Assembly: GCF_010211765.1 (NCBI RefSeq)
Contig: NZ_PDWO01000012.1
Span: forward strand, 1 to 64,000
DNA length: 64,000 bases
DNA from: Pseudoxanthomonas kaohsiungensis
GTDB lineage: Bacteria > Pseudomonadota > Gammaproteobacteria > Xanthomonadales > Xanthomonadaceae
Reading direction: 5' to 3'
Below, piece after piece: positions 1 through 64,000 of the stretch. The notes under the pieces are model-generated. The model was not told the DNA's origin. It saw nothing but the letters and a program-made list of their open reading frames with translations, and searched no databases. The position numbers and the translations under genes are program-made. Numbering within the stretch: position 1 is the first letter of the stretch; every line of letters begins with the position of its first letter.

Positions 1-264
1 GGTGAGCACGACCAGCAGCAGCATCAGGCCGGTCTTGTTGACCGTGCCGTTGATGGTCATCGTCCCGGTGTCGCCGCCGTGTATCCTTGGCCCCATCCAT
101 AGACGGAGCACGTACCCATGCGCAGCGGCAATCCCGCCCTCCAGGAATCCACCTTCCTCGACCTCGGCAGCGGCCGGGTGGTCACCGGCGGCGACACCGG
201 GACGATGACCATCAACGGCACGGTCAACAAGACCGGCCTGATGCTGCTGCTGGTCGTGCTCACC
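1..264. repeat. Perfect 79-bp inverted duplication at the window edge
   Basis: Bases 1-79 are the exact reverse complement of bases 186-264, which lie inside the coding sequence of the gene starting at 118. The loop between the arms is 106 nt. The left arm runs to the first base of the window, so its true length is unknown. Seen directly. Perfect identity between a coding segment and an inverted non-coding copy suggests a very recent event or a foldback artefact at a contig end; the second is my preferred explanation. Confidence 0.9.
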
Positions 265-879
265 GGCGCCTTCTCGTGGCACCAGACCTTCGGCGCCGAC
301 GGCGCGGTCAACCCGTCGATCGGGCTGTACGTGTGGGGCGGCGCGCTGTCCGGCTTCGTGATCGCGCTGGCGACCATCTTCAAGAAGACCTGGGCCCCGG
401 TGACCGCGCCGCTGTACGCGATCGCCCAGGGATTCTTCCTGGGCGCGATCTCGGCCATGTACGAGGCGCGCTTCAATGGCATCGTGATGCAGGCGGTGCT
501 ACTGACCTTCGGCACGCTGTTCGCGTTGCTGTTCGCCTACCGCAGCGGCCTGATCAAGGCCACCGAGAACTTCAAGCTCGGCGTGGTCGCCGCGACCGGC
601 GGCATCGCCCTGGTCTACCTGGCGAGCATCGTCCTGGGCTTCTTCGGCGTGCAGATCCCGATGATCCACGAGTCCGGGATCGTCGGCATCGGCTTCAGCC
701 TGTTCGTGGTGGTGATCGCCGCGCTGAACCTGGTGCTGGACTTCGACTTCATCGAAAACGCGACCGAGAAGGGCGCGCCCAAGTACATGGAGTGGTACGG
801 CGCGTTCGGCCTGATGGTCACCCTGGTGTGGCTGTACCTGGAGTTCCTGCGCCTGCTGTCGAAGCTGCAGTCGCGGTAA
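118..879 (+). CDS. Bax inhibitor-1/YccA-like membrane protein
   Basis: Protein of 253 residues. After a polar N-terminus of about 38 residues it is a string of hydrophobic helices (about six or seven) separated by short charged loops, ending in a Leu-rich helix. It resembles the BaxI_1 family (Bax-inhibitor-1-like proteins of bacteria), which are inner-membrane proteins sometimes linked to ion leak or stress; the substrate in bacteria is not settled. The ATG at 118 follows AGACGGAGCACG, which contains GGAG at a workable distance. Bases 186-264 of the gene are duplicated in inverted orientation upstream. It converges on the NhaC gene, with a shared hairpin terminator between them. Family call fairly confident, function unknown. 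Confidence 0.75.
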   Translation: MRSGNPALQESTFLDLGSGRVVTGGDTGTMTINGTVNKTGLMLLLVVLTGAFSWHQTFGADGAVNPSIGLYVWGGALSGFVIALATIFKKTWAPVTAPLYAIAQGFFLGAISAMYEARFNGIVMQAVLLTFGTLFALLFAYRSGLIKATENFKLGVVAATGGIALVYLASIVLGFFGVQIPMIHESGIVGIGFSLFVVVIAALNLVLDFDFIENATEKGAPKYMEWYGAFGLMVTLVWLYLEFLRLLSKLQSR

Positions 880-899
880 GCCGCCGCTGACTCTGTACA

Positions 900-929
900 G
901 GAAACGGGGCGCTACGGCGCCCCGTTTCC
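900..929. terminator. Bidirectional hairpin terminator
   Basis: Perfect 13-bp stem GGAAACGGGGCGC / GCGCCCCGTTTCC with a TACG loop. It lies between the converging ends of the Bax-inhibitor-like gene (stop at 879) and the NhaC gene (stop at 950). The A-rich and T-rich stem ends suit termination in both directions. Confidence 0.75.
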
Positions 930-949
930 GTTCCGGGCCCCGCCGCCCT

Positions 950-2275
950 TCAGTCGACCGCGGGCGCCACCGCTGCGGCCGGCTTACGCGCCGGCCACAG
1001 CATGAACACGATGGCCGACAGCGCGAGCAGCCAGCAGTAATACACGCTGCCGGCCAAGGCCAGCGGCGACACCGCCGCCAGCGATGCCGCCAGCAGGATC
1101 TGCGCGCCATACGGCAGCACCCCCTGGACCACGCAGGCGAAGATGTCGAGCATGCTGGCGGCCCGTCGCGGGCTGATGCCGTGACGCTGCGCGATGTCCC
1201 GGGCGAGGCTGCCGCTGACCAGTATCGCGACGGTGTTGTTGGCGGTCAGCGCGTCGGTGCCGGCGGCCAGCGCGGCGATGCTGAGTTCGCCCGACCGCCG
1301 GCCGGTGTGGCCACGCGCGAACTTCGCGATCTTCTGCGCCAGCCAGTCCAGGCCCCCGGTGGCCCTGATCAGCGCCGCCAGGCCGCCGATCAGGATCGAC
1401 AGCAGGGTGATCTCCACCATGCTCTCGAAGCCGGCATAGATGTCGCCGGCGAATTCCACCGCGCCGTAATCGGGCGCCACCGCCAGGCCGAAGCCGCCGG
1501 CCACCACCAGGCCGATCCCGAGCACCAGCACCACGTCGAGCCCGGCCACGGCCAGAGCCAGCACGAGCAGGTACGACAGCGCGAGCCAGGGCGAGACCTC
1601 GGCCGCCTCCGGCGCGGGCGCGGTCTCGCCCAGTCCGGCCAGCAGCACCAGGGTGGCAATCGCCGCCGGCGCGGCGATCTTCAGGTTCTCGCGGAACTTG
1701 TCGCGCATCTGCGCACCCTGGCTGCGGGTGGCGGCGATGGTGGTGTCGGAGATGATCGACAGGTTGTCGCCGAACATCGCCCCGCCCAGCACCGCGCCCA
1801 GCACCAGCACCCGGTCGAGCCCGGAGGCGTCGGCCACCCCCAGCGCGATGGGGACCACGGCGGCGATGGTGCCCATCGAGGTGCCGATCGAGATGGAGAC
1901 GAACGCGGCCACCAGGAACAGGCCGGGCAGGACCAGGGCCGGCGGCAGCGTACCCAGGCCCAGGGCGACCACTGCGTCGACTGCGCCGATCCCCTTGGAG
2001 ACCATGGCGAATGCGCCGGCCAGCAGGAAGACCAGGCACATCAGCATGATGTTGCCGTCGCCCATGCCCGCCAGCAGCGTGGGCTGCGCTGGCACGCCGC
2101 GTCGACGCGCCAGCCACAAGCCCAGCGCCAGGGCCGGCAGGATCGCCACTGGTGCGCGCAGCTGGTAGAAGCCCATCGGCTCGCCCTGCGCGGTGTAGTA
2201 CAGCCCGGCGCCGAAGAACAGCGCCAGGAACAACAGCAGGGGGGCCAGCGCCAGCGCGCTGGGACGGACGGACAT
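950..2275 (-). CDS. NhaC-family Na+/H+ antiporter
   Basis: 441-residue polytopic membrane protein with about 11-12 hydrophobic segments. Segments such as SISIGTSMGTIAAVVPIALG and GAMFGDNLSIISDTTIAATRSQG are typical of the NhaC/arginine-ornithine antiporter superfamily, including the conserved GDNLSxISDTT loop thought to line the ion path. Family members exchange Na+ for H+ or carry small organic acids, so the exact substrate cannot be fixed from sequence. The ATG at 2275 starts a clean N-terminal helix. It is on the same strand as and downstream of the isocitrate dehydrogenase gene, but a strong terminator (2361-2381) separates them. Confidence 0.85.
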   Translation of the reverse strand: MSVRPSALALAPLLLFLALFFGAGLYYTAQGEPMGFYQLRAPVAILPALALGLWLARRRGVPAQPTLLAGMGDGNIMLMCLVFLLAGAFAMVSKGIGAVDAVVALGLGTLPPALVLPGLFLVAAFVSISIGTSMGTIAAVVPIALGVADASGLDRVLVLGAVLGGAMFGDNLSIISDTTIAATRSQGAQMRDKFRENLKIAAPAAIATLVLLAGLGETAPAPEAAEVSPWLALSYLLVLALAVAGLDVVLVLGIGLVVAGGFGLAVAPDYGAVEFAGDIYAGFESMVEITLLSILIGGLAALIRATGGLDWLAQKIAKFARGHTGRRSGELSIAALAAGTDALTANNTVAILVSGSLARDIAQRHGISPRRAASMLDIFACVVQGVLPYGAQILLAASLAAVSPLALAGSVYYCWLLALSAIVFMLWPARKPAAAVAPAVD

Positions 2276-2360
2276 GGGCGAGCCTGCGGATGCGGGGTGC
2301 GGAGTGTGCGCCGCATCCCGCGGGCGGCCAACACCACGGATGGCACACCCGCCAACAAAA

Positions 2361-2381
2361 ACGGGACGCTGTGCGTCCCGT
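2361..2381 (-). terminator. Rho-independent terminator of the isocitrate dehydrogenase gene
   Basis: On the minus strand ACGGGACGC pairs with GCGTCCCGT around a 3-nt loop, followed directly by TTTTTGTTGG. It sits about 40 nt past the stop codon of the gene ending at 2423. Confidence 0.75.
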
Positions 2382-2422
2382 CGTTGCGTTGCCGCGGGCG
2401 GTCCGGCCCTGGCCGGCGGGGC

Positions 2423-3427
2423 TCAGAGGCGGCTGGCGATCGCCTTGGCGAAGCCCATGGTGGTGCCAGTGCCGCCCAGGTCGCCGGTCAGCGAGTCCTT
2501 GGCCGCCATGGTGGCGACGATCGCCTTGCGCAGGCGCTCGGCATTCTGCGGCTGGCCGATGTGGTCGAGCATCTGCGCGGCCGCCAGCAGCAGCGCGCAG
2601 GGATTGGCCACGCCCTTGCCGGCGATGTCCGGCGCGGTGCCGTGGACGGCCTCGAAGATCGCCGCGTGCTCGCCGATGTTGGCGCCCGGGGCCAGGCCGA
2701 GGCCGCCGACCAGGCCCGCGCACAGGTCGGAAATGATGTCGCCGAACAGGTTGGTGGTCACGATCACGTCGAACTGCTCCGGACGCATCACCAGCTGCAT
2801 GCAGGCGTTGTCGACGATCATTTCCTGGAACTCGATGTCCGGGTACTGCGCGGCCACTTCGCGGGCCACGTTGAGGAACAGGCCGGAGGTCGACTTGATG
2901 ATGTTGGCCTTGTGCACGGCGGTGACCTTCTTGCGGCCGGTGCTGCGGGCCAGTTCGAAGGCGTAGCGCACGATGCGCTCGGAACCCTTGCGGGTGATGC
3001 GGGTGCAGGAGATCGCGGTCTGGCCGTCGGCCGACACTTCCTGGCCCTCGGCCAGGTAGGCGCCCTCGGTGTTCTCGCGGACCGTGACCAGGTCGATGTT
3101 CTCGTAGCGCGAGCGGGTGTTGGGGAACGAGATCGCCGGGCGCACGTTGGCGTAAAGGTCGAAATGCCGGCGCAGGCTGACGTTGATCGAGGTGAAGCCG
3201 CCGCCGATCGGGGTGCTGAGCGGGCTCTTCAGCGCAACCTTGTTGCGCGCGATGGAGTCCAGGGTCTCCTTCGGCATGAGGTCGCCATGCTTCTCGAGGG
3301 CGACCACGCCGGCGTCGGCGAATTCGTATTCCAGGCCGGCGCCCAGCTGGTCGAGCACGTGCAGGGTCGCGTCCATGATCTCCGGGCCGATGCCGTCGCC
3401 GCGGATGACCGTGATCTTCTGGGTCAT
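2423..3427 (-). CDS. NAD-dependent isocitrate dehydrogenase
   Basis: 334-residue member of the isocitrate/isopropylmalate dehydrogenase family, oxidising isocitrate to 2-oxoglutarate in the TCA cycle. It starts with the classic ITVIRGDGIGPEI and contains VRENTEGAYLAEGQ and the isocitrate-binding segment SPLSTPIGGGFTSINVSLRR. In HGTAPDIAGKGVANP, Asp-Ile stands where NADP enzymes such as E. coli Icd carry Lys-Tyr, which indicates NAD specificity. Short homodimeric NAD-IDHs of this length are known from Xanthomonas and relatives. Isopropylmalate or homoisocitrate dehydrogenase is less likely because of the isocitrate-type loop. It is monocistronic, with its own terminator. Confidence 0.85.
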   Translation of the reverse strand: MTQKITVIRGDGIGPEIMDATLHVLDQLGAGLEYEFADAGVVALEKHGDLMPKETLDSIARNKVALKSPLSTPIGGGFTSINVSLRRHFDLYANVRPAISFPNTRSRYENIDLVTVRENTEGAYLAEGQEVSADGQTAISCTRITRKGSERIVRYAFELARSTGRKKVTAVHKANIIKSTSGLFLNVAREVAAQYPDIEFQEMIVDNACMQLVMRPEQFDVIVTTNLFGDIISDLCAGLVGGLGLAPGANIGEHAAIFEAVHGTAPDIAGKGVANPCALLLAAAQMLDHIGQPQNAERLRKAIVATMAAKDSLTGDLGGTGTTMGFAKAIASRL

Positions 3428-3579
3428 GGTGGAAGTGTTCCGGGAACAGGCGCACGGACCCGGTGGCGGGCGCGGCGCGTGGGGAGGGGAAAGTTTGTGC
3501 TGAAATTATGCCCGATCCGCCCTGAATCCCCCAAGATCGACCTTCGGAGGGCCCGGCGGGACAGCCCGGCCCGCCCGCC

Positions 3580-3984
3580 TCACCCGTGGTCGTGGGCCGG
3601 CGCGGCGGCCTGGGCATCGCCGGCCTCGAGCCGGTCGAGGAAATCCACCGCCCGCCGCAGGTGCGGGATCACGATCGAGCCGCCGACCACCAGGCCGACG
3701 GAGAACGTCTCGAAGAACTCGTCGCGACTGACCCCGGCCTCCTTGCACTGGGCCACGTGGTAGCTGATGCAGTCGTCGCAGCGCAGCACCAGCGAGGCGA
3801 CCAGGCCCAGCAGTTCCTTGGTCTTCACGTCCAGGGCACCGGCCTGGTAGGTCTGGGTGTCCAGGGCGAAGAAGCGACGCACCACCTGGTTGGGTTCGGC
3901 CAGGATGCGCTGGTTCATGCGCTGGCGGAACTCGGTGAATTCGCGCACGCGGTCCTGGCCGTCGTCCCCGTTACCGGCGCTCAT
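3580..3984 (-). CDS. Carboxymuconolactone decarboxylase (AhpD-like) family protein
   Basis: 134 residues. The segment LGLVASLVLRCDDCISYHVAQCKEAG carries the AhpD-type C-x-x-C motif (CDDC) followed by the conserved His, typical of CMD-family proteins with disulfide reductase or peroxidase-coupled activity rather than true carboxymuconolactone decarboxylation. Its ATG overlaps the TGA of grxC (ATGA at 3981-3984), implying translational coupling to glutaredoxin. The pairing supports a thiol-redox role. The ORF can be read further upstream, but only inside grxC, so this start is preferred. The C-terminus is Ala/His-rich (APAHDHG). Confidence 0.8.
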   Translation of the reverse strand: MSAGNGDDGQDRVREFTEFRQRMNQRILAEPNQVVRRFFALDTQTYQAGALDVKTKELLGLVASLVLRCDDCISYHVAQCKEAGVSRDEFFETFSVGLVVGGSIVIPHLRRAVDFLDRLEAGDAQAAAPAHDHG

Positions 3985-4280
3985 GCCGAACCCTCCGCCT
4001 GACCGTCCGGTCCGTGCCCTTCCAGCAGCGGCAGCAGCCGGCCGGCGCGATGCAGCGCCATCATGTCGTCGTAGCCGCCGACGTGGACCTCGCCGACGAA
4101 GATCTGCGGCACGCTGGTGCGGCGCGCCAGGTTCACCATCTTCTCGCGCTGGTCCGGGTGCAGGTCGATGCGGACCTCGGTCCACTCCCGGCCCTGGCTC
4201 CTGAGGAAGTTCTTGGCGGCCACGCAGTACGGGCAGATGGCGGTGGAATAGAGGGTGATCGGGGGGGCAGGGGCAGTCAC
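3981..4280 (-). CDS. grxC: Glutaredoxin 3
   Basis: 99 residues, the usual length of GrxC. The dithiol active site CPYC is at residues 16-19 in ITLYSTAICPYCVAAKNFL; the cis-Pro segment TSVPQIFVGEVHVGGYDDM binds glutathione. It reduces protein and small-molecule disulfides with glutathione in the cytoplasm. The start is GTG at 4280, chosen because a GGAG lies about 7 nt upstream and the protein then aligns end to end with the family; a longer frame upstream has no glutaredoxin homology. It is the first gene of a two-gene unit with the overlapping AhpD-like gene. Confidence 0.9.
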   Translation of the reverse strand: MTAPAPPITLYSTAICPYCVAAKNFLRSQGREWTEVRIDLHPDQREKMVNLARRTSVPQIFVGEVHVGGYDDMMALHRAGRLLPLLEGHGPDGQAEGSA

Positions 4281-4433
4281 GGGAAACTCCGCGGGACGAA
4301 TGGGGTCTGTAGCGAATATGGTAGCGGCGCCGTCGCAGGCAGCCTCCACGAGTGGAACACAGCGGGTTAACCGCCGATTCACACCTGCCGCCGCCGCCGC
4401 CCCCATCCTCCTTCCGGATCCGGAGAACCTGTT

Positions 4434-6074
4434 TTGCGCTACCTGCTGCTGGCCGCCGCCCTGACCCTGACCCTGGCCCCGATGCGTGCGCCGGCCCAGG
4501 AAGACGCGCGCCTGCCGGACATCGGCTCCTCCGCCGGCGAACTGCTGAACCCGGCCAAGCAGGCCGAGTACGGCGGGATGATGCTGCGCGAGCTGCGCAA
4601 CTACGGCTACCTGCTCGAGGATCCGCTGCTCGACGACTGGCTGCAGTCGATGGGCAACCGGCTGGGATCGAGCAGCGACCGGCCCGAGCAGCCGTACACC
4701 TTCTTCATGCTCAAGGACCGGCAGATCAACGCCTTCGCCACCCTGGGCGGCTACATCGGCATGAATGCCGGCCTGGTGCTTACCGCCCGGCGCGAGGACG
4801 AGGTCGCGGCGGTGCTGGCCCACGAAGTGGCGCACGTCACCCAGCAGCACGTGCTGCGCGGGGTCGAGCGCGCGCAGCGCGACCAGGTCCCGATCCTGCT
4901 CGGCATGCTGGCGGCGATCGTCGCCGCCCAGGCCGCCGGCGGCAGTTCGTCCGGCGAAGCCTCGGAGGCGGCCATCGCCAGCGCGATGGCGCTGATCCAG
5001 CAGAACCAGATCAACTACACCCGCTCCAACGAATCGGAAGCCGACCGGCTGGGCATCCGCACTCTCTCCCGCAGCGGCTACGACGTCGATGCGATGGCGG
5101 ACTTCTTCGAGCGCATGTCGTTCGCCATGCGCGGCAATTCCGGCGGGTACTCGGTCCCCGACTACCTGCGCACGCACCCGGTCACCACCACGCGCGTAAG
5201 CGAGTCCAAGCAGCGCGCCGAGCAGCTCAAGCGCGGCATGGTCACCGCCACCACCTCGGTGCCGGGCGGTGGCGAACGGGTGGAACGGATGGATCCGCGC
5301 AAGGTCCAGGCGCCGCCTTCCGCCACCGTCAATCCGTTGCTGCCTTCCGGCTTCCGCTTCGACCCGTTCGATCCCGTGGCCGAGGCCGCCGGGAGCCAGT
5401 TCGCCTGGGCGCAGGAGCGGCTGCGGGCACTCACCGCCAACACCCCCGACGCCGCCATCCGCGAGTACGAATCGCTGCGGCGCTCCAGCCCGGACGGCCT
5501 GACCGACCCGCAGCGCTACGGGCTGGCGGTGGCACGGCTGGCACGGCAGCCGGCGGCGGCGGCGGCCGAGCTGTCCGCGCTGCTCGAGCGGCATCCGGAC
5601 AGCCTGTGGGTGGCGCTGGCGCTGGGCGAGGCCGAATCGCGCTCGGGCCGCGCCGCCCAGGCCAACCAGCGCTTCGACGAACTGCTGCGGCGGATGCCCG
5701 GCAACCGCCCGGTGGCGCTGAGCTATGCCCGCGTCCTGGTCGAACAGGGCGGCAGCGAGGCCGGCCGCCGTGCCCAGGAAGTCCTGCGCCCGCTGCTGGC
5801 CCGCGCTGGCGCCGACCCGGTGTTCCAGCAGACCTTCGCCCGCGCCAGCGAACTGGCCGGCGATACCAGCCGCGCCGCCGAAGCGTATGCCGAGGCCGCA
5901 TTCCTGAATGGTCGTCCGGAACAGGCGCTGATCCAGCTGGAGACGCTCAAGAAGCGCGGCGACCTGGACTACGTGACCCGGTCCCGGGTCGACGCCCGCA
6001 TCGCCGCCATCACCCCGACCGTGCTGGAACTCCGCCAGCAGGGCATCCGCGACCCGGACATGGAGCGGCGCTGA
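4434..6074 (+). CDS. M48-family metalloprotease with TPR-like C-terminus (BepA-like)
   Basis: 546 residues. Signal peptide at residues 1-21 (cleavage near APAQ). The zinc motif HEVAH is at 130-134, with the third ligand Glu about 202 in NESEADRLG. Residues ~330-540 are Ala/Leu-rich helical repeats of TPR type. This architecture matches periplasmic BepA/YfgC, a chaperone-protease in outer-membrane protein assembly that works with the Bam and LPS-assembly machinery. The start is TTG at 4434: GGAGAA at 4422-4427 is ideally placed and no in-frame ATG gives a complete signal peptide. It lies upstream of phoB on the same strand, but a probable Pho-regulated promoter intervenes. Confidence 0.85.
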   Translation: MRYLLLAAALTLTLAPMRAPAQEDARLPDIGSSAGELLNPAKQAEYGGMMLRELRNYGYLLEDPLLDDWLQSMGNRLGSSSDRPEQPYTFFMLKDRQINAFATLGGYIGMNAGLVLTARREDEVAAVLAHEVAHVTQQHVLRGVERAQRDQVPILLGMLAAIVAAQAAGGSSSGEASEAAIASAMALIQQNQINYTRSNESEADRLGIRTLSRSGYDVDAMADFFERMSFAMRGNSGGYSVPDYLRTHPVTTTRVSESKQRAEQLKRGMVTATTSVPGGGERVERMDPRKVQAPPSATVNPLLPSGFRFDPFDPVAEAAGSQFAWAQERLRALTANTPDAAIREYESLRRSSPDGLTDPQRYGLAVARLARQPAAAAAELSALLERHPDSLWVALALGEAESRSGRAAQANQRFDELLRRMPGNRPVALSYARVLVEQGGSEAGRRAQEVLRPLLARAGADPVFQQTFARASELAGDTSRAAEAYAEAAFLNGRPEQALIQLETLKKRGDLDYVTRSRVDARIAAITPTVLELRQQGIRDPDMERR

Positions 6075-6101
6075 CGTGGCGGCGGCTCCAGCCCGCTGCC
6101 A

Positions 6102-6119
6102 GTGTCACAATTCGGTCAT
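6102..6119 (+). promoter_or_regulatory. Pho box-like site upstream of phoB
   Basis: GTGTCAC-AATT-CGGTCAT matches the two 7-bp half-sites with 4-bp spacing of the E. coli Pho box (CTGTCAT, 4 nt, CTGTCAC). It is followed about 8-12 nt later by -10-like hexamers (TAGTCT at 6127 or TCTAAT at 6130), as in PhoB-activated promoters where the Pho box replaces the -35. This suggests autoregulation of phoBR and co-regulation of ppk. Confidence 0.6.
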
Positions 6120-6166
6120 CGGACGGTAGTCTAATCCCGCCGTCGCCCCCATCTGTCGGGAATACC

Positions 6167-6856
6167 GTGCAGAAGCAGATCCTGATAGTCGATGACGAGC
6201 CCGCGATCCGGGACATGGTCGCCTTCGCCCTGCGCAAGGGCGACTACGCGCCGGTCCATGCCGGCGACGCGCGCGAGGCGCAGGCGGCCATCGCCGACCG
6301 CGTCCCCGACCTGATCCTGCTGGACTGGATGCTGCCGGGCACCAGCGGCCTGGACCTGGCCCGGCGCTGGCGCCGCGAGGCGCTCACCCGCGAGGTGCCG
6401 ATCATCATGCTCACCGCCCGCGGCGAGGAGAACGACCGCGTCGGCGGCCTCGAGGCCGGCGTGGACGACTACGTGGTCAAGCCGTTCTCCGCGCGCGAAC
6501 TGCTGGCGCGGATCCGCGCGGTGATGCGCCGCACGCGCGAGGACGACGAGGACGGCAGCGTGGCGGTCGGCGCGCTGCGCATCGACGGTGCCGCGCACCG
6601 CGTGTTCGCCGGCGAGGCGGCCGTGCCGATCGGCCCGACCGAGTACCGCCTGCTGCACTTCTTCATGACCCATCCCGAGCGTGTCTACAGCCGCGCCCAG
6701 CTGCTCGACCACGTCTGGGGCGGCAGCGTGTACGTGGAGGAACGCACGATCGACGTGCACATCCGCCGCCTGCGCAAGACCCTGGAGCCGTTCGGGGTGG
6801 AGAACATGGTGCAGACGGTGCGCGGCGCCGGCTACCGGTTCTCCACCGCCACCTGA
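6167..6856 (+). CDS. phoB: Phosphate regulon response regulator PhoB
   Basis: 229 residues, the standard PhoB length. The receiver domain (1-120) has the acidic pocket DDE at 9-11, phosphoacceptor Asp53 in LLDWMLPG and Lys105 in VVKPFS. The winged-helix OmpR/PhoB domain (~130-228) ends in VQTVRGAGYRFS. When phosphorylated by PhoR under phosphate limitation it activates the Pho regulon. The GTG at 6167 (VQKQILIVDDE) is chosen because it matches the usual PhoB N-terminus and lies just after a Pho box; the frame is open much further upstream without homology. phoR follows after 25 nt, then ppk1 and ppx. Confidence 0.92.
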   Translation: MQKQILIVDDEPAIRDMVAFALRKGDYAPVHAGDAREAQAAIADRVPDLILLDWMLPGTSGLDLARRWRREALTREVPIIMLTARGEENDRVGGLEAGVDDYVVKPFSARELLARIRAVMRRTREDDEDGSVAVGALRIDGAAHRVFAGEAAVPIGPTEYRLLHFFMTHPERVYSRAQLLDHVWGGSVYVEERTIDVHIRRLRKTLEPFGVENMVQTVRGAGYRFSTAT

Positions 6857-6881
6857 CCGACGCAGGACGCGCCGACCCCGG

Positions 6882-8291
6882 ATGAACGACCGCCTCGCCA
6901 CGCCACCCTCGCGCAACCGGGACACGCCCACCAGCACCGATCGGATGCCGCCGGACCTGCGCGCGGCGTGGCGGCGCACGCTGGCGGTGCTGGCCGCGCT
7001 GCTCTGCGCGGCCGCGCTGCTCGGCCTGGCGGTGGGACAGGTGGGCTGGGTGCTGGCGATCACCGCCCTGGGCGTGCTGGTGTGGCACTACTGGCGGCTG
7101 CGCCGGGTGCTGCTTGGCCTGACCGCGCGGCGGCGCTGGGAACCGGCCCGCGGCACCGGTGCCTGGAACGAACTGGACCACCTGCTCCACCGCAGCCAGG
7201 TCGAGATGCGCGCGCGCAAGCGCCGCCTGCTGGACATGCTGCGCGCCTACCGCGCCGCCGCCGCCGCGCTGCCCGATGCGGTGGTGGTGGTCGAGCGCAA
7301 CACCCAGCGCACGATCTGGTTCAACCGCGCGGCCACCGACCTGCTCGGCCTGCACCATCCGCGCGACCTCGGCGCCCCGGTGGTCGAACGCCTGCAGCCG
7401 TTGCCCCTGGCGCGCTGGCTGGCCGCCGGCCGCAATGCCGAGCCCATGCTCGACGCGCCGTCCCCGGTGGACGAGCGGATGCGGCTCAACCTGCGCCTGA
7501 TCCCCTATTCGGAGGATTACTGGCTGCTGGTGGCGCGCGACGTCAGCAAGCTGCTGCGGCTGGAACAGATGCGCCGGGACTTCGTCGCCAATGTCTCCCA
7601 CGAGCTGCGCACGCCGCTGACCGTCGTCCACGGCTACCTGGACATGCTCGACCCGGCCGACTACCCGCCGTGGCAGCCGATGCTGGCGGAAATGCAGAAG
7701 CAGTCGCAGCGGATGACCCGCCTGGTCGAGGACCTGCTGGCCCTTTCGCGGCTGGAAGCGCGCGACAGCCTGCCCGAGGAAAACGTGGCGATGGCGCCGA
7801 TGCTGGCCACCCTGCGTCGCGAGGCCGAGGCCTACAGCCAGGGCCGGCACGCCATCGAGGTCCACGACCAGGCCGGTTGCGACCTGCTCGGTTCCACCCA
7901 GGAACTGCACAGCGCGTTCTCCAACCTGGTGACCAACGCGATCCGCTACACCCCGGCCGGCGGGCGGGTGCGGGTGGACTTCGCGCGCACGCCCGAGGGC
8001 GGCGCGGTGCTGTCGGTGCGCGACACCGGTTACGGCATTCCCGAGGCGCACATCCCGCGCCTGACCGAACGCTTCTACCGGGTCTCCAGCAGCCGCTCGC
8101 GCGAAAGCGGCGGCACTGGCCTGGGCCTGTCGATCGTCAAGCACGTGCTGGGCCTGCACCAGGCCCGCCTGTCGATCGAGAGCGAAGTGGGCACCGGCAG
8201 TGTCTTCGCCTGCCATTTCGGCCCGGACCGGGTGCAGCCGCGCCAGGAAGACCCCCTTGCCCTGCCCGCCGCCGGGCAACCCACCTGCTGA
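6882..8291 (+). CDS. phoR: Phosphate regulon sensor histidine kinase PhoR
   Basis: 469 residues. Two membrane helices at about 33-49 and 53-70 separated by only a few residues, so there is almost no periplasmic sensor, as in PhoR. They are followed by a linker, a PAS-like region (~120-215), a HisKA domain with phosphorylated His240 in FVANVSHELRTPLT, and an HATPase_c domain with NLVTNAIRYTPAGG, DTGYGIP and GGTGLGLSIVKH. It phosphorylates and dephosphorylates PhoB in response to the Pst/PhoU state; no pst or phoU gene is in this window. The ATG at 6882 follows phoB by 25 nt. Confidence 0.92.
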   Translation: MNDRLATPPSRNRDTPTSTDRMPPDLRAAWRRTLAVLAALLCAAALLGLAVGQVGWVLAITALGVLVWHYWRLRRVLLGLTARRRWEPARGTGAWNELDHLLHRSQVEMRARKRRLLDMLRAYRAAAAALPDAVVVVERNTQRTIWFNRAATDLLGLHHPRDLGAPVVERLQPLPLARWLAAGRNAEPMLDAPSPVDERMRLNLRLIPYSEDYWLLVARDVSKLLRLEQMRRDFVANVSHELRTPLTVVHGYLDMLDPADYPPWQPMLAEMQKQSQRMTRLVEDLLALSRLEARDSLPEENVAMAPMLATLRREAEAYSQGRHAIEVHDQAGCDLLGSTQELHSAFSNLVTNAIRYTPAGGRVRVDFARTPEGGAVLSVRDTGYGIPEAHIPRLTERFYRVSSSRSRESGGTGLGLSIVKHVLGLHQARLSIESEVGTGSVFACHFGPDRVQPRQEDPLALPAAGQPTC

Positions 8292-8312
8292 GCCGCTACG
8301 CTACCCGCACGC

Positions 8313-10421
8313 ATGGACAACGACCGACCACTACTCCCCCCGCATGCCGCGCACGACGACGACGCCGGCGCCGACGCGCTGCGCGACCCGGCGCTGTACC
8401 TCAACCGGGAGCTGTCGCAGCTGGATTTCAATTTCCGCGTCCTGGCCCAGGCGCAGGACCCGCAGGTGCCGCTGCTGGAGCGGCTGCGTTTCCTCTGCAT
8501 TTCGTGCACCAACCTGGACGAGTTCTTCGAGATCCGCGCGGCGACCGTGCGCCACGCGCTCGACCTGGGCCTGCCGGCGCAGTCCGACGGCCTCGCGCCG
8601 GCGCAGCTGCTGGACCTGATCCACGACCGCGCCGCCGAACTGGTCGACGCGCAGTACCGCTGCTGGAACGAGGTGATCCGGCCGGCCCTGGCCGATGCCG
8701 GCGTGGGCGTGCTCGGCCGGAAGAGCTGGAACGCGCGCCAGCGCCGCTGGCTGCGCGCCTACTTCCGCAACAAGGTGATGCCGGTGCTGTCGCCGCTGGG
8801 GCTGGATCCGTCGCATCCGTTCCCGCGCATCCTCAACAAGTCGCTCAACGTGGTGGTGGTGCTGGAAGGGATGGATGCGTTCGGCCGTCCCAGCCACCTG
8901 GCCATCGTGCGTGCGCCGCGCTCGCTCAGCCGCATCGTCGAGCTGCCGCCGAGCCTGGCCGGCAAGGGCAAGCAGGCGTTCGTGCTGCTGTCCTCGATGC
9001 TGGCCGCGTTCGTGGACGAGCTGTTCCCGGGCATGACCGTGCGCGGCGCCTACCAGTTCCGCGTCACCCGCAACTCCGAGCTGGTGGTCGACGAGGACGA
9101 GGTCGACAACCTGGCCTCGGCGCTGCGCAGCGAGCTGGTCGGCCGCGGCTACCGGCCCGCGGTGCGCCTGGAGATCGCCCACGACTGCCCCAAGCCGATC
9201 GTGCGGACCCTGCTGCAGAACTTCGAGCTGGGCGAGAACGCGGTCTACTACATCGATGGCCCGGTCAACCTCAACCGGGTGATCCAGGTCCACGACCTGG
9301 TGCAGCGCCCGGAGCTGAAATTCCCGCCGTTCTCGCCGCGCAACCGGCTGGAGGACGAGAACGTGTTCAAGACCGTCGCCCGCGGCGACGTGCTGCTGCA
9401 CCACCCGTTCGACTCGTTCTCCGGCGTGCTGGAGATGCTGACCCAGGCCGCGTCGGACCCCGACGTGCTGGCGATCAAGCAGACCCTGTACCGCACCGGC
9501 AAGGATTCGGCGATCGTCGACGCGCTGGTGCAGGCGGCGCGCAACGGCAAGGACGTGACCGTGGTGGTCGAGCTGCGGGCGCGCTTCGACGAGGATGCCA
9601 ACCTGGGCGTCGCCGACCGCCTGCAGGAGGCCGGCGTGCAGGTGGTGTACGGCGTTGTCGGGTTCAAGACCCACGCCAAGATGCTGCTGATCGTGCGCCG
9701 CGAAGGCCGCCGCCTGCGCCGCTACACGCACCTGGGCACCGGCAACTACCACTCGGGCACCTCGCGCGCCTACACCGACCTGGGCCTGCTGACCGCCGAT
9801 CCGGAGATCGGCAACGACGTGCACCTGCTGTTCCAGCAGTTGTCCGGGCTGGCGCCGTCGATCCGGCTCAAGCGGCTGCTGCAGTCGCCGTTCACCCTGC
9901 ACAGCGGGATCCTCGCGCGGATCGAGCGCGAGACCCGGCTGGCCGCCAGCGGCCGCCCGGGCCGGATCCTCGCCAAGATGAACGCGCTCAACGAACCGCA
10001 GGTCATCCGCGCCCTGTACGCGGCATCGCAGGCCGGCGTGTCGATCGACCTGATCGTGCGCGGCGCCTGCACCCTGCGCCCGGGCGTCCCCGGCGTGTCG
10101 GAGAACATCCGCGTGCGCTCGATCGTCGGCCGCTTCCTCGAGCACAGCCGGGTCTACTGGTTCGGCAACGACGGCAAGCCGGAACTGTACTGCGCCAGCG
10201 CCGACTGGCTCGAACGCAACCTGCTGCGGCGGGTGGAGACCTGCTTCCCGATCCTGGATCCGCGGTTGGCAGAGCGGGTCCAGCGCGAGGCGCTGCAGAA
10301 CTACCTCGCCGACAACCTCAATGCATGGGAGCTGGGCGCCGACGGGCGGTACCGCAAGTGCGCCCCCGGCGAGGGCCAGGCGCCGTACTCGGCTCAACAG
10401 GCGCTGCTCGAGGCACTCTAG
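8313..10421 (+). CDS. ppk1: Polyphosphate kinase 1
   Basis: 702 residues, typical of PPK1. Domains in order: N-terminal domain (~25-130), head domain, then two phospholipase-D-like catalytic domains. The autophosphorylated His is residue 454 in FKTHAKMLLIVRR, and the second conserved His is 611 in EHSRVYWFGNDGK. It reversibly transfers the gamma-phosphate of ATP to polyphosphate. It follows phoR by 21 nt and is probably transcribed with phoBR, tying polyphosphate storage to phosphate starvation. The ATG at 8313 gives a slightly extended Asp-rich N-terminus. Confidence 0.93.
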   Translation: MDNDRPLLPPHAAHDDDAGADALRDPALYLNRELSQLDFNFRVLAQAQDPQVPLLERLRFLCISCTNLDEFFEIRAATVRHALDLGLPAQSDGLAPAQLLDLIHDRAAELVDAQYRCWNEVIRPALADAGVGVLGRKSWNARQRRWLRAYFRNKVMPVLSPLGLDPSHPFPRILNKSLNVVVVLEGMDAFGRPSHLAIVRAPRSLSRIVELPPSLAGKGKQAFVLLSSMLAAFVDELFPGMTVRGAYQFRVTRNSELVVDEDEVDNLASALRSELVGRGYRPAVRLEIAHDCPKPIVRTLLQNFELGENAVYYIDGPVNLNRVIQVHDLVQRPELKFPPFSPRNRLEDENVFKTVARGDVLLHHPFDSFSGVLEMLTQAASDPDVLAIKQTLYRTGKDSAIVDALVQAARNGKDVTVVVELRARFDEDANLGVADRLQEAGVQVVYGVVGFKTHAKMLLIVRREGRRLRRYTHLGTGNYHSGTSRAYTDLGLLTADPEIGNDVHLLFQQLSGLAPSIRLKRLLQSPFTLHSGILARIERETRLAASGRPGRILAKMNALNEPQVIRALYAASQAGVSIDLIVRGACTLRPGVPGVSENIRVRSIVGRFLEHSRVYWFGNDGKPELYCASADWLERNLLRRVETCFPILDPRLAERVQREALQNYLADNLNAWELGADGRYRKCAPGEGQAPYSAQQALLEAL

Positions 10422-10453
10422 GGCGGCCGCAGCGGGAGGGTGCGGCCATCCGC

Positions 10454-10459
10454 TAAGAT
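10454..10459 (+). promoter_or_regulatory. -10-like element directly before ppx
   Basis: TAAGAT lies only 8 nt before the preferred ATG of ppx. If used, the mRNA would have almost no leader. No clear -35 partner is visible in this GC-rich stretch. Confidence 0.3.
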
Positions 10460-10466
10460 TCGCGCC

Positions 10467-12005
10467 ATGCCGAGCTCCGCACAGTCCCGCGCCGCTTCCC
10501 GTCCCCAGGTCCAGGACGGCGACGCGCTCGCCGCGATCGACCTGGGGTCCAACAGTTTCCACATGGTCCTGGCCCAGCACATGCTGGGCCAGCTGCGCGT
10601 GGTCGACCGCCTCCGCGAGACGGTGCGCATGGCCGACGGGCTGGACGGCAAGGGCGGCCTGTCGGCGCCGGCGCGGCAGCGCGCGCTGGACTGCCTGGCG
10701 CGCTTCGGCCAGCGCCTGCGGGGGGTGCCGCGACTGCACGTGCGCGCGCTGGCCACCAACACGGTGCGCCAGCTGCACGATCCGCAGGCGTTCCTGGGCC
10801 CGGCCGAAGCCGTGCTGGGCTATCCGATCGAGGTGGTGTCCGGCCGCGAGGAGGCGCGCCTGATCTACCTTGGCGTGGCCCATGCGCAGCCGCCCAAGCC
10901 CGGGCAGCGGCGCCTGGTCATCGACATCGGCGGCGGTTCGACCGAATTCATCATCGGCAGCGGATTCGATCCCATCGAACGCGAGAGCCTGCAGGCGGGC
11001 TGCATCGCCAGCACGCGCCGGTTCTTCCCCAACGGCCGCCTGTCCAAGAAGAAGTGGAATGCGGCGTTGACCGAGATCAGCGCCGAGTTCCAGCAGTTCG
11101 CGGGCCTGTACCGCGCGCTGGGCTGGCAGGAGGCGCTGGGCTCGTCCGGCACCCACAAGTCGATCGGCGAGATCTGCGCGGCGATGAAGCTGACCAAGGG
11201 CGCGATCACCGCCGAGGCGCTGCCGCAGGTGCGCGAGCGGCTGCTGCAGGCCGACAGCATCGACCAGATCGACCTGCCCGGCCTGTCCGGCGAGCGCCGC
11301 CCGATCATCGCCGGCGGCGTGCTGGTGCTGGAGGCGGCTTTCCAGGCGCTGGGGCTGCAGAAGCTGCTGGTGAGCAAGGCGGCCATGCGCGAGGGCATCC
11401 TCTACGACATGCTCGGCCGCGGCGGCGCCGACGACCCGCGTGATGCCTCTGTGCAGGCGCTGATCCAGCGCTACGGCATCGACGAGACCCAGGCCGCGCG
11501 CGTGGAAGGCACGGTGATGCGCCTGTTCGAACAGGTGGCCGACGACTGGGCGCTGGAGGACGACGATGCGCGCATGCTCGGCTGGGCCGCGCGCGTGCAC
11601 GAGCTGGGCCTGGCCGTGGCGCACAGCCAGTACCACGTGCATGGCGCCTACGTGCTCGAGCATTCGGACATCGCCGGCTTCTCGCGGCAGGAACAGCAGG
11701 TGCTGGCCGCGCTGGTGCGCACCCACCGCCGCGGCGTTCCCAAGACCGCCTTCGACGCCCTGCCCGACCGCCTGCTGCTGTCGGCCAGGCGCAAGGCCGC
11801 GCTGCTGCGGCTGGCGGTACTGCTGCACCGTGCCCACGACGGCGACCAGATCCCGACCCTTGAGCTGGCCGCCCAGGGCGACCGGCTGACCCTGGTGCTG
11901 GACCGCCACTGGATCGACAGCCGGCCACTGCTGCGCGCGGACCTGCTGTCGGAGAAAGACGGCATGCCCGGCCTGGGCATCGATTTCCAGCCGATGGTGC
12001 TCTGA
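10467..12005 (+). CDS. ppx: Exopolyphosphatase (Ppx/GppA family)
   Basis: 512 residues. The actin-like ASKHA fold shows the phosphate-binding loop AAIDLGSNSFHMVLA near residues 22-36 and LVIDIGGGSTEFIIG around 150. The C-terminal ~190 residues form an HD-like helical domain (ARVHELGLAVAHSQYHVHGAYVLEHSDI). It hydrolyses polyphosphate from the ends, opposing PPK1 next door; guanosine pentaphosphate phosphatase activity is also possible in this family. The ATG at 10467 is preferred; a GTG at 10440 would add nine residues with no homology. It is 45 nt past ppk1, the usual ppk-ppx pairing. Confidence 0.92.
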   Translation: MPSSAQSRAASRPQVQDGDALAAIDLGSNSFHMVLAQHMLGQLRVVDRLRETVRMADGLDGKGGLSAPARQRALDCLARFGQRLRGVPRLHVRALATNTVRQLHDPQAFLGPAEAVLGYPIEVVSGREEARLIYLGVAHAQPPKPGQRRLVIDIGGGSTEFIIGSGFDPIERESLQAGCIASTRRFFPNGRLSKKKWNAALTEISAEFQQFAGLYRALGWQEALGSSGTHKSIGEICAAMKLTKGAITAEALPQVRERLLQADSIDQIDLPGLSGERRPIIAGGVLVLEAAFQALGLQKLLVSKAAMREGILYDMLGRGGADDPRDASVQALIQRYGIDETQAARVEGTVMRLFEQVADDWALEDDDARMLGWAARVHELGLAVAHSQYHVHGAYVLEHSDIAGFSRQEQQVLAALVRTHRRGVPKTAFDALPDRLLLSARRKAALLRLAVLLHRAHDGDQIPTLELAAQGDRLTLVLDRHWIDSRPLLRADLLSEKDGMPGLGIDFQPMVL

Positions 12006-12161
12006 GGCGGGGAAAGCGGCCGGCACCCTGGCGGCCACGATCGCAGGCACGGCGGCCCGTGAAGGATGCAACCGCAACTGGGGGGCGTCCGACGATCACG
12101 CCCAACCCCGTTTTCCAGCCCGGCGCGTTTGCAACTCCCGTCCAACCCACGGGAGTCCGCC

Positions 12162-13970
12162 ATGCGCCGTACCGCAACGCCCCTCCACCCGGCCCGCCAG
12201 GGCGCCGTCCTGCTGATGCTGGCCCTGGCAGCGACCTTGGCCGGCTGCCGCTCGACCGCACCGTCGGGCGGCACCGATGCCGCGGCATCCGCCGCCCCGG
12301 CGATCGCGCCGGCCGGCGCCGCCGCGATCCCGCCCGCGCAGGCGCACGCGATCACCGAATCCAGGGCACGTGCGCGCCATGCGCAGGAGAAGGAAGCCGC
12401 GCGCGCCGTCGTCCACGCCGCGGCGCCTTCCCCGCCGCCCGTGGCCGATGCCGCCATGCAGCGCGCGTTCGTCGCGGCCGCTCCGGCCACCGCCGTGCAC
12501 ATGCCGTTCGCGGCAACGGAACCCGCCAACACCGAGCGGTACGAGAATCGCGACGACAACCCGGTGCAGCGCGCCAGCGAGCAGCCGGTTTCGACGTTCT
12601 CCATCGACGTGGACACCGGCAGTTACGCCAACGTGCGGCGGATGCTGCGCGAGGGCATGCGCCCGCCGGCCGACGCGGTGCGCGTGGAGGAGTTCCTCAA
12701 CTACTTCAGCTACGGCCATCCTGTGCCGGCGTCGCGCGAGGTGCCGTTCCGGGTGACCACCGAACTGGCGCCCTCGCCATGGAACCCCAAGCGGCAGCTG
12801 CTGATGGTCGGGATCAAGGGCTACGACGTGCCCAAGGCCACGCTGCCGCCGGCCAGCCTGGTCTTCCTGGTCGACACCTCCGGCTCGATGGAATCGCCCG
12901 ACAAGCTGCCGCTGCTCAAGCAGGCGTTCGCCCAGCTGGTGCCGCAGCTGCGGGCGCAGGACCGGGTGTCGATCGTGGTCTATGCCGGCTCGGCCGGCCT
13001 GGTGCTGCCGCCGACCCCGGGCGATCGCCACGACGAGATCCTCGCCGCGCTCGAGCGCCTGCAGGCCGGCGGCAGCACCAATGGCGGCGACGGCATCGCC
13101 CTGGCCTACGCGACGGCGCGGCAGGCCTTCGTCGACGGCGGCGTCAACCGGATCCTGCTGGCCACCGACGGCGACTTCAACGTCGGCACCGTGGACCGTG
13201 GCGCACTGGAAACGCTGGTCGCCGACCAGCGCCGGTCCGGGATCGCGCTGTCCACGCTCGGCTTCGGCCAGGGCAACTACAACGACGCGATGGCCGAGCG
13301 CCTGGCCGACGCCGGCGATGGCAACCACGCCTACATCGACACGCCGGAGGAAGCGCGCAAGGTGCTGGTCGAACAGATGCAGGCCACGCTGCTGACGATC
13401 GCCAACGACGTGAAGGTGCAGATCGAGTTCAACCCGGCGCAGGTGGCCGAATACCGGCTGATCGGCTACGAAAACCGGATGCTGGCGCGGGAAGACTTCG
13501 CCAACGACCGGGTCGATGCCGGCGACATCGGCGCCGGCCACGAGGTGACGGCGCTGTACGAGATCGCGCTGGCCGGCTCCGGCGGGGAACGGCTGCCGCC
13601 GTTGCGCTACGCCGCCGCCGCGCAGGGCAGCTCCGCGCGCGACGGCGAACTGGCCCACCTGCGCCTGCGCTACAAGCTGCCGGGCCAGGAGCGCAGTCGC
13701 CTGATCGAGACGCCGGTGCTGCGCTCGTCGCTGCAGCCAGAACCGGGCGCCTCGCTGCGCTTCGCCGCGGCGGTCGCCGCGTACGCCGACCTGCTGCGCG
13801 GCGGCACGAACGTGGAAGGCTGGGACTGGGACGACGTGGCCGCCAGCGCACGCGCCACGCTGGGCGGGGACCGCTGGGGCCTGCGCCGGGAATTCGTCGA
13901 GCTGGTCGAGTCGGCGCGCGAGGTGACGTCGGCCGAACCGTCGGCCGCGGCGGCCATCGCGGCGGACTGA
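12162..13970 (+). CDS. VWA-domain lipoprotein (YfbK-like)
   Basis: 602 residues. A lipoprotein signal ends in LAATLAGC, so the mature protein begins at a lipidated Cys and sits in the envelope. A long Ala/Pro-rich stretch follows, then the von_Willebrand N-terminal domain (STFSIDVDTGSYANVRRML), a VWA domain with MIDAS motif DTSGS at 238-242, and a C-terminal DUF3520-type region. Homologues such as E. coli YfbK are poorly characterised metal-dependent adhesion-type proteins. The ATG at 12162 is backed by GGGAG about 7 nt upstream. The Met at 12066 would bury the signal peptide and is rejected. Confidence 0.85.
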   Translation: MRRTATPLHPARQGAVLLMLALAATLAGCRSTAPSGGTDAAASAAPAIAPAGAAAIPPAQAHAITESRARARHAQEKEAARAVVHAAAPSPPPVADAAMQRAFVAAAPATAVHMPFAATEPANTERYENRDDNPVQRASEQPVSTFSIDVDTGSYANVRRMLREGMRPPADAVRVEEFLNYFSYGHPVPASREVPFRVTTELAPSPWNPKRQLLMVGIKGYDVPKATLPPASLVFLVDTSGSMESPDKLPLLKQAFAQLVPQLRAQDRVSIVVYAGSAGLVLPPTPGDRHDEILAALERLQAGGSTNGGDGIALAYATARQAFVDGGVNRILLATDGDFNVGTVDRGALETLVADQRRSGIALSTLGFGQGNYNDAMAERLADAGDGNHAYIDTPEEARKVLVEQMQATLLTIANDVKVQIEFNPAQVAEYRLIGYENRMLAREDFANDRVDAGDIGAGHEVTALYEIALAGSGGERLPPLRYAAAAQGSSARDGELAHLRLRYKLPGQERSRLIETPVLRSSLQPEPGASLRFAAAVAAYADLLRGGTNVEGWDWDDVAASARATLGGDRWGLRREFVELVESAREVTSAEPSAAAAIAAD

Positions 13971-14128
13971 GGACGCGACGGCCACGCAGGCGATGCGTGG
14001 CCTGTTCGCAGACATAACCGCATCAGTGCACGTGCAAGGGGCATACGGAAATGTGGCTGCAACTGCAATCTCAACCGCAACCACAAGCGCAAGTGCAAGT
14101 GCATCGGCTCCGGGAGGGGCCGCCGCGC

Positions 14129-14259
14129 CCCGGGGCCATGGCCCACCCTTCGGGACGACATCCTGTCTTTACGAAGGGCCGTGGCACATCCCTGTGCCAC
14201 TTGGTCCATGGCCCCGGGACACGGCGGCCTCTGCAAGTTTTGGGGTCGTGGCTTCGATC
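14129..14259 (+). repeat. Dispersed three-stem element, copy A
   Basis: Outer arms 14129-14145 and 14202-14218 pair over 16 of 17 positions (CCCGGGGCCATGG / CCATGGCCCCGGG plus CCA). Inside are two hairpins: CCCTTCG...CGAAGGG (14146-14177) and GTGGCACA-TCCC-TGTGCCAC (14181-14200). A downstream tail GGGTCGTGGCTTCGATC (14243-14259) is also conserved. A second copy lies in opposite orientation at 39265-39403 with the same core but different outer arms. Short ORFs translated through it are artefacts. Confidence 0.85.
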
Positions 14260-14375
14260 AGGCGCTTGCAGGATCAAACGCTGGACCGACAGGCCTGCTG
14301 CGGCGCGGGCGCTTTGGCGTTGCTCTTGCGCTGCTTCGCTTGCGTCGAGCGAAGCAACGACCTGCACGCGCCCGA

Positions 14376-14486
14376 GGGCGGCGTCCTGTCGCATTGGGGG
14401 TCAAGCGGCCATGGATGGCCGCGGCCGCGAAGTGAGGCAGGGATGCCGGCCTGAGCGGTGACCCCCGATGCGGCAGGGCGCTGCCC
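14376..14486 (+). repeat. Long G-U-tolerant inverted repeat
   Basis: Arms 14376-14403 and 14459-14486 (28 nt each) match at 24 positions; all four exceptions become G-U pairs in a + strand transcript, so the RNA stem would be unbroken. The 55-nt interior holds a hairpin GCGGCCA-TGGA-TGGCCGC (14405-14422). The T-run at 14505-14510 follows at a distance. It may act as a terminator for the VWA gene or as a structured repeat. Confidence 0.7.
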
Positions 14487-14576
14487 CCTCACCGAGGCCC
14501 GCGCTTTTTTCTGTTGCGGTTGCGGTGGAGGTTGCGGCGGAGGCGAACCCGACCGGTCCGCCAAGTCACCCCGACC

Positions 14577-15521
14577 TCAACCCAGCAGGTGCTCCAGCAC
14601 CGCCATCCGCACCGCCACGCCGTTGGCGACCTGGCGCAGCACCCACGACTGCGGGCCGTCGGCGACCTCGTCGGTGATCTCCACGCCGCGGTTGATCGGC
14701 CCCGGGTGCAGCACCGCCGCATCGGGCGCCGCGCGGCGCAGGCGCTCCACGGTCAGCCCATAGTGGTCGTGGTATTCCTCGAGCGACGGCACCAGGCCCT
14801 CCTCCATCCGCTCGCGCTGCAGGCGCAGCATCATCACCGCGTCGACCCCTTCGAGCATCGCGTCGAAATCGGTGCCGACCACGCAGCCGCCCGTGGTCGC
14901 CTCGTCCGGAAGCAGCGGCCGCGGGCCGCAGATGCGGATCTCGCCGGCGCCGAGGGTACGCAACGCCTGCAGGTCCGAACGGGCCACGCGCGAATGCCGG
15001 ACATCGCCGACGATCAGCACCTTCAGCTTTGAGAAATCGCTGCCCTTGGCCTGGCGCAGGGTCAGCATGTCGAGCAGGCCCTGGGTCGGATGCGCGCTGC
15101 GGCCGTCGCCGGCGTTGACCAGCGCCGTACCCTCGCCGGCCACGTCGGCCAGGCGCTGCACCGCGCCGTCTTCGGGGTGGCGGATGACGAAGCCGCGCAC
15201 GCCCATCGCCTCGAGGTTCTTGAGCGTGTCGCGCGCGGTCTCGCCCTTGCGGGTGGACGAGGTCGACGCGTCGAAGTTGAGTACGTCCGCGCCCAGGCGC
15301 TGGGCGGCGAGCTGGAACGAACTGCGCGTGCGCGTGGACGGCTCGAAGAACAGCGTGCACACCGCGCTGCCGGCCAGCACCGTGCGCTTGCCGACCCGTC
15401 CGACCGCGGCATCGCGGATCTGGCCGGCACGGTCCAGCAGCTGCAGCAGGGTGCTGCGCGGCAGGCCTTCCAGGGTCAGCAGGTGGCGGAGGCGGCCGTC
15501 GGAGGCGAGTTGGGGCGTCAT
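14577..15521 (-). CDS. pyrB: Aspartate carbamoyltransferase catalytic subunit
   Basis: 314 residues. The carbamoyl-phosphate loop FFEPSTRTRSSFQLA is at 58-72, with GDGRSAHPTQGLLD in the middle and HPGPINRGVEI near the C-terminus (aspartate domain). It makes N-carbamoyl-aspartate, the first committed step of pyrimidine synthesis. No regulatory subunit (pyrI) or adjacent pyrC is visible. The ATG at 15521 (MTPQLASDGRLRHLLTLEGL) is chosen by family fit; the frame stays open upstream into ruvX. It lies 34 nt downstream of ruvX, in the order algH-ruvX-pyrB that is common in gamma-proteobacteria. Confidence 0.92.
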   Translation of the reverse strand: MTPQLASDGRLRHLLTLEGLPRSTLLQLLDRAGQIRDAAVGRVGKRTVLAGSAVCTLFFEPSTRTRSSFQLAAQRLGADVLNFDASTSSTRKGETARDTLKNLEAMGVRGFVIRHPEDGAVQRLADVAGEGTALVNAGDGRSAHPTQGLLDMLTLRQAKGSDFSKLKVLIVGDVRHSRVARSDLQALRTLGAGEIRICGPRPLLPDEATTGGCVVGTDFDAMLEGVDAVMMLRLQRERMEEGLVPSLEEYHDHYGLTVERLRRAAPDAAVLHPGPINRGVEITDEVADGPQSWVLRQVANGVAVRMAVLEHLLG

Positions 15522-15555
15522 TGGGTGGCGTGCTCGGGGAGTGGACGGAAGCGTG

Positions 15556-16032
15556 CTAGAGCGGCGTGGCGTCTTCGGGCGCAGCGAGCCAGCGTTCGAC
15601 GATGACCGCCGCCGCGGCGGCGTCGAGGGTGGCCGCATCGCGGCGGCGGCGATTGCCCGCGGCGCGGTCGCGGGCGAAGCGCTGCGCCGCCTCCACCGAG
15701 CTGGAGCGTTCGTCGACCATCACCACCGGCAGGCGGAAGCGCGCCTTCAGCTCGCCGGCGAAGGCCCGCGCGCGACGACGGATCGGCTGGTCGCCGCCGT
15801 CCAGGGTCATCGGATCGCCAACCACCAGGCCGGCCGGGCGCCAGTCGCGGTGCAGCCGTTCGATCGAGGTCCAGTCCGGCCCACCTTCGCGCACGTCGAC
15901 CACCGCGACCGCGCGCGCACCACCGAGCGCGCTGCCGACGGCCACGCCGATCCGGCGCGCGCCGACATCGAAGCCGAGCACGATCGCATCGGCCGCGGGA
16001 TGCGCGGGCACCGGCGCGGAAGGCTCAGGCAT
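15556..16032 (-). CDS. ruvX: Pre-16S rRNA nuclease / Holliday junction resolvase-like protein
   Basis: 158 residues, YqgF/RuvX family with an RNase H fold: first acidic motif [15 protein letters not shown] (~18-32), then [13 protein letters not shown] and a late Asp in [20 protein letters not shown]. The family processes 16S rRNA ends and was earlier proposed as a resolvase. It overlaps the end of algH by 8 nt, so the two are translationally coupled, and is followed by pyrB. Confidence 0.88.
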
Positions 16033-16591
16033 GTCCGCTGTAGTCGGCCAGCATGAACAGGTCCACGCCGATGCGCCCGGCGGCGGTCTGCCAGCGGCGC
16101 TCCAGCGGCAGCTCGAACAGCAGTTCGGGGTCCACCGGCGCGGTCAGCCAGGTGTTCTCGCCCAGTTCGTACTCCAGCTGCCCGGCGCCCCAGCCGGCGC
16201 AGCCCAGGGCGACGACCGCATGGGCCGGACCCTCGCCCGCCGCCATCGCCTCGAGGATGTCGCGCGAAGTGGTCAGGTACAGGCCGTCGGCGACCTGCAG
16301 GCTCGAATCCCATTCGCGCCCGCCGTCGTGCAGGACGAAGCCGCGCTCCTGGTGCACCGGGCCGCCATGCAGCACCGTGCGTGCGCACAGCGCCTCGTCG
16401 TCGCTGCCGATGCCCATCTGCGAGAGCACCTGGCCCAGGGTGTATTCCGAGGGGCGGTTGACCACCACGCCCATCGCGCCCTGCTCGTCGTGCTGGCAGA
16501 TCAGGGCCACGGCACGCGAGAAGTTCGGGTCGGACAGCGCCGGCAGCGCGATCAGCAATTGGTTGGACAGGTTTTCGTCGGGGAGGGACAT
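16025..16591 (-). CDS. algH: YqgE/AlgH family protein
   Basis: 188 residues, standard length for DUF179. Family hallmarks are visible: [38 protein letters not shown] at the N-terminus and [16 protein letters not shown] in the middle. The structure is known but the molecular function is not; in Pseudomonas it was linked to alginate regulation. It starts the algH-ruvX-pyrB unit, divergent from tag with a 78-nt gap. Confidence 0.9.
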
Positions 16592-16636
16592 GCCGCCATT
16601 CTAGCGCCGGTGCGCCGGCCGCCGCCTGAGGCTTGG

Positions 16637-16642
16637 CATAAT
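16637..16642 (+). promoter_or_regulatory. -10-like element for tag
   Basis: CATAAT within TTGGCATAATCG, 28 nt before the ATG of tag, fits a sigma-70 -10 box. The -35 is not obvious. Confidence 0.4.
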
Positions 16643-16669
16643 CGCGGGGCCACCCCCTTCGAGCATGCC

Positions 16670-17203
16670 ATGTCGGGCTATTGCGATTCCGCCCCGGGCC
16701 ATCCGCTGCACGGCCCGTACCACGACAGCGAGTACGGCGTCCCGCAACGCGAGGAACGGGTGCTGTTCGAGCGCCTGCTGCTGGAAATCAACCAGGCCGG
16801 GCTGAGCTGGGAAACGATGCTGAAGAAGCGCGAGGGTTTCCGCCGCGCCTACGACGGCTTCGACGTGGACGCGGTGGCCGGCTACGGCCAGGCCGATCGC
16901 GCGCGCCTGCTAGCCGACCCGGGCATCATCCGCAACCGGCTGAAGGTCGAGGCGGCGATCCACAACGCGGGCGTGATCCGCGGCCTGCGCGATTCCCATG
17001 GCGAGTTCGCCGCGTGGCTGGACGCCCACCATCCGCTGGACAAGGCCGGATGGGTCAAGCTGTTCCGGAAGACCTTCCGCTTCACCGGCGGTGAAATCAC
17101 CGGCGAGTTCCTGATGAGCCTGGGCTACCTGCCCGGCGCGCACCGCAAGGACTGCCCGGCGTACGCCAGGATCGCGCAACTGGCGCCACCCTGGATGTCG
17201 TAG
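16670..17203 (+). CDS. tag: DNA-3-methyladenine glycosylase I
   Basis: 177 residues. The family signature PYHDSEYGVP and GLSWETMLKKREGFRRAYDGFD are present. The zinc 'snap' ligands known from E. coli Tag appear as Cys5 and His18 at the N-terminus and His158 and Cys162 at the C-terminus (GAHRKDCPAY). It removes 3-methyladenine from alkylated DNA. The ATG at 16670 is chosen; an out-of-frame ATG lies at 16665. The TAG stop codon is formed inside the first GTAG motif of the REP doublet that follows. Confidence 0.9.
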   Translation: MSGYCDSAPGHPLHGPYHDSEYGVPQREERVLFERLLLEINQAGLSWETMLKKREGFRRAYDGFDVDAVAGYGQADRARLLADPGIIRNRLKVEAAIHNAGVIRGLRDSHGEFAAWLDAHHPLDKAGWVKLFRKTFRFTGGEITGEFLMSLGYLPGAHRKDCPAYARIAQLAPPWMS

Positions 17204-17276
17204 AGCGGGGCTTGCCCCGCTGCCTCCCGCCGACCCGCTCCATCAGGCACGTACAGCGGGGCAAGCCCCGCTCTAC
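17200..17276. repeat. GTAG-type REP doublet, copy 1
   Basis: Two 23-nt arms (17200-17222 and 17254-17276) are perfect reverse complements. Each starts with GTAG and contains its own hairpin AGCGGGGC-TT-GCCCCGCT. The spacer is 31 nt. Identical arms flank a different spacer at 37081-37149. The design matches GTAG (SMAG-like) REPs known in Stenotrophomonas and relatives. It provides the stop codon of tag and probably the terminator between tag and yitT. Confidence 0.88.
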
Positions 17277-17279
17277 GGG

Positions 17280-17996
17280 TCACACGCCCATGTAGCGGTG
17301 CGGGCGGTGGTTGAACATCAGCACCAGGCTCAGTACGACCGCGCCGACCGCCGAATACAGCACCTTGGCCGGCGAGAGCACGAAGAACGCCGCAACCATC
17401 AGCACCGTATCGAATGCCAGCTGCACCTTGCCGGCGCTGATCCCGCGCTCGCGCTGCAGGTACACCGCCAGCACGCCGACGCCGCCGAGGCTGGCGCGGT
17501 GCCGGATGAAGAACAGCACCCCCAGCCCGCACAGCGCCCCGCCCACCAGCGCCGAGTACAGCCCGGTCATGTGCGACCAGCCGGCCCAGCGCGGCAGCAG
17601 GTCGCTGAGCAGGCCGCAGGCGCCGACGGCCAGGAACGTCTTCAGGGTGAACTCCCAGCCCATCCGCCGCACCGCGATCCAGTAGAACGGCAGGTTCACC
17701 AGCACGAACAGCAGGCCGAAGTTCCAACCCAGCGCGTAGTGCAGCAGGAAGGAGACGCCGGCCATGCCGCCGATCATGAGCCCGCCCTGGGCGAAGACGG
17801 CCAGGCCGAGGGACGCCACCAGCGTGGCCAGCACCATGCCCTGCACGTCCTCGGCCAGTGAGTGGTGGTACGCACGGTCGTCGGCCGGGGTGCCGGCCGA
17901 GTCGGGGGGCGGGGTCAGCGGGCCGGCGGTGACGACGGCGCCGTCTTCGGGCAGGGGAGCCTGCCCGGGCCGGAGGTCCGGATCGGTGGGGTTCAC
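17280..17996 (-). CDS. YitT-family membrane protein
   Basis: 238 residues. A Pro/Asp-rich N-terminal tail of ~48 residues is followed by about six membrane helices with YitT-type motifs: GLAVFAQGGLMIGGMAGVSFLLHY, LLFVLVNLPFYW and RASLGGVGVLAVYLQRERGIS. It lacks the DUF2179 cytoplasmic domain of longer YitT proteins. Function is unknown; related proteins are proposed transporters or regulators. It converges with tag across a REP doublet. Confidence 0.8.
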   Translation of the reverse strand: MNPTDPDLRPGQAPLPEDGAVVTAGPLTPPPDSAGTPADDRAYHHSLAEDVQGMVLATLVASLGLAVFAQGGLMIGGMAGVSFLLHYALGWNFGLLFVLVNLPFYWIAVRRMGWEFTLKTFLAVGACGLLSDLLPRWAGWSHMTGLYSALVGGALCGLGVLFFIRHRASLGGVGVLAVYLQRERGISAGKVQLAFDTVLMVAAFFVLSPAKVLYSAVGAVVLSLVLMFNHRPHRYMGV

Positions 17997-18120
17997 GTGG
18001 AGGGTGCCGCGGTGGGGTGCGCCATTCTAGGCGCTTCCCACGCCCGCGTGAGCGCATTGGCGCCCAGGCCCCGGCCGGGTCGGATGACCGGCCAGGCGAT
18101 CGGACGGGCGCCGGAAACGA

Positions 18121-18144
18121 CGAAGCCGCCCGGAGGCGGCTTCG
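18121..18144 (-). terminator. Hairpin terminator after pilU
   Basis: Perfect 10-bp stem CGAAGCCGCC / GGCGGCTTCG around a 4-nt loop, followed on the minus strand by TCGTTTCC. It lies 29 nt beyond the pilU stop codon. Confidence 0.6.
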
Positions 18145-18172
18145 CGGCGTTGGGGGTCGCGCGACGGATGCC

Positions 18173-19303
18173 TCAACGCACCTCGGCGATCTCGACCCCG
18201 TCCAGGCCCTGGGCCAGGGTGCGCGCGTCGCCGCCCTGGGAGAGCTTGATCCGCAGGCGCACCTCGTTCTGCGAGTCGGCGTAGCGCAGCGCGTCCTCGT
18301 AGGAGATCTCGCCGGCCTGGTACAGCTCGAACAGGCTCTGGTCGAAGGTCTTCATGCCCAGGTTGGTGGACTCCTTCATCACTTCCTTGAGCTTGTGGAT
18401 CTCGCCGTCGCGGATGTAGTCCTGCACCAGCGGCGTGCCCAGCAGGATCTCCATCGCCACGCGGCGGCCCTTGCCGTCCGGGGTCGGGATCAGCTGCTGG
18501 GCGACCACGCCCTTGAGGTTGAGCGACAGGTCCATCAGCAGCTGGCTGCGACGGTCCTCGGGGAAGAAGTTGATGATGCGGTCCATCGCCTGGTTGGCGT
18601 TGTTCGCATGCAGCGTGCACAGCACCAGGTGGCCGGTCTCGGCGAAGGCGATGGCATGGTCCATGCCCTCGCGGGTACGCACCTCGCCGATCATGATCAC
18701 GTCAGGGGCCTGGCGCAGGGTGTTCTTCAGCGCGTTCTCCCAGCTGTCGGTGTCGATGCCGACCTCGCGCTGGGTGATGATGCAGCCCTCGTGCTTGTGC
18801 ACGAACTCGATCGGGTCCTCGATGGTGATGATGTGCCCGGTCGAGTTCTGGTTGCGGTAGCCGATCATGGAGGCCAGCGACGTCGACTTGCCGGTGCCGG
18901 TGGCGCCCACGAACAGGATGATGCCGCGCTTGGTCATCGCCAGCGTCTTGATGATCGGCGGAAGGTTGAGTTCCTCGACCGTCGGGATCTTGGTCTCGAT
19001 CCGGCGCAGGACCATGCCCACCTGGTTGCGCTGGTAGAAGCACGAGACGCGGAAGCGGCCGACGCCGGCCACGCCGATCGCGAAGTTGCATTCGTGGGTC
19101 TTCTCGAACTCCTCGCGCTGCGCCGGCGTCATCACGTTCAGCACCAGGTCGCGGCTCTGCTGCGGGGTGAGCGGCGTCTGCGTGATCGGGCTGATCTTGC
19201 CGTGCAGCTTCATCGACGGCGGCATGCCGGCGGTGATGAACAGGTCCGACGCCTTCTGGTGCGCCATCAGCTTGAGGAACGAGGTGAAGTCGATGGTGCT
19301 CAT
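18173..19303 (-). CDS. pilU: Type IV pilus retraction ATPase PilU
   Basis: 376 residues. Secretion-ATPase fold with Walker A GATGTGKS at 133-140, Asp box ITIEDPIEF, Walker B VIMIGEVRTREGMD and His box TGHLVLCTLHANNA. The N-terminus MSTIDFTSFLKLMAHQKASDLFITAGMPPSMKL and the long C-terminal tail are typical of PilU rather than PilT. It assists PilT in pilus retraction for twitching. The ATG at 19303 has AGGAG about 10 nt upstream. It lies 53 nt downstream of pilT. Confidence 0.93.
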   Translation of the reverse strand: MSTIDFTSFLKLMAHQKASDLFITAGMPPSMKLHGKISPITQTPLTPQQSRDLVLNVMTPAQREEFEKTHECNFAIGVAGVGRFRVSCFYQRNQVGMVLRRIETKIPTVEELNLPPIIKTLAMTKRGIILFVGATGTGKSTSLASMIGYRNQNSTGHIITIEDPIEFVHKHEGCIITQREVGIDTDSWENALKNTLRQAPDVIMIGEVRTREGMDHAIAFAETGHLVLCTLHANNANQAMDRIINFFPEDRRSQLLMDLSLNLKGVVAQQLIPTPDGKGRRVAMEILLGTPLVQDYIRDGEIHKLKEVMKESTNLGMKTFDQSLFELYQAGEISYEDALRYADSQNEVRLRIKLSQGGDARTLAQGLDGVEIAEVR

Positions 19304-19356
19304 GGCGTGCTCCTGGTCCTGGTGCCTGGTCGGCGTTCCCGCTGTGCGACGGCCTG

Positions 19357-20394
19357 TTACTCGAACAGGCGCTTGTCCTTGGCGTATTCCTTGGCCTGGT
19401 TGCGGGTGATCTGGCCGCGCTTGACCAGGTCCTGCAGGTGCTGGTCGAGGGTCATCATCCCGTACTGCTGGCCGGTCTGGATCGACGAGTACATCTGCGC
19501 GACCTTGTCCTCGCGGATCAGGTTGCGGATGGCCGGGGTGCCGACCATGATTTCCCAGGCCGCGGTGCGGCCGCCGCCGACCTTCTTCAGCAGCGCCTGC
19601 GAGATCACCGCGCGCAGCGATTCGGACAGCATCGAGCGGACCATCGGCTTCTCGCCGGCGGGGAACACGTCGATGATGCGGTCGATGGTCTTGGCCGCCG
19701 ACGAGGTGTGCAGCGTGCCGAACACCAGGTGGCCGGTCTCGGCGGCGGTCAGCGCCAGGCGGATGGTCTCCAGGTCGCGCAACTCGCCGACCAGGATGTA
19801 GTCCGGGTCCTCGCGCAGCGCCGAGCGCAGCGCCTCGTTGAAGCCGTGCGTGTCGCGGTGCACCTCGCGCTGGTTGATCAGGCACTTCTGCGAGGTGTGG
19901 ACGAACTCGATCGGGTCCTCGACGGTGAGGATGTGCCCGTACTCGTTCTTGTTGATGTGGTCGACCATCGCCGCCAGCGTGGTCGACTTGCCCGAACCGG
20001 TCGGGCCGGTGACCAGGATCAGGCCCTGCGGCTGCTGGATCAGCTCGCGGAAGATCGGCGGGCAGCCCAGGTCCTCCAGGCTCAGCACGTCGGAGGGAAT
20101 GGTGCGGAACACCGCGCCGGCGCCGCGGTTCTGGTTGAACGCGTTGACGCGGAAGCGGGCCAGCGAGGGGATCTCGAACGAGAAGTCGACCTCGAGGAAC
20201 TCCTCGTAGTCGCGCCGCTGCTTGTCCGACATGATGTCGTAGACCAGCGCGTGGACCTGCTTGTGGTCCAGGGCGGGGATGTTGATCCGCCGCACGTCGC
20301 CGTCGACCCGGATCATCGGCGGCAGGCCGGCCGACAGGTGCAGGTCGGAAGCCTTGTTCTTGACCGAAAAGGCCAGCAGCTCGGCGATATCCAT
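19357..20394 (-). CDS. pilT: Type IV pilus retraction ATPase PilT
   Basis: 345 residues, the canonical length. Walker A GPTGSGKST at 130-138, Asp box LTVEDPIEFVH, Walker B YILVGELRDLETI, His box TGHLVFGTLHTSSA, and the PilT-specific C-terminal helix with AIRNLIREDK. It depolymerises pili at the inner membrane base. It forms a unit with pilU and is divergent from yggS, a very common arrangement in Pseudomonas and Xanthomonas. Confidence 0.95.
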   Translation of the reverse strand: MDIAELLAFSVKNKASDLHLSAGLPPMIRVDGDVRRINIPALDHKQVHALVYDIMSDKQRRDYEEFLEVDFSFEIPSLARFRVNAFNQNRGAGAVFRTIPSDVLSLEDLGCPPIFRELIQQPQGLILVTGPTGSGKSTTLAAMVDHINKNEYGHILTVEDPIEFVHTSQKCLINQREVHRDTHGFNEALRSALREDPDYILVGELRDLETIRLALTAAETGHLVFGTLHTSSAAKTIDRIIDVFPAGEKPMVRSMLSESLRAVISQALLKKVGGGRTAAWEIMVGTPAIRNLIREDKVAQMYSSIQTGQQYGMMTLDQHLQDLVKRGQITRNQAKEYAKDKRLFE

Positions 20395-20502
20395 GCGCGT
20401 GATCCCCCGTGATCCACAGATCAGTCGATAGCCCGAGCGCTCCGCCCGGGCTGGAACGATACATCCCCGCGGGGCAGTATAGCGCTCCCGCCGCTGCCGC
20501 CA

Positions 20503-21198
20503 ATGGCCCGCCCGTCCATGCCCGCCGACCGCCTGCGAACCGTGCTGCAGCGCATCCAGAACGCGGCCGACGCGGCGGGGCGGCCAGTCCCGGCCCTGCT
20601 CGCGGTGTCCAAGACCCAGCCGGCCGACGCGGTGGCCGCGCTGGCCGCCGCCGGCCAGCAGGCCTTCGGCGAGAACTACGTGCAGGAGGCCGCGGCCAAG
20701 CGCGCGGCGCTGGCGGCCGACCACCCGGGCCTGCAGTGGCACCTGATCGGCCACCTGCAGTCGAACAAGGCCGCGCTCGCGGCCGAGGTGTTCGACTGGG
20801 TGCAGAGCGTGGACCGCGACAGCGTCATCGCCGCCCTCGCCCGCCACCGGGCGCCGCAACGGCCGCGGCTGAACGTCCTCATCCAGGTGAACGTGGAGGG
20901 CGAACCGGGCAAGGGCGGATGCCCACCCGGGGCGATCGCCGGCCTGGCCGAACGCGTCGCCGCCGAGCCGCGCCTGGCGCTGCGCGGACTGATGTCGATC
21001 CCGGTGCCGCACGCCGACCTGGAAGCGCGGCGGCCGGCCTTCGCCCGGATCCGCGCCCTGTTCGCCGACCTGGCCGCGCGCCACCCCGGGGTCGATACCC
21101 TGTCGATGGGCATGAGCGACGATTTCCCGGTCGCGATCGCCGAAGGCGCGACCATGGTGCGGATCGGCACCGCGCTGTTCGGCCCGCGCCCGCACTGA
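20503..21198 (+). CDS. yggS: YggS-family pyridoxal phosphate homeostasis protein
   Basis: 231 residues, alanine-racemase N-terminal (TIM barrel) fold. The PLP lysine is Lys37 in LLAVSKTQPADAV; other hallmarks are FGENYVQEA, WHLIGHLQSNKA, LRGLMSIP, LSMGMSDDF and VRIGTALFGPR. It binds PLP and balances B6 and amino-acid pools but has no racemase activity in studied members. The start may be ATG 20503 or 20518; both give full domains. It is divergent from pilT and upstream of proC. Confidence 0.9.
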   Translation: MARPSMPADRLRTVLQRIQNAADAAGRPVPALLAVSKTQPADAVAALAAAGQQAFGENYVQEAAAKRAALAADHPGLQWHLIGHLQSNKAALAAEVFDWVQSVDRDSVIAALARHRAPQRPRLNVLIQVNVEGEPGKGGCPPGAIAGLAERVAAEPRLALRGLMSIPVPHADLEARRPAFARIRALFADLAARHPGVDTLSMGMSDDFPVAIAEGATMVRIGTALFGPRPH

Positions 21199-21233
21199 GC
21201 CGCCTTCCTTACCCTCCCGAACCCGGATTTCCG

Positions 21234-22073
21234 ATGACCGCCCCCCTCCCCGCGTCCGACTCCCTGGCCTTCATCGGCGGCGGCAACATGGCACGGAGCC
21301 TGATCGGCGGGCTGGCCCGGCGCGGGGGCGATACCCGCACGATCCGCGTCGCCGAGCCGGTCGCCGCGTTGCGCGAGGCGCTGGTCGCGGACTTCGGCGT
21401 ACAGGCGTTCGAGCGCGGCGAGGATGCGGTGGCCGGTGCCGGCCTGTGGCTGCTGGCGGTGAAGCCGCAGATGATGCGCGCGGCGTGCGAACCGCTGGCC
21501 GCGGCCGCGCAGGCGCAGCGCCCCCTGGTCGTATCGATCGCCGCCGGCATTCCGGTGGCGCGCCTGCAGCATTGGCTCGGTGGCGGCCTGCCGGTGGTGC
21601 GCTGCATGCCGAACACGCCCGCCCTGCTCGGCGCCGGGGTCACCGGCCTGTACGCGGGCGAAGGCGTCGATGCATCGCAGCGCTCGCGTGCGGACGAGCT
21701 GCTGTCCAGCGCCGGTGCGACGGTCTGGATCGACGCCGAACCGCTGATCGATGCGGTGACCGCGGTCTCCGGCAGCGGGCCGGCCTACGTGTTCCTGCTG
21801 GCCGAAGCCCTGGAAGCGGCCGCCGTCGCCGAGGGCCTGCCCGCGGCCGATGCGCGCACCCTGGTGGTGCAGACCCTGCTCGGCGCCGGCCGCATGCTTG
21901 CCGAGGCCGGCGAGGCGCCTGCCGAACTGCGGCGCCGGGTCACGTCCCCCGGCGGCACCACCCAGGCGGCGATCGAAGCATTCCAGTCCGGCGGCTTCGA
22001 GGCGCTGGTGGCCCGGGCGGTGCATGCCGCGCGCGAACGCGGCGCCGCGCTGGCCGCGGCGGGCGACGCATGA
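21234..22073 (+). CDS. proC: Pyrroline-5-carboxylate reductase
   Basis: 279 residues. Rossmann motif FIGGGNMARSLIGGL at the N-terminus, LAVKPQ, MPNTPALLGAGVTGLYAG, the proline-binding SGSGPAYVFLLAEAL, and the C-terminal signature VTSPGGTTQAAIEAFQSGG. It reduces pyrroline-5-carboxylate to proline. It follows yggS by 35 nt. The stop TGA overlaps the ATG of the next gene (ATGA at 22070). Confidence 0.94.
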   Translation: MTAPLPASDSLAFIGGGNMARSLIGGLARRGGDTRTIRVAEPVAALREALVADFGVQAFERGEDAVAGAGLWLLAVKPQMMRAACEPLAAAAQAQRPLVVSIAAGIPVARLQHWLGGGLPVVRCMPNTPALLGAGVTGLYAGEGVDASQRSRADELLSSAGATVWIDAEPLIDAVTAVSGSGPAYVFLLAEALEAAAVAEGLPAADARTLVVQTLLGAGRMLAEAGEAPAELRRRVTSPGGTTQAAIEAFQSGGFEALVARAVHAARERGAALAAAGDA

Positions 22074-22543
22074 GCGGCGGCATGCGGCGCGGCACGCTAC
22101 TGCCCCTGGTCCTGGCGCTGGGCCTCGCCGGCTGCGGCAACCCCGCGCCCGAACCGGCCCGTTTCGTCCCTCCGCACCCGAGCACGACCGAGCTCGAGGG
22201 GCCGCTGCGCGCCCGCTACAACCTGTTGCCGACGCTGGCGCTGGGCGAGGCGGTGGCACGCGAATACGGGGTCGAGCGCGACGCCGGCACCGCGTTGCTG
22301 GTGGTGGCGCTGCGACGCCCCACCGCCGACGGCGACGAAACCGGCGCCGTCGGCGAGGTCAGCGCCGAAGTGGTCGACCTGGCCGGCCGGCGCCAGGCCG
22401 TGGCCATGCGGCCGGTCGCCACCGGCGAGTACGTCGACCACGTCGGCACGGTCCGGGTCGGCGCGCACGACACGCTGCGCGCGCGCATCGTGGTGGTGGT
22501 CGACGGACGCCGGCAGGAGTTCGACTTCCAGCGCAGTTTCTGA
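22070..22543 (+). CDS. DUF4426-like lipoprotein
   Basis: 157 residues. The N-terminal signal ends in LALGLAGC, a lipobox, so it is probably an envelope lipoprotein. The mature part has a beta-rich pattern (YNLLPTLALGEAVAREYGV, TALLVVALRRP, VGTVRVGAHDTLRARIVVVVDG). DUF4426 proteins are often found directly downstream of proC; no function is known to me. It is coupled to proC by a 4-nt overlap. Confidence 0.7.
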   Translation: MSGGMRRGTLLPLVLALGLAGCGNPAPEPARFVPPHPSTTELEGPLRARYNLLPTLALGEAVAREYGVERDAGTALLVVALRRPTADGDETGAVGEVSAEVVDLAGRRQAVAMRPVATGEYVDHVGTVRVGAHDTLRARIVVVVDGRRQEFDFQRSF

Positions 22544-22747
22544 GCGCAGGGTTTGCATCCCGCGGCAGCGCTGGGTATTTTCGGACGGGAGGGGCCGTTC
22601 CGGCGCCATCGGCGGGCGGCCCAGGGGAGCAAGCAACGTGCGGGCGCGAGGGATCGCGCCGGCCCCGCATCCGTCCGGGCCAGGTGGCCACGCCACCCGC
22701 GCGCCATCCGGGGACAAGGGTCCGCTTCGCGGACCGGGGGAAGTGCC

Positions 22748-23167
22748 ATGAACAAGTTCCACCTTCTGGGCCTGCTCGCGATCGCGTGGGCCACACCGCA
22801 GGCGTCGGCGCAGGACGCCATCTGCCCGGCCCTGCCCGCCGGCTCCAACCTGCACTGGCAGCAGCAGGCCGGCAACGGCTTCACCGTGTGCCGTGCGCTG
22901 GACGGCGAGCGGCAGGTGATCGGGGTCATGCTGACCTCCTCGCCGACGGTCAACCTGCAACGCCGCAACCGCGAGGAAGAAGGTTCCATCGGCGCGTACG
23001 AGGTGCACTGGTACCAGCCGGAGATCGCCGTCTCCACCGGCGAACGCAAGCGCGTGACCATCGTCGAACTGGGCGATGACCGCTACGCGCAGGTGTGGGT
23101 GGACGCCGCCAACGACGCCGAGCTGCGGCAGTTGCTCTCGCTGGCCGAAGGCATCGCCCTGAACTGA
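22748..23167 (+). CDS. Hypothetical secreted protein
   Basis: 139 residues with a clear signal peptide (cleavage near ASAQ, residues 19-22). The mature part has two Cys (in AICPALP and FTVCRAL) that could form a disulfide in the periplasm, a strand-rich middle (RQVIGVMLTSSPTVNL, AYEVHWYQPEIAVST) and an acidic helical end. I do not recognise a family. The ATG at 22748 follows GGGGGAAG at a good distance. The preceding 204-nt gap may carry its own promoter. Confidence 0.7.
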   Translation: MNKFHLLGLLAIAWATPQASAQDAICPALPAGSNLHWQQQAGNGFTVCRALDGERQVIGVMLTSSPTVNLQRRNREEEGSIGAYEVHWYQPEIAVSTGERKRVTIVELGDDRYAQVWVDAANDAELRQLLSLAEGIALN

Positions 23168-23240
23168 TCGCCGCCGGGCCGGACGATCGCCCGGCCCGCG
23201 ACGCGCGCGACGCACGCCGTTCCGGCGCGTGACATTGCGC

Positions 23241-24101
23241 TCAGAAGCGGCCTTCCTGGAAATCGACGAAGGCCTGCATCAGCTCCTGCCGGGTGTTCAT
23301 CACGAACGGCCCGTGCCGCGCGACCGGCTCGCGCAGCGGGATGCCGGCCACCAGGATCAGGCGCGCGCCCTGGCTGCCTGCGCGCAACGCCAGCCTGCTG
23401 CCGCCGCCCAGCACGCCCATCGCGTGGGTCTCCAGGGGACGGGCCCCATCGCCGTCGCCCACCGTTGCCGCGCCCTCGAACACATAGGCGAACGCGTTGT
23501 GGCCCTCGGGCAGCGCGTACTCCCAGGCCACGCCCGGCTCCAGTGCGATGTCCAGGTACAGCGGGTCGGTGGCCGGCTGCACGATCGGCCCGACCGTGTC
23601 GCCCACGCGTCCGGCGATCACCTTCACCTCGACCCCGTCGGCCGGGCGCACCACCGGGATCCGCTCGGGGGCGAATTCCTGGTAGCGCGGATCGGTCATC
23701 TTCTCGCGCGCCGGCAGGTTCACCCACAGCTGGAACCCGCGCATGCGGCCCGATTCCTGTTCCGGCATCTCCGAATGCACCAGGCCGCGGCCGGCGGTCA
23801 TCCACTGCACGCTGCCTGGGGTCAACAGGCCCTCGTTGCCGTGGTTGTCCTTGTGCCGCATGCGCCCGTCGAGCATGTAGGTCACCGTCTCGAAGCCCCG
23901 GTGCGGATGGCTCGGGAAACCGGCGATGTAGTCCTCGGCCTTGTCGGTGCCGAACTCGTCCAGCAGCAGGAACGGGTCCAGCTCGGGCAGCGCCGGCCCG
24001 CCGATCACGCGGGTCAGCCTGACCCCGGCGCCGTCGGAGGTGGCCTGGCCGCGCACCATGCGGATGACATGGGCAGGGGCGGATTCGATCGAAGCGCTCA
24101 T
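23241..24101 (-). CDS. Pirin family protein
   Basis: 286 residues, bicupin. The metal-binding residues of pirins are visible: His65 and His67 in FPSHPHRGFETVTYMLDG, and His109 and Glu111 in GRGLVHSEMP. Pirins such as E. coli YhhW are quercetinase-like or redox-sensing proteins; the substrate here is unknown. The C-terminal pirin_C region includes PLYLDIALEPGV and MNTRQELMQAFVDFQEGRF. The ATG at 24101 is chosen over the in-frame Met at 24131, which only adds unrelated residues. Confidence 0.88.
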   Translation of the reverse strand: MSASIESAPAHVIRMVRGQATSDGAGVRLTRVIGGPALPELDPFLLLDEFGTDKAEDYIAGFPSHPHRGFETVTYMLDGRMRHKDNHGNEGLLTPGSVQWMTAGRGLVHSEMPEQESGRMRGFQLWVNLPAREKMTDPRYQEFAPERIPVVRPADGVEVKVIAGRVGDTVGPIVQPATDPLYLDIALEPGVAWEYALPEGHNAFAYVFEGAATVGDGDGARPLETHAMGVLGGGSRLALRAGSQGARLILVAGIPLREPVARHGPFVMNTRQELMQAFVDFQEGRF

Positions 24102-24218
24102 GGGACGTTCTCCATTTCCGGTAGCACGCAAGATGATGCCTGCGGTGCCGCAACGGAATCGCGGGCGGCGTAACCGTCTGTTCCATGGCCGTGGTCGCGG
24201 CGACTCCGCGGCGCGCGC

Positions 24219-24887
24219 TCAGGCAGGCGGGCGCGACCGTTCCTGCCGCCAGTACGCCGGCACCGCGCTGGCCGCCAGCAGCTCGCGCGCGCGCCGCGAG
24301 CGCAGGAAGGCCTGCGCCAGCAGCAGGTTGGGCACCCAGCACAGCCAGGCGATGGCCGGATAGGCCACGGTGAACGGGATGCCGGCGAACTGGCTGGCCG
24401 GAAGGTAGAAGCGCAGCGTGACCGCCGCCAGGGTCAATGCATAGCTGCGCACCATCCAGTCGCGGTGCGCGGCCAGCCGCCGGCGGCGGATCGCGAGTAC
24501 CGCCAGCGCGGTGGACGCCAGCCAGCACGCCCCCAGCAGCGCGAACCCGGCGGCCGCCACGCGGCCGGTCGAGGCGTGCGGGGCCAGCACCAGCGCGGCC
24601 ATGCCGCCGGCCGCCACGGCCAGCACGTAGAGCCGGCCCAGCCACCGGTGCAGCGCGAGCCAGCGGTTGCGCAGGTGCGTATGCAGCTGCAATGCGCCGG
24701 CGACCAGCGCCGTGCCGCCGCCGATGAAATGCCCCCAGCTCGCCAGCGGCCGCTGCGCGAACATCTCGCGCACCAGCGGGTGTCTCCATCCGGGCACCAA
24801 CGCCATGGCGAACGCGTAGCCCGCCACCAGCAGCGCCAGCACCGCCATCGCGTACCAGCCGAACCGGCTCCAGAGGCTGCCGCCCAT
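24219..24887 (-). CDS. DUF2306-family membrane protein
   Basis: 222 residues with about six or seven membrane helices. Conserved His-rich positions (HFIGGG, QLHTHLRNRWLALHRWLGRLYV, AHRDWMVRSYALTLAAVTLR) fit DUF2306, a family of predicted membrane proteins that may bind haem or quinone. Function unknown. It lies 40 nt downstream of the aldehyde dehydrogenase gene on the same strand. Confidence 0.75.
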   Translation of the reverse strand: MGGSLWSRFGWYAMAVLALLVAGYAFAMALVPGWRHPLVREMFAQRPLASWGHFIGGGTALVAGALQLHTHLRNRWLALHRWLGRLYVLAVAAGGMAALVLAPHASTGRVAAAGFALLGACWLASTALAVLAIRRRRLAAHRDWMVRSYALTLAAVTLRFYLPASQFAGIPFTVAYPAIAWLCWVPNLLLAQAFLRSRRARELLAASAVPAYWRQERSRPPA

Positions 24888-24927
24888 CGCCTGCTCCCCT
24901 TGGCCGTCCCGCCAGCCTGCGGCCGGC

Positions 24928-26289
24928 TCAGGCCACGTAGACCGACTTGATGTTCATGAACTCGTGGATGCCGTGCCCGGCCAGCTCGCGGCCGAATCCC
25001 GAACGCTTGGTCCCGCCGAACGGCAGCCGCACGTCGCTGCGCACGATCGCGTTGACGAACGCCGCACCGACCTGCAGCTGGCGTGCCACGCGCTCGCCGC
25101 GCGCCGGATCGCCGGTCCACACGCTCCCGCCCAGGCCGAAGGTGGTGTCGTTGGCCACGCGCACCGCCTCGTCCTCGTCCTTGACCCGCAGGATGCTGGC
25201 CACCGGGCCGAACAGCTCCTCCTCGTAGGCCGGCATGCCGGGCACGACCGCATCGAGGATCGAAGCCGGATAGCCGGCGTGCGAGGCGTCCGGTTCGCAA
25301 CCCAGCAGCGGCTTTGCGCCGCGCGCGATGCTCTCGCGCACCTGCTTGTGCAGCTCGTCGCGCAGGTCCTGCCGTGCCATCGGCGCCAGGGTGGCCGAGT
25401 CGCCGTTGGGTTCGCCCAGTCGCAGCGCGCCCGCCGCCTCGACGAAGCGTCGAGTGAAGTCGTCGGCGATCGCCTCGACCACGATGAAGCGCTTGGCCGC
25501 GATGCAGGTCTGCCCGGCATTGCCGAAGCGCGAGGCGACCGCACCGGCGACGGCCTTGTCCAGGTCCGCGTCGTCGAGGACGACGAAGGCGTCGCTGCCG
25601 CCCAGTTCCATCACGCACTTCTTCAGCTGCTGGCCGGCGTTGCCGGCGACCGAGCGGCCGGCGCGTTCGCTGCCGGTGAGCGTCACCGCGGCCACGCGCG
25701 GGTCGCGGATGACCGCGGCGGCCTGCTCGTTGTCGATGTGCAGCACGCCGAACACCCCGGCCGGCACGCCCGCCTCGTCCAGTACGCCCGCGATCAGGTC
25801 GGCGCAGCGCGGTACGTTGCTGGCGTGCTTGAGCACCGCGACATTCCCGGCCATCAGCGCCGGCGCCAGGAAGCGGAACACCTGCCAGAACGGGAAGTTC
25901 CAGGGCATCACCGCCAGCACGCAGCCCAGCGGCTCGTAGCGGACGTAGCTGGCGCGGCCCTCGGTGGCGATCGCCTGGTCGGCCAGGTAGCCGGCCGCAT
26001 GGCCGGCGTAGTAGTCGCAGGCATCGGCGCACTTGTCGACCTCGGCCAGCGCCTCCTTGCGCAGCTTGCCCATCTCGGCGGTGATGGTCCGCTGCACGTC
26101 TTCGCGGCGCCGGCGCAGGGCCGCGCCCACCGCGCGCAGCACCTCGCCGCGCGACTCCAGGCTGCGCTGCGACCAGCCCGGGAACGCCGCCCGCGCCGCG
26201 GCCAGCACGGCCTCGACCTGCGCCGGCGTCATCAGTTCATGGCGGTACTCGACCTGCCCGGTCGCGGGGTTGATCGTCTCGACAGTCAT
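24928..26289 (-). CDS. sad: Succinate-semialdehyde dehydrogenase (Sad/YneI type)
   Basis: 453 residues. Aldehyde dehydrogenase with catalytic Glu228 in MELGGSDAFVVL and Cys262 in GNAGQTCIAAKRFIV. The sequence follows E. coli Sad (YneI) closely from INPATG through PLGCVLAVMPWNFPFWQV to PFGGTKRSGFGRELAGHGIHEFMNIKSV. Sad oxidises succinate semialdehyde to succinate with NAD, the last step of putrescine/GABA breakdown. The ATG at 26289 has GAGGAAAG just upstream; a Met at 26307 is rejected. It lies 93 nt after potI on the same strand, consistent with membership of the polyamine gene cluster. Confidence 0.85.
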   Translation of the reverse strand: MTVETINPATGQVEYRHELMTPAQVEAVLAAARAAFPGWSQRSLESRGEVLRAVGAALRRRREDVQRTITAEMGKLRKEALAEVDKCADACDYYAGHAAGYLADQAIATEGRASYVRYEPLGCVLAVMPWNFPFWQVFRFLAPALMAGNVAVLKHASNVPRCADLIAGVLDEAGVPAGVFGVLHIDNEQAAAVIRDPRVAAVTLTGSERAGRSVAGNAGQQLKKCVMELGGSDAFVVLDDADLDKAVAGAVASRFGNAGQTCIAAKRFIVVEAIADDFTRRFVEAAGALRLGEPNGDSATLAPMARQDLRDELHKQVRESIARGAKPLLGCEPDASHAGYPASILDAVVPGMPAYEEELFGPVASILRVKDEDEAVRVANDTTFGLGGSVWTGDPARGERVARQLQVGAAFVNAIVRSDVRLPFGGTKRSGFGRELAGHGIHEFMNIKSVYVA

Positions 26290-26382
26290 CGCTTTCCTCG
26301 CCTGCACCGCAGGTTGCAGTCTGGCCGCCGCCGCGTTAGTGCGCCGTGGCGACGCACCGCGATCGCCGCAGCCATGCCCGTA

Positions 26383-27228
26383 TCAGCCGTTCTCCTGCAG
26401 GGCCAGCTGCATGTCGCGCTGGCGGCGCTGCTCGTCGCGGAACATCAGCCACCAGCCGATCACCGCGGCGACGGAGACGGCCATGATCATCAACGTGGCC
26501 AGCGCGTTGATCTTCGGGCTCACGCCCAGGCGCACCGACGAGAACACCTTGATCGGCAGCGTGGTCGAATCGGGCCCCGCGACGAAACTGGCGATGACCA
26601 CGTCGTCCAGCGACAGGGTGAAGGCCAGCAGCCAGCCGCTGACCAGCGCCGGGGCGATGATCGGCAGGGTGATCAGGAAGAACACCTTGAGCCGGTTGGC
26701 GCCCAGGTCCATGGCCGCTTCCTCCAGCGACTTGTCCAGCTCCTGCAGGCGCGAGGACACCACCACGGTGACGAAGGACACGGTCAGGGTCACGTGCGCG
26801 ATCCAGATCGCGACCATGCCCTTGGACGGGATCCCCAGCGCGGCCCCGGCCGAGACCAGCATCAGCAGGATCGACAGGCCGATGATCACCTCGGGCATCA
26901 CCAGCGGCGCGGTGATCAGCGCGCCGAACACGGTCTTGCCCGGGAATCGGCGGAAGCGGGTCATCACCATCGCCCCGAGCGTGCCGATGGCCGTGGCCGC
27001 CGTCGCCGTCCAGAAGGCGATCCGCAGGCTGACCCAGGCCGCCTCCAGGATCTGCCGGTCGCGCAGCAGCTCGCCGTACCACTTGGTCGAGAAGCCCGCC
27101 CAGACCGTGGCCAGGCGCGAGGAATTGAACGAGTACACGATCAGCAGCAGGATCGGCAGGTACAGGAAGACGTAGCCGAGCGCCAGCACCGTCCAGCGCA
27201 GGATCCGTTGGCCCAGGGTCGGGTTCAT
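26383..27228 (-). CDS. potI: Putrescine ABC transporter permease PotI
   Basis: 281 residues with six membrane helices. The ABC permease EAA loop is EEAAMDLGANRLKVFFLITLPIIAPAL. It starts LRWTVLALGYVFLYLPILLLIVYSFNSSR, as PotI/PotC proteins do. It pairs with PotH to form the membrane channel. The ATG overlaps the TGA of potH (27225-27228). Confidence 0.9.
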   Translation of the reverse strand: MNPTLGQRILRWTVLALGYVFLYLPILLLIVYSFNSSRLATVWAGFSTKWYGELLRDRQILEAAWVSLRIAFWTATAATAIGTLGAMVMTRFRRFPGKTVFGALITAPLVMPEVIIGLSILLMLVSAGAALGIPSKGMVAIWIAHVTLTVSFVTVVVSSRLQELDKSLEEAAMDLGANRLKVFFLITLPIIAPALVSGWLLAFTLSLDDVVIASFVAGPDSTTLPIKVFSSVRLGVSPKINALATLMIMAVSVAAVIGWWLMFRDEQRRQRDMQLALQENG

Positions 27229-28136
27229 GTCAGCCGCCCCTCCATTTCCTTCTGCTGGAACCGGTTGAACACCAGGATCGGCACCAGCAGGATCAGCAGC
27301 ATCACGATCGCCACCGCCGAGGCGGCCGGCCAGTCGCGGTTGTTGAAGAACTCGCCCCACAGCACCCGGCCGATCATCAGCGTATCCGGGCCGCCGAGCA
27401 TCTCCGGGATCACGAACTCGCCCACCGCCGGGATCATCACCAGCATGCAGCCGGCCACGATCCCCGCCCGCGACAGCGGCAGGGTGATGCGCAGGAAGGC
27501 CTGCCAGGGCTTGGCGCCCAGGTCGTAGGCGGCTTCCAGTAGGCGCAGGTCGAGCTTGACCAGGTTGGCGTACAGCGGCAGCACCATGAACGGCAGGTAG
27601 CAGTAGACGATGCCGATGTAGGCGGCCAGCGGCGTGTAGAGGATCCGCAGCGGCGCGTCGATCACGCCCAGGCCCATCAACGCGCGATTGAGGATGCCGT
27701 TGGCGTCGAGGATGCCTACCCAGGCGTAGACCCGCAGCAGGAACGAGATCCACGACGGCAGCACCACCGCCATCAGCGCGATGTTGCGCGTGGACGGCTT
27801 CATCCGGGCGATGAAGTACGCCATCGGGTAGCCGATCAGCAGGCACAGCAGGGTCGAGACCGCGGCGATCTTGATCGAGCTCAGGTAGGCCAGCACGTAC
27901 TGCGAGTCGGTGAACAGGGCCACGTAATTGCCCAGGTTCAGGCGCACGGTCAGGGCCTTGTCGACGTACTCCAGGATCGGCGTGTACGGCGGCATGGCGA
28001 TGGCCAGCCGCGAGAACGAGATCTTCAGCACGATCAGGAACGGGATCGCGAAGAACAGCAACAGCCACAGGAACGGCACGGCGATCACCGCCCAGCGGCC
28101 ACCCGGCACGAAGCGCTTGAGGGCGCGTGCGTTCAT
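27225..28136 (-). CDS. potH: Putrescine ABC transporter permease PotH
   Basis: 303 residues, six membrane helices, with EAA loop LEAAYDLGAKPWQAFLRITLPLSRAGI. The N-terminal part WAVIAVPFLWLLLFFAIPFLIVLKISFSR and PSWISFLLRVYAWVGIL are characteristic of PotH/PotB. The ATG at 28136 overlaps the TGA of potG (ATGA). The upstream Met at 28172 lies inside potG and is rejected. Confidence 0.9.
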   Translation of the reverse strand: MNARALKRFVPGGRWAVIAVPFLWLLLFFAIPFLIVLKISFSRLAIAMPPYTPILEYVDKALTVRLNLGNYVALFTDSQYVLAYLSSIKIAAVSTLLCLLIGYPMAYFIARMKPSTRNIALMAVVLPSWISFLLRVYAWVGILDANGILNRALMGLGVIDAPLRILYTPLAAYIGIVYCYLPFMVLPLYANLVKLDLRLLEAAYDLGAKPWQAFLRITLPLSRAGIVAGCMLVMIPAVGEFVIPEMLGGPDTLMIGRVLWGEFFNNRDWPAASAVAIVMLLILLVPILVFNRFQQKEMEGRLT

Positions 28137-29269
28137 GAGGTCAGCACCACGCCGTCGTTGTCGCCCCACCACAGCCAGACCGGGTCGCCCCAGGTCATCC
28201 CCTCGCTCTCCCAGCGCTTCTCGTTGGCGAAGTTCACCAGCATCTTGATCCCGCTGGGCAGCCGCACGTGGTAGACCGAATGGCTGCCGAAGTAGGCGAT
28301 GTCCTCGATCGTGCCGCGTGCCTTGTTGTGCGGCTGCGCCGGCTCCGCCTTGGCGATGTCCAGTTTCTCCGGGCGGACCGCGAACGACACCGCCTGCCCC
28401 GGGAAGCCGGTGATGCCGTGGCCGATGTGGATCGGCGCCTCGAACGCCGGCGTCTTCAGGGTGACGTAGTCGGGTTCGTCCTCGTCGATGGTCGCATCGA
28501 CCAGGTTGACCGAGCCGATGAATTCGGCGGCGAAGCGGTTGGCCGGCTGCTCGTAGATCTCGTCCGGGGTGCCGACCTGCTGGATCCAGCCCTGGTCCAT
28601 CAGGGCGATGCGGGTGGCCATGGTCATCGCCTCCTCCTGGTCATGGGTGACCATCACGCAGGTCACCCCGGAGGTTTCGATGATGTTGACCAGCTCCAGC
28701 TGCATGCGCGAGCGCAGCTTCTTGTCCAGCGCGCCCATCGGCTCGTCCAGCAGCAGCAGCTTCGGCCCCTTGGCCAGCGAGCGGGCCAGGGCCACACGCT
28801 GCTGCTGGCCGCCGGAGAGCTGGTGCGGCTTGCGCTTGGCCAGCTTGCCCAGCTGTACCATCTCCAGCATCTCGCCCACGCGCTTGCGGATCGCGTCCTT
28901 GGCCATCCCGTCCTGCTTGAGGCCGAAGGCGATGTTCTGCTCCACGGTCATGTGCGGGAACAGCGCGTAGGACTGGAACATCATGTTGATCGGGCGCTCG
29001 TACGGCGGCAGGTCGTTCATGACCTCGCCGTCGAGCACGATCCTCCCCTTGGTCGGGCGCTCGAAGCCGGCCAGGCAGCGCAGCAGGGTCGACTTGCCGC
29101 TGCCCGAGCCGCCCAGCAGGGCGAAGATCTCGCCCTTGCGGATGTCCAGGCTCACGTCGTCGACGGCGACGAAGCCGTCGAATTCCTTGCGCACGCCCTC
29201 GATCCGCAGGTAGCGCTCGGCGCCGGCCTCGGCCGGGGATCCGTTCGCGCGTTCGTTGCTCGCCGCCAT
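28133..29269 (-). CDS. potG: Putrescine ABC transporter ATP-binding protein PotG
   Basis: 378 residues, the length of E. coli PotG. ABC ATPase with Walker A GGSGSGKST, signature LSGGQQQRVALARSLA, Walker B LLLLDEPMGALD and the switch His in VMVTHD. A TOBE-type domain follows (~280-378). It energises import through PotHI. PotA of the spermidine system is a close alternative; the neighbours (PotF-like binding proteins, PotH, PotI) favour PotG. Confidence 0.88.
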   Translation of the reverse strand: MAASNERANGSPAEAGAERYLRIEGVRKEFDGFVAVDDVSLDIRKGEIFALLGGSGSGKSTLLRCLAGFERPTKGRIVLDGEVMNDLPPYERPINMMFQSYALFPHMTVEQNIAFGLKQDGMAKDAIRKRVGEMLEMVQLGKLAKRKPHQLSGGQQQRVALARSLAKGPKLLLLDEPMGALDKKLRSRMQLELVNIIETSGVTCVMVTHDQEEAMTMATRIALMDQGWIQQVGTPDEIYEQPANRFAAEFIGSVNLVDATIDEDEPDYVTLKTPAFEAPIHIGHGITGFPGQAVSFAVRPEKLDIAKAEPAQPHNKARGTIEDIAYFGSHSVYHVRLPSGIKMLVNFANEKRWESEGMTWGDPVWLWWGDNDGVVLTS

Positions 29270-29336
29270 GGCCGCTCCAGGTGGGGGATGGGCGGGCCGC
29301 CGCTGGCGGCGATCCGCGCCCGGGTTGCCGTGCAGC

Positions 29337-30506
29337 CTAGCGGCCGGTCTTCAGCTCGGTCCAGAGCCGGGTGTACAGGCGGTCCACTTCCGGCGGGATG
29401 ATCGCCAGCGTGAACAGCTTGGCGGCCGTCTCCGGCGGCGGGTAGATGGTCGGGTCGTTCTTGATCGCCTCGTCCACCATGGGCAGCGACGCCGGCACCG
29501 GATTGGGGTAGCTGACGTAGTTGCTGTTGGCCGCGGCCACCTCCGGGCGCAACAGGTAGTCGATGAAGGCGTAGGCGTTGTCCAGGTTCTTCGCGTCCTT
29601 GGGGATGGCGAGCATGTCCACGAAGATCGGCGCGCCCTCCTTGGGGATGGAGAAGGCGACATTGACGCCGTTGCCCGCCTCCACCGCGCGGTCGCGCGCC
29701 TGCAGCACGTCGCCGGACCAGCCCACCACCAGGCAGGCGCTGCCGTTGGCCAACGCATCGATGTACTGGCTGGAATGGAAGGTCTGGATGTAGGGACGGA
29801 TCGTCTTGAGCAGGTCGGCGCCCTTCTGGATCACCGCCGGATCGGTGCTGTTGGGATCCTCGCCCAGGTAGTTCAGCGCGATCGGCACCAGTTCGGACGG
29901 CGTGTCCAGCAGCATCACCCCGCAGTCCTTGAGCTTGGCGATGTTCTCCGGCTTGAACACCAGGTCCCAGCTGCCGGCGACCTCGGTGCCGCCGAACGCG
30001 GCGGTGACCTTGTCCACGTTGTAGCCGATGCCGGTGGTGCCCCACAGGTAGGGGATCCCGTAGCGGTTGCCCGGGTCCTGGAGCGCCAGCCGCTCCATCA
30101 GCTCCGGGTCGAGCCCGCCATAGTTCTTCAGGCGCTCCTTCTCCAGCGGCTGGAACACGCCGGCCTGGATCTGCCGGCCGAGGAATTGCAGCGAGGGCAC
30201 CACGACGTCGAAGCCGGACGCACCGGCCAGCAGCTTGGCCTCCAGCACCTCGTTGCTGTCGAACACCCCGTAGTTGACCTTGACCCCGCGCTCGCGCTCG
30301 AAGTTGGGGATGGTGTCCTCGGCGATGTAATCGGACCAGTTGTAGACATTCAGCGTGCCGGCATCGGCCGGCGCCTCGGCCGTGCCCGTCGCCTCGCCCG
30401 CCGGCGCCGTGTCCTGCCTGCCGCAGCCGGCCAGCGCGGCCGCCGCCAGGCCCGCCACCAGCCAGGCCCTTGCCGCCATCCAACCGTTCAGTTGCCACCT
30501 GCTCAT
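29337..30506 (-). CDS. potF: Putrescine-binding periplasmic lipoprotein PotF, paralogue 2
   Basis: 389 residues. The lipoprotein signal ends in AAAALAGC. The mature protein starts LNVYNWSDYIAEDTIPNFERERG, the PotD/PotF signature, and continues with FDVVVPSLQFLGRQIQAG and CLVVGWSGDVLQARDRA. It delivers putrescine or a related polyamine to PotHI. The ATG at 30506 has GGGGGAAG upstream; earlier Mets at 30521 and 30614 are rejected. It is 67 nt upstream of potG and follows a tandem paralogue (30696-31868). Confidence 0.88.
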   Translation of the reverse strand: MSRWQLNGWMAARAWLVAGLAAAALAGCGRQDTAPAGEATGTAEAPADAGTLNVYNWSDYIAEDTIPNFERERGVKVNYGVFDSNEVLEAKLLAGASGFDVVVPSLQFLGRQIQAGVFQPLEKERLKNYGGLDPELMERLALQDPGNRYGIPYLWGTTGIGYNVDKVTAAFGGTEVAGSWDLVFKPENIAKLKDCGVMLLDTPSELVPIALNYLGEDPNSTDPAVIQKGADLLKTIRPYIQTFHSSQYIDALANGSACLVVGWSGDVLQARDRAVEAGNGVNVAFSIPKEGAPIFVDMLAIPKDAKNLDNAYAFIDYLLRPEVAAANSNYVSYPNPVPASLPMVDEAIKNDPTIYPPPETAAKLFTLAIIPPEVDRLYTRLWTELKTGR

Positions 30507-30695
30507 CGTCGCTTCCCCCATCTGGACCCCGCAGGGCCTGTCGGTTGTCAACGACGCCGCCTCGCGGCCGGCGTCCCCGGGTTCCCCTCCCTTCGACCTC
30601 CTACCGCATGCCACCTGGTTGTTGCGATGCCCGCCGGACGTCCGTGCCCGGCACGGGTTGCCGGCCGCCGCGGCGACCGGCTTCCTGCCCCGCGC

Positions 30696-31868
30696 TCAAC
30701 GGCCGGTCTTGATCTCCGTCCACAGCCGCGTGTAGAGCTTGTCGGTCTCCGGCGAGTTGATCGCGTAGGTGAACAGCTTGGCCTTCACCGCGTCCGGCGG
30801 GTAGATCGTCGGATCGTTGCGGATGGCCTCGTCCACCAGCGGCGTGGCCGAAGCGACCGGATTGGCGTACTGGATGTAGTTGGTGTTGTTGGCGGCCACC
30901 TGCGGCTCGAGCAGGTAGTTGATGAACGCGTAGGCGTTCTCCGGATGCTTCGCGTCGGCGGGAATGGCCAGCATGTCGAACCACTGCGGCGCACCTTCGA
31001 CCGGGATCGAGAAGCCGACGTTGACGCCGTTGCCCGCTTCCTCGGCGCGGTCGCGCGCCTGGATGATGTCGCCCGACCAGCCCACCACCAGGCAGGTGGT
31101 GCCGTTGGCCAGCGAGCTGACGTACTGGCTGGAGTGGAAGTTCTGCACGTACGGGCGGATGCCCTTGATCAGGTCGGCGGCCTTCTGGATCACCGCCGGG
31201 TCGGCGCTGTGCGGATCCTCGCCCAGGTAGTGCAGCGCGATCGGGATCATGTCCGAAGGCGTGTCGAGCAGGGTCACCCCGCAGTCCTTGAGCTTGCTGA
31301 TCTTGGCCGGGTCGAACACCAGGCTCCAGCTGTTGGTGACGTCGGTGCTGCCGAACGCGGCGGTGACCTTGTCGACGTTGAAACCGATCCCGGTGGTGCC
31401 GGACATGTACGGCACCCCGTACTGGTTGCCCGGGTCCTGCGCGGCGATCAGCTGCATCACCGCCGGGTCGAGGTTGGCCAGGTTCGGGATCTTGCTCTTG
31501 TCCAGCGGCTTGAACACGCCGGCCTGGATCTGGCGGCCGAAGAAGTTCAGGGTCGGCACCACCACGTCGTAGCCGCTGGAGCCGGCCAGCAGCTTGGTCT
31601 CCAGCACCTCGTCGCTGTCGTAGACGTCGTAGGTGACCCGGATGCCGGACTGCTGCTCGAAGTTGGGGATGGTGTCCTCGGCGATGTAGTCCGAGTAGTT
31701 GTAGACATTGAGCACCTTCTCCTCGCCGGCCGCGGCCGTGCCGGTCGAGGCGGCGTCCTGCTTGCCGCCGCACGCGGCCAGCACGGCGGCGGCAAGGCCG
31801 GCGACCAGCAGGCGCGCGGCCGGAAGGAGCGTCACGGACGGGCGCGGGGCGGGCGTTCGCAGCTTCAT
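30696..31868 (-). CDS. potF: Putrescine-binding periplasmic lipoprotein PotF, paralogue 1
   Basis: 390 residues, with a lipobox in VLAACGG. It is colinear with the paralogue downstream and shares most motifs (LNVYNYSDYIAEDTIPNFEQQ, WSDYIAEDT changed to YSDYIAEDT, DPGNQYGVPYMSGTTGIG, LYTRLWTEIKTGR). The Trp/Tyr change falls where PotF-type proteins contact the polyamine backbone, so ligand preference may differ. The ATG at 31868 has AGGAG upstream. It lies 54 nt after the aminotransferase gene in the same unit. Confidence 0.88.
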   Translation of the reverse strand: MKLRTPAPRPSVTLLPAARLLVAGLAAAVLAACGGKQDAASTGTAAAGEEKVLNVYNYSDYIAEDTIPNFEQQSGIRVTYDVYDSDEVLETKLLAGSSGYDVVVPTLNFFGRQIQAGVFKPLDKSKIPNLANLDPAVMQLIAAQDPGNQYGVPYMSGTTGIGFNVDKVTAAFGSTDVTNSWSLVFDPAKISKLKDCGVTLLDTPSDMIPIALHYLGEDPHSADPAVIQKAADLIKGIRPYVQNFHSSQYVSSLANGTTCLVVGWSGDIIQARDRAEEAGNGVNVGFSIPVEGAPQWFDMLAIPADAKHPENAYAFINYLLEPQVAANNTNYIQYANPVASATPLVDEAIRNDPTIYPPDAVKAKLFTYAINSPETDKLYTRLWTEIKTGR

Positions 31869-31922
31869 GGGGGTGCTCCTGGTCACGGTTTGCGGGAAGC
31901 CGGCAGCGTAGCGCCGCCATGC

Positions 31923-33314
31923 TCATTTGCCCAGCGCGGCGGCGGTTTCGTCCAGTGCCTTCCACGCCTTGTCGAACAGCTCGTCCACCTGGCCGCGGGT
32001 GATCACCAGCGGCGGCGACAGCAGCATCGAATCGTAGGTGGCACGCAGGATCAGGCCGTGGCGCAGGGCGATGTCGCGGCACAGGCCGCCGACCTTGCCG
32101 CGCTCCTCGAAGAACGCCCGCCGGCCCTTGTCCGGTACCAGCTCCAGCGCACCCATCAGCCCGGCGATGCGGGCCTGGCCGACGAGGCGGTGTTCGCCCA
32201 GCTCGGCCCAGCGCCCGGCCAGGTATGGGGCCACGTCGTCGCGCACGTGCTCGACGATGCGTTCCTCCTGCAGGATGCGCAGGTTCTCCAGCGCCACCGC
32301 CGCGCACACCGGGTGGCCCGAGTAGGTCGCCCCGTGCGCCAGCTCGCCGCCGCTGTCCTTGAGCACGCCGGCGACGCGGTCGTTGAACATGGCCGCGCCC
32401 AGCGGGATGTAGCCGGAGGTGATTCCCTTGGCCACCGGCATGATGTCCGGCTGGAAGCCGAAGTACTGCGAGCCGAACCATTCGCCGGTGCGGCCGAAGC
32501 CGCAGATGACCTCGTCGGCGATGAGCAGCACGTCGTACTTGCGGCAGATCCGCTCGATCTCCGGCCAGTAGGTCATCGGCGGGATGTAGACGCCGATCGC
32601 GCCCATGATCGGTTCGCCGATGAAGGCGGCCACCCGCTCCGGGCCCAGTTCCAGGATTTTCTCTTCCAGCCGGCGCGCGGCGACCAGGCCGTACTCGTCC
32701 TCCGGCAGGTCGCCGCCGTCGGCGAACCAGAATGGTGGTTCGATGTGGTGGATGTCGGGGATCGGCAACCCGCCCTGCCCGTGCATGCCCTTCATCCCGC
32801 CCAGGCTGGCGCCGCCCATGGTGGTGCCGTGGTAGCCGTTGTGGCGGCCGATGAAGATGTTCTTGCGCGGCTGGTCCTGCACCGCCCAGAAATGGCGGAC
32901 CAGGCGCAGGATGGTGTCGTTGGCCTCCGAGCCGGAGTTCATGAAGAACGCGTGGTTGATGTCGCCCGGCGCCAGCTCGGCCAGCTTGGCGGCCAGGCGG
33001 ATGGTCGGCTCGGTGGTGCACTGGAAGAAGCTGTTGTAGTACGCCAGTTGCGTCATCTGCCGCGCCGCCGCCGCGCCCAGCTCCGGCCGGCCGTAGCCGA
33101 TGTTCACGCACCACAGCCCGGCGAAGGCATCGAGCAGCTTGTTGCCCTCGGCGTCCCAGACGTAGCAGCCCTCGCCGCGGGTGAGCACCCGGGTCCCCTT
33201 CTTCGCCAGCGCCGCGTTGTCGTTGAACGGGTGCAGGTGGTGCGCGGCGTCGAGGCGTTGCAGTTCGCGCAGGTCCGTGGCTTGCATGGAAGGTCCGTCG
33301 GGTGGCGGGGTCAT
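31923..33314 (-). CDS. spuC: Putrescine:pyruvate aminotransferase (SpuC-like)
   Basis: 463 residues from the ATG at 33314, which overlaps the TGA of puuA (ATGA); a second ATG at 33287 would give 454. Class III PLP aminotransferase with PLP lysine Lys296 in VAKGITSGYIPLGAA and LLIADEVICGFGRTGEWFGSQYFG. The N-terminus DAAHHLHPFND, GLWCVNIGYGR and overall length match Pseudomonas SpuC, which transfers an amino group from putrescine (or cadaverine) to pyruvate, giving alanine and aminobutyraldehyde. It offers a second route beside gamma-glutamylation. Confidence 0.85.
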   Translation of the reverse strand: MTPPPDGPSMQATDLRELQRLDAAHHLHPFNDNAALAKKGTRVLTRGEGCYVWDAEGNKLLDAFAGLWCVNIGYGRPELGAAAARQMTQLAYYNSFFQCTTEPTIRLAAKLAELAPGDINHAFFMNSGSEANDTILRLVRHFWAVQDQPRKNIFIGRHNGYHGTTMGGASLGGMKGMHGQGGLPIPDIHHIEPPFWFADGGDLPEDEYGLVAARRLEEKILELGPERVAAFIGEPIMGAIGVYIPPMTYWPEIERICRKYDVLLIADEVICGFGRTGEWFGSQYFGFQPDIMPVAKGITSGYIPLGAAMFNDRVAGVLKDSGGELAHGATYSGHPVCAAVALENLRILQEERIVEHVRDDVAPYLAGRWAELGEHRLVGQARIAGLMGALELVPDKGRRAFFEERGKVGGLCRDIALRHGLILRATYDSMLLSPPLVITRGQVDELFDKAWKALDETAAALGK

Positions 33315-34699
33315 ACGTTGAGCAGCAGGAACTCGCGTTCCCACGAGCTGATCACGCGGAAGAAGGTCTCGTACTCCTTGCGCTTGACCGAGATGTAGGC
33401 GCGCACGAAGCGCGGGCCGAGCAGCGCCTGCAGCTCGGCGCAGCCCTCCAGCCCGTCCAGCGCCTGGTTGAGCGAACGCGGCAGGGCGAAACCGGCATCC
33501 TGGGCGCTGTGGTCCATCGCCGGCATCGGCTGCAGCCGGTCGCGGATCCCGAGCAGGCCGCAGGCCAGGGTCCCGGCCATCGCCAGGTAGGGGTTGGCGT
33601 CGGAGCCGGCGAAGCGGCTCTCCACCCGGGTGTTTTCCGGCGTGTCCAGCGGCACGCGCAGGCCGCAGGTGCGGTTGTCGTAGCCCCAATGCACGTTGAT
33701 CGGGGCCACCTGGCCCAGCGCCAGGCGCCGGTACGAATTGACGTTCGGCGCGAAGAACGCCATCGCCATCGGCACGTACTTCTGCAGCCCGCCCAGGTAA
33801 TGCATGAACGTGGGGCTGTGCTCGCCCGCCTTGCGGCCGGCGAACACGTTCTGCCCGCGCTTCACGTCCACCAGGCTCTGGTGGATGTGCATCGCGCTGC
33901 CCGGCTCGTTCTCCATCGGCTTGGCCAGGAAGGTGGCGTAGACGCCGTGGCGCAGCGCCGCCTCGCGCATGGTGCGCTTGAACAGGAACACCTGGTCGGC
34001 GCGCGAGAGTGCGTCGGAATGGGTGAAGTTGACCTCCAGCTGGGCGGCGCCGGACTCGTGGATCAGCGTATCCACGTCCAGCTCCATCGCCTCGCAGTAG
34101 TCGTACATCAGGTCCAGGATCGGATCGAACTCGTTGACCGCGTCGATCGAATACGACTGCCGCGCCGTCTCCGGGCGGCCGTTGCGGCCGGCCGGCGGCA
34201 GCAGCGGGAAATCCGGATCGGTGTTCTTCTGTACCAGGAAGAACTCCAGCTCCGGCGCCACCACCGGCTGCAGCCCGAGTTCGTCGTAGGCGGCCAGCAC
34301 CCGGCGCAGCACGTTGCGCGGAGCCAGCTCGTGCGGCTGGCCGTCCTTGGTCTGGCAGTCGTGGATGACCTGCGCGGTCGGGTCGGTGGCCCAGGGCACC
34401 ATCCGCACCGTGTCCGGGTCCGGGCGCAGCAGCATGTCCGAGTCCGACGGCGAGGTCAGCTCGTAGTAATCGTCCGGGTAGTCGCCGGTGACGGTGGTGG
34501 CGAAGATGCCCTCGGGCAGGCGCGTGCCGTAGTCGTGGCTGAACTTGTCGGCCGGGATGATCTTGCCGCGCGCATTGCCGGTGATGTCCGGCACCAGGCA
34601 TTCGACCTCGGTGATCCGCCGCTCCTTCAGCCAGCGCCGCAGCGAGCTCTCCTGCTGGGCGGTACTGGGCGGCTTGCGGCGGGACGGGCGGGTGCTCAT
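33311..34699 (-). CDS. puuA: Gamma-glutamylputrescine synthetase PuuA
   Basis: 462 residues, glutamine-synthetase fold. N-terminal domain with VECLVPDITGNARGKIIPADKF, catalytic domain with APELEFFLV, ESGAAQLEVNF, GSAMHIHQSL and NVNSYRRL. The segment YISVKRKEYETFFRVISSWEREF at the end is typical of PuuA-type enzymes rather than assimilatory GlnA, and there is no adenylylation Tyr loop. It ligates glutamate to putrescine using ATP. Translation is coupled to puuD upstream (ATGA at 34696) and to spuC downstream (ATGA at 33311). Confidence 0.88.
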   Translation of the reverse strand: MSTRPSRRKPPSTAQQESSLRRWLKERRITEVECLVPDITGNARGKIIPADKFSHDYGTRLPEGIFATTVTGDYPDDYYELTSPSDSDMLLRPDPDTVRMVPWATDPTAQVIHDCQTKDGQPHELAPRNVLRRVLAAYDELGLQPVVAPELEFFLVQKNTDPDFPLLPPAGRNGRPETARQSYSIDAVNEFDPILDLMYDYCEAMELDVDTLIHESGAAQLEVNFTHSDALSRADQVFLFKRTMREAALRHGVYATFLAKPMENEPGSAMHIHQSLVDVKRGQNVFAGRKAGEHSPTFMHYLGGLQKYVPMAMAFFAPNVNSYRRLALGQVAPINVHWGYDNRTCGLRVPLDTPENTRVESRFAGSDANPYLAMAGTLACGLLGIRDRLQPMPAMDHSAQDAGFALPRSLNQALDGLEGCAELQALLGPRFVRAYISVKRKEYETFFRVISSWEREFLLLNV

Positions 34700-35481
34700 G
34701 CGGGTTCCGTGAGGCTGTTGCGGGCACTGGCCGCGCGCCGCGCGGCATAGGCGCGGCAGGCATCGCCGAAGGCGCGGAAGATGCCGAGGTAGAACGGGTT
34801 GGTGGTGACCTGCCATTCCGGATGCCACTGCACGCCGAGCAGGAAGCCGCCGCCGTCGCGCCGGAACGCCTCGATCGCCCCGTCCGGCGCGATCGCCTCC
34901 ACGACCAGGCCTTCGCCCAGGCGGGCCACGCCTTGCCCGTGCAGCGAGTTGACCTGCGCATGGGTGCCGCCGGCGATGGTGGCCAGCAGGCCGCCTTCGG
35001 CCAGGCGGATGGCATGCGACGGTGCGTACTGCACGTCCAGCGGGTCGTCGGGGTTCTCGCGGTGGTCGTTGAAGCCGGTGGCCTCGTGCAGCTTCTGGAA
35101 CAGGCTGCCGCCGAAGGCGACGTTGACCTCCTGGAAGCCGCGGCAGATCGCCAGCACCGGCAGGCCCAATGCGACCGCGCGCGGGACCAGGCCCAGGGTG
35201 GTGGCATCGCGGGCCGGGTCGTGCAGGTTGCCCGCGTAGCTGGGCTCGTCGCCGTAGTGGTGCGGCTCGATGTTGCTGACCGCGCCGGTCAGCAGCAGGC
35301 CATCCAGGCGGGCGAGCCACTCGTCGGCGGCCAGCGGTGGCTGCAGCGCCGGCAGCAGCACCGGGGTGGCCCCGGCCCCGTCGACCACCGCCCGCACGTA
35401 CTTCTCGCCGACGGCGAGGAACGGGTGCAGGCCGATCTGTTTGCGGTCGGTGGGCAGGCCGACCAGGGGCGGCAGGGCCAT
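34696..35481 (-). CDS. puuD: Gamma-glutamyl-GABA hydrolase PuuD
   Basis: 261 residues, class I glutamine amidotransferase-like peptidase C26. Catalytic triad visible: Cys113 in LAICRGFQEVNVAFGGSL, His220 and Glu222 in LGVQWHPEW. It releases GABA and glutamate from gamma-glutamyl-GABA. The ATG at 35481 is preferred; an in-frame TTG at 35511 would add ten residues. It heads a minus-strand unit puuD-puuA-spuC-potF-potF-potG-potH-potI and faces a divergent puuA-like gene. Confidence 0.88.
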   Translation of the reverse strand: MALPPLVGLPTDRKQIGLHPFLAVGEKYVRAVVDGAGATPVLLPALQPPLAADEWLARLDGLLLTGAVSNIEPHHYGDEPSYAGNLHDPARDATTLGLVPRAVALGLPVLAICRGFQEVNVAFGGSLFQKLHEATGFNDHRENPDDPLDVQYAPSHAIRLAEGGLLATIAGGTHAQVNSLHGQGVARLGEGLVVEAIAPDGAIEAFRRDGGGFLLGVQWHPEWQVTTNPFYLGIFRAFGDACRAYAARRAASARNSLTEPA

Positions 35482-35520
35482 GCGCGGAAGGGTCCGGTGG
35501 CGTTCGGCCAAATTACCCCG

Positions 35521-35539
35521 GCCGTTTTATTTTTACAAC
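35521..35539. promoter_or_regulatory. Putative PuuR operator in the puuD/puuA2 intergenic region
   Basis: GCCGTTTTATTTTTACAAC, an AT-rich island in a GC-rich genome, lies 40 nt upstream of puuD. It matches GCCGTTTTA-N4-T-N-CAAC, which recurs (reverse complemented) upstream of puuR at 62144-62162. The minus-strand reading GTTGTAAAAATAAAA is similar to the reverse complement of the E. coli PuuR core as I recall it (TGTTCATTATATTTT). Inference. Confidence 0.45.
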
Positions 35540-35606
35540 ACGAGGCCTGCCCCAAGGCCCCATGCCCCGCTTTGGTGCACATATCGACCCCTGCTGGCGC
35601 CTCTTC

Positions 35607-35620
35607 CGTTGAGTATTCTT
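35607..35620. promoter_or_regulatory. Second putative PuuR half-site
   Basis: CGTTGAGTATTCTT resembles CGTTGAATTTTTAA at 62143-62156. It is 50 nt before the start of the divergent glutamine-synthetase-like gene and overlaps a possible -35 (TTGACG at 35619). Confidence 0.35.
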
Positions 35621-35669
35621 GACGATGCCTGCCCTGCTACTCTCCTCCGGCACCCGCCGAGGCCCGCCC

Positions 35670-37055
35670 ATGAACCACCCATCCGCGCCGTCGGCGCTGC
35701 CGCCCGAGGACCTGGCCACCGTGCACGCCCTGGCCGGCCCGGAGGATGCGCACGTGGACCTGCTGCTGCCCGACTGCAATGGCGTGCTGCGCGGCAAGCG
35801 GGTGTCAGCCGGGTCGCTGGAGAAGGTCTACGCCGAGGGCGTCTGCCTGCCGATGTCGCTGGTGGCCGCCGACATCACCGGCAACACCGTCGAGGAAACG
35901 GGGCTGGGCTACGACATCGGCGACGAGGACCGGATCTGCCGGCCGATCCCCGGCAGCCTGCGGCCGGTGCCGTGGTCGCCGCGACCGGCGCTGCAACTGC
36001 TGCTGGCGATGGAGGACGGCGCCGGCGGCTGGTTCGATGCGCACCCGCGCCGCGTGCTCGAACGCGTGGTCGACCGTTACCGCGAGCTCGGCCTGGTGCC
36101 CGTCGTGGCGGTGGAGCTGGAGTTCTACCTGTTCGACCGCCTCGCCGATTCCGATGGCCGCCCGCAGCCCACGCTCAACGCCAGCGACGGAGCGCGCAAC
36201 GCCAGCACCCAGGTCTATTCGATCGACGACCTGGACGAGAACGCCGGTTTCATCGACGCGGTCGCCCGCGCCTGCCGCGCGCAGCGGATCCCGGCCGACA
36301 CCGCGGTGGCCGAGTACGCCCCGGGCCAGTTCGAGATCAACCTCAAGCACCGCGCCGACGCGGTCGCCGCCTGCGACGACGCCGTCCTGCTCAAGCGCGT
36401 GATCAAGGCGATCGCCCAGCAGCAGGGCGCGCTGGCCAGCTTCATGGCCAAGCCGCTGGCCGGCCAGGCCGGCAGTGGACTGCACCTGCACGTGAGCCTG
36501 CTCGACACGCAGGGACGCAACCTGTTCGCCGGCACCCCGCAGGCCCCGGCCGATGCCCTGCGCCACGCGGTCGGCGGGCTGCAGGCCAGCGCGCGCGACA
36601 ACCTGCTGCTGTTCGCCCCGCACGCCAACAGCTACCGCCGCTTCGTCGCCAACGCCTTCGTCCCGCTCAACGACAGCTGGGGCTTCAACAACCGCACCGT
36701 GGCCATGCGCATTCCGCACAGCGACCCGGCCAACACCCGCATCGAGCACCGCATCGCCGGTGCCGACGCCAATCCCTACCTGGTCGCCGCCGCGGTGCTG
36801 GCCGGCATGCTCGACGGGATCGAACGGCGGCTCGATCCCGGCGCGCCGGTCACCGGCAATGCCTACGAGCAGTTCCCGCTGCAGATCCCGCACTGGCGCC
36901 AGGCGATCGACGACTTCCTCGGCAGCGCGTTCGCCGCGCGCTGGTACGGCGAGTCGTTCCGGCACATCTATGGCGAGCAGAAGCGCAAGGAGATGCTCGA
37001 CTTCCACGCGCAGGTACCGGACCTGGACTATGCCTGGTACCTGCGCACGGTCTGA
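35670..37055 (+). CDS. Second glutamine-synthetase-family (PuuA-like) enzyme
   Basis: 461 residues. Same fold as the puuA gene across the intergenic region but clearly divergent: HVDLLLPDCNGVLRGKRV, VAVELEFYLFDRLAD, QVYSIDDLDENAGFID, AEYAPGQFEINLKHR, GSGLHLHVSL, HANSYRRF. It likely ligates glutamate to an amine (putrescine, another polyamine or a monoamine). The ATG at 35670 is chosen by domain fit; Mets further upstream lack a ribosome-binding site and conservation. It is divergent from puuD and followed by puuB after a REP doublet. Confidence 0.8.
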   Translation: MNHPSAPSALPPEDLATVHALAGPEDAHVDLLLPDCNGVLRGKRVSAGSLEKVYAEGVCLPMSLVAADITGNTVEETGLGYDIGDEDRICRPIPGSLRPVPWSPRPALQLLLAMEDGAGGWFDAHPRRVLERVVDRYRELGLVPVVAVELEFYLFDRLADSDGRPQPTLNASDGARNASTQVYSIDDLDENAGFIDAVARACRAQRIPADTAVAEYAPGQFEINLKHRADAVAACDDAVLLKRVIKAIAQQQGALASFMAKPLAGQAGSGLHLHVSLLDTQGRNLFAGTPQAPADALRHAVGGLQASARDNLLLFAPHANSYRRFVANAFVPLNDSWGFNNRTVAMRIPHSDPANTRIEHRIAGADANPYLVAAAVLAGMLDGIERRLDPGAPVTGNAYEQFPLQIPHWRQAIDDFLGSAFAARWYGESFRHIYGEQKRKEMLDFHAQVPDLDYAWYLRTV

Positions 37056-37080
37056 GCGCGGCCATGCCCGCAGGCGCCCC

Positions 37081-37149
37081 GTAGAGCGGGGCTTGCCCCG
37101 CTGCTTCGTCGGGATACGCGCGCAGGCAGCGGGGCAAGCCCCGCTCTAC
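37081..37149. repeat. GTAG-type REP doublet, copy 2
   Basis: Arms 37081-37103 and 37127-37149 are perfect reverse complements and identical to the arms at 17200-17276, while the 23-nt spacer differs. It sits between the puuA-like gene and puuB, 48 nt before the puuB start, so it may attenuate or stabilise a shared transcript. Confidence 0.88.
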
Positions 37150-37196
37150 GGTGGGAGTGCAGCAGCCGGACCCGAGGCGCCGTGCGGAAGGCCGGC

Positions 37197-38480
37197 ATGA
37201 GCGAAGCCGCCTATCCGCCCAGCTGGTACGCCGCCAGCGCCATGCCGCTGCCGCAACAGCCGGCGCTGGAAGGCGCGCTGGAGGATGCCGACGTCTGCAT
37301 CCTCGGCGCCGGCTACACGGGCCTGTCGGCGGCGCTGGACCTGGCCGAGGCCGGCTACCGGGTGGTGGTGCTGGAGGCGCAACGCATCGGCTGGGGCGCC
37401 TCCGGGCGCAACGGCGGCCAGGCCATCGTCGGCTACGGCTGCGAGCAGTCCCGGCTGGAAGGCCTGCTCGGCCAGGAGGCGGCGCGGGTACTGTTCGACC
37501 TCTCGCGGGAAGGCATGGACCTGCTGCGTGCGCGCATCGCCCGCCACGGCATCCCGTGCGACTGGCGCGATGGCCACGCGCACGTGCCGATCAAGCCGCG
37601 CCAGGCGCACGAGCTGCGCGCCGGCATCGTCGAGATGGCGCAGAAGTACGACTACCCGCTGCAATGGTGGGACCGGCGCCGCCTGCGCGACGAGCTGGAG
37701 AGCGACCGCTACCTGGGCGCGGTGTACGACCCCGCCAGCGGCCACCTGCATCCGCTCGAGTACGCCTTCGGCCTGGCGCGCGCCGCGCTGGGCGCGGGCG
37801 TGCGGATCTTCGAGCGGTCGCCGGTGGTGGAGCTGGTTCGCGGCAACCGGCCGCGCCTGCGCACCCCGCATGGGCACGTGGCCGCCGATTTCGCGGTCAT
37901 CGCCGGCAATGCCTGGCTGCGCGGCGTGGCCCCCGAGCTCGAATCGCGCGTCATGCCAGTGGGCACCTACATCGCCGCGACCGCGCCGATGGGCGAAGAT
38001 CGTGCGCGGGCGCTGATCGCCAACGACATGGCCGTGGCCGACGTGAACTGGGCGCTGGACTACTTCAGGCTCAGCCGCGACCACCGGCTCCTGTTCGGCG
38101 GCCGCGCCAGCTACTCGAGCTATCCGCCGCCGAACCTGCGCGGGGTGATGCGCCGGCGCATCCGCGCGGTGTTCCCGCAGCTGGACGACCTGCCCATCGA
38201 GTACCTGTGGGGCGGCTACGTGGACATCTCCCTCAACCGCGCCCCGCACTGGGGCCGGCTGGCGCCGAACGTCTACTTCGCCCAGGGCTTTTGCGGCCAC
38301 GGAGTGGCCAGCACCGGCCTGGCCGGCCGGCTCATCGCCGAGGCGATCGGCGGGCAGTCGCAGCGCCTGGACCTGTTCGCGAAGATCCCCCACGCGCCCT
38401 TCCCCGGCGGCCGCGCCCTGCGCACCCCGCTGCTGGTGCTGGCGATGGCCTGGTACCGGATGCGCGACGCGCTCTGGTGA
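37197..38480 (+). CDS. puuB: Gamma-glutamylputrescine oxidase (PuuB-like FAD oxidoreductase)
   Basis: 427 residues, DAO family. Dinucleotide-binding motif DVCILGAGYTGLSAALDLAEAGYRVVVLEA near residue 31, FAD-contacting GWGASGRNGGQ and C-terminal YFAQGFCGHGVASTGLAGRLIAEAI. The N-terminus with SWYAASA is a hallmark of PuuB/OrdL. It oxidises gamma-glutamylputrescine to the aldehyde with release of ammonia and H2O2. The ATG at 37197 has GGAAGG 6 nt upstream; a GTG at 37182 is rejected. It is co-directional with the puuA-like gene. Confidence 0.85.
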   Translation: MSEAAYPPSWYAASAMPLPQQPALEGALEDADVCILGAGYTGLSAALDLAEAGYRVVVLEAQRIGWGASGRNGGQAIVGYGCEQSRLEGLLGQEAARVLFDLSREGMDLLRARIARHGIPCDWRDGHAHVPIKPRQAHELRAGIVEMAQKYDYPLQWWDRRRLRDELESDRYLGAVYDPASGHLHPLEYAFGLARAALGAGVRIFERSPVVELVRGNRPRLRTPHGHVAADFAVIAGNAWLRGVAPELESRVMPVGTYIAATAPMGEDRARALIANDMAVADVNWALDYFRLSRDHRLLFGGRASYSSYPPPNLRGVMRRRIRAVFPQLDDLPIEYLWGGYVDISLNRAPHWGRLAPNVYFAQGFCGHGVASTGLAGRLIAEAIGGQSQRLDLFAKIPHAPFPGGRALRTPLLVLAMAWYRMRDALW

Positions 38481-38502
38481 GCGGTAACGCGCACGCCGTA
38501 GG

Positions 38503-38516
38503 TTGATCACGATCAA
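38503..38516 (+). promoter_or_regulatory. FNR-type site upstream of bacteriohemerythrin
   Basis: TTGATCACGATCAA is a perfect match to the FNR/Anr consensus TTGAT-N4-ATCAA. Its centre is about 41 nt before the start implied by a -10-like TACGCT at 38539-38544, the classic class II activator position. Confidence 0.65.
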
Positions 38517-38573
38517 GGCCGCGCCGGCAGCGCATCCCTACGCTGTGCGCACCCCCGCATCCACGGCACGCGC

Positions 38574-39035
38574 ATGGCCCTGCTGACCTGGCAAGACGAC
38601 CTCAACACCGGCATCGAAGTGATCGACGACCAGCATCGCCGGATCGTGTCGATGATCAACCAGCTGCACCAGGCCCAGGCCCGCGGCGTGGCGCTGGTGG
38701 TGGCCGACGTGATCGACGAGCTGGTCGACTACACCCTGTCCCACTTCGCCTTCGAGGAAGAGTTGATGGAGGAGGCCGGCTACCCGTTCTGCGCCGCGCA
38801 CCGACGGGTGCACGAGGTGTTCACCAAGCGGGTCAGCGAGTACCGCCTGCGCTTCCAGGCCGGCGAGGACGTGGTCGACGAACTCAAGAGCATGCTCTCG
38901 CGCTGGCTGTTCAACCACATCCGCAACGACGACCGCGCCTACTCCGAGCAGGTACGCCGGCACCTGGACCGCTTCGCCCGCGAGCACGAGCAGGGCGGTT
39001 GGCTGGCGCGCACGGTGAAGCGGCTGTTCCATTGA
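38574..39035 (+). CDS. Bacteriohemerythrin
   Basis: 153 residues, four-helix hemerythrin. All seven di-iron ligands of the family can be placed: His21 (DDQHRRI), His57 and Glu61 ([10 protein letters not shown]), His76 and His80 ([11 protein letters not shown]), His115 and Asp120 (NHIRNDD). It binds O2 reversibly and may supply or sense oxygen, or handle NO. The last ~25 residues are basic. The FNR-type site upstream suggests induction when oxygen is low. The ATG at 38574 is the only sensible start. Confidence 0.92.
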
Positions 39036-39204
39036 GGGCGGAACAATTCAGGTGGTTCCTCCGTTTTCGGGACGCGCTGGCCTCGTAACTTGAGGCTCTG
39101 TTCGCGCCGCCTCCGGTGGCGTGGGCGCAGTTGGTTCCAGGAGCGTTCTTCGCGTCGGCTCCGGAAGGGGCCCCCGGACGACTCGACAGGTGGAAGACAC
39201 CCAT

Positions 39205-39228
39205 GGCTCCACGGCTCCACGGCTCCAC
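39205..39228. repeat. Octanucleotide tandem repeat
   Basis: Three head-to-tail copies of GGCTCCAC followed by GG. It lies in non-coding DNA. Confidence 0.8.
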
Positions 39229-39264
39229 GGCGGCTGCACGGCATCGCACTTGCCCTGCTCTTGC

Positions 39265-39403
39265 GATCGAAGCCACGACCCTGACGACCACGAAGGTCGC
39301 CGCACCCTAGGCCTATGTCCCAAGTGGCACATGGATGTGCCACGGCCCTTCGTAAAGACAGGACGTCGTCCCGAAGGGTGGGACATAGGCCTAGGGTGCG
39401 GCG
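39265..39403 (-). repeat. Dispersed three-stem element, copy B
   Basis: Outer arms 39298-39322 and 39379-39403 are a perfect 25-bp inverted repeat (core CCTAGGCCTATGTCCCA). The 56-nt interior, read on the minus strand, is the same as copy A at 14146-14201 except for two bases, and keeps both inner hairpins (CCCTTCG/CGAAGGG and GTGGCACAT/ATGTGCCAC). The tail GGGTCGTGGCTTCGATC is at 39265-39281 on the minus strand. The outer arms share little sequence with copy A, yet pair perfectly. Confidence 0.88.
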
Positions 39404-39561
39404 GCCCCGTCCGAAGCCGACGCTTCGACAGGACACGGCGACCCCATCCGGGACCGACGCTTGAAAGGGCATGCTGGCCCGCCCGGATCCCGGGTTTCAA
39501 CCGAAGACGGCGGGAGCGCGAAGACTCCGGCGCCCCTGCCTGAAGCCACGACGTGCGACGC

Positions 39562-40824
39562 TCACTCCGCCGGGCGCGCGCGGACCAGCAAGAGCGCCAG
39601 CAGGGTCAATGCCGCCATCGCGCTCAGGTAGGCGCCGACGGCGGCGATGCCATGGCTGCCGGCCAGGCGCGTGGCGATGTAGGGCGCCGGCGATGCGCCG
39701 AGGATGCCGGCCAGGTTGAAGGCCAGCGACGCGCCGGTGTAGCGCACCGGCGTCGGGAACATCTCGGCCAGGATCGTTCCGCAGGGCCCGTAGGTCAGTC
39801 CCATCAGCCCCAGCCCCACGCACAGGAACAGCAGCACCTGCGCCGGATGGCCGGCGGCGAACAGCGGCTCGAACAGCAGGCCGAAAGCAATGATCCCCAG
39901 CGTGGCCAGGAGCATCGCCCGGCGCCGGCCGCTGCGGTCGGCGTAGATGGCCGACAGCGGGATGGTCGCGGCGAAGCACAGCACGCCGGCCATCTGCAGC
40001 AGCAGGAACTCCTGCCGCCCGTAGCCCAGCTGCGAGGTACCCCAGCTCAGCGCGAACACGGTCATCAGGTAGAACAGGACGAAGGTGGCCATCAGCGACA
40101 GGGTGCCGACCGCCAGCGTGCCGGCATGCCTGGTCAGCACGGTGGCCATCGGCAGGCGCTCGCGCTCGTCGCGCTCGACCGCCTTCTGGAACGCCGGCGT
40201 CTCGGTGATCCGCAGCCGCACCCACAACCCGACCAGGACCAGCGCGGCGCTGGCGACGAACGGGATGCGCCAGCCCCAGGCCATGAACTGCCCCTCGTCG
40301 AGGACCTGGGCCAGCAGCAGGAAGATGCCGGTCGAACACAGGAAGCCCAGCGGCGCCCCCAGCTGCGGGAACATCCCGTACCAGGCGCGCTTGCCCGGCG
40401 GCGCATTCTCGGTCGCCAGCAGCACCGCCCCGCCCCACTCCCCGCCCAGGCCCAGGCCCTGGCCGAACCGGCACAGCGCCAGCAGCGCCGGCGCCCAAAC
40501 GCCGATCTGTGCATAGGTCGGCAGCAGGCCGATCAGTACAGTGGAGATGCCCATGGTCAGCAGCGCCGCCACCAGGGTCGCCTTGCGCCCGACCCGGTCG
40601 CCGTAGTGGCCGAACAGCGCCGACCCCAGCGGCCGGGCGAAGAACGCCAGGGCGAAGGTCGCCAGCGACTGCAGGGTGGCCGCGGCCGGTTCGGCCGCCG
40701 GGAAGAACAGGTGCGGGAACACCAGCACCGCCGCGGTGGCGTAGATGTAGAAATCGAAGAACTCGATCGTCGTACCGATGAGGCTGGCAAACAGGATGCG
40801 GCGTGGCGAAGCAGGGGCAGTCAT
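39562..40824 (-). CDS. MHS-family MFS transporter
   Basis: 420 residues with 12 predicted helices. Metabolite:H+ symporter features are visible: SLIGTTIEFFDFYIYATAAVLVF in helix 1, GHYGDRVGRKATL between helices 2 and 3, and RFGQGLGLGGEWGGAVLLATENAPPGKRAWYGMFPQLGAPLG. Relatives carry compatible solutes, shikimate, alpha-ketoglutarate or citrate; the substrate is open. The ATG at 40824 is chosen because it begins directly before helix 1; the long N-terminal extension in this frame has no homology. Confidence 0.85.
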   Translation of the reverse strand: MTAPASPRRILFASLIGTTIEFFDFYIYATAAVLVFPHLFFPAAEPAAATLQSLATFALAFFARPLGSALFGHYGDRVGRKATLVAALLTMGISTVLIGLLPTYAQIGVWAPALLALCRFGQGLGLGGEWGGAVLLATENAPPGKRAWYGMFPQLGAPLGFLCSTGIFLLLAQVLDEGQFMAWGWRIPFVASAALVLVGLWVRLRITETPAFQKAVERDERERLPMATVLTRHAGTLAVGTLSLMATFVLFYLMTVFALSWGTSQLGYGRQEFLLLQMAGVLCFAATIPLSAIYADRSGRRRAMLLATLGIIAFGLLFEPLFAAGHPAQVLLFLCVGLGLMGLTYGPCGTILAEMFPTPVRYTGASLAFNLAGILGASPAPYIATRLAGSHGIAAVGAYLSAMAALTLLALLLVRARPAE

Positions 40825-41140
40825 CGGGAAGGGGCGCGACCGGAGGGAGGACGGGCCGATTCTGGCAGAGTCGCCGGTGCGGCAAGCGGCCGGCGGCTTC
40901 CCGGACGGCCCGCGTCGCCGCCACGGTGCAGTCCACGGATCCGGCACCCGCGCAAGCGTTGCCCTGCGGCCGCTTGACCGGCAGAATCCGCCTCGCCCCC
41001 CGTCGCATCGCGGCCGCAGCCGGCACCGCCCGCCCCCAGCCGCACGCAGAAGCATCCAACGCAGCGCCCTCTACGGGCCCGCGACGCCGCGTGCGTCGCC
41101 GCGGCCTGCCCCCCGCTTGAACGAGCAGAACGGAATCGCC
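40825..41140. other. 316-nt divergent intergenic region
   Basis: Between the MHS transporter and the RND adaptor gene. No gene, no clear palindromic operator and no REP was found. TTGACC at 40975-40980 could be a -35 for the efflux operon, but no good -10 follows at the right spacing. Confidence 0.5.
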
Positions 41141-42340
41141 ATGGCCTTACGCACCTCCTCCTCCAAGCCCGCGCGCCAGCCTTCCTTCGCGCGCCGCATG
41201 ATCCTGATGCTGAGCGGCGTGGCCGTGATCTTCGGCGGCGTGTTCGCCGTCAAGGCGATCATGGGCAAGGCGACCAACGACTTCTTCGACAACATGCCGC
41301 AGCCGCCGGTGGAGGTCAGCACCTTCGAGGCGCGCAGCGAGCGCTGGAGCGGCACCGCCGAGGCGGTGGGCACCCTGGTGGCCGACAACGGCACCGACGT
41401 GACCACCGAGGCCGGTGGCGTGGTCCAGCAGATCGCCTTCGAGTCCGGCCAGGCCGTGCGCAAGGGCGACCTGCTGGTGCAGCTGAACACCGCCAACGAG
41501 CAGGCCCAGCTCAAGGCCCTGGACACCGCCGCCCGCCTGGCGATCACCCAGCGCGACCGCTGGCGCGAGCTGGGCGACCAGAAGCTGGTCTCGCGCTCGG
41601 AGGTGGACGAGCGCATCGCCGACGCCGCCACCACCCAGGCGCAGGCCGACGCGCAGCGGGCGCTGATCGCGCAGAAGACGATCCGCGCGCCGTTCGACGG
41701 CGTCCTGGGCATCCGCCAGGTGAACCTGGGCCAGTACATCAACCCCGGCGATCCGATCGTCGGCCTGCTGGCCCTGGACCCGATCCACGTCGACTTCACC
41801 CTGCCGGAGCAGCGCATGAACGAGGTCGCCATCGGTGCACCGGTGCGGCTGGAGGTGGACGCGCATCCGGGCCAGGCGTTCGAGGCCAAGGTCACCGCGG
41901 TCGAGCCGTCGGTCGACGCGAACACGCGCAACTTCAAGGTCCGCGCCACCCTGGCCAACCCGGCCGGCGTGCTGCGCCCTGGCACCTTCGGCCGGATCGG
42001 GTTCGACCTCGGCCAGTCCAGGGAGCTGGTGGTCGTGCCGCAGACCGCGGTGAGCTTCAATCCGTACGGCAATTCGGTGTACGTGGTGGTCGAGGCACCG
42101 AAGCAGGCTGGCGCCGAACCGGCGCCGGAAGGCATGCCGCAGGCCACCCACGTGGTCAAGCAGCGCTTCGTCACCACCGGCCCGACCCGCGGCGACCTGG
42201 TCGGCATCACCGACGGCCTCAAGCCTGGCGAGGTGGTGGTGACCAGCGGCCTGCTGCGCCTGCGCAACGATGCCGGCGTGACCATCAACAACAAGGTGCA
42301 GCCGGCGGCGCAGGCCAAGCCCGAGCCGGAAAACCGCTGA
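41141..42340 (+). CDS. RND efflux periplasmic adaptor subunit
   Basis: 399 residues, membrane-fusion protein. One N-terminal membrane helix (MILMLSGVAVIFGGVFAVKAI), then lipoyl halves (TTEAGGVVQQIAFESGQAVRKGDLLVQL and QKTIRAPFDGVLGIRQVNLGQYINPGDPIV) around an alpha-hairpin, then beta-barrel and membrane-proximal domains (PGTFGRIGFDLG). It links the inner-membrane pump to an outer-membrane channel. The ATG at 41141 is backed by CGGAA at short distance. The pump gene follows after 88 nt. Confidence 0.9.
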   Translation: MALRTSSSKPARQPSFARRMILMLSGVAVIFGGVFAVKAIMGKATNDFFDNMPQPPVEVSTFEARSERWSGTAEAVGTLVADNGTDVTTEAGGVVQQIAFESGQAVRKGDLLVQLNTANEQAQLKALDTAARLAITQRDRWRELGDQKLVSRSEVDERIADAATTQAQADAQRALIAQKTIRAPFDGVLGIRQVNLGQYINPGDPIVGLLALDPIHVDFTLPEQRMNEVAIGAPVRLEVDAHPGQAFEAKVTAVEPSVDANTRNFKVRATLANPAGVLRPGTFGRIGFDLGQSRELVVVPQTAVSFNPYGNSVYVVVEAPKQAGAEPAPEGMPQATHVVKQRFVTTGPTRGDLVGITDGLKPGEVVVTSGLLRLRNDAGVTINNKVQPAAQAKPEPENR

Positions 42341-42428
42341 CCGACCGCGACGCCCGCCGCGCGCGATGCGCGGGCGGGCGCCCTTCCCTTTCCGGCCGGC
42401 TCCCGACGTGGAGCGGCGGAGGACCCGG

Positions 42429-45400
42429 ATGAAATTCACCGACATCTTCATCAACAAGCCGGTGCTGGCGATGGTCGTCAGCCTGTTCATCCTGCTGCTC
42501 GGGCTGCGCTCGTTCAACGAACTGAACGTCCGCCAGTACCCGGAGCTGCAGAACGCGGTGGTCACCGTCAGCACCGCCTACTACGGCGCCGACGCGGACC
42601 TGATGCAGGGCTTCGTCACCACCCCGCTGGAACGCGAGGTGGCCTCGGCCGAAGGCATCGACTACCTGACCTCGACCAGCGCGGCCGGCATCTCCACCAT
42701 CCAGGCCTACATCCGCCTGGACTACGACGCCAACGAGGCGCTCACCCAGATCGCGGCCAAGGTCAACAAGCTGCGCAGCCAGCTGCCGGCCGAATCCGAG
42801 GACCCGGTGATCGACCTGCAGCAGGGCCAGCAGATCGCGGCGATGTACGTGTCCTTCGCCAGCGACCAGCTCGACAACAACCAGATCACCGACTACCTGA
42901 TGCGCGCGGTCGAGCCGCGCATCGCCACCATCCCGGGCGTGCAGCGCGCCGACATCCTCGGCGCCGGCACCTTCGCCATGCGCGTGTGGCTCAAGCCGGA
43001 CCGGATGGCCGCGCTGGGCGTGACCGCCAGCGACGTGCACGCCGCCCTGCAGGCCAACAACGTCCTGTCCGCGCTGGGCTCCACCAAGGGCCAGATGGTG
43101 GCGGTCGACCTGACCGCGCGCACCGACCTGCGCAACGCCGAGGAGTTCCGCCAGCTGATCGTGCGCGAGCAGGACGGCGCGATCGTGCGCCTGGGCGAGA
43201 TCGCCGACGTCGAGCTGGGTTCGGAGAACTACGGCACCTCGGTGCGCATCAACGGCGACGCGGCCACCTTCATGGGCATCTTCGTCTCGCCCGACGCCAA
43301 CTCGCTGGAAGTGATCGAGGAGGTGCGCAAGGTCTGGGACAACGAGATCGTGCCGCAGCTGCCGGAGGGCATCGTCGCCACCATCCCCTACGACAGCACC
43401 GAGTCGATCCAGGACGCGATCAACGAGGTGGTCAAGACGATCGTCGAGGCGGTGGTGATCGTGATCGTGGTGATCTTCCTGTTCCTGGGCTCGCTGCGCA
43501 GCGTGGTCATCCCGGCGGTCACCGTGCCGCTGTCGCTGGTCGGCGCGCTGTTCCTGATGCTGCTCATGGGCTTCACCATCAACCTGCTGACCCTGCTGGC
43601 GATGGTGCTGGCGATCGGCATTGTCGTCGACGACGCGATCATCGTGCTGGAGAACATCCACCGCCACATCGAGGAGGGCATGAGCCCGCACGACGCCTCG
43701 ATCAAGGGCGCGCGCGAGCTGGCCTGGCCGGTGGTGGCGATGACCACCACGCTGGTGGCGGTCTACCTTCCGATCGGCTTCCAGGGCGGCCTGACCGGCG
43801 TGCTGTTCACCGAGTTCGCCTTCACCCTGGCCGGCTCGGTGCTGCTGTCGGGCATCATCGCCCTGACCCTGTCGCCGATGATGTGCGCCAAGCTGCTCAA
43901 GCCGCACAGCGCGCATGGCAAGACCCGGCTGGAGTCCTGGCTGGACGCACGCTTCGACTGGCTGCGCAACGGCTACGAGCGGCGCCTGCACAGCGCGCTG
44001 GAAACCCGCGGCGTGATCGCGGTGTTCGGCGCGCTGGTACTGGTGTCGTGCGTGTTCCTGTACATGACCGCGCCCAAGGAGCCTGCGCCGCTGGAGGACG
44101 AAGGCTTCATCTTCGCCGTCGGCAGCGCCGACGCGTACACCACCCTGGACTACGTGGAGCGCTACACCGGGGAGCTGGAAGCGGCGGTCAAGGAGATCCC
44201 GGAGGTCAACGACTTCTTCCTGTTCAACGGCGGCTTCGGCGGCGGCGGCGGCGCCAGCAACAGCGCCATGGGCGGCTTCGTGCTCAAGCCCTGGAGCGAG
44301 CGCGACCGCTCCACCAACCAGGTCCTGCAGCAGGCGCTGCAGCCCAAGCTGTCCTCGATCACCGGCCTGAACACCTTCGCCCTGGTCCCGCCTTCGCTGC
44401 CCAGCGCCGGCGGCGACGGCGGCGGCGGCGAGTTCCTGGTGCTGGGTATTGGATCCCTGGAACAGCTCAACGAGCTGTCCGACGCGATCGTGCAGAAGGC
44501 CATGGAGAGCCGCCGCTTCATCTTCCTGGACAAGGACCTGAAGATCGACAAGCCGCGGATCGAGGTGCAGATCGACCGCGAGAAGGCGGCCCTGCTCGGG
44601 ATCGACATGCGCACCCTGGCCGCGGACATGGCGGCGATGCTGTCGGGCGGCTACGTCAACCGCTTCGCGATGGAGAACCGGTCCTACCGGGTGATCCCGC
44701 AGGTGCAGCGCAGCGACCGCCTCAATGCCGCGCAGCTGGAGAACTACTACACCCGCACCCGCGACGGCGAGCTGGTGCCGCTGTCGACCCTGGTGACGCT
44801 GAAGGAAACTGCGCAGCCGCAGACGCTCAAGCGCTTCCAGCAGCTCAACGCGGTGGGCATCATGTTCGCCCCGCGCCCGGGCGTCTCCAAGGGCGAGGCG
44901 CTTCGGGTGCTCGAGGAAGCCGCGGCCGAGGTCCTGCCGCAGGGCTACAGCGTCGACTACGCCGGCGAGTCGCGCCAGTTCAAGCAGGAAGGCGCGGCGA
45001 TGCTGGTCACCCTGGCGTTCGCCCTGATCGCGATCTTCCTGGTGCTGGCCGCGCAGTTCGAAAGCTTCCGCGACGCGCTGATCATGCTGATCACCGTGCC
45101 GATGGCGATCTCCGGCGCGCTGCTGGTGCTCAACGCGCTGGCGCTGGTGGCCGGGGTGCTGCAGTTCACCGGTGTCGAGGCGTTCCCCGGGATGAGCATC
45201 AACATCTACACCCAGGTCGGCCTGGTGACCCTGATCGGCGTGATCGCCAAGCACGGCATCCTGATCGTGGAGTTCGCCAACAAGCTGCAGCAGCAGGGCC
45301 TGTCCAGGCGCGAGGCGATCGAGCAGGCCTCCGGCATCCGCCTGCGGCCGGTGCTGATGACCACCGCCGCGCTGGTGTTCGCGATGATCCCGCTGCTGAT

Positions 45401-45593
45401 CGCCAATGGCCCGGGCGCGGCCGCGCGCTTCTCGATGGGCATGGTGATCGCCGCGGGCATGACCATCGGCACCGCGTTCACCCTGTTCGTGCTGCCGGCG
45501 GTCTACCTGTACCTGGCACGCGACCGCAGCCTCGACCGTGACGCCGCGGCCGAGGTCGAGCCGGGCCACGAACCGGAGCCGCTGGCCGGTTGA
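42429..45593 (+). CDS. RND efflux permease (HAE1 family)
   Basis: 1054 residues, full length. Starts MKFTDIFINKPVLAMVVSLFILLLG. Twelve membrane helices and two large periplasmic loops. The proton-relay motif in helix 4, GIVVDDAIIVLENIHRHIEEG, carries the paired Asp of AcrB-type pumps. Residues ~585-595 have a Gly-rich loop (GGFGGGGGAS). It exports drugs or toxic metabolites by proton antiport. No TolC-like outer-membrane factor gene is nearby, so one must be shared from elsewhere. Confidence 0.92.
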   Translation: MKFTDIFINKPVLAMVVSLFILLLGLRSFNELNVRQYPELQNAVVTVSTAYYGADADLMQGFVTTPLEREVASAEGIDYLTSTSAAGISTIQAYIRLDYDANEALTQIAAKVNKLRSQLPAESEDPVIDLQQGQQIAAMYVSFASDQLDNNQITDYLMRAVEPRIATIPGVQRADILGAGTFAMRVWLKPDRMAALGVTASDVHAALQANNVLSALGSTKGQMVAVDLTARTDLRNAEEFRQLIVREQDGAIVRLGEIADVELGSENYGTSVRINGDAATFMGIFVSPDANSLEVIEEVRKVWDNEIVPQLPEGIVATIPYDSTESIQDAINEVVKTIVEAVVIVIVVIFLFLGSLRSVVIPAVTVPLSLVGALFLMLLMGFTINLLTLLAMVLAIGIVVDDAIIVLENIHRHIEEGMSPHDASIKGARELAWPVVAMTTTLVAVYLPIGFQGGLTGVLFTEFAFTLAGSVLLSGIIALTLSPMMCAKLLKPHSAHGKTRLESWLDARFDWLRNGYERRLHSALETRGVIAVFGALVLVSCVFLYMTAPKEPAPLEDEGFIFAVGSADAYTTLDYVERYTGELEAAVKEIPEVNDFFLFNGGFGGGGGASNSAMGGFVLKPWSERDRSTNQVLQQALQPKLSSITGLNTFALVPPSLPSAGGDGGGGEFLVLGIGSLEQLNELSDAIVQKAMESRRFIFLDKDLKIDKPRIEVQIDREKAALLGIDMRTLAADMAAMLSGGYVNRFAMENRSYRVIPQVQRSDRLNAAQLENYYTRTRDGELVPLSTLVTLKETAQPQTLKRFQQLNAVGIMFAPRPGVSKGEALRVLEEAAAEVLPQGYSVDYAGESRQFKQEGAAMLVTLAFALIAIFLVLAAQFESFRDALIMLITVPMAISGALLVLNALALVAGVLQFTGVEAFPGMSINIYTQVGLVTLIGVIAKHGILIVEFANKLQQQGLSRREAIEQASGIRLRPVLMTTAALVFAMIPLLIANGPGAAARFSMGMVIAAGMTIGTAFTLFVLPAVYLYLARDRSLDRDAAAEVEPGHEPEPLAG

Positions 45594-45878
45594 ACCGGCC
45601 TTCCACGGCGGCCGGGCTGCCGGCTGCCTGCGTTGCCCGGCACTTCGATGCCGGGCAACGAGGCATCGGCGCATGGCGTCGGATGCGCGTGCGCATCGCC
45701 GCCGACCCGGCATGGGCACCCGCGTCGCATGGATTGGATGGCGGCCATGCTGCCCACGCATTGCGGCATGCGGGGCCGCCGGCGGCATGACCTGAGCACT
45801 TGCGGTGCTGCCGGCAGCACCGCAGCATGGCGACCAGCCCGGGGCAATCCGGGCTCCACCGACGAGAGGGTGTCGCCC
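45594..45878. other. 285-nt palindrome-rich intergenic region
   Basis: No gene. It holds a 12-bp hairpin CGTTGCCCGGCA/TGCCGGGCAACG with a 6-nt loop (45631-45660), a fully palindromic 24-mer (45801-45824, half-site TGCGGTGCTGCC) and AGCCCGG/CCGGGCT (45836-45855), plus GGCGGCC...GGCCGCC around 45741-45782. The first hairpin lacks a T-run. Confidence 0.7.
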
Positions 45879-46652
45879 ATGAAGCCCCGCGCCGCACCTC
45901 CCGTCCTTGCCGCCATCGCACTCGCCTGCGGCGCGCCTGCCCTGGCCGCCGACGATGGATGGAGCTACCGCATCGTTCCCTACGTCTGGGGCGCCAGCAT
46001 CGACGGCACGCTCGCGCACGCGCGCCTGCCGGTGACCGTGCATCCCAGCGCCAGCTTCAGCGACATCTGGAACAACCTGGATTTCGCCGCGATGGCCGCC
46101 TTCGAGGCGCAACATGGCCGCCACGGCGTGGTCGCCGAACTGGTCACCCTGCGCCTGTCAGGCTCCGCCGGCATGCCAGTCCCGCCGCTCGGCATCCGCG
46201 TGCCGGTCGAACTGGACGGCGACTCCACCACGATGCTGCTGGCCTACCAGTACCGCATGGTCGACGCCGCTCAGGCGCACCTGGACCTGGTAGCGGGCGC
46301 GCGCTACTGGTCCACGCGCACCGGCTTCGCCTATGCCCTGCCGGCGCCGCCACCGGCGCCCGTGCCACAGGCCTACGATGCCTCCCAGTCGCAGAACTGG
46401 ATCGACCCGCAGCTGGGCATCAAGGGCCGCCGCGATTTCGCCAACAGCGTCTACGTGGGCGCCTGGCTGCTGGCCGGCGCCGGCGAGTCGGACCTGACCG
46501 TGGATGCGATGCTGATGGCCGGATACCGCTTCAACGATCGTGTCGCCCTCACTGCCGGCTATCGCTGGATGACGATCGACTACAGCAGCGGCGGCTTCAC
46601 CTTCGACGCCACCTTGCAAGGCCCGGGACTCGGCCTGGAGTACGCGTTCTAG
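45879..46652 (+). CDS. Predicted outer-membrane beta-barrel protein
   Basis: 257 residues. Signal peptide with cleavage near ALAADD (residue ~23). The mature part is made of alternating strands with aromatic girdle residues (WSYRIVPYVWGASIDGT, VALTAGYRWMTIDYSSGGFTFD) and ends in YAF, with a C-terminal Phe as needed for Bam-dependent insertion. A Pro-rich loop (ALPAPPPAPVPQAYD) may be surface-exposed. Similar barrels are annotated as hypothetical proteins. The ATG at 45879 has GAGAGGG upstream. It lies downstream of the RND pump but is separated by a palindrome-rich gap. Confidence 0.75.
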   Translation: MKPRAAPPVLAAIALACGAPALAADDGWSYRIVPYVWGASIDGTLAHARLPVTVHPSASFSDIWNNLDFAAMAAFEAQHGRHGVVAELVTLRLSGSAGMPVPPLGIRVPVELDGDSTTMLLAYQYRMVDAAQAHLDLVAGARYWSTRTGFAYALPAPPPAPVPQAYDASQSQNWIDPQLGIKGRRDFANSVYVGAWLLAGAGESDLTVDAMLMAGYRFNDRVALTAGYRWMTIDYSSGGFTFDATLQGPGLGLEYAF

Positions 46653-46774
46653 CGTACCGGTCGCGGCCAGGGGAAACGGCCACCGGCCCACGCCCCGCGC
46701 CGGCTGGCCTGGCCGCCGGCCTGGGGTATGCTCGCCGGAGCAGGCGCCCGCCCCCGGGGGCGCGGAGCCGCCCC

Positions 46775-47002
46775 GTGAGCGACGTTGATCCGGAAATCGT
46801 GGCCATGCTCGATGCGCTCGAGGCGCGGCTGCCGGGCCTGGTCCAGCAGACCTTCCCCGATGAACTGATGGAAGTGTTCGCGACCGAAGCCGAAGCGATC
46901 GCCGAGGCCGCCGGCCCCGAGCATGCCTCGTACGTGGCCGCGCGCCTGCAGGCGATGGCCGCTTCGCTGCCGCTGGCGATGCGCAGCGCCAAGCCCTGGT
47001 AG
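46775..47002 (+). CDS. Small acidic hypothetical protein
   Basis: 75 residues from a GTG at 46775 with GGAG 8 nt upstream. It is predominantly helical and acidic (VAMLDALEARLPGLVQQTFPDELMEVFATEAEAIAEAA), ending LPLAMRSAKPW. No family recognised. It converges with the lipocalin gene; only 14 nt separate the stops. Confidence 0.55.
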   Translation: MSDVDPEIVAMLDALEARLPGLVQQTFPDELMEVFATEAEAIAEAAGPEHASYVAARLQAMAASLPLAMRSAKPW

Positions 47003-47016
47003 GTGGCCAGCACCGG

Positions 47017-47514
47017 TCAGCCGACGCGCCCGGTATGCGGGGTGTGGATCAGGTCCGACAGGTCGAAACCCTGCTGCCGGGCCGTTTCCAGGTAGCTGGC
47101 CTTCACCGCCTCGTCGATTCCGGGTTCGCGCGCCAGCAGCCACAGGTACTTGCGGTCCGGGGAGCCGACCAGCGCGGTCCGGTAGTCCGGATCCAGGCGC
47201 AGGATCCAGTAGTCGCCCTTGGTGAAAGGCACCCACTTGAGGCCGTCGGGCATGAAGCTGACTTCGAGCTTGGCGCTGCCGCTGCCCTCGACCAATTCCG
47301 CTTCGCCCACCGACTGCTTCACCTCCCCTTCGGCGTCGCGCGCGCGGTTGTCGACCTTCACCTTGCCGTCGGGCTGCAGCGAATAGGTCGCGGTGATGTC
47401 GGTGTACTCGCGCGGCTCGTGGCGCATCGGCAAGCGCGCGATCTCGTACCAGGTGCCTAGGTAGCGGTCCAGTTCGACGTGGGGGACGGTGGCGGGCGCG
47501 TTGGCGTGGTTCAT
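47017..47514 (-). CDS. Lipocalin family protein (Blc-like)
   Basis: 165 residues, one eight-stranded barrel. The first conserved lipocalin motif is GTWYEIARLP at 20-29; later KGDYWILRLDPDYRTALVGSPDRKYLWLLAREP matches bacterial Blc proteins. Unlike E. coli Blc there is no lipoprotein signal, so it may be cytoplasmic or use a missed start. It could bind lysophospholipids or other small lipids. Confidence 0.85.
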   Translation of the reverse strand: MNHANAPATVPHVELDRYLGTWYEIARLPMRHEPREYTDITATYSLQPDGKVKVDNRARDAEGEVKQSVGEAELVEGSGSAKLEVSFMPDGLKWVPFTKGDYWILRLDPDYRTALVGSPDRKYLWLLAREPGIDEAVKASYLETARQQGFDLSDLIHTPHTGRVG

Positions 47515-47636
47515 GGTTCGTCTCGGGCGGGGGGAAGGCCCGTTCTAGGGGCGCGCGCGTGAAACCGGCGTGCGCCCGCCGGGTCCAGGCCGCTTCCGCG
47601 GCCGCCCGTCAAGGTCCGGGGATGCCGGGCTTTCAT

Positions 47637-47642
47637 GTAAAA
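47637..47642 (+). promoter_or_regulatory. -10-like element before the DUF3348 gene
   Basis: GTAAAATCG contains TAAAAT 22 nt before the GTG start, in a locally AT-rich stretch that also holds GGTTTTTCGG. It is probably the promoter of the four-gene DUF3348-DUF2894 unit. Confidence 0.35.
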
Positions 47643-47664
47643 TCGCGGTTTTTCGGCCGGAAAA

Positions 47665-48351
47665 GTGCCAACAGCCCTGCAACGGAGCCCGGTTCCGGGC
47701 CCGACCTTCATTCGCCTGCTGGCCCGGGTCGCGGACGCCGATGTCCCCGCCCCGGGTCCGGCGCTGGGCGAGCGGCTGGGCCAGTGGATCGACTGGACCC
47801 GTGCGGTCGCCCTGGCCGGCGCCCTGGACGGTCGTCCGTCGCCTTCCGCGCCCGCCGCGCCGGCGACGGGCCCTGACGGCGATGACGAGGTGGCGCGCAC
47901 GCGCGCGGCCCTGGCCGAGGCGATCGCCACGGATCTGCCCACGCCGCCGGCCGCGGCCACCGGTGCGGACGCCATCGACTTCGCCCCCTATCGCCAGCAC
48001 TGCCTGGCGATGCAGCGCGCGATGCAGGCCGCGACCGGGCGGCTGCGCGGACGCCTGCGCGACCGGCTCGCGCAGCGCTCGCCGGAACTGGCGCGACTGG
48101 CCGAGGTGGATGCGGTGATGGAGCTGACGCTCAGCCCGCGCGAATACAAGCTGCTGGCCGGCGTGCCGTTGCTGCTGGGCCAGCATTTCGACCGCCTGCG
48201 CGCCGGTGCGACCGCCCCCGGCCAGGCCGGCGCCGCGTCCGCCGCCTGGCTCGACGTTTTCCATCGCGACATGCAGGACGTGCTTCAGGCCGAACTGGAT
48301 GTCCGCTTCCAACCGATCGAAGGCCTGCTCGCGGCGCTTCGCACCCCCTGA
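47665..48351 (+). CDS. DUF3348-family protein
   Basis: 228 residues from a GTG. Soluble and rich in Ala/Arg, with no membrane helix. The N-terminal RSPVPGPTFIRLLARVADADVPAPGPALGERLGQWIDWTRAVAL and the helical C-terminal half (DVFHRDMQDVLQAELDVRFQPIEGLLAAL) match my memory of DUF3348. Its role is unknown. It is the first gene of a four-gene unit with the MotA-like DUF802 protein 11 nt downstream, suggesting a cytoplasmic partner or regulator of that complex. The start codon is uncertain. Confidence 0.75.
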   Translation: MPTALQRSPVPGPTFIRLLARVADADVPAPGPALGERLGQWIDWTRAVALAGALDGRPSPSAPAAPATGPDGDDEVARTRAALAEAIATDLPTPPAAATGADAIDFAPYRQHCLAMQRAMQAATGRLRGRLRDRLAQRSPELARLAEVDAVMELTLSPREYKLLAGVPLLLGQHFDRLRAGATAPGQAGAASAAWLDVFHRDMQDVLQAELDVRFQPIEGLLAALRTP

Positions 48352-48362
48352 CCTGGATCGAC

Positions 48363-50489
48363 ATGCGCACAAGCCCCCTCCACCCCGCCCTCCACGCCGC
48401 CCTGTTCCTGGCGGGCCTGGCCGCCGTCGCCTGGGTCGGCGCCGGCTACCTCGCCTTCCACCCGGCCGGCGTGGCGGTGCTGCTGGTGATCGCCGCCTGC
48501 TACATCGCTGGCGCGATCGAGCTGTACCGCTACCGCCAGGCCACCACGTCGCTGGCCGCCGCGCTGTCGGACCTGCCGGCCGACGGCGGCGTCCTCGATC
48601 CGTGGCTGGAGCGCCTGCATGCGCAGCTTCGCCATGCGGTGCGCCTGCGCATCGAGGGCGAACGCGTGGCGCTGCCGGCCCCGGCGCTCACGCCTTACCT
48701 GGTCGGCCTGCTGGTGCTGCTGGGCATGCTGGGCACGCTGCTGGGCATGATGGCCACGCTCAGCGGCACCGGCCTGGCGCTGGAGAACGCCGGCGACCTG
48801 CAGGCGATCCGCGGCACGCTCGCCGCGCCGGTGAAGGGCCTGGCCTTCGCGTTCGGCACCTCGATCGCCGGCGTGGCCACCTCGGCCGCGCTGGGCCTGC
48901 TGTCGGCGCTGGCGCGGCGCGAACGCCTGCAGGTCGTGCAGCGGCTGGACGCGGCCATCGCCACTTCGCTTCGCACCTACTCGCTGGCCTGGCGCCGCGA
49001 CGAAGCGCTGCGCGTCCAGCAGCGACAGGCGGAACTGCTGCCGGAACTGGTCGAGCGCCTGCAGGGGATGGTCGCGGCGATCGAGCGGCAGAACGCGGCC
49101 GCCGGCGAACAGCTGCTGGCCGGGCAGCAGGACTTCCATGCCCGCGCGGAGGCTTCGCAGGCGCGCCTGGCGGCCACGCTGGAACAATCGCTGAAGTCCG
49201 GCGTGGCCGAGAGCGCACGCGCCATCGGCGATGTGCTGCAGCCGGCGGTGGCGGCCACGCTGGCCGGCCTGGCCCGGGAAGCCAACACGCTGCACGACAC
49301 CGTCTCCGTCGCCGTGCAACGGCAGCTGGAGGGCATGTCCGCCAGCCTCGCCGGCGCCACGGGCGCGGCCGCGCAGGCATGGCAGGCCGCCGCGGCCGCC
49401 CAGCAGGATGCGAACGCCTCGCTGCTGCGCGAACTGCACGACGGCCTCGACCGCCATGCCGCGGCACTGGAGCAGCGCGCGAACGGCGTGGTCGATGCGA
49501 TCGCCGCACGCCTGGAGGCCAACGCCGAGGTGGTCGCCAGCGCCTGGCGCTCGGCGCTGGCGCAGCAGGACGAACGCCATGCCGAGCAGGCCGCACGCAA
49601 CGAGCAGGCGCTGGCCACGGCGGCCGCCACCTTCGAACGGCACGCCACCGCCCTGGTCGGCGACGTGGATCGCTCGCACGGCGAACTGCAGGCGCTGCTG
49701 GTCGAGCACGAACAGCAACGCCTGGCCGCCTGGGCCGAACAGGTCGCCCGCATGGGCGCCGGGTTGCGCCAGGACTGGGAGCAGGCCGGCCAGGCGGTGG
49801 CCGCGCGGCAGCAGGCGATCTGCGATGCGCTGGCCGCCAGCGCGAACGACATGGCGGCACAGGCGCAGGCGCATGCCAGCGCCACCATCGCCGAGATCGA
49901 ACGGCTGGTGGACGCCGCCGCGCAGGCGCCGCGCGCCGCGGCCGAGGTCATCGCCGAGCTGCGCCAGAAGCTGTCCGAAAGCATGGTCCGCGACACCGCG
50001 ATGCTCGAGGAGCGCACCCAGCTGATCGGCACGCTCGGCACCCTGCTCGATGCGGTCAACCACGCCTCCACCGAACAGCGCGGTGCCATCGATGCCCTGG
50101 TCGCCACCTCGGCCGACCTGCTCGAGCGCGTCGGCACGCGCTTCACCGACCACATCGAGGCCGAGACCGGCAAGCTCGGCGACATCGCCGCGCAGGTCGC
50201 CGTCGGCGCCACCGAGGTGGCCAGCCTGGGCGAAGCCTTCGGTGCGGCGGTGCAGGTGTTCGGCCAGTCCAACGAAGAGTTGCTCGCGCGCCTGCAGGGC
50301 ATCGAAGCCGCGCTGGACCGCTCGCTCGCACGCAGCGACGAGCAGCTGGCCTACTACGTCGCCCAGGCCCGCGAGGTGGTCGACCTGAGCCTGCTGGCGC
50401 AGAAGCAGATCGTCGAAGACCTGCAGCGCATCGGCGGTCCGCGCCAGGCCGGCAACGACGCCAGCGCCGCCGGGACCGAAGCGGCATGA
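48363..50489 (+). CDS. DUF802 protein: MotA/ExbB-like membrane protein with very long coiled-coil tail
   Basis: 708 residues. Four predicted membrane helices (about 12-31, 35-54, 111-133, 160-184); the last two carry an ExbB/MotA-type pattern, GLLVLLGMLGTLLGMMATLSG and AFAFGTSIAGVATSAALGLLSA. Residues ~185-690 are an uninterrupted Ala/Glu/Gln/Arg-rich helical region, predicted to form a long cytoplasmic coiled coil. This plan resembles ZorA of Zorya and TolQ/MotA stators. With the MotB-like protein encoded next it could form an ion-driven rotary or force-generating unit. Overlaps the next gene by ATGA. Confidence 0.8.
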   Translation: MRTSPLHPALHAALFLAGLAAVAWVGAGYLAFHPAGVAVLLVIAACYIAGAIELYRYRQATTSLAAALSDLPADGGVLDPWLERLHAQLRHAVRLRIEGERVALPAPALTPYLVGLLVLLGMLGTLLGMMATLSGTGLALENAGDLQAIRGTLAAPVKGLAFAFGTSIAGVATSAALGLLSALARRERLQVVQRLDAAIATSLRTYSLAWRRDEALRVQQRQAELLPELVERLQGMVAAIERQNAAAGEQLLAGQQDFHARAEASQARLAATLEQSLKSGVAESARAIGDVLQPAVAATLAGLAREANTLHDTVSVAVQRQLEGMSASLAGATGAAAQAWQAAAAAQQDANASLLRELHDGLDRHAAALEQRANGVVDAIAARLEANAEVVASAWRSALAQQDERHAEQAARNEQALATAAATFERHATALVGDVDRSHGELQALLVEHEQQRLAAWAEQVARMGAGLRQDWEQAGQAVAARQQAICDALAASANDMAAQAQAHASATIAEIERLVDAAAQAPRAAAEVIAELRQKLSESMVRDTAMLEERTQLIGTLGTLLDAVNHASTEQRGAIDALVATSADLLERVGTRFTDHIEAETGKLGDIAAQVAVGATEVASLGEAFGAAVQVFGQSNEELLARLQGIEAALDRSLARSDEQLAYYVAQAREVVDLSLLAQKQIVEDLQRIGGPRQAGNDASAAGTEAA

Positions 50490-51142
50490 GCGTGGAGTTC
50501 GACGACGCCGGATCCACCGCGCCGGTCTGGGCGAGCTTCGGCGACCTGATGTCGGTCCTGCTCGGCGCGTTCGTGCTGGTGCTGGTCGGCGTGATCGCGG
50601 TGCAGGCCGAGCTGTCGGGCCGGTTGGACGCGGAAATGCGCAGGCGGCAGGCCGAGCAGGCGCAACGCCAGGCGCTGGAGCAGGCGCTGGCGGGGCCGCT
50701 GGCGGCCGGACGGGTGACCCTGGTCGACGGGCGCATCGGCATCCGCGGCAACGTGCTGTTCGCGCTCAACTCGGCGCAGCTGCAACCGCATGGCCGCGAA
50801 CTCCTGCGCAGCCTGGCGGCGCCGCTGGCCGCCTACATGGAGGCACGCGACGAGATCCTGATGGTCAGCGGCTTCACCGACGACCGCCAGGTACGCGACG
50901 GCAACCGCCTGTTCGCGGACAACTGGGAACTGTCCGCGCAGCGTGCGCTCACGGTGACCCGCGTGCTGGTCGACGAAGGCGTGCCGGCGTCGTCGGTGTT
51001 CGCCGCCGCGTTCGGCGCCAGCCAGCCGGTCGGCCCCAATACCGACGAAGAGGGCCGCGCCCGCAACCGCCGCGTGGAGATCGCACCGGTCCCGCGGCGC
51101 ACGCACGCCCAGCCACCGGCCGCCGCCAGCGATGGACGGTAA
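50486..51142 (+). CDS. MotB/OmpA-like peptidoglycan-binding stator protein
   Basis: 218 residues. A single membrane helix at ~21-41 is preceded by WASFGDLMSVLLGAFVLV; Asp20 is where MotB/ZorB proteins carry the ion-translocating Asp. A short Gln/Arg coiled linker (~45-75) is followed by an OmpA domain with FALNSAQLQPHGRELLRSLA, SGFTDDRQV, LSAQRALTVTRVLVDEGVP, FGASQPVGPNTDEEGRARNRRVEI, which binds peptidoglycan. Translation is coupled to the DUF802 gene, so the two probably form one complex. Confidence 0.85.
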   Translation: MSVEFDDAGSTAPVWASFGDLMSVLLGAFVLVLVGVIAVQAELSGRLDAEMRRRQAEQAQRQALEQALAGPLAAGRVTLVDGRIGIRGNVLFALNSAQLQPHGRELLRSLAAPLAAYMEARDEILMVSGFTDDRQVRDGNRLFADNWELSAQRALTVTRVLVDEGVPASSVFAAAFGASQPVGPNTDEEGRARNRRVEIAPVPRRTHAQPPAAASDGR

Positions 51143-51755
51143 TCCGGCTCCCGGCGTGCGCCAGCGCTTGGATGCCTGGCGCGCACAGGGCGCCGACCGC
51201 GTCGACCCGGTGCGGTTCGCCCTGATCGAGTCGCTCGCCCGCCGTGCCGGCGCGCACGAGGGCCTGGCGCGTCGCCTGCTGGACGAGCGCCTGTCCGGGC
51301 TGGTCGAGGACTACGCGCGCGACGTGGCGGCGCCCGTGGCGGCCGATGCCAGCGGATCGCGCGATCCGGCCGCCGCCGGTGCGCTGGCCACGCTGCTGGC
51401 GCGGATGCCGCATCGCACGATGGACGGCGACCCCTATCCCGAGATTCCGCTGCTGCAGCAGTTCCGCACGCTCTGGGCCGGCCTGCGCACCGAGTCCCAG
51501 CTGCGCCAGTCGCTGGAACCGGTGGCCGGCGACGCAGGCCCGCTCAACTCGGCCGTGCTCGTGCACCGCTCGCTCAACCTGATGCGCACGCTGTCCCCCG
51601 GCTACCTGCAGCACTTCATCGCCTACATCGACGCGCTGTCTTCGCTGGAACGGATGCACCTCGCGTACGCACCGGCCAGCGCGGATACGGGGCCGCGCAT
51701 GGAGGCCCCGCGCAAGCCCGCGCGAAGCCGTACGCGCAAGAAGCCGCGGGGCTGA
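51132..51755 (+). CDS. DUF2894-family protein
   Basis: 207 residues. Begins with RQRLDAWRAQGADRVDPVRFALIESLARRAGAHEGLARRLLDERL, characteristic of DUF2894, and ends in a very basic tail (KPARSRTRKKPRG) that could contact nucleic acid or lipid. It overlaps the end of the OmpA-like gene by 11 nt and is the last gene of the unit. Function unknown; the fixed association with MotA/MotB-like partners argues for a role in the same complex. Confidence 0.8.
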   Translation: MDGNPAPGVRQRLDAWRAQGADRVDPVRFALIESLARRAGAHEGLARRLLDERLSGLVEDYARDVAAPVAADASGSRDPAAAGALATLLARMPHRTMDGDPYPEIPLLQQFRTLWAGLRTESQLRQSLEPVAGDAGPLNSAVLVHRSLNLMRTLSPGYLQHFIAYIDALSSLERMHLAYAPASADTGPRMEAPRKPARSRTRKKPRG

Positions 51756-51758
51756 CGC

Positions 51759-51914
51759 TCAGTCGCCGGCCGGCATCCGCCCCGTCGTCGCATCATCCTG
51801 GTCGAGGCGGGCATCGGGCACGTCGATCCGCACGCCGGCCGCTTCCCACGACTCCTGCAGCCAGGGACACGCCGGCATGCTCGGGTCGGGCAGTTCCAGT
51901 TCGTTCACTTCCAC
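51759..51914 (-). CDS. Small hypothetical protein (51 residues)
   Basis: Starts at GTG 51914, with an excellent GGAGG 6 nt upstream. The product VEVNELELPDPSMPACPWLQ... is acidic with one Cys and two Trp. It lies 18 nt after the SirB2-like gene on the same strand, so it probably belongs to the nnrS-sirB2 unit. No family recognised. It stops 4 nt past the DUF2894 gene on the opposite strand. Confidence 0.55.
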   Translation of the reverse strand: MEVNELELPDPSMPACPWLQESWEAAGVRIDVPDARLDQDDATTGRMPAGD

Positions 51915-51932
51915 GATGATCCTCCGTCCGGC

Positions 51933-52334
51933 TCAGCCGCCGAACAGCCAGAAGGCGCCCAGCGGATGGTGCGCGCGGGCGATGAAGTAAGCCTGCAGGA
52001 AGCACAGCCCCGCCGCCGCCACCAGCCCGGCGCGCGCCACGGCGCGGCGCTGCGGCCGGAACGCGGCGATGCCCAGTACCACGTACGCGGCCACCAGGCC
52101 CAGCTTGGTCCACAGCCAGCCATTGGCGAACAGCTCGCGCGGCAGGATCGTCAGCAGCATGAGCGCCGCGGTCAGCAGCACGGTGTCGATGGTGTAGCTG
52201 AGGTAGCGCACCGGCGCCTGCCGCGGCCAGCGCATGCCGCCGAGCAGCGCCAGCGCGCGCAGTGCGAAGAACGCGCCGCTGGCCATGATCGCGGCGACAT
52301 GGACGAGCTTGATGTCGGGGTAGAAGGTGAGCAT
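51933..52334 (-). CDS. SirB2-family membrane protein
   Basis: 133 residues, four membrane helices. Begins with YPDIKLVHVAAIMASGAFFALRALALL and contains LSYTIDTVLLTAALMLLTIL and GWLWTKLGLVAAYVVLGIAAFRP, the SirB/SirB2 pattern. The molecular role is unknown; it often sits with nitric-oxide or respiratory genes. It is 12 nt downstream of nnrS. Confidence 0.85.
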   Translation of the reverse strand: MLTFYPDIKLVHVAAIMASGAFFALRALALLGGMRWPRQAPVRYLSYTIDTVLLTAALMLLTILPRELFANGWLWTKLGLVAAYVVLGIAAFRPQRRAVARAGLVAAAGLCFLQAYFIARAHHPLGAFWLFGG

Positions 52335-52346
52335 CGCGGCCTGCCG

Positions 52347-53588
52347 TCAGCCCGGGCGCCCGTCGCGCCGCGGCGACAGGTAGATGCGACCGATGTGCGC
52401 CACCCACGGCGACAGCGCCAGCAGCCAGCCCACCGCCGCCAGTGCCTGCCACAGGCCCGGGTCCGGAAGCACCTCGGCCAGGATCCGCAACGTGGCCACG
52501 ACCTGGATCGCGGCGAAGGCGAACCAGGCGATGCCGTACATCTGCAGCGGGCGGCCCGAATGGCCCTGGGTGACGCGGGTCACCATGGCCACCAGCAGGC
52601 TGCCGAAGAAGCCGATGAACAATGCGTGCATCGGCGCGCGGCCGAGCATGAATTCGCCGGTGATCCAGTAGCCCAGGCTCTGCGCCGCGTACAGGGCGAA
52701 CGTCACCGGCAGCCACAGGGTGCCGACGAACAGCACCGCCAGCAGGCCCGGCATGCGCGCACGCGGCCACCAGCGGACCACCGCCAGGCCGCTCAGCACC
52801 AGCAGCGGCACGTCGACCAGCCACAGCCAGGCGTGGCCATGCACCAGCTCCAGCGCCAGGTGCGCCAGCGCCAGCGTCCACATCGCGGCCAGCCACCACA
52901 GCGGACGCCAGGCGCGGTAACCGGGCACCACGTTGGCGGCGAAGAACGGGAACATCCGGTGCGCGACCGTGAGGTAGACCGGCAGCAGCATGCCCACGCC
53001 GCCAAGCCTGATCCCGGCGAATGCCCAGCCCGCCGGCGCGCCGAGCACGAAGGCGATGAACATCACCATGCCCAGCCAGCCCAGCACCAGGGCGGCGAAG
53101 CACGAGCGCGCATGCCAGGTGGCGCCCTTCTCGTCCACCAGCAGGCGGCCGAGGATGGCCAGCGCCGCGCTCCACCCGGCGAGCGCCATCCACAGGCCGA
53201 CGGTCAGCCCGGCGTCCCAGCCGGCGGCGCCGAGCAGGATCGCCAGTTGCCCGCCCATCAGGCCCGCACCCACCGGCAGGTAGTGCCAGCGCTGCAGGTC
53301 GGGCAGCCCCATCCAGCGCGGGAACACGGTCAGCAGGAAGCCGAAGACGAAGCTGGGCAGCACCAGGTACTGCATCACGAACGCATGCAGCCAGCCCGGC
53401 GGGATCGCCAGCGCCGGCAGGGTCCACAGCCCGAACCGCACCGACAGCAGCCACAGCGCCCACCACAGCATCGCCAGCAGGACGTTGGCCGCGCCGATGA
53501 AGAACATCAGGCGATGGGGGGCGTGTGCCAGCCAGGCCGGCGAGGCCTGGAGACGACGGGGAGCGGGCGGCAGTACGTCGATTCGCAT
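52347..53588 (-). CDS. nnrS: NnrS-family haem-copper membrane protein
   Basis: 413 residues, 12 predicted helices. Typical NnrS features: HRLMFFIGAANVLLAMLWWALWL at the start, MQYLVLPSFVFGFLLTVFPRW, AHRMFPFF and MHALFIGFFGSLLVAMVTRVTQGHSGRPL with conserved His residues. NnrS counters nitrosative stress and is usually controlled by NO- or oxygen-sensing FNR-type regulators. The ATG at 53588 is chosen; the upstream extension has no homology. An FNR/DNR-like half-palindrome lies 35-48 nt upstream. Confidence 0.88.
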   Translation of the reverse strand: MRIDVLPPAPRRLQASPAWLAHAPHRLMFFIGAANVLLAMLWWALWLLSVRFGLWTLPALAIPPGWLHAFVMQYLVLPSFVFGFLLTVFPRWMGLPDLQRWHYLPVGAGLMGGQLAILLGAAGWDAGLTVGLWMALAGWSAALAILGRLLVDEKGATWHARSCFAALVLGWLGMVMFIAFVLGAPAGWAFAGIRLGGVGMLLPVYLTVAHRMFPFFAANVVPGYRAWRPLWWLAAMWTLALAHLALELVHGHAWLWLVDVPLLVLSGLAVVRWWPRARMPGLLAVLFVGTLWLPVTFALYAAQSLGYWITGEFMLGRAPMHALFIGFFGSLLVAMVTRVTQGHSGRPLQMYGIAWFAFAAIQVVATLRILAEVLPDPGLWQALAAVGWLLALSPWVAHIGRIYLSPRRDGRPG

Positions 53589-53622
53589 GCCGGCAGTGTG
53601 TGGCGGGCGTCGCCGGGCCGCC

Positions 53623-53636
53623 TTGACCCAGGTCAG
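53623..53636 (-). promoter_or_regulatory. FNR/DNR-like site upstream of nnrS
   Basis: TTGACCCAGGTCAG differs at one position from TTGAC-N4-GTCAA. Location just upstream of an NO-response gene supports regulation by a DNR/NNR or FNR-type protein. Confidence 0.45.
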
Positions 53637-53809
53637 GCGCGGCGCATCCGGAAGGCGTTGTGGCATCGCACGCCCCCGCCCCGGCCGCCGCGGCCAGCGG
53701 GTCGCAGTGCGGCCCCGTCGCACGTCGATGGCCCCGCCGGGCCGGAGGTGCGAAAATCGCGCGTCCACGGCCGCGCCTTCCTGCAGCGGCCGCCACCCCC
53801 CAGGATCCC

Positions 53810-54670
53810 GTGAGAACACCCCCAGGCTTGCAGGCGCTGATCGACGACGGCGTCATCGACGAAGTGCTGCGGCCGCTCAAGAGCGGCAAGGAAGCGGCGG
53901 TCTACGTGGTCCGCAGCGGCGGTGAGGTGCGCTGCGCGAAGGTCTACAAGGACATGGCCCAGCGCAGCTTCCAGCAGCGCGTGCAGTACCAGGAAGGCCG
54001 CAAGGTGCGCGGCAGCCGCGAGGCGCGCGCGATCGGCAAGGCCACCAAGTATGGGCGCAAGCAGCAGGAGACGGCCTGGAAGAACACCGAGGTCGAGGCG
54101 CTGTACCAGCTGCGCGCGGCCGGCGTGCGCGTGCCCGAGCCGTTCGGCTATTTCCATGGCGTGCTGGTGATGGAACTGGTCACCGACGCCGAGGGCTACA
54201 GCGCGCCGCGCCTGGGCGAGGTCGAGCTGGAAGCGCGGCAGGCCCGCGACTACCACGCCGTGCTGGTACGCCAGGCGCAGCTGATGCTGTGCTGCGGCCT
54301 GATCCATGGCGACCTGTCGGCCTACAACGTGCTGGTCGGGCCCGACGGTCCGGTCGTCATCGATTTCCCGCAGGTCGTCAGCGCCGCCGGCAACAACGCG
54401 GCGCGCACGATGCTGCTGCGCGACGTCAACAACCTCACCGCCAGCCTGGGCCGCTTCGCGCCGGAGCTGCTGGAGACCTGGTACGGCGAGGAAATGTGGG
54501 CACTGTTCGAGGCCGGCGAGTTGCATCCGGACACCGTGCTGAGCGGCGAGTTCACCCCGGACGAAAGCAGCGTCGACCTGGACAGCGTGCGCCACGCGAT
54601 CAACGACGCCCGCGAGGAAGCCCTGATCCGCCAGCAGGGGCGAGAAGCGGCGGCGGAAGACGACGCTTAG
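53810..54670 (+). CDS. RIO-type serine/threonine protein kinase
   Basis: 286 residues. RIO kinase motifs: Gly loop SGKEAAVYVV, Lys44 in CAKVYK, catalytic loop LIHGDLSAYNVLV with Asp168 and Asn173, metal-binding Asp185 in VIDFPQ. It is closest to RIO1-type kinases, which in eukaryotes and archaea act in ribosome maturation; the bacterial role is unclear. The start is GTG 53810 (VRTPPGLQALIDDGVIDEVL); the ATG at 53660 would add 50 low-complexity residues. The C-terminal codons and the stop lie in the first unit of a 34-bp tandem repeat. Confidence 0.85.
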   Translation: MRTPPGLQALIDDGVIDEVLRPLKSGKEAAVYVVRSGGEVRCAKVYKDMAQRSFQQRVQYQEGRKVRGSREARAIGKATKYGRKQQETAWKNTEVEALYQLRAAGVRVPEPFGYFHGVLVMELVTDAEGYSAPRLGEVELEARQARDYHAVLVRQAQLMLCCGLIHGDLSAYNVLVGPDGPVVIDFPQVVSAAGNNAARTMLLRDVNNLTASLGRFAPELLETWYGEEMWALFEAGELHPDTVLSGEFTPDESSVDLDSVRHAINDAREEALIRQQGREAAAEDDA

Positions 54671-54769
54671 ATGAGCTCGAACGGCGGCGGAAGACGACGC
54701 TTAGGTGAGCTCGAACGGCGCCGGAAGACGACGCTTAGATGAGCTCGAACGGCGCCGGAAGACGACGCT
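54649..54769. repeat. 34-bp tandem repeat, about 3.5 copies, across the RIO kinase stop
   Basis: Units 54649-54682, 54683-54716 and 54717-54750 are nearly identical (GGCG[G/C]CGGAAGACGACGCTTAG followed by [A/G]TGAGCTCGAAC), with a partial fourth at 54751-54769. The first contains the final codons and the TAG of the RIO kinase. 34 is not a multiple of three, so later copies carry the stop in other frames. Confidence 0.9.
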
Positions 54770-54857
54770 CAGGCAAGCGCGAAGCGGCGGCGCAGGACGA
54801 CGCCCGGCCTCGACGCACCGCGCGGGACGCCGCCCCTGCCCGCCCGGCCACGGCGCT

Positions 54858-55595
54858 TCAGAACCGCTCCCCTGCCGGCAGATAGCGCCAGCTCCCCGCC
54901 GGCATCGCGCCGTCCGGCCCCTTGCCCAGGGCCACGCGCCCGATGCGCAGCCGGCGGATCGACAGCACCTTCAAGCCGACCTGCGCGCACATGGTGCGCA
55001 GCTGGCCGCCCTGCACGGCCTTGATCGCGAAACGCAGCCGGTTCTCGCTCTGCCAGCTGACCTTGCAAGGCGGCAGGACGCGTCCGGCATACGACAGCCC
55101 GTGGGCGAGCTTCTGCAGGCCATGCGGCTTCATCTCGCCCTCGACCTCTACGACGTATTCGTGCTCGATGTCGTCCCGATCCTCGGTCAGCCGGCGCCAC
55201 ACCCGTCCATCCTGGGTCAGCACCATCAGGCCGCTGGCCTCGGCATCCAGCGGCACCTGCGGGGTCAGCCGCAGGAAATGGCGCTTCAGCGGACGGATGC
55301 CGGAGGGATCGTGGGCCCAGCGCGTGGCCGGCTCCACCAGCGCGGCGGCCGGCCTGTCGCCGGAAACCGCGTCGTACCCGGCCGGCTTGTGCAGCAGGAT
55401 CGTGGCCGGCTCCACCGCTTCCAGGGTCGCGGCCGGATCCAGTTCGACCCGCTCGCCGGACACCCGGTGCTGCGGCGCTTCCAACACCTGGCCATCCACC
55501 CGCACCCAGCCGTTGCGGATGTACTGTTCGGCGTCGGCGCGCGTGCAGCCCGCCAGTTCGGCGACACGGCGGGCAAGGCGGACCGGTTCGGACAT
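54858..55595 (-). CDS. rRNA pseudouridine synthase (RsuA/RluF-like)
   Basis: 245 residues. An S4 RNA-binding domain (residues ~3-50, LARRVAELAGCTRADAEQYIRNGWVRVDGQV) is followed by the catalytic domain: LLHKPAGYDAVSGD, catalytic Asp117 in VPLDAEASGLMVLTQDG, HEYVVEVEGE and QLRTMCAQVGLKVLSIRRLRIG. The GRLD motif of classical members is here VPLD. It probably modifies 23S rRNA (RluF-like), but the exact site cannot be told. The ATG at 55595. Confidence 0.88.
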   Translation of the reverse strand: MSEPVRLARRVAELAGCTRADAEQYIRNGWVRVDGQVLEAPQHRVSGERVELDPAATLEAVEPATILLHKPAGYDAVSGDRPAAALVEPATRWAHDPSGIRPLKRHFLRLTPQVPLDAEASGLMVLTQDGRVWRRLTEDRDDIEHEYVVEVEGEMKPHGLQKLAHGLSYAGRVLPPCKVSWQSENRLRFAIKAVQGGQLRTMCAQVGLKVLSIRRLRIGRVALGKGPDGAMPAGSWRYLPAGERF

Positions 55596-55674
55596 GGCGG
55601 GGTTCGGCGGACGACAGGGGCGCGCAGTGCAACCACTGGCGGCGTAGTGCCTTCGTCCCTGCCCGGCCAGCGCC

Positions 55675-56607
55675 TCAGAAGCCGCCGCCCCAGCGGTGCT
55701 GCCATGACACCCCGATCGCGTCGAATTCATTGCCGGTGCGCGCGTAGACGCCGCTGCTGACGGCGACCTTGACCGAGTTCTTCCGGTCCACCGGCAGCGA
55801 CAACGACGCACCCACGCGCCAGTTGCGCTGCAGGTCGCGGTTGTAGCGGCCGTCCACCTGCGAACGCCCGCCGGCGAAATACGTGGCATCCAGCGACCAC
55901 CACGCGCCGGAGGCCAGGCCACGGATCAGGTTGCCCTGCAGCGCGTACAGCGGATCCTGCGAACGCGTCGTGCCGCCGTAGAATTCCTCGTTGTCGGTGT
56001 AGAAGGTCGCGGCCAGCTTCAGTTCGGTGATCCACGGCCCGGCGGCTTTCGACAGGCCCAGCTCGGGCTTGAACGACCAGCGGTTGCTGGCGATGTTGAC
56101 GATGCGGTCCGCGTCGTACTGCCCCAATGGTGGCGATACCTGAAGGCTGGCGCCGACGACCAGGTCCTGCTTCCAGTCCTTGAATTCGGCCAGGCCCAGC
56201 GCGGGCGCGCCATGGAAGTTGTACGACAGGCGCATCACCGGCCTGCCGAAGCCGGTGACCTTGCGCTCCACCGGCGCGCCCAGGTAGTCGGCGGTGCCGC
56301 TGAGCCGCATGTAGGGCACGCCCGCATCGAACTTGGCCGAGCGGCCCCACAGCGGGAACGCATGCGCATAGCCCAGCACCAGGCTGGTGGTTTTCAGGTC
56401 GTCGTCGTCGATCGGCACGGACGAGTCGAAGCTCAGCCCGCCGCGGGTCTGCACCGCACCGGCGACCAGGAAGTTCACCCCGACCGGCACGTTGGAGTAG
56501 GAGCGCGGCTCGATCTCCTGCGCGGCGAGCGGGCCGGACACCAGCAGCAGGAGGAAGAGGGGGGCGATGACGATCGATGCCCGCATCCCGATGCGTGTCG
56601 ATTCCAT
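55675..56607 (-). CDS. Outer-membrane transporter-like protein (Phenol_MetA_deg family)
   Basis: 310 residues. Signal peptide ending in PLAAQ (~residue 29). The mature protein is a predicted beta-barrel with repeated strands and Gly/aromatic patterns (YSNVPVGVNFLVAGAVQTRGG, VLGYAHAFPLWGRSAKFDAGVPY, GVSWQHRWGGGF) and a C-terminal Phe. The family includes proteins near aromatic-degradation genes; the substrate is unknown. The ATG at 56607 has GGAGGAGGGGG upstream. Confidence 0.8.
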   Translation of the reverse strand: MESTRIGMRASIVIAPLFLLLLVSGPLAAQEIEPRSYSNVPVGVNFLVAGAVQTRGGLSFDSSVPIDDDDLKTTSLVLGYAHAFPLWGRSAKFDAGVPYMRLSGTADYLGAPVERKVTGFGRPVMRLSYNFHGAPALGLAEFKDWKQDLVVGASLQVSPPLGQYDADRIVNIASNRWSFKPELGLSKAAGPWITELKLAATFYTDNEEFYGGTTRSQDPLYALQGNLIRGLASGAWWSLDATYFAGGRSQVDGRYNRDLQRNWRVGASLSLPVDRKNSVKVAVSSGVYARTGNEFDAIGVSWQHRWGGGF

Positions 56608-56737
56608 CAGCCCCCTCCTCCGTCTCCCTTGTCCGGAGTCTATCCCGGCCCAATCCCCTGGGCATCGACCGGCATCCGCACGAGATCGCCGGGTCGCCGG
56701 GCCCGATGCATGGGCCGGTCCGACTGCCCGGCCGATG

Positions 56738-57415
56738 TCAGCCTGCAGCACCCGGCCCGGTGTCTACGGACGGCTGCGGACCCAGGCGCACGACCAGCCA
56801 CCGCAGGAACCACTGGGTCAGCGGTCCCACGCCGAACGCGAACACCACCGTTCCCACGCCCACGGTACCGCCGAGCAGCACGCCCACCGCCAACGCGCCC
56901 AGTTCGATCAGGGTGCGCACGCGGCGCAGCGGCCAGCCGCTACGCCGGGTCAGTCCGGTCATCAGCCCGTCCCGCGGCCCCGGCCCCAGCTGCGCGCCGA
57001 CATACAGCGCGGTGGCGAAGGCACAGGCGACCACGCCGCCGAGCATGAACAGCGTGCGCGGCCACAGTCCGTCCGGCGTCGGCAGCCACGCCAGGTGGAT
57101 GTCGGCGAAGGGGCCCAGCAGCAACGTGTTGGCCAACGTGCCCAGGCCCGGCATCTGCCGCAGCGGAAGCCAGGCCAGGAGCACCGCGACCGAGGTGATC
57201 ACCATCACCGTGCCGAACGACAGCGGCACGCGGCCGGCCACGCCCAGGTGGAACACGTCCCACGGCGCCGCACCCAGCGCGCCCTCGATCATCAGCGCGG
57301 CGGCCAGTCCATAGACCCACAGGCCGGCCAGCAGGCGCACGATCCGCTCGGGCAGGCGGCCGGCGCGCAACTGCGCCAGCGGCCCGAGGTTGAGCAGTCC
57401 GGCCGGACCGGTCAT
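56738..57415 (-). CDS. YczE/YyaS/YitT-like membrane protein
   Basis: 225 residues with five or six membrane helices. Motifs typical of the YczE group: LWVYGLAAALMIEGALGAAPWDVFHLGVA, GTLANTLLLGPFADIHLAWLP and GAQLGPGPRDGLMTGLTRRSGWPLRRVRTLIE. Function unknown; sometimes predicted to be a transporter. It is 22 nt downstream of dapA on the same strand. Confidence 0.8.
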   Translation of the reverse strand: MTGPAGLLNLGPLAQLRAGRLPERIVRLLAGLWVYGLAAALMIEGALGAAPWDVFHLGVAGRVPLSFGTVMVITSVAVLLAWLPLRQMPGLGTLANTLLLGPFADIHLAWLPTPDGLWPRTLFMLGGVVACAFATALYVGAQLGPGPRDGLMTGLTRRSGWPLRRVRTLIELGALAVGVLLGGTVGVGTVVFAFGVGPLTQWFLRWLVVRLGPQPSVDTGPGAAG

Positions 57416-57437
57416 GGCCCGCGCTGGCCGCCGGCGG

Positions 57438-58340
57438 TCACGGGTCCAGCAGCCCCGCTTCGCGCAACGCGGCCTCCACCAGCGCCTGGTTGCCCGGCTC
57501 CAGTTCGGTCATCGGCAGGCGCAGGGTGCCACCGCAATGCCCCAGGCGCGACATCGCCCACTTCACCGGGATCGGGTTGGCCTCGACGAACAGCTGCCGG
57601 TGCACCGGCAGCAGCCGCTGCTGGATCGCCATGGCGGTGGCGACGTCGCCGGCGAGCGCGGCCATGCACAGCTCGTGCATCAGTCGCGGCGCGACGTTGG
57701 CGGTGACGCTGACGTTGCCATGGCCACCGCAGAGCATCAGCGCGACCGCGGTGGCGTCGTCGCCGGAATAGATCGCGAACCCCTCCGGCGCCTCGCGGAC
57801 CAGCCACTGCGCGCGCTCCAGGTTGCCCGTGGCCTCCTTGATGCCGACGATGCCGGGCACCTGCGCCAGCCGCAGCACGGTGGCGTGCTGCAGGTCGGCC
57901 ACGGTGCGGCCCGGCACGTTGTAGAGCACGATCGGCAGGTCACCGGTGGCTTCGGCGATGGCCTTGAAGTGGCGGTACTGGCCTTCCTGCCCGGGCTTGT
58001 TGTAGTACGGCACCACCTGCAGCTGGCTGCTGGCGCCGACCTGTCGCGCGTACTTCGCCAGCGCGATCGCCTCGGCGGTGGAGTTGCCGCCGCAGCCGGC
58101 CATCACCGGCACCCGCCCGGCCGCCTGCTCCACCGCCACGCGGATGATCTCGCAATGCTCGGCCACGTCCACGGTCGGCGATTCGCCGGTGGTGCCGACC
58201 ACGCCGATGCAGTCGGTGCCCTCGGCCACGTGCCAGTCGACCAGCCGGCGCAGCGCGTCGTAGTCGACGCTGCCGTCCTCGTGCATGGGCGTGACGAGCG
58301 CGACGATGCTGCCGCGCAGGAGAATGGGCATGGGGGTCAT
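57438..58340 (-). CDS. dapA: 4-hydroxy-tetrahydrodipicolinate synthase
   Basis: 300 residues. TIM-barrel aldolase with Schiff-base Lys168 in IVGIKEATG, Tyr140 in [10 protein letters not shown], and the GTTGESPT loop at 49-56. It condenses pyruvate with aspartate semialdehyde in lysine and diaminopimelate synthesis. ATG choices at 58340 and 58331 are both possible; neither has a good Shine-Dalgarno. A longer frame extends upstream without homology. Confidence 0.9.
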
Positions 58341-58369
58341 CCGGAGGTCGCAACGGTGGAAACGCAGCG

Positions 58370-58375
58370 ATTCTA
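58370..58375 (-). promoter_or_regulatory. -10-like element for dapA
   Basis: TAGAAT on the minus strand, 29 nt before the dapA ATG at 58340. No clear -35. Confidence 0.4.
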
Positions 58376-58565
58376 ATGGGGGCGCGGCCGCTTGCGGCGT
58401 CTCCACCGCCCGCCCCGCCTGGTTGCCCGCGAAACGAACGACGAAACCCGCCCCCGTCACCGGGGCGCGGGAAAATTACGGCCACCACACGACATTTGCA
58501 CATCCGACTTACGCCCGCGGGCAGAGCCTGTCGATCCCCGGCATGGTGCCGGCGGGAGAACGCAG

Positions 58566-58667
58566 ATGGCGACCAGGTGGAACGAGGAACAGCAGCAGCG
58601 GCAGCAGGACCACGAGCAGGAATGGAATCCGCGCCAGCAGGGACGGCCGGACGAGGAAGAGGAATAG
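58566..58667 (+). CDS. Small hydrophilic ORF (33 residues)
   Basis: ATG at 58566 with GGGAGA 7 nt upstream. The product MATRWNEEQQQRQQDHEQEW... is rich in Gln/Glu and ends in DEEEE, with no hydrophobic core. A strong terminator follows 13 nt later, so a discrete short transcript is plausible. No family recognised; it may also be an untranslated small RNA locus. Confidence 0.45.
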   Translation: MATRWNEEQQQRQQDHEQEWNPRQQGRPDEEEE

Positions 58668-58680
58668 TCCGAGCGTGACC

Positions 58681-58704
58681 AGGCCCCCGCTCCGGCGGGG
58701 GCCT
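58681..58704 (+). terminator. Strong hairpin terminator
   Basis: Perfect 10-bp stem AGGCCCCCGC / GCGGGGGCCT with TCCG loop, followed by TCACC. It lies just after the 33-residue ORF. Confidence 0.65.
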
Positions 58705-58794
58705 TCACCGTAGCGGCCTGGACACTGCCCCCGGCGGATCGCGCAGTCCGGAACCCGCGGCGGGCCACACCCGTCCTCGCCCGTGCCGCCGACC

Positions 58795-58899
58795 TCAGTG
58801 CCGAGCGGCCTTCTTCTCGCTCTTTTCCGCGCGCTTTTCCTTCAGCGTCTTGGCGGGCTTCTTCTTGGTCTCTTTCTTCTTGTCCAGGCCCTTGGCCAT
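58795..58899 (-). CDS. Small Lys-rich protein (34 residues)
   Basis: MAKGLDKKKETKKKPAKTLK... with 14 Lys in 34 residues, ending KSEKKAARH. The ATG at 58899 follows GGAGGG at 8 nt. Similar short KKExKKKPAKTxKEKR proteins are, as I recall, widespread unannotated small proteins in Proteobacteria; nucleic-acid or ribosome binding is plausible but unproven. The frame extends upstream, but the ribosome-binding site decides this start. Confidence 0.6.
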   Translation of the reverse strand: MAKGLDKKKETKKKPAKTLKEKRAEKSEKKAARH

Positions 58900-59127
58900 T
58901 GCCGCACCCTCCGTCGTGATCGTGCGCGGAGCATGCCATATCTCCCCCCGTCCACACGGCCGCCCGACGGGCCGCACGCGGCGGGCGGGATGGCCGCCGG
59001 CGAACCCCGGTCGCGCCCCCGCCGCCGGGTGGCCCTTGCCGCCTGCCCGACCGCAGCCTGGCCCCGCGGCGACGCGCCGGCCCGGTGCTACCATCCCCAG
59101 CCCGGGCCCACCTCCTGCAGGTCACGT

Positions 59128-59901
59128 ATGCCTTCCTCCTCCCATGGAAGCAGGCTAGGCCGACTCCTCCAGCAGGAATGCCAGGCCGCGACCGCGGCGC
59201 TGGCCGGCAGCGGCGACGTGCATGCGCGGGTGCACGAAGCACGCAAGGCGATCCGCCGCGCCCGCTCGCTGCTGGCGCTGGTCGATGCCGAGCTGGAGGT
59301 CGAGTCTTCCGACGCATTGCTGCGGCGTACCGGCGACAGCCTGGGCATGCTGCGCGACGCCTATTCGGTCGCGCGTACCGCCGGCAAGCTCGCCAGGCGC
59401 ACGCAGGACCCGCGCTGGAGCGAGGCCGAGGCCACCCTGGACGCGCGCGCTGATCGCCTGGCCCGGCGCGAACTGGCCGCCGACCCCGGCTTCGCCAGCC
59501 GCGTCCGCGCCATCCGGCGGGCGGCTAAACAGCTGCAGTCCCTGCCTTGGGACACGCTTGCCAGCGCGGACATCCGCGCGGGCCTGGTCCGGCAGAGCAG
59601 GCGCGCCGACAAGGCGGCGCGGCGGGCGAAGAAGCAGCCGCTGCCGCAGAACCTGCACCGCTGGCGTCGCCGGGTACGGCGGCTGCGGATGCAGGTGGAC
59701 GCGCTGGCGGCGCTGAAGATCAGCTCGCTCGGCTCGGACCCCGCCGTGTCCCGCCGCCTGCACGCGCTCAGCGACGAGCTGGGCTGGCACCAGGACCTGG
59801 AGGTGCTGGCCGAGACGCTGCGCCGCATGCGCAGCCTGGCCTGCCGCCAGGCGCTGCTCGGCCAGCTGCGCGGCGGCGCGATCGAGCGCGAGGCGGCCTG
59901 A
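59128..59901 (+). CDS. CHAD-domain protein
   Basis: 257 residues. All-helical and very basic, with conserved HAE/HxARKAIRRARSLLALV near the N-terminus, RVRAIRRAAKQLQ, LHRWRRRVRRLRMQVDAL and LSDELGWHQDLEVL: the CHAD pattern of paired His and basic residues. CHAD proteins bind polyphosphate, and the genome segment also encodes ppk1 and ppx. The ATG at 59128 gives a compact domain; the ribosome-binding site is weak. It converges on puuC. Confidence 0.82.
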   Translation: MPSSSHGSRLGRLLQQECQAATAALAGSGDVHARVHEARKAIRRARSLLALVDAELEVESSDALLRRTGDSLGMLRDAYSVARTAGKLARRTQDPRWSEAEATLDARADRLARRELAADPGFASRVRAIRRAAKQLQSLPWDTLASADIRAGLVRQSRRADKAARRAKKQPLPQNLHRWRRRVRRLRMQVDALAALKISSLGSDPAVSRRLHALSDELGWHQDLEVLAETLRRMRSLACRQALLGQLRGGAIEREAA

Positions 59902-59924
59902 CCGCGGTCGCCGGAAGCCGACGC

Positions 59925-61427
59925 TCACTCCCCGATATTGATCCAGGTCGCCTTCATTTCGGTGTACTTGTCGAAGGCGTGCAGCGACTTGTCGCGGCCG
60001 TTGCCGGACTGCTTGTAGCCGCCGAACGGCGCGGTCATGTCGCCGCCGTCCCAGTAGTTGACCCAGACGCTGCCGGCGCGCAGGCCGCGGGCCATGCGGT
60101 GCGCGCGCGCCAGGTTCGCGGTCCACACGCCGGCGGCCAGGCCGTACTCGGTGTCGTTGGCGATGCGCAGGGCCTGCGCTTCGTCGTCGAACGGGATCAC
60201 CGCCAGCACCGGGCCGAAGATCTCCTCGCGCGATATCGCGTGTTCCGGACGCACGTCGTCGAACACGGTCGGCTCGATGTAGCAACCGCCGTCCACGGTC
60301 TGCAGGCGGTTGCCACCCAGCGCGAGCCGCGCGCCTTCGGCCTGGCCCTTGCCGATGTAATCGAGCACGCGCCGGGTCTGGCCTTCGTCGACCATCGCGC
60401 CCATCGGCGCGCCGGGCTCCAGCGGATGGCGCGGCTGCATCTTCCTGCCCGCCTCGACCACCCGCGCGACGAACTCCTCCTGGATGCCGCGCTCCACCAG
60501 CAGGCGCGAGGCGGCGGTGCAGACTTCGCCCTGGTTGTAGAAGATGCCCGACGCCGCAGCCTCGGCGGCCTTGGCCAGGTCCGGCGCGTCGGCGAAGACG
60601 ACGTTGGGACTCTTGCCGCCGCACTCCATGTACGCACGCTTCATGTTGGACAGGCCGGCGCACTGCAGCAGGCGCTTGCCCACCGCGGTCGATCCGGTGA
60701 AGACCAGCCCGTCCACGTCCATGTGCAGGGCCAGCGGCTCGCCCGCTTCCTTGCCGAACCCGGGCACGACGTTGAACACGCCATCGGGGATGCCGGCCTC
60801 GGCGACCAGTTCAGCCAGGCGCAGCACGCTCAGCGGCGACTTCTCCGACGGCTTGAGCACCACCGAGTTGCCCATCGCCAGCGCCGGCGCCAGCTTCCAC
60901 GCGGCCATCAGCAACGGAAAGTTCCACGGAACGATGGCGCCGACCACGCCCAGCGGCTCGCGCGTGACCAGCCCCAGCTCGTCCTGGCCGGTGGGCGCCA
61001 CCTCGCCATAGACCTTGTCCAGCGCCTCGGCGGTCCAGTCGAAGCAGCGGATGGTGGCGGCGATGTCGACGTTGCGCGCGTCGTCGATCGGCTTGCCCAT
61101 GTCCAGCGTTTCCAGCAGCGCCAGTTCGTCGGCGTGCCGCTCGATCAGCGCGACCAGCTTCTGCAGGGTTCTCTTGCGCTTGACCGGCCTGGCCTGCGAC
61201 CAGCCACCGGCCTCGAAGCTGCGCCGCGCCGCGCGCACCGCGCGGTCGATGTCGGCCTGCCCGCCGGCGGCGACCTGTCCCAGCACGCGGCCGTCGATGG
61301 GGCTGATGCAGTCGAAGGTCCTGCCATCGGCGGCATCGACGTACCGGCCGTCGATGAAGGCCTGCGTGCGCAGCGTGAGGCCGTCGGCCATGGCCTGCCA
61401 GTCGGCGCGGGTGTTTGGGGTGGTCAT
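59925..61427 (-). CDS. puuC: Gamma-glutamyl-gamma-aminobutyraldehyde dehydrogenase PuuC
   Basis: 500 residues. Aldehyde dehydrogenase with Glu268 in MECGGKSPNVVFAD and catalytic Cys303 in FYNQGEVCTAASRLL. It follows E. coli PuuC closely, including WTAEALDKVYGEVAPT, NMKRAYMECGGKS and the end PFGGYKQSGNGRDKSLHAFDKYTEMKATWI. It oxidises the PuuB product to gamma-glutamyl-GABA with NAD(P). The ATG at 61427 has AGGAGA upstream. It is 70 nt downstream of puuR and likely co-transcribed. Confidence 0.9.
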   Translation of the reverse strand: MTTPNTRADWQAMADGLTLRTQAFIDGRYVDAADGRTFDCISPIDGRVLGQVAAGGQADIDRAVRAARRSFEAGGWSQARPVKRKRTLQKLVALIERHADELALLETLDMGKPIDDARNVDIAATIRCFDWTAEALDKVYGEVAPTGQDELGLVTREPLGVVGAIVPWNFPLLMAAWKLAPALAMGNSVVLKPSEKSPLSVLRLAELVAEAGIPDGVFNVVPGFGKEAGEPLALHMDVDGLVFTGSTAVGKRLLQCAGLSNMKRAYMECGGKSPNVVFADAPDLAKAAEAAASGIFYNQGEVCTAASRLLVERGIQEEFVARVVEAGRKMQPRHPLEPGAPMGAMVDEGQTRRVLDYIGKGQAEGARLALGGNRLQTVDGGCYIEPTVFDDVRPEHAISREEIFGPVLAVIPFDDEAQALRIANDTEYGLAAGVWTANLARAHRMARGLRAGSVWVNYWDGGDMTAPFGGYKQSGNGRDKSLHAFDKYTEMKATWINIGE

Positions 61428-61497
61428 GGGAATCTCCTGGTCGTTCGCAATCGCAGCCGCGCGGGCCCGCCAAGCCGGAACGCCCGACGGCCACCCA

Positions 61498-62046
61498 TCA
61501 GAACGTCGCCGGCGTGTTCGCGCTGACGATCACCGCCTCGGTGTCGCCGACGTTGCGGAAGCGGTGCGGCACGCGGCTTTCGAAGTAGTAGGCCTCGCCG
61601 GGGCCGAGCACGCGCACCTGGGTGCCGACGGTCACCTCGACCTGCCCGGTGATGACCACGCCGCCCTCCTCGCCCTCGTGTTCGATCATCGCCGCACCGG
61701 TGTCGCTGCCCGGCGGCATGACCTCGCGCAGGATGCACATCTGCCGCTGCGGTCGGTGCTGGCCGACCAGGTAGTAGTGGATGTCGTTGTTGCCCACGTC
61801 GGGCAGCTCGTCGGCGGCGTAGAACGGCTGCTCCGGCGGGCCCGGGTCCAGGTCCAGGGTGAAGAAGTCGGCCAGCGAGATCGGGATGCCGTCGAGCACC
61901 TTCTTCAGCGAGCTGACCGACGGGCTGACCTTGTTCTGCTCGATCAGCGAGATGGTGCTGTTGGTGACGCCCACGCGGCGGGCCAGCTCGCGCTGGCTGA
62001 GGTTGCGGGCGGTGCGTACCCGCTGCAGGCGTGCGCCGATGTCCAT
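61498..62046 (-). CDS. puuR: Transcriptional repressor PuuR (XRE-cupin)
   Basis: 182 residues. Helix-turn-helix at ~4-60 (RLQRVRTARNLSQRELARRVGVTNSTISLIEQNKVSPSVSSLKKVL) and a C-terminal cupin (~105-180, IEHEGEEGGVVITGQVEVTVG, YYFESRVPHRFRNVGDTEAVIVSANTPATF). The end and overall layout match E. coli PuuR, which represses puu genes and is relieved by putrescine. The ATG at 62046 gives the family length; upstream Mets (62085, 62118) add a tail without homology, and the first of these falls near the predicted transcription start. Confidence 0.88.
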   Translation of the reverse strand: MDIGARLQRVRTARNLSQRELARRVGVTNSTISLIEQNKVSPSVSSLKKVLDGIPISLADFFTLDLDPGPPEQPFYAADELPDVGNNDIHYYLVGQHRPQRQMCILREVMPPGSDTGAAMIEHEGEEGGVVITGQVEVTVGTQVRVLGPGEAYYFESRVPHRFRNVGDTEAVIVSANTPATF

Positions 62047-62090
62047 CCCTTGGGTCGCTCCCGGCCGGGGGTCCCGGCGTGTCATCGGAT

Positions 62091-62118
62091 ACTTTACATG
62101 CCGCCCCGTCCGGGTCAA
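62091..62118 (-). promoter_or_regulatory. Predicted puuR-puuC promoter
   Basis: Minus strand TTGACC (62113-62118), 16-nt spacer, TAAAGT (62091-62096): the best sigma-70-like promoter in the window. An operator-like AAAAATTGACC overlaps its -35 (62113-62124). Confidence 0.6.
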
Positions 62119-62143
62119 TTTTTGGCGTAGACTCGGCCACAGC

Positions 62144-62162
62144 GTTGAATTTTTAAAACGGC
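62144..62162. promoter_or_regulatory. Putative PuuR operator between puuR and the omega-aminotransferase gene
   Basis: GTTGAATTTTTAAAACGGC, reverse complement of GCCGTTTTA-N4-T-N-CAAC, which also occurs at 35521-35539 upstream of puuD. The AT-rich block and GTT(G/C)A core resemble the E. coli PuuR consensus as I recall it. It lies 44 nt upstream of the aminotransferase ATG and 26 nt upstream of the puuR -35. Confidence 0.5.
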
Positions 62163-62205
62163 GCCTACCCCCTTGGCCGCCGGTACCCCCTGCCCCGGAG
62201 CGCCC

Positions 62206-63576
<1,371 letters not shown>

Positions 63577-63603
63577 CGACGACGCCCCTGCCCACGCCGC
63601 ACC

Positions 63604-63698
63604 TGTAGGAGCCGATCCATCGGCGACCCGAGGCCGTCGAGGCCACGGGGAACCCGACCGTACCAGTTGCGTGGGTCACCGATGGAACGACTCCTGCA
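63604..63698. repeat. TGTAGGAG-type inverted repeat
   Basis: Left arm 63604-63629 (TGTAGGAGCCGATCCATCGG...) and right arm 63673-63698 match at 22 of 26 positions as reverse complements. The left arm also contains the hairpin GCCGAT-CC-ATCGGC. This is a palindrome class common in Xanthomonadaceae and pseudomonads. It fills the gap between the aminotransferase gene and ald and may terminate or insulate transcription. Confidence 0.8.
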
Positions 63699-63785
63699 AA
63701 AGGGCAGGCACGGCCAGACCCGAACCCGGCAACTCCAGCCACAAGACACGCCCCCTCCGCAGACACCCATCCCCGGAGATCCACC

Positions 63786-64000
63786 ATGCTGATCGGCGTC
63801 CCCAAGGAAATAAAGAACCACGAGTACCGCGTCGGCCTCACCGCCAGCGGCGCCCGCGAGCTGTCCGCGCGCGGCCACCAGGTGCTGGTCGAACGCGATG
63901 CCGGCGTCGGCATCGGCCTGGCCAACGAAGCCTTCGAGGCCGCCGGCGCGCAGATCGTGGACAGCGCCGCGGAGGTCTACGGGCGCACGGAGATGATCAT
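63786..64000 (+). CDS. ald: Alanine dehydrogenase (N-terminal part, cut by window end)
   Basis: First 71 residues visible: MLIGVPKEIKNHEYRVGLTASGARELSARGHQVLVE and RDAGVGIGLANEAFEAAGAQIV, the alanine dehydrogenase/PNT N-terminal domain, including the substrate-binding Arg15. The enzyme interconverts alanine and pyruvate with NAD. Placed after two pyruvate-consuming aminotransferases of the same module, it could regenerate pyruvate. Transhydrogenase subunit alpha is an alternative that shares this domain, but the start matches Ald better. The gene continues beyond the window. Confidence 0.88.
   Translation, partial: MLIGVPKEIKNHEYRVGLTASGARELSARGHQVLVERDAGVGIGLANEAFEAAGAQIVDSAAEVYGRTEMI

Follow-up and report, generated by a model that had tools for sequence, protein, structure and literature searches.

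A high-copy dispersed element of Pseudoxanthomonas kaohsiungensis with a covarying outer stem and two GGA hairpin loops, read as a variant of the TwoAYGGAY structured RNA

Results

Copies of the element in the window

The window, that is, the whole stretch of 64,000 nucleotides of Pseudoxanthomonas kaohsiungensis under analysis, contains two intergenic regions bounded by convergent genes: copy A of the element and a diverged partner sit between a YfbK/VWA-domain gene and the gene called pyrB, and copy B sits between a hemerythrin-domain gene and a transporter gene (Table 1). A preliminary description of this DNA had reported two copies in opposite orientation, with a common core showing two differences. 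Both copies are real, at 14129-14218 and about 39310-39391, and the core is indeed common, as a search with a 46-nt core pattern taken from copy A recovers copy B at 2 mismatches (shuffle expectation 0.00). The pairing of the outer arms was also correctly described, at 16 of 17 positions in copy A and 25 of 25 in copy B; that the arms differ almost completely was an overstatement, as those of A and B agree at about half of 20 aligned positions. The element is larger than first described: the covariance model gives a length of 124 nt, with weaker similarity out to about 165 nt. The window holds a third, more diverged copy in addition to the two known, and this partner forms with copy A a divergent pair on opposite strands, with a gap of 136 nt; for copy B no partner element was found. 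The 17-nt tail reported as shared (GATCGAAGCCACGACC) is so, but in the RNA it lies 5' and not downstream, the constrained strand being opposite to the one described at first. A count of the CATCCNTG hairpin across the window gave 4 matches, 3 of them inside the elements.

Table 1. Genes, element copies and element parts in the two intergenic regions of the window
Feature	Position	Strand	Remarks
YfbK/VWA-domain gene	12066-13970	plus	Pfam YfbK_C, vWF_A, VWA
Element copy A	14111-14234	minus (RNA strand)	outer stem, hairpin A and hairpin B; R1 136.9 bits, R2 127.6 bits; RNA fold -94.3 kcal/mol, z -8.93
Outer stem 3' arm, copy A	14118-14142 (ends approximate)	minus	alignment A2 columns 101-124
Hairpin B of copy A with lower stem	14146-14178	minus	plus-strand CCCTTCG (14146-14152) pairs with CGAAGGG (14172-14178)
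Apex of hairpin B, copy A, GACAGGAUGUC	14157-14167	minus	includes CAGGAUG, which fits the repeat CAGGA(U/A/C)G of CsrB
Hairpin A of copy A, GUGGCACAGGGAUGUGCCAC	14181-14200	minus	includes ACAGGGAUGU, the core of the CsrA SELEX consensus RUACARGGAUGU
Outer stem 5' arm, copy A	14205-14229 (ends approximate)	minus	alignment A2 columns 6-30
Partner of copy A, diverged subfamily	14371-14493	plus	R1 68 bits, R2 92.6 bits; fold z -7.68
Hairpin A of partner, GCGGCCAUGGAUGGCCGC	14405-14422	plus	loop AUGGAU
Hairpin B apex of partner, GGCAGGGAUGCC	14436-14447	plus	loop AGGGAU
Aspartate/ornithine carbamoyltransferase family gene (called pyrB)	14577-15638	minus	Pfam OTCace_N, OTCace
Hemerythrin-domain gene	38574-39035	plus	Pfam Hemerythrin
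Element copy B	39290-39413	plus (RNA strand)	R1 139.1 bits, R2 129 bits; fold z -11.62
Hairpin A of copy B, GUGGCACAUGGAUGUGCCAC	39324-39343	plus	loop AUGGAU
Hairpin B apex of copy B, GACAGGACGUC	39357-39367	plus	CAGGACG
MFS/sugar transporter gene	39562-41055	minus	Pfam Sugar_tr, MFS_1

Copy number and arrangement in the genome

The preliminary description had predicted many covarying copies, and these were found. A BLAST-type search of the same genome returned 40 clear places, together with 6 short self-matches of arms; the copies differ in their outer arms, which remain paired, so that the unpaired arms which would have spoken against a folded element did not appear. Model R1, built from these 40 copies and applied with 150 scored candidates, identified 69 copies on the GGA strand (E <= 7e-7); extracted loci added 9 matches, located at 8 places. 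Model R2 identified at least 82 copies (E <= 2e-13), with none on the complementary strand at E <= 1e-5 among 150 candidates scored; the E-values of these models are rough. Eight 20-kb stretches chosen regardless of the element contained 0 copies, where 3 to 4 would be expected from 82 in 3.76 Mb.

Neighbouring copies are mostly arranged head to head. Within 400 nt, 29 of 31 neighbouring pairs are divergent (minus then plus), and the 2 same-strand pairs belong both to one triplet; in other genomes all 12 loci with two matches are divergent, one of the matches being cut at a contig end, but three neighbours on the same strand occur in one genome (G006). In 39 pairs compared, the stretch between the two members is 47-493 nt long and in some cases contains GTAG REPs. 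At one place in the genome (C44:96088-96622, locus L078) three nearly identical same-strand copies stand in tandem with a period of about 206 nt; over the length of the element, two of the three do not differ at all.

The gene context was drawn from our own codon-usage gene caller, which is unvalidated and was used with an allowed overlap of 40 nt. On this basis all 47 sites of the first 69 copies are intergenic, in 21 convergent, 23 tandem and 3 divergent gaps. Convergent gaps are enriched relative to background gaps of at least 50 nt (21/47 against 19/112, Fisher p 5e-4) and divergent gaps are rarer (3/47 against 24/112, p 0.02), and the 3' end of the element faces the 3' end of a gene in 52 of 69 cases. 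Hexamer periodicity, e.g. (GTTGCG)n, is more frequent in the 3' flank, where the lag-6 score reaches 0.8 or more in 7/69 elements against 2/69 on the 5' flank, the respective means over the 69 elements being 0.568 and 0.471.

Pairing is kept while the outer stem changes

Copies A and B fold far better as RNA than their shuffles, with z-scores of -8.9 and -11.6 on the GGA strand and of -9.2 and -11.0 on the other; as both strands fold almost equally well, the folding energy alone cannot tell which strand is meant. When the 40 copies were aligned without a model, RNAalifold gave 36 pairs, 20 of which have two-sided changes, and a single outer pair is occupied by CG in 14 copies, GC in 12, AU in 9, UA in 4 and UG in 1. 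In alignment A2, which comprises 74 distinct rows from this genome, 98.1% of the cells are paired and 30 of 36 pairs show two-sided changes, with 545 two-sided cells against a shuffled mean of 143, while slid controls are at most 50% paired. In the outer stem, 22 of 23 pairs change on both sides and 98.8% of the cells are paired; A2 was fitted with a model, yet its outer stem is gap-free in 70 of 74 rows. These cell counts are non-independent events, since paralogues share ancestry, a point that counts in stem-diverse representatives address in part. Clearly, the long outer stem changes its sequence while keeping its pairing, and it encloses two hairpins.

A distinct line of evidence resulted from the wobble pairs. 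The outer stem of the 70 gap-free rows has 1497 Watson-Crick, 98 G-U, 0 A-C and 15 other cells, and in 13 representatives below 70% stem identity the counts are 12 G-U and 0 A-C. The same tendency is observed when the register is set from Watson-Crick pairs only, both in the 40 BLAST copies (24 G-U against 4 A-C over 16 pairs) and in 34 elements of other genomes (36 against 2 over 22 pairs); short forms from other genera show it less strongly (21 against 7). The inner hairpins are without strand bias, with 0 G-U and 3 A-C cells in hairpin A and 11 G-U and 19 A-C in hairpin B, 15 of these 19 falling at column pair 59/96, where the assumed pairing may be wrong. A control on 57 REPs of the same genome, which is small and of low power, gave 3 G-T and 4 A-C in 399 cells. 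In a cruciform, a G-T of one strand corresponds to an A-C of the other, hence no bias is expected from it, nor would an RNA of the opposite strand give the one observed: the outer stem is constrained as one strand, which points to RNA. Selection on a folded RNA, one of the two possibilities first proposed, is thus sustained by a covariation far above that of shuffles and slid controls and by this bias, and the cruciform is not.

Two loops with an invariant GGA

The loops behave in the opposite way to the arms. GGA is kept in 147 of 148 loops of the 74 distinct copies (73/74 in loop A, where the single exception reads AGGGCU, and 74/74 in loop B), and the stems beside these loops change with compensation. 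On the GGA strand hairpin A reads GUGGC-ACA(N)GGAUGU-GCCAC or much like it; its loop has ANGGA with U as the N in 42 copies, G in 27, A in 3 and C in 1. Hairpin B has the form GACAGGA(U/C)GUC or longer ones such as CGGACAGGGAUGUCCG, with a five-letter CAGGA loop in 48/74 and an ANGGA loop in 26/74. A tandem G-A is found in hairpin B, G-A at columns 63/89 in 38/74 rows and A-G at columns 64/88 in 39/74, and the rows without it have mostly Watson-Crick pairs at those columns.

For CsrA, the available text of PMC7652899 gives RUACARGGAUGU as the SELEX consensus, CAGGA(U/A/C)G as the repeat of CsrB and ANGGAN as a hexaloop. Motifs of the consensus type, ACARGGAUGU and CAGGA(U/C)G, are present in the hairpin loops of the element, with about 28 nt between their GGA motifs: copy A has ACAGGGAUGU and CAGGAUG, and copy B has ACAUGGAUGU and CAGGACG. 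Judged by their letters, both loops look like docking sites for CsrA/RsmA. What counts against such a reading is that hairpin A has 8 pairs, unlike most SELEX winners, which have four or fewer contiguous pairs (PMC7652899, same portion).

Gain, loss and distribution

At both window sites the element is absent in most congeneric genomes. In the VWA/pyrB gap R2 elements occur in 2 of 17 congeneric loci, namely that of the genome under study and that of G011, which has another subfamily; one locus (L204) breaks off just past the gene, too early for a judgement, and another (L207) may contain, by eye, a decayed copy. In the hemerythrin gap the element is present in 1 of 14 loci, counted irrespective of gap completeness, and two of these loci are shorter. 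Had the arms been mere target sequence, they should appear at such sites. In fact, 11-mers of arm B occur in 0 of the other 13 hemerythrin-gap loci, and of the palindromic part of arm A a single 11-mer occurs in 1 of 16; G+C-rich 11-mers of the outer flank of arm A are present in several other loci. The near absence of arm 11-mers from other loci indicates that the arms belong to the element and not to the target. As seen at these two sites, copies are gained and lost like those of a mobile repeat; across the genome they come mostly as divergent pairs. The earlier suggestion of a mobile palindromic element holds in part, as far as this gain and loss between congeners is concerned.

With R2 at E <= 1e-6, 19 of 41 genomes (the one under study and 40 relatives) have matches, and copy numbers within the genus range from 0 (as in G009 and G010) to at least 86, which equals the number of candidates scored. 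At E <= 1e-8, where the scoring stopped at 17 candidates in each genome, matches occur in 41 of the 198 family genomes and in 16 of 54 genera. The matching records include Luteimonas, Lysobacter, Pseudoxanthomonas, Vulcaniibacterium, Thermomonas, Stenotrophomonas and Xanthomonas; 22 of 40 named genomes match, these 40 having been hand-chosen from 80 pyrB loci. In G004 some matches begin on one of the first four bases of their contig (C59:1-124, C44:2-125, C29:4-127), as if the repeat broke the assembly, so that copy numbers there may be undercounts. In Xanthomonas dyei (L231) and X. nasturtii (L244) the element lies downstream of one and the same gene, on the same strand, which we take to be eda (KDPG aldolase), and this is possibly a conserved single locus.

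Short forms extend further. Model R3, built from 9 such elements, has matches in 37 of the 229 genomes sampled across the class and in 32 of 195 genera. The 33 matches from 12 search loci and 20 extracted stretches are 94.7% paired and covary likewise, with GGA in 32/33 loops A and 33/33 loops B; minimum-energy folds show two GGA hairpin loops in 18 of 33 short forms, compared to 30 of 35 R2 elements outside the genome under study. A plasmid BLAST search with one short-form element of another genus gave no match.

Relation to known RNA families and repeats

In the window no Rfam family reaches its gathering score, and the preliminary description knew of no named family that would fit. TwoAYGGAY (RF01731, clan CL00106) does fit the architecture and matches sister copies of A and B, while these two remain unmatched. 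Searched in 25 genomes, RF01731 has matches in 11, over the cut-off in 7, the best of which (50.9 bits, in G002) is also an R2 element; in 14 control genomes there are 0 matches. The genome under study has 5 matches, all among the 82 R2 elements and on the same strand: only C1:28879, with 43.3 bits, is above the cut-off of 43, the four others have 34-42 bits, and the next best (C2:25271, 42.1 bits) is of full length. On an element of another genus RF01731 gives a sub-threshold 31.4 bits. Copies A and B have no RF01731 row up to E 10 in small-stretch searches, and the partner has none over gathering or in small stretches; clan overlap could mask a weak row for the partner, and could hide weak rows in some of these searches, not in all of those covering copies A and B. 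Copies A and B thus appear tied to RF01731 via a chain that runs from R1 and R2 to the sister copies, not by a direct score.

The element resembles TwoAYGGAY, which also belongs to Gammaproteobacteria, in having two hairpins with AYGGAY/ANGGAN loops, a tandem G-A in one stem and an enclosing stem that is poorly conserved in sequence. These three structural features, together with the matches of the sister copies, are why we call the repeat a TwoAYGGAY variant, and in our reading the family is either RF01731 itself, in a high-copy form, or closely akin to it. The differences from RF01731 are that its model leaves copies A and B unmatched and that the hairpin B loop is often the shorter CAGGA. 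TwoAYGGAY was listed by Weinberg et al. in 2010 (PMC2864571) as a probable RNA of the human gut, gamma-Proteobacteria and Clostridiales, with no function given in the available text, and in 2014 Gardner and Eldai proposed that it binds CsrA and described it with the tandem G-A (PMC4333381, available text). High copy number, divergent pairs and gain and loss of the element are absent from the descriptions in the accessible portions of PMC4333381 and PMC2864571. What is new here is the copy number, the pairing, the gain and loss, the strand evidence and the relatives across the class. A literature search by motif strings returned nothing relevant by title, and one on CsrA with repeats, sponges or dispersed elements, restricted to open-licence papers, returned no such element by title or abstract start; PMC2267715 is without the terms Xanthomonas, Xylella, CsrA and Rfam.

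GGA in hairpin loops is a feature that the element has in common with CsrB, CsrC, RsmV, RsmX, RsmY and RsmZ. CsrB-type sRNAs, which sequester CsrA, are single or few-copy genes with more sites each, whereas the element has two sites per copy, tens of copies and no promoter found in the window regions. Scores at chance level were obtained for RsmV (12.5 bits, cut-off 100), confined to hairpin A of copy A, and for PrrB_RsmZ (8.1 bits, cut-off 44), on the partner. RsmU of Xanthomonas campestris, to which the element is likened by description, is an RNA with GGA hairpins that comes from a gene 3' region, but it is a single locus downstream of comEA and has been reported in Xanthomonas only. Ysr224 (RF02770), an sRNA of Yersinia, gives sub-threshold matches (best 38 bits, cut-off 70) in 7 of 12 loci (L251, L252, L253, L258, L260, L261 and L270), where it meets short-form elements on their complementary strand; its consensus has the loops CAUCCAUG and CAUCCCUG, which are complementary to GGA loops, and it may be a relative seen from the opposite strand. 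Two more sub-threshold matches were recorded: the MIR533 'microRNA' model of Rfam has 46.5 bits (cut-off 80) on an element of an uncultured Stenotrophomonas (L119:42-159), which reflects either palindrome similarity or a bacterial sequence behind the MIR533 family, and the Pseudomonas rnk leader has 36.8 bits (cut-off 55) on L001:2006-2109, minus strand.

Discussion

We consider it probable that the repeat, dispersed in many copies, belongs to the structured RNAs of the TwoAYGGAY kind, and that it would be transcribed, clamped by CsrA/RsmA and act as scattered decoys. The GGA strand would be transcribed at least partly from the 3' regions of genes, one CsrA/RsmA dimer could clamp both hairpins of a copy, and the at least 82 copies, or about 164 sites, would lower or buffer the free CsrA/RsmA. 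The genome under study encodes three proteins of the CsrA family, a canonical CsrA and two that are CsrA-like. One of the three, at L045 (C77:5027-5185), is a fusion in which a CsrA-like domain is joined with that of a dATP/dGTP pyrophosphohydrolase (PF02599, PF04447). According to the available text of PMC7694677, no CsrB or RsmX/Y/Z homologue was found in Xanthomonas genomes, and RsmU, a 3'-UTR-derived RNA of X. campestris, binds RsmA and still bound it with all GGA replaced. This survival of binding means that GGA loops alone do not prove binding.

As for transcription, neither window intergenic region has a sigma-70-like promoter, consensus scans being weak at 71% G+C. An explanation of the divergent pairs as promoters was rejected, because by eye nothing is conserved 5' beyond GATCGAAGCCACGACC and the middles vary between 47 and 493 nt, and the members of one pair, only 47 nt apart, leave little room for two promoters. 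A simple 3'-UTR of the upstream gene was also set aside, as the orientation fits only 48 of 69 elements; the other 21 do not share the direction of the gene on their 5' side, and read-through from it cannot explain them.

Other explanations were weighed against this RNA decoy. The repeat might be REP-like mobile DNA, that is, a hairpin of single-stranded DNA, one strand of which is recognised by a transposase, HUH-type or other; its loops would then be recognition letters and CsrA irrelevant. REP, BIME and REPIN sequences are likewise dispersed, extragenic and often inverted pairs of unlike members (PMC3733652, available text), and the high copy number, the intergenic head-to-head pairs (29 divergent among 31 close pairs) and the gain and loss between congeners agree with this. 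REPs as characterised in the same text are 20-40 bp long with a GTAG or CGTC tag, and a transposase link for GTAG, unlike the present three-way element of at least 124 nt with its GGA loops; the earlier statement that it is not a GTAG REP is correct, given this length, the two inner hairpins and the lack of a GTAG/CGTC end tag. The REPs of the same genome show no G-T excess in the low-power control given above. G-T is tolerated in DNA hairpins too, which favours the mobile-DNA explanation. It does not explain, however, why two loops equal CsrA motifs, why a tandem G-A occurs or why an RNA family matches the sister copies, and the element does not flank the three Y1-transposase genes of the genome; we regard it as unlikely. 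Mobilisation by a RAYT is unsupported, since a pattern check of the three Y1_Tnp loci showed one stray GGCACAT and no other element motif. Among these genes (L040, L041 and L042), those of L041 and L042 are adjoined by the GTAG REPs GTAGGAGCC and GTAGAGCCGGG, which is the usual RAYT/REP arrangement.

A 3'-end, terminating or insulating structure between convergent genes, in which the fold matters and the loops bind no protein, would account for the over-representation of convergent gaps and for the element 3' ends that face gene 3' ends. The background gaps behind the former come from the unvalidated gene caller, there is no terminator-like site and no hairpin with a T-run in either window intergenic region (0 found), and separate hairpin and A/T-run sequences adjoin some copies by eye. 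Neither the invariance of the loops nor the strand bias is expected from such a structure, and we hold it to be quite improbable. As to a cruciform, or a nucleoid or recombination site acting as double-stranded DNA, the long inverted repeats and fast-evolving arms are what it would have, but the 98 G-U against 0 A-C of the outer stem make it very improbable indeed.

Returning to the RNA decoy, a wider reading is put forward tentatively, and we would ourselves call it doubtful: RNAs of the TwoAYGGAY type could be, instead of ordinary sRNA genes, a mobile, high-copy class of CsrA-decoy repeats across Gammaproteobacteria, of which, in Xanthomonadaceae, at least about 160 sites would replace the CsrB/RsmY-type sRNAs and set the free RsmA. 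If this is true, the copy number of a repeat would itself tune a global regulator. The presence of tens of near-consensus CsrA sites per genome bears on the function of TwoAYGGAY and on RsmA antagonism outside Xanthomonas, and, if the copies titrate CsrA, the repeat family would amount to a tunable buffer on a global regulator.
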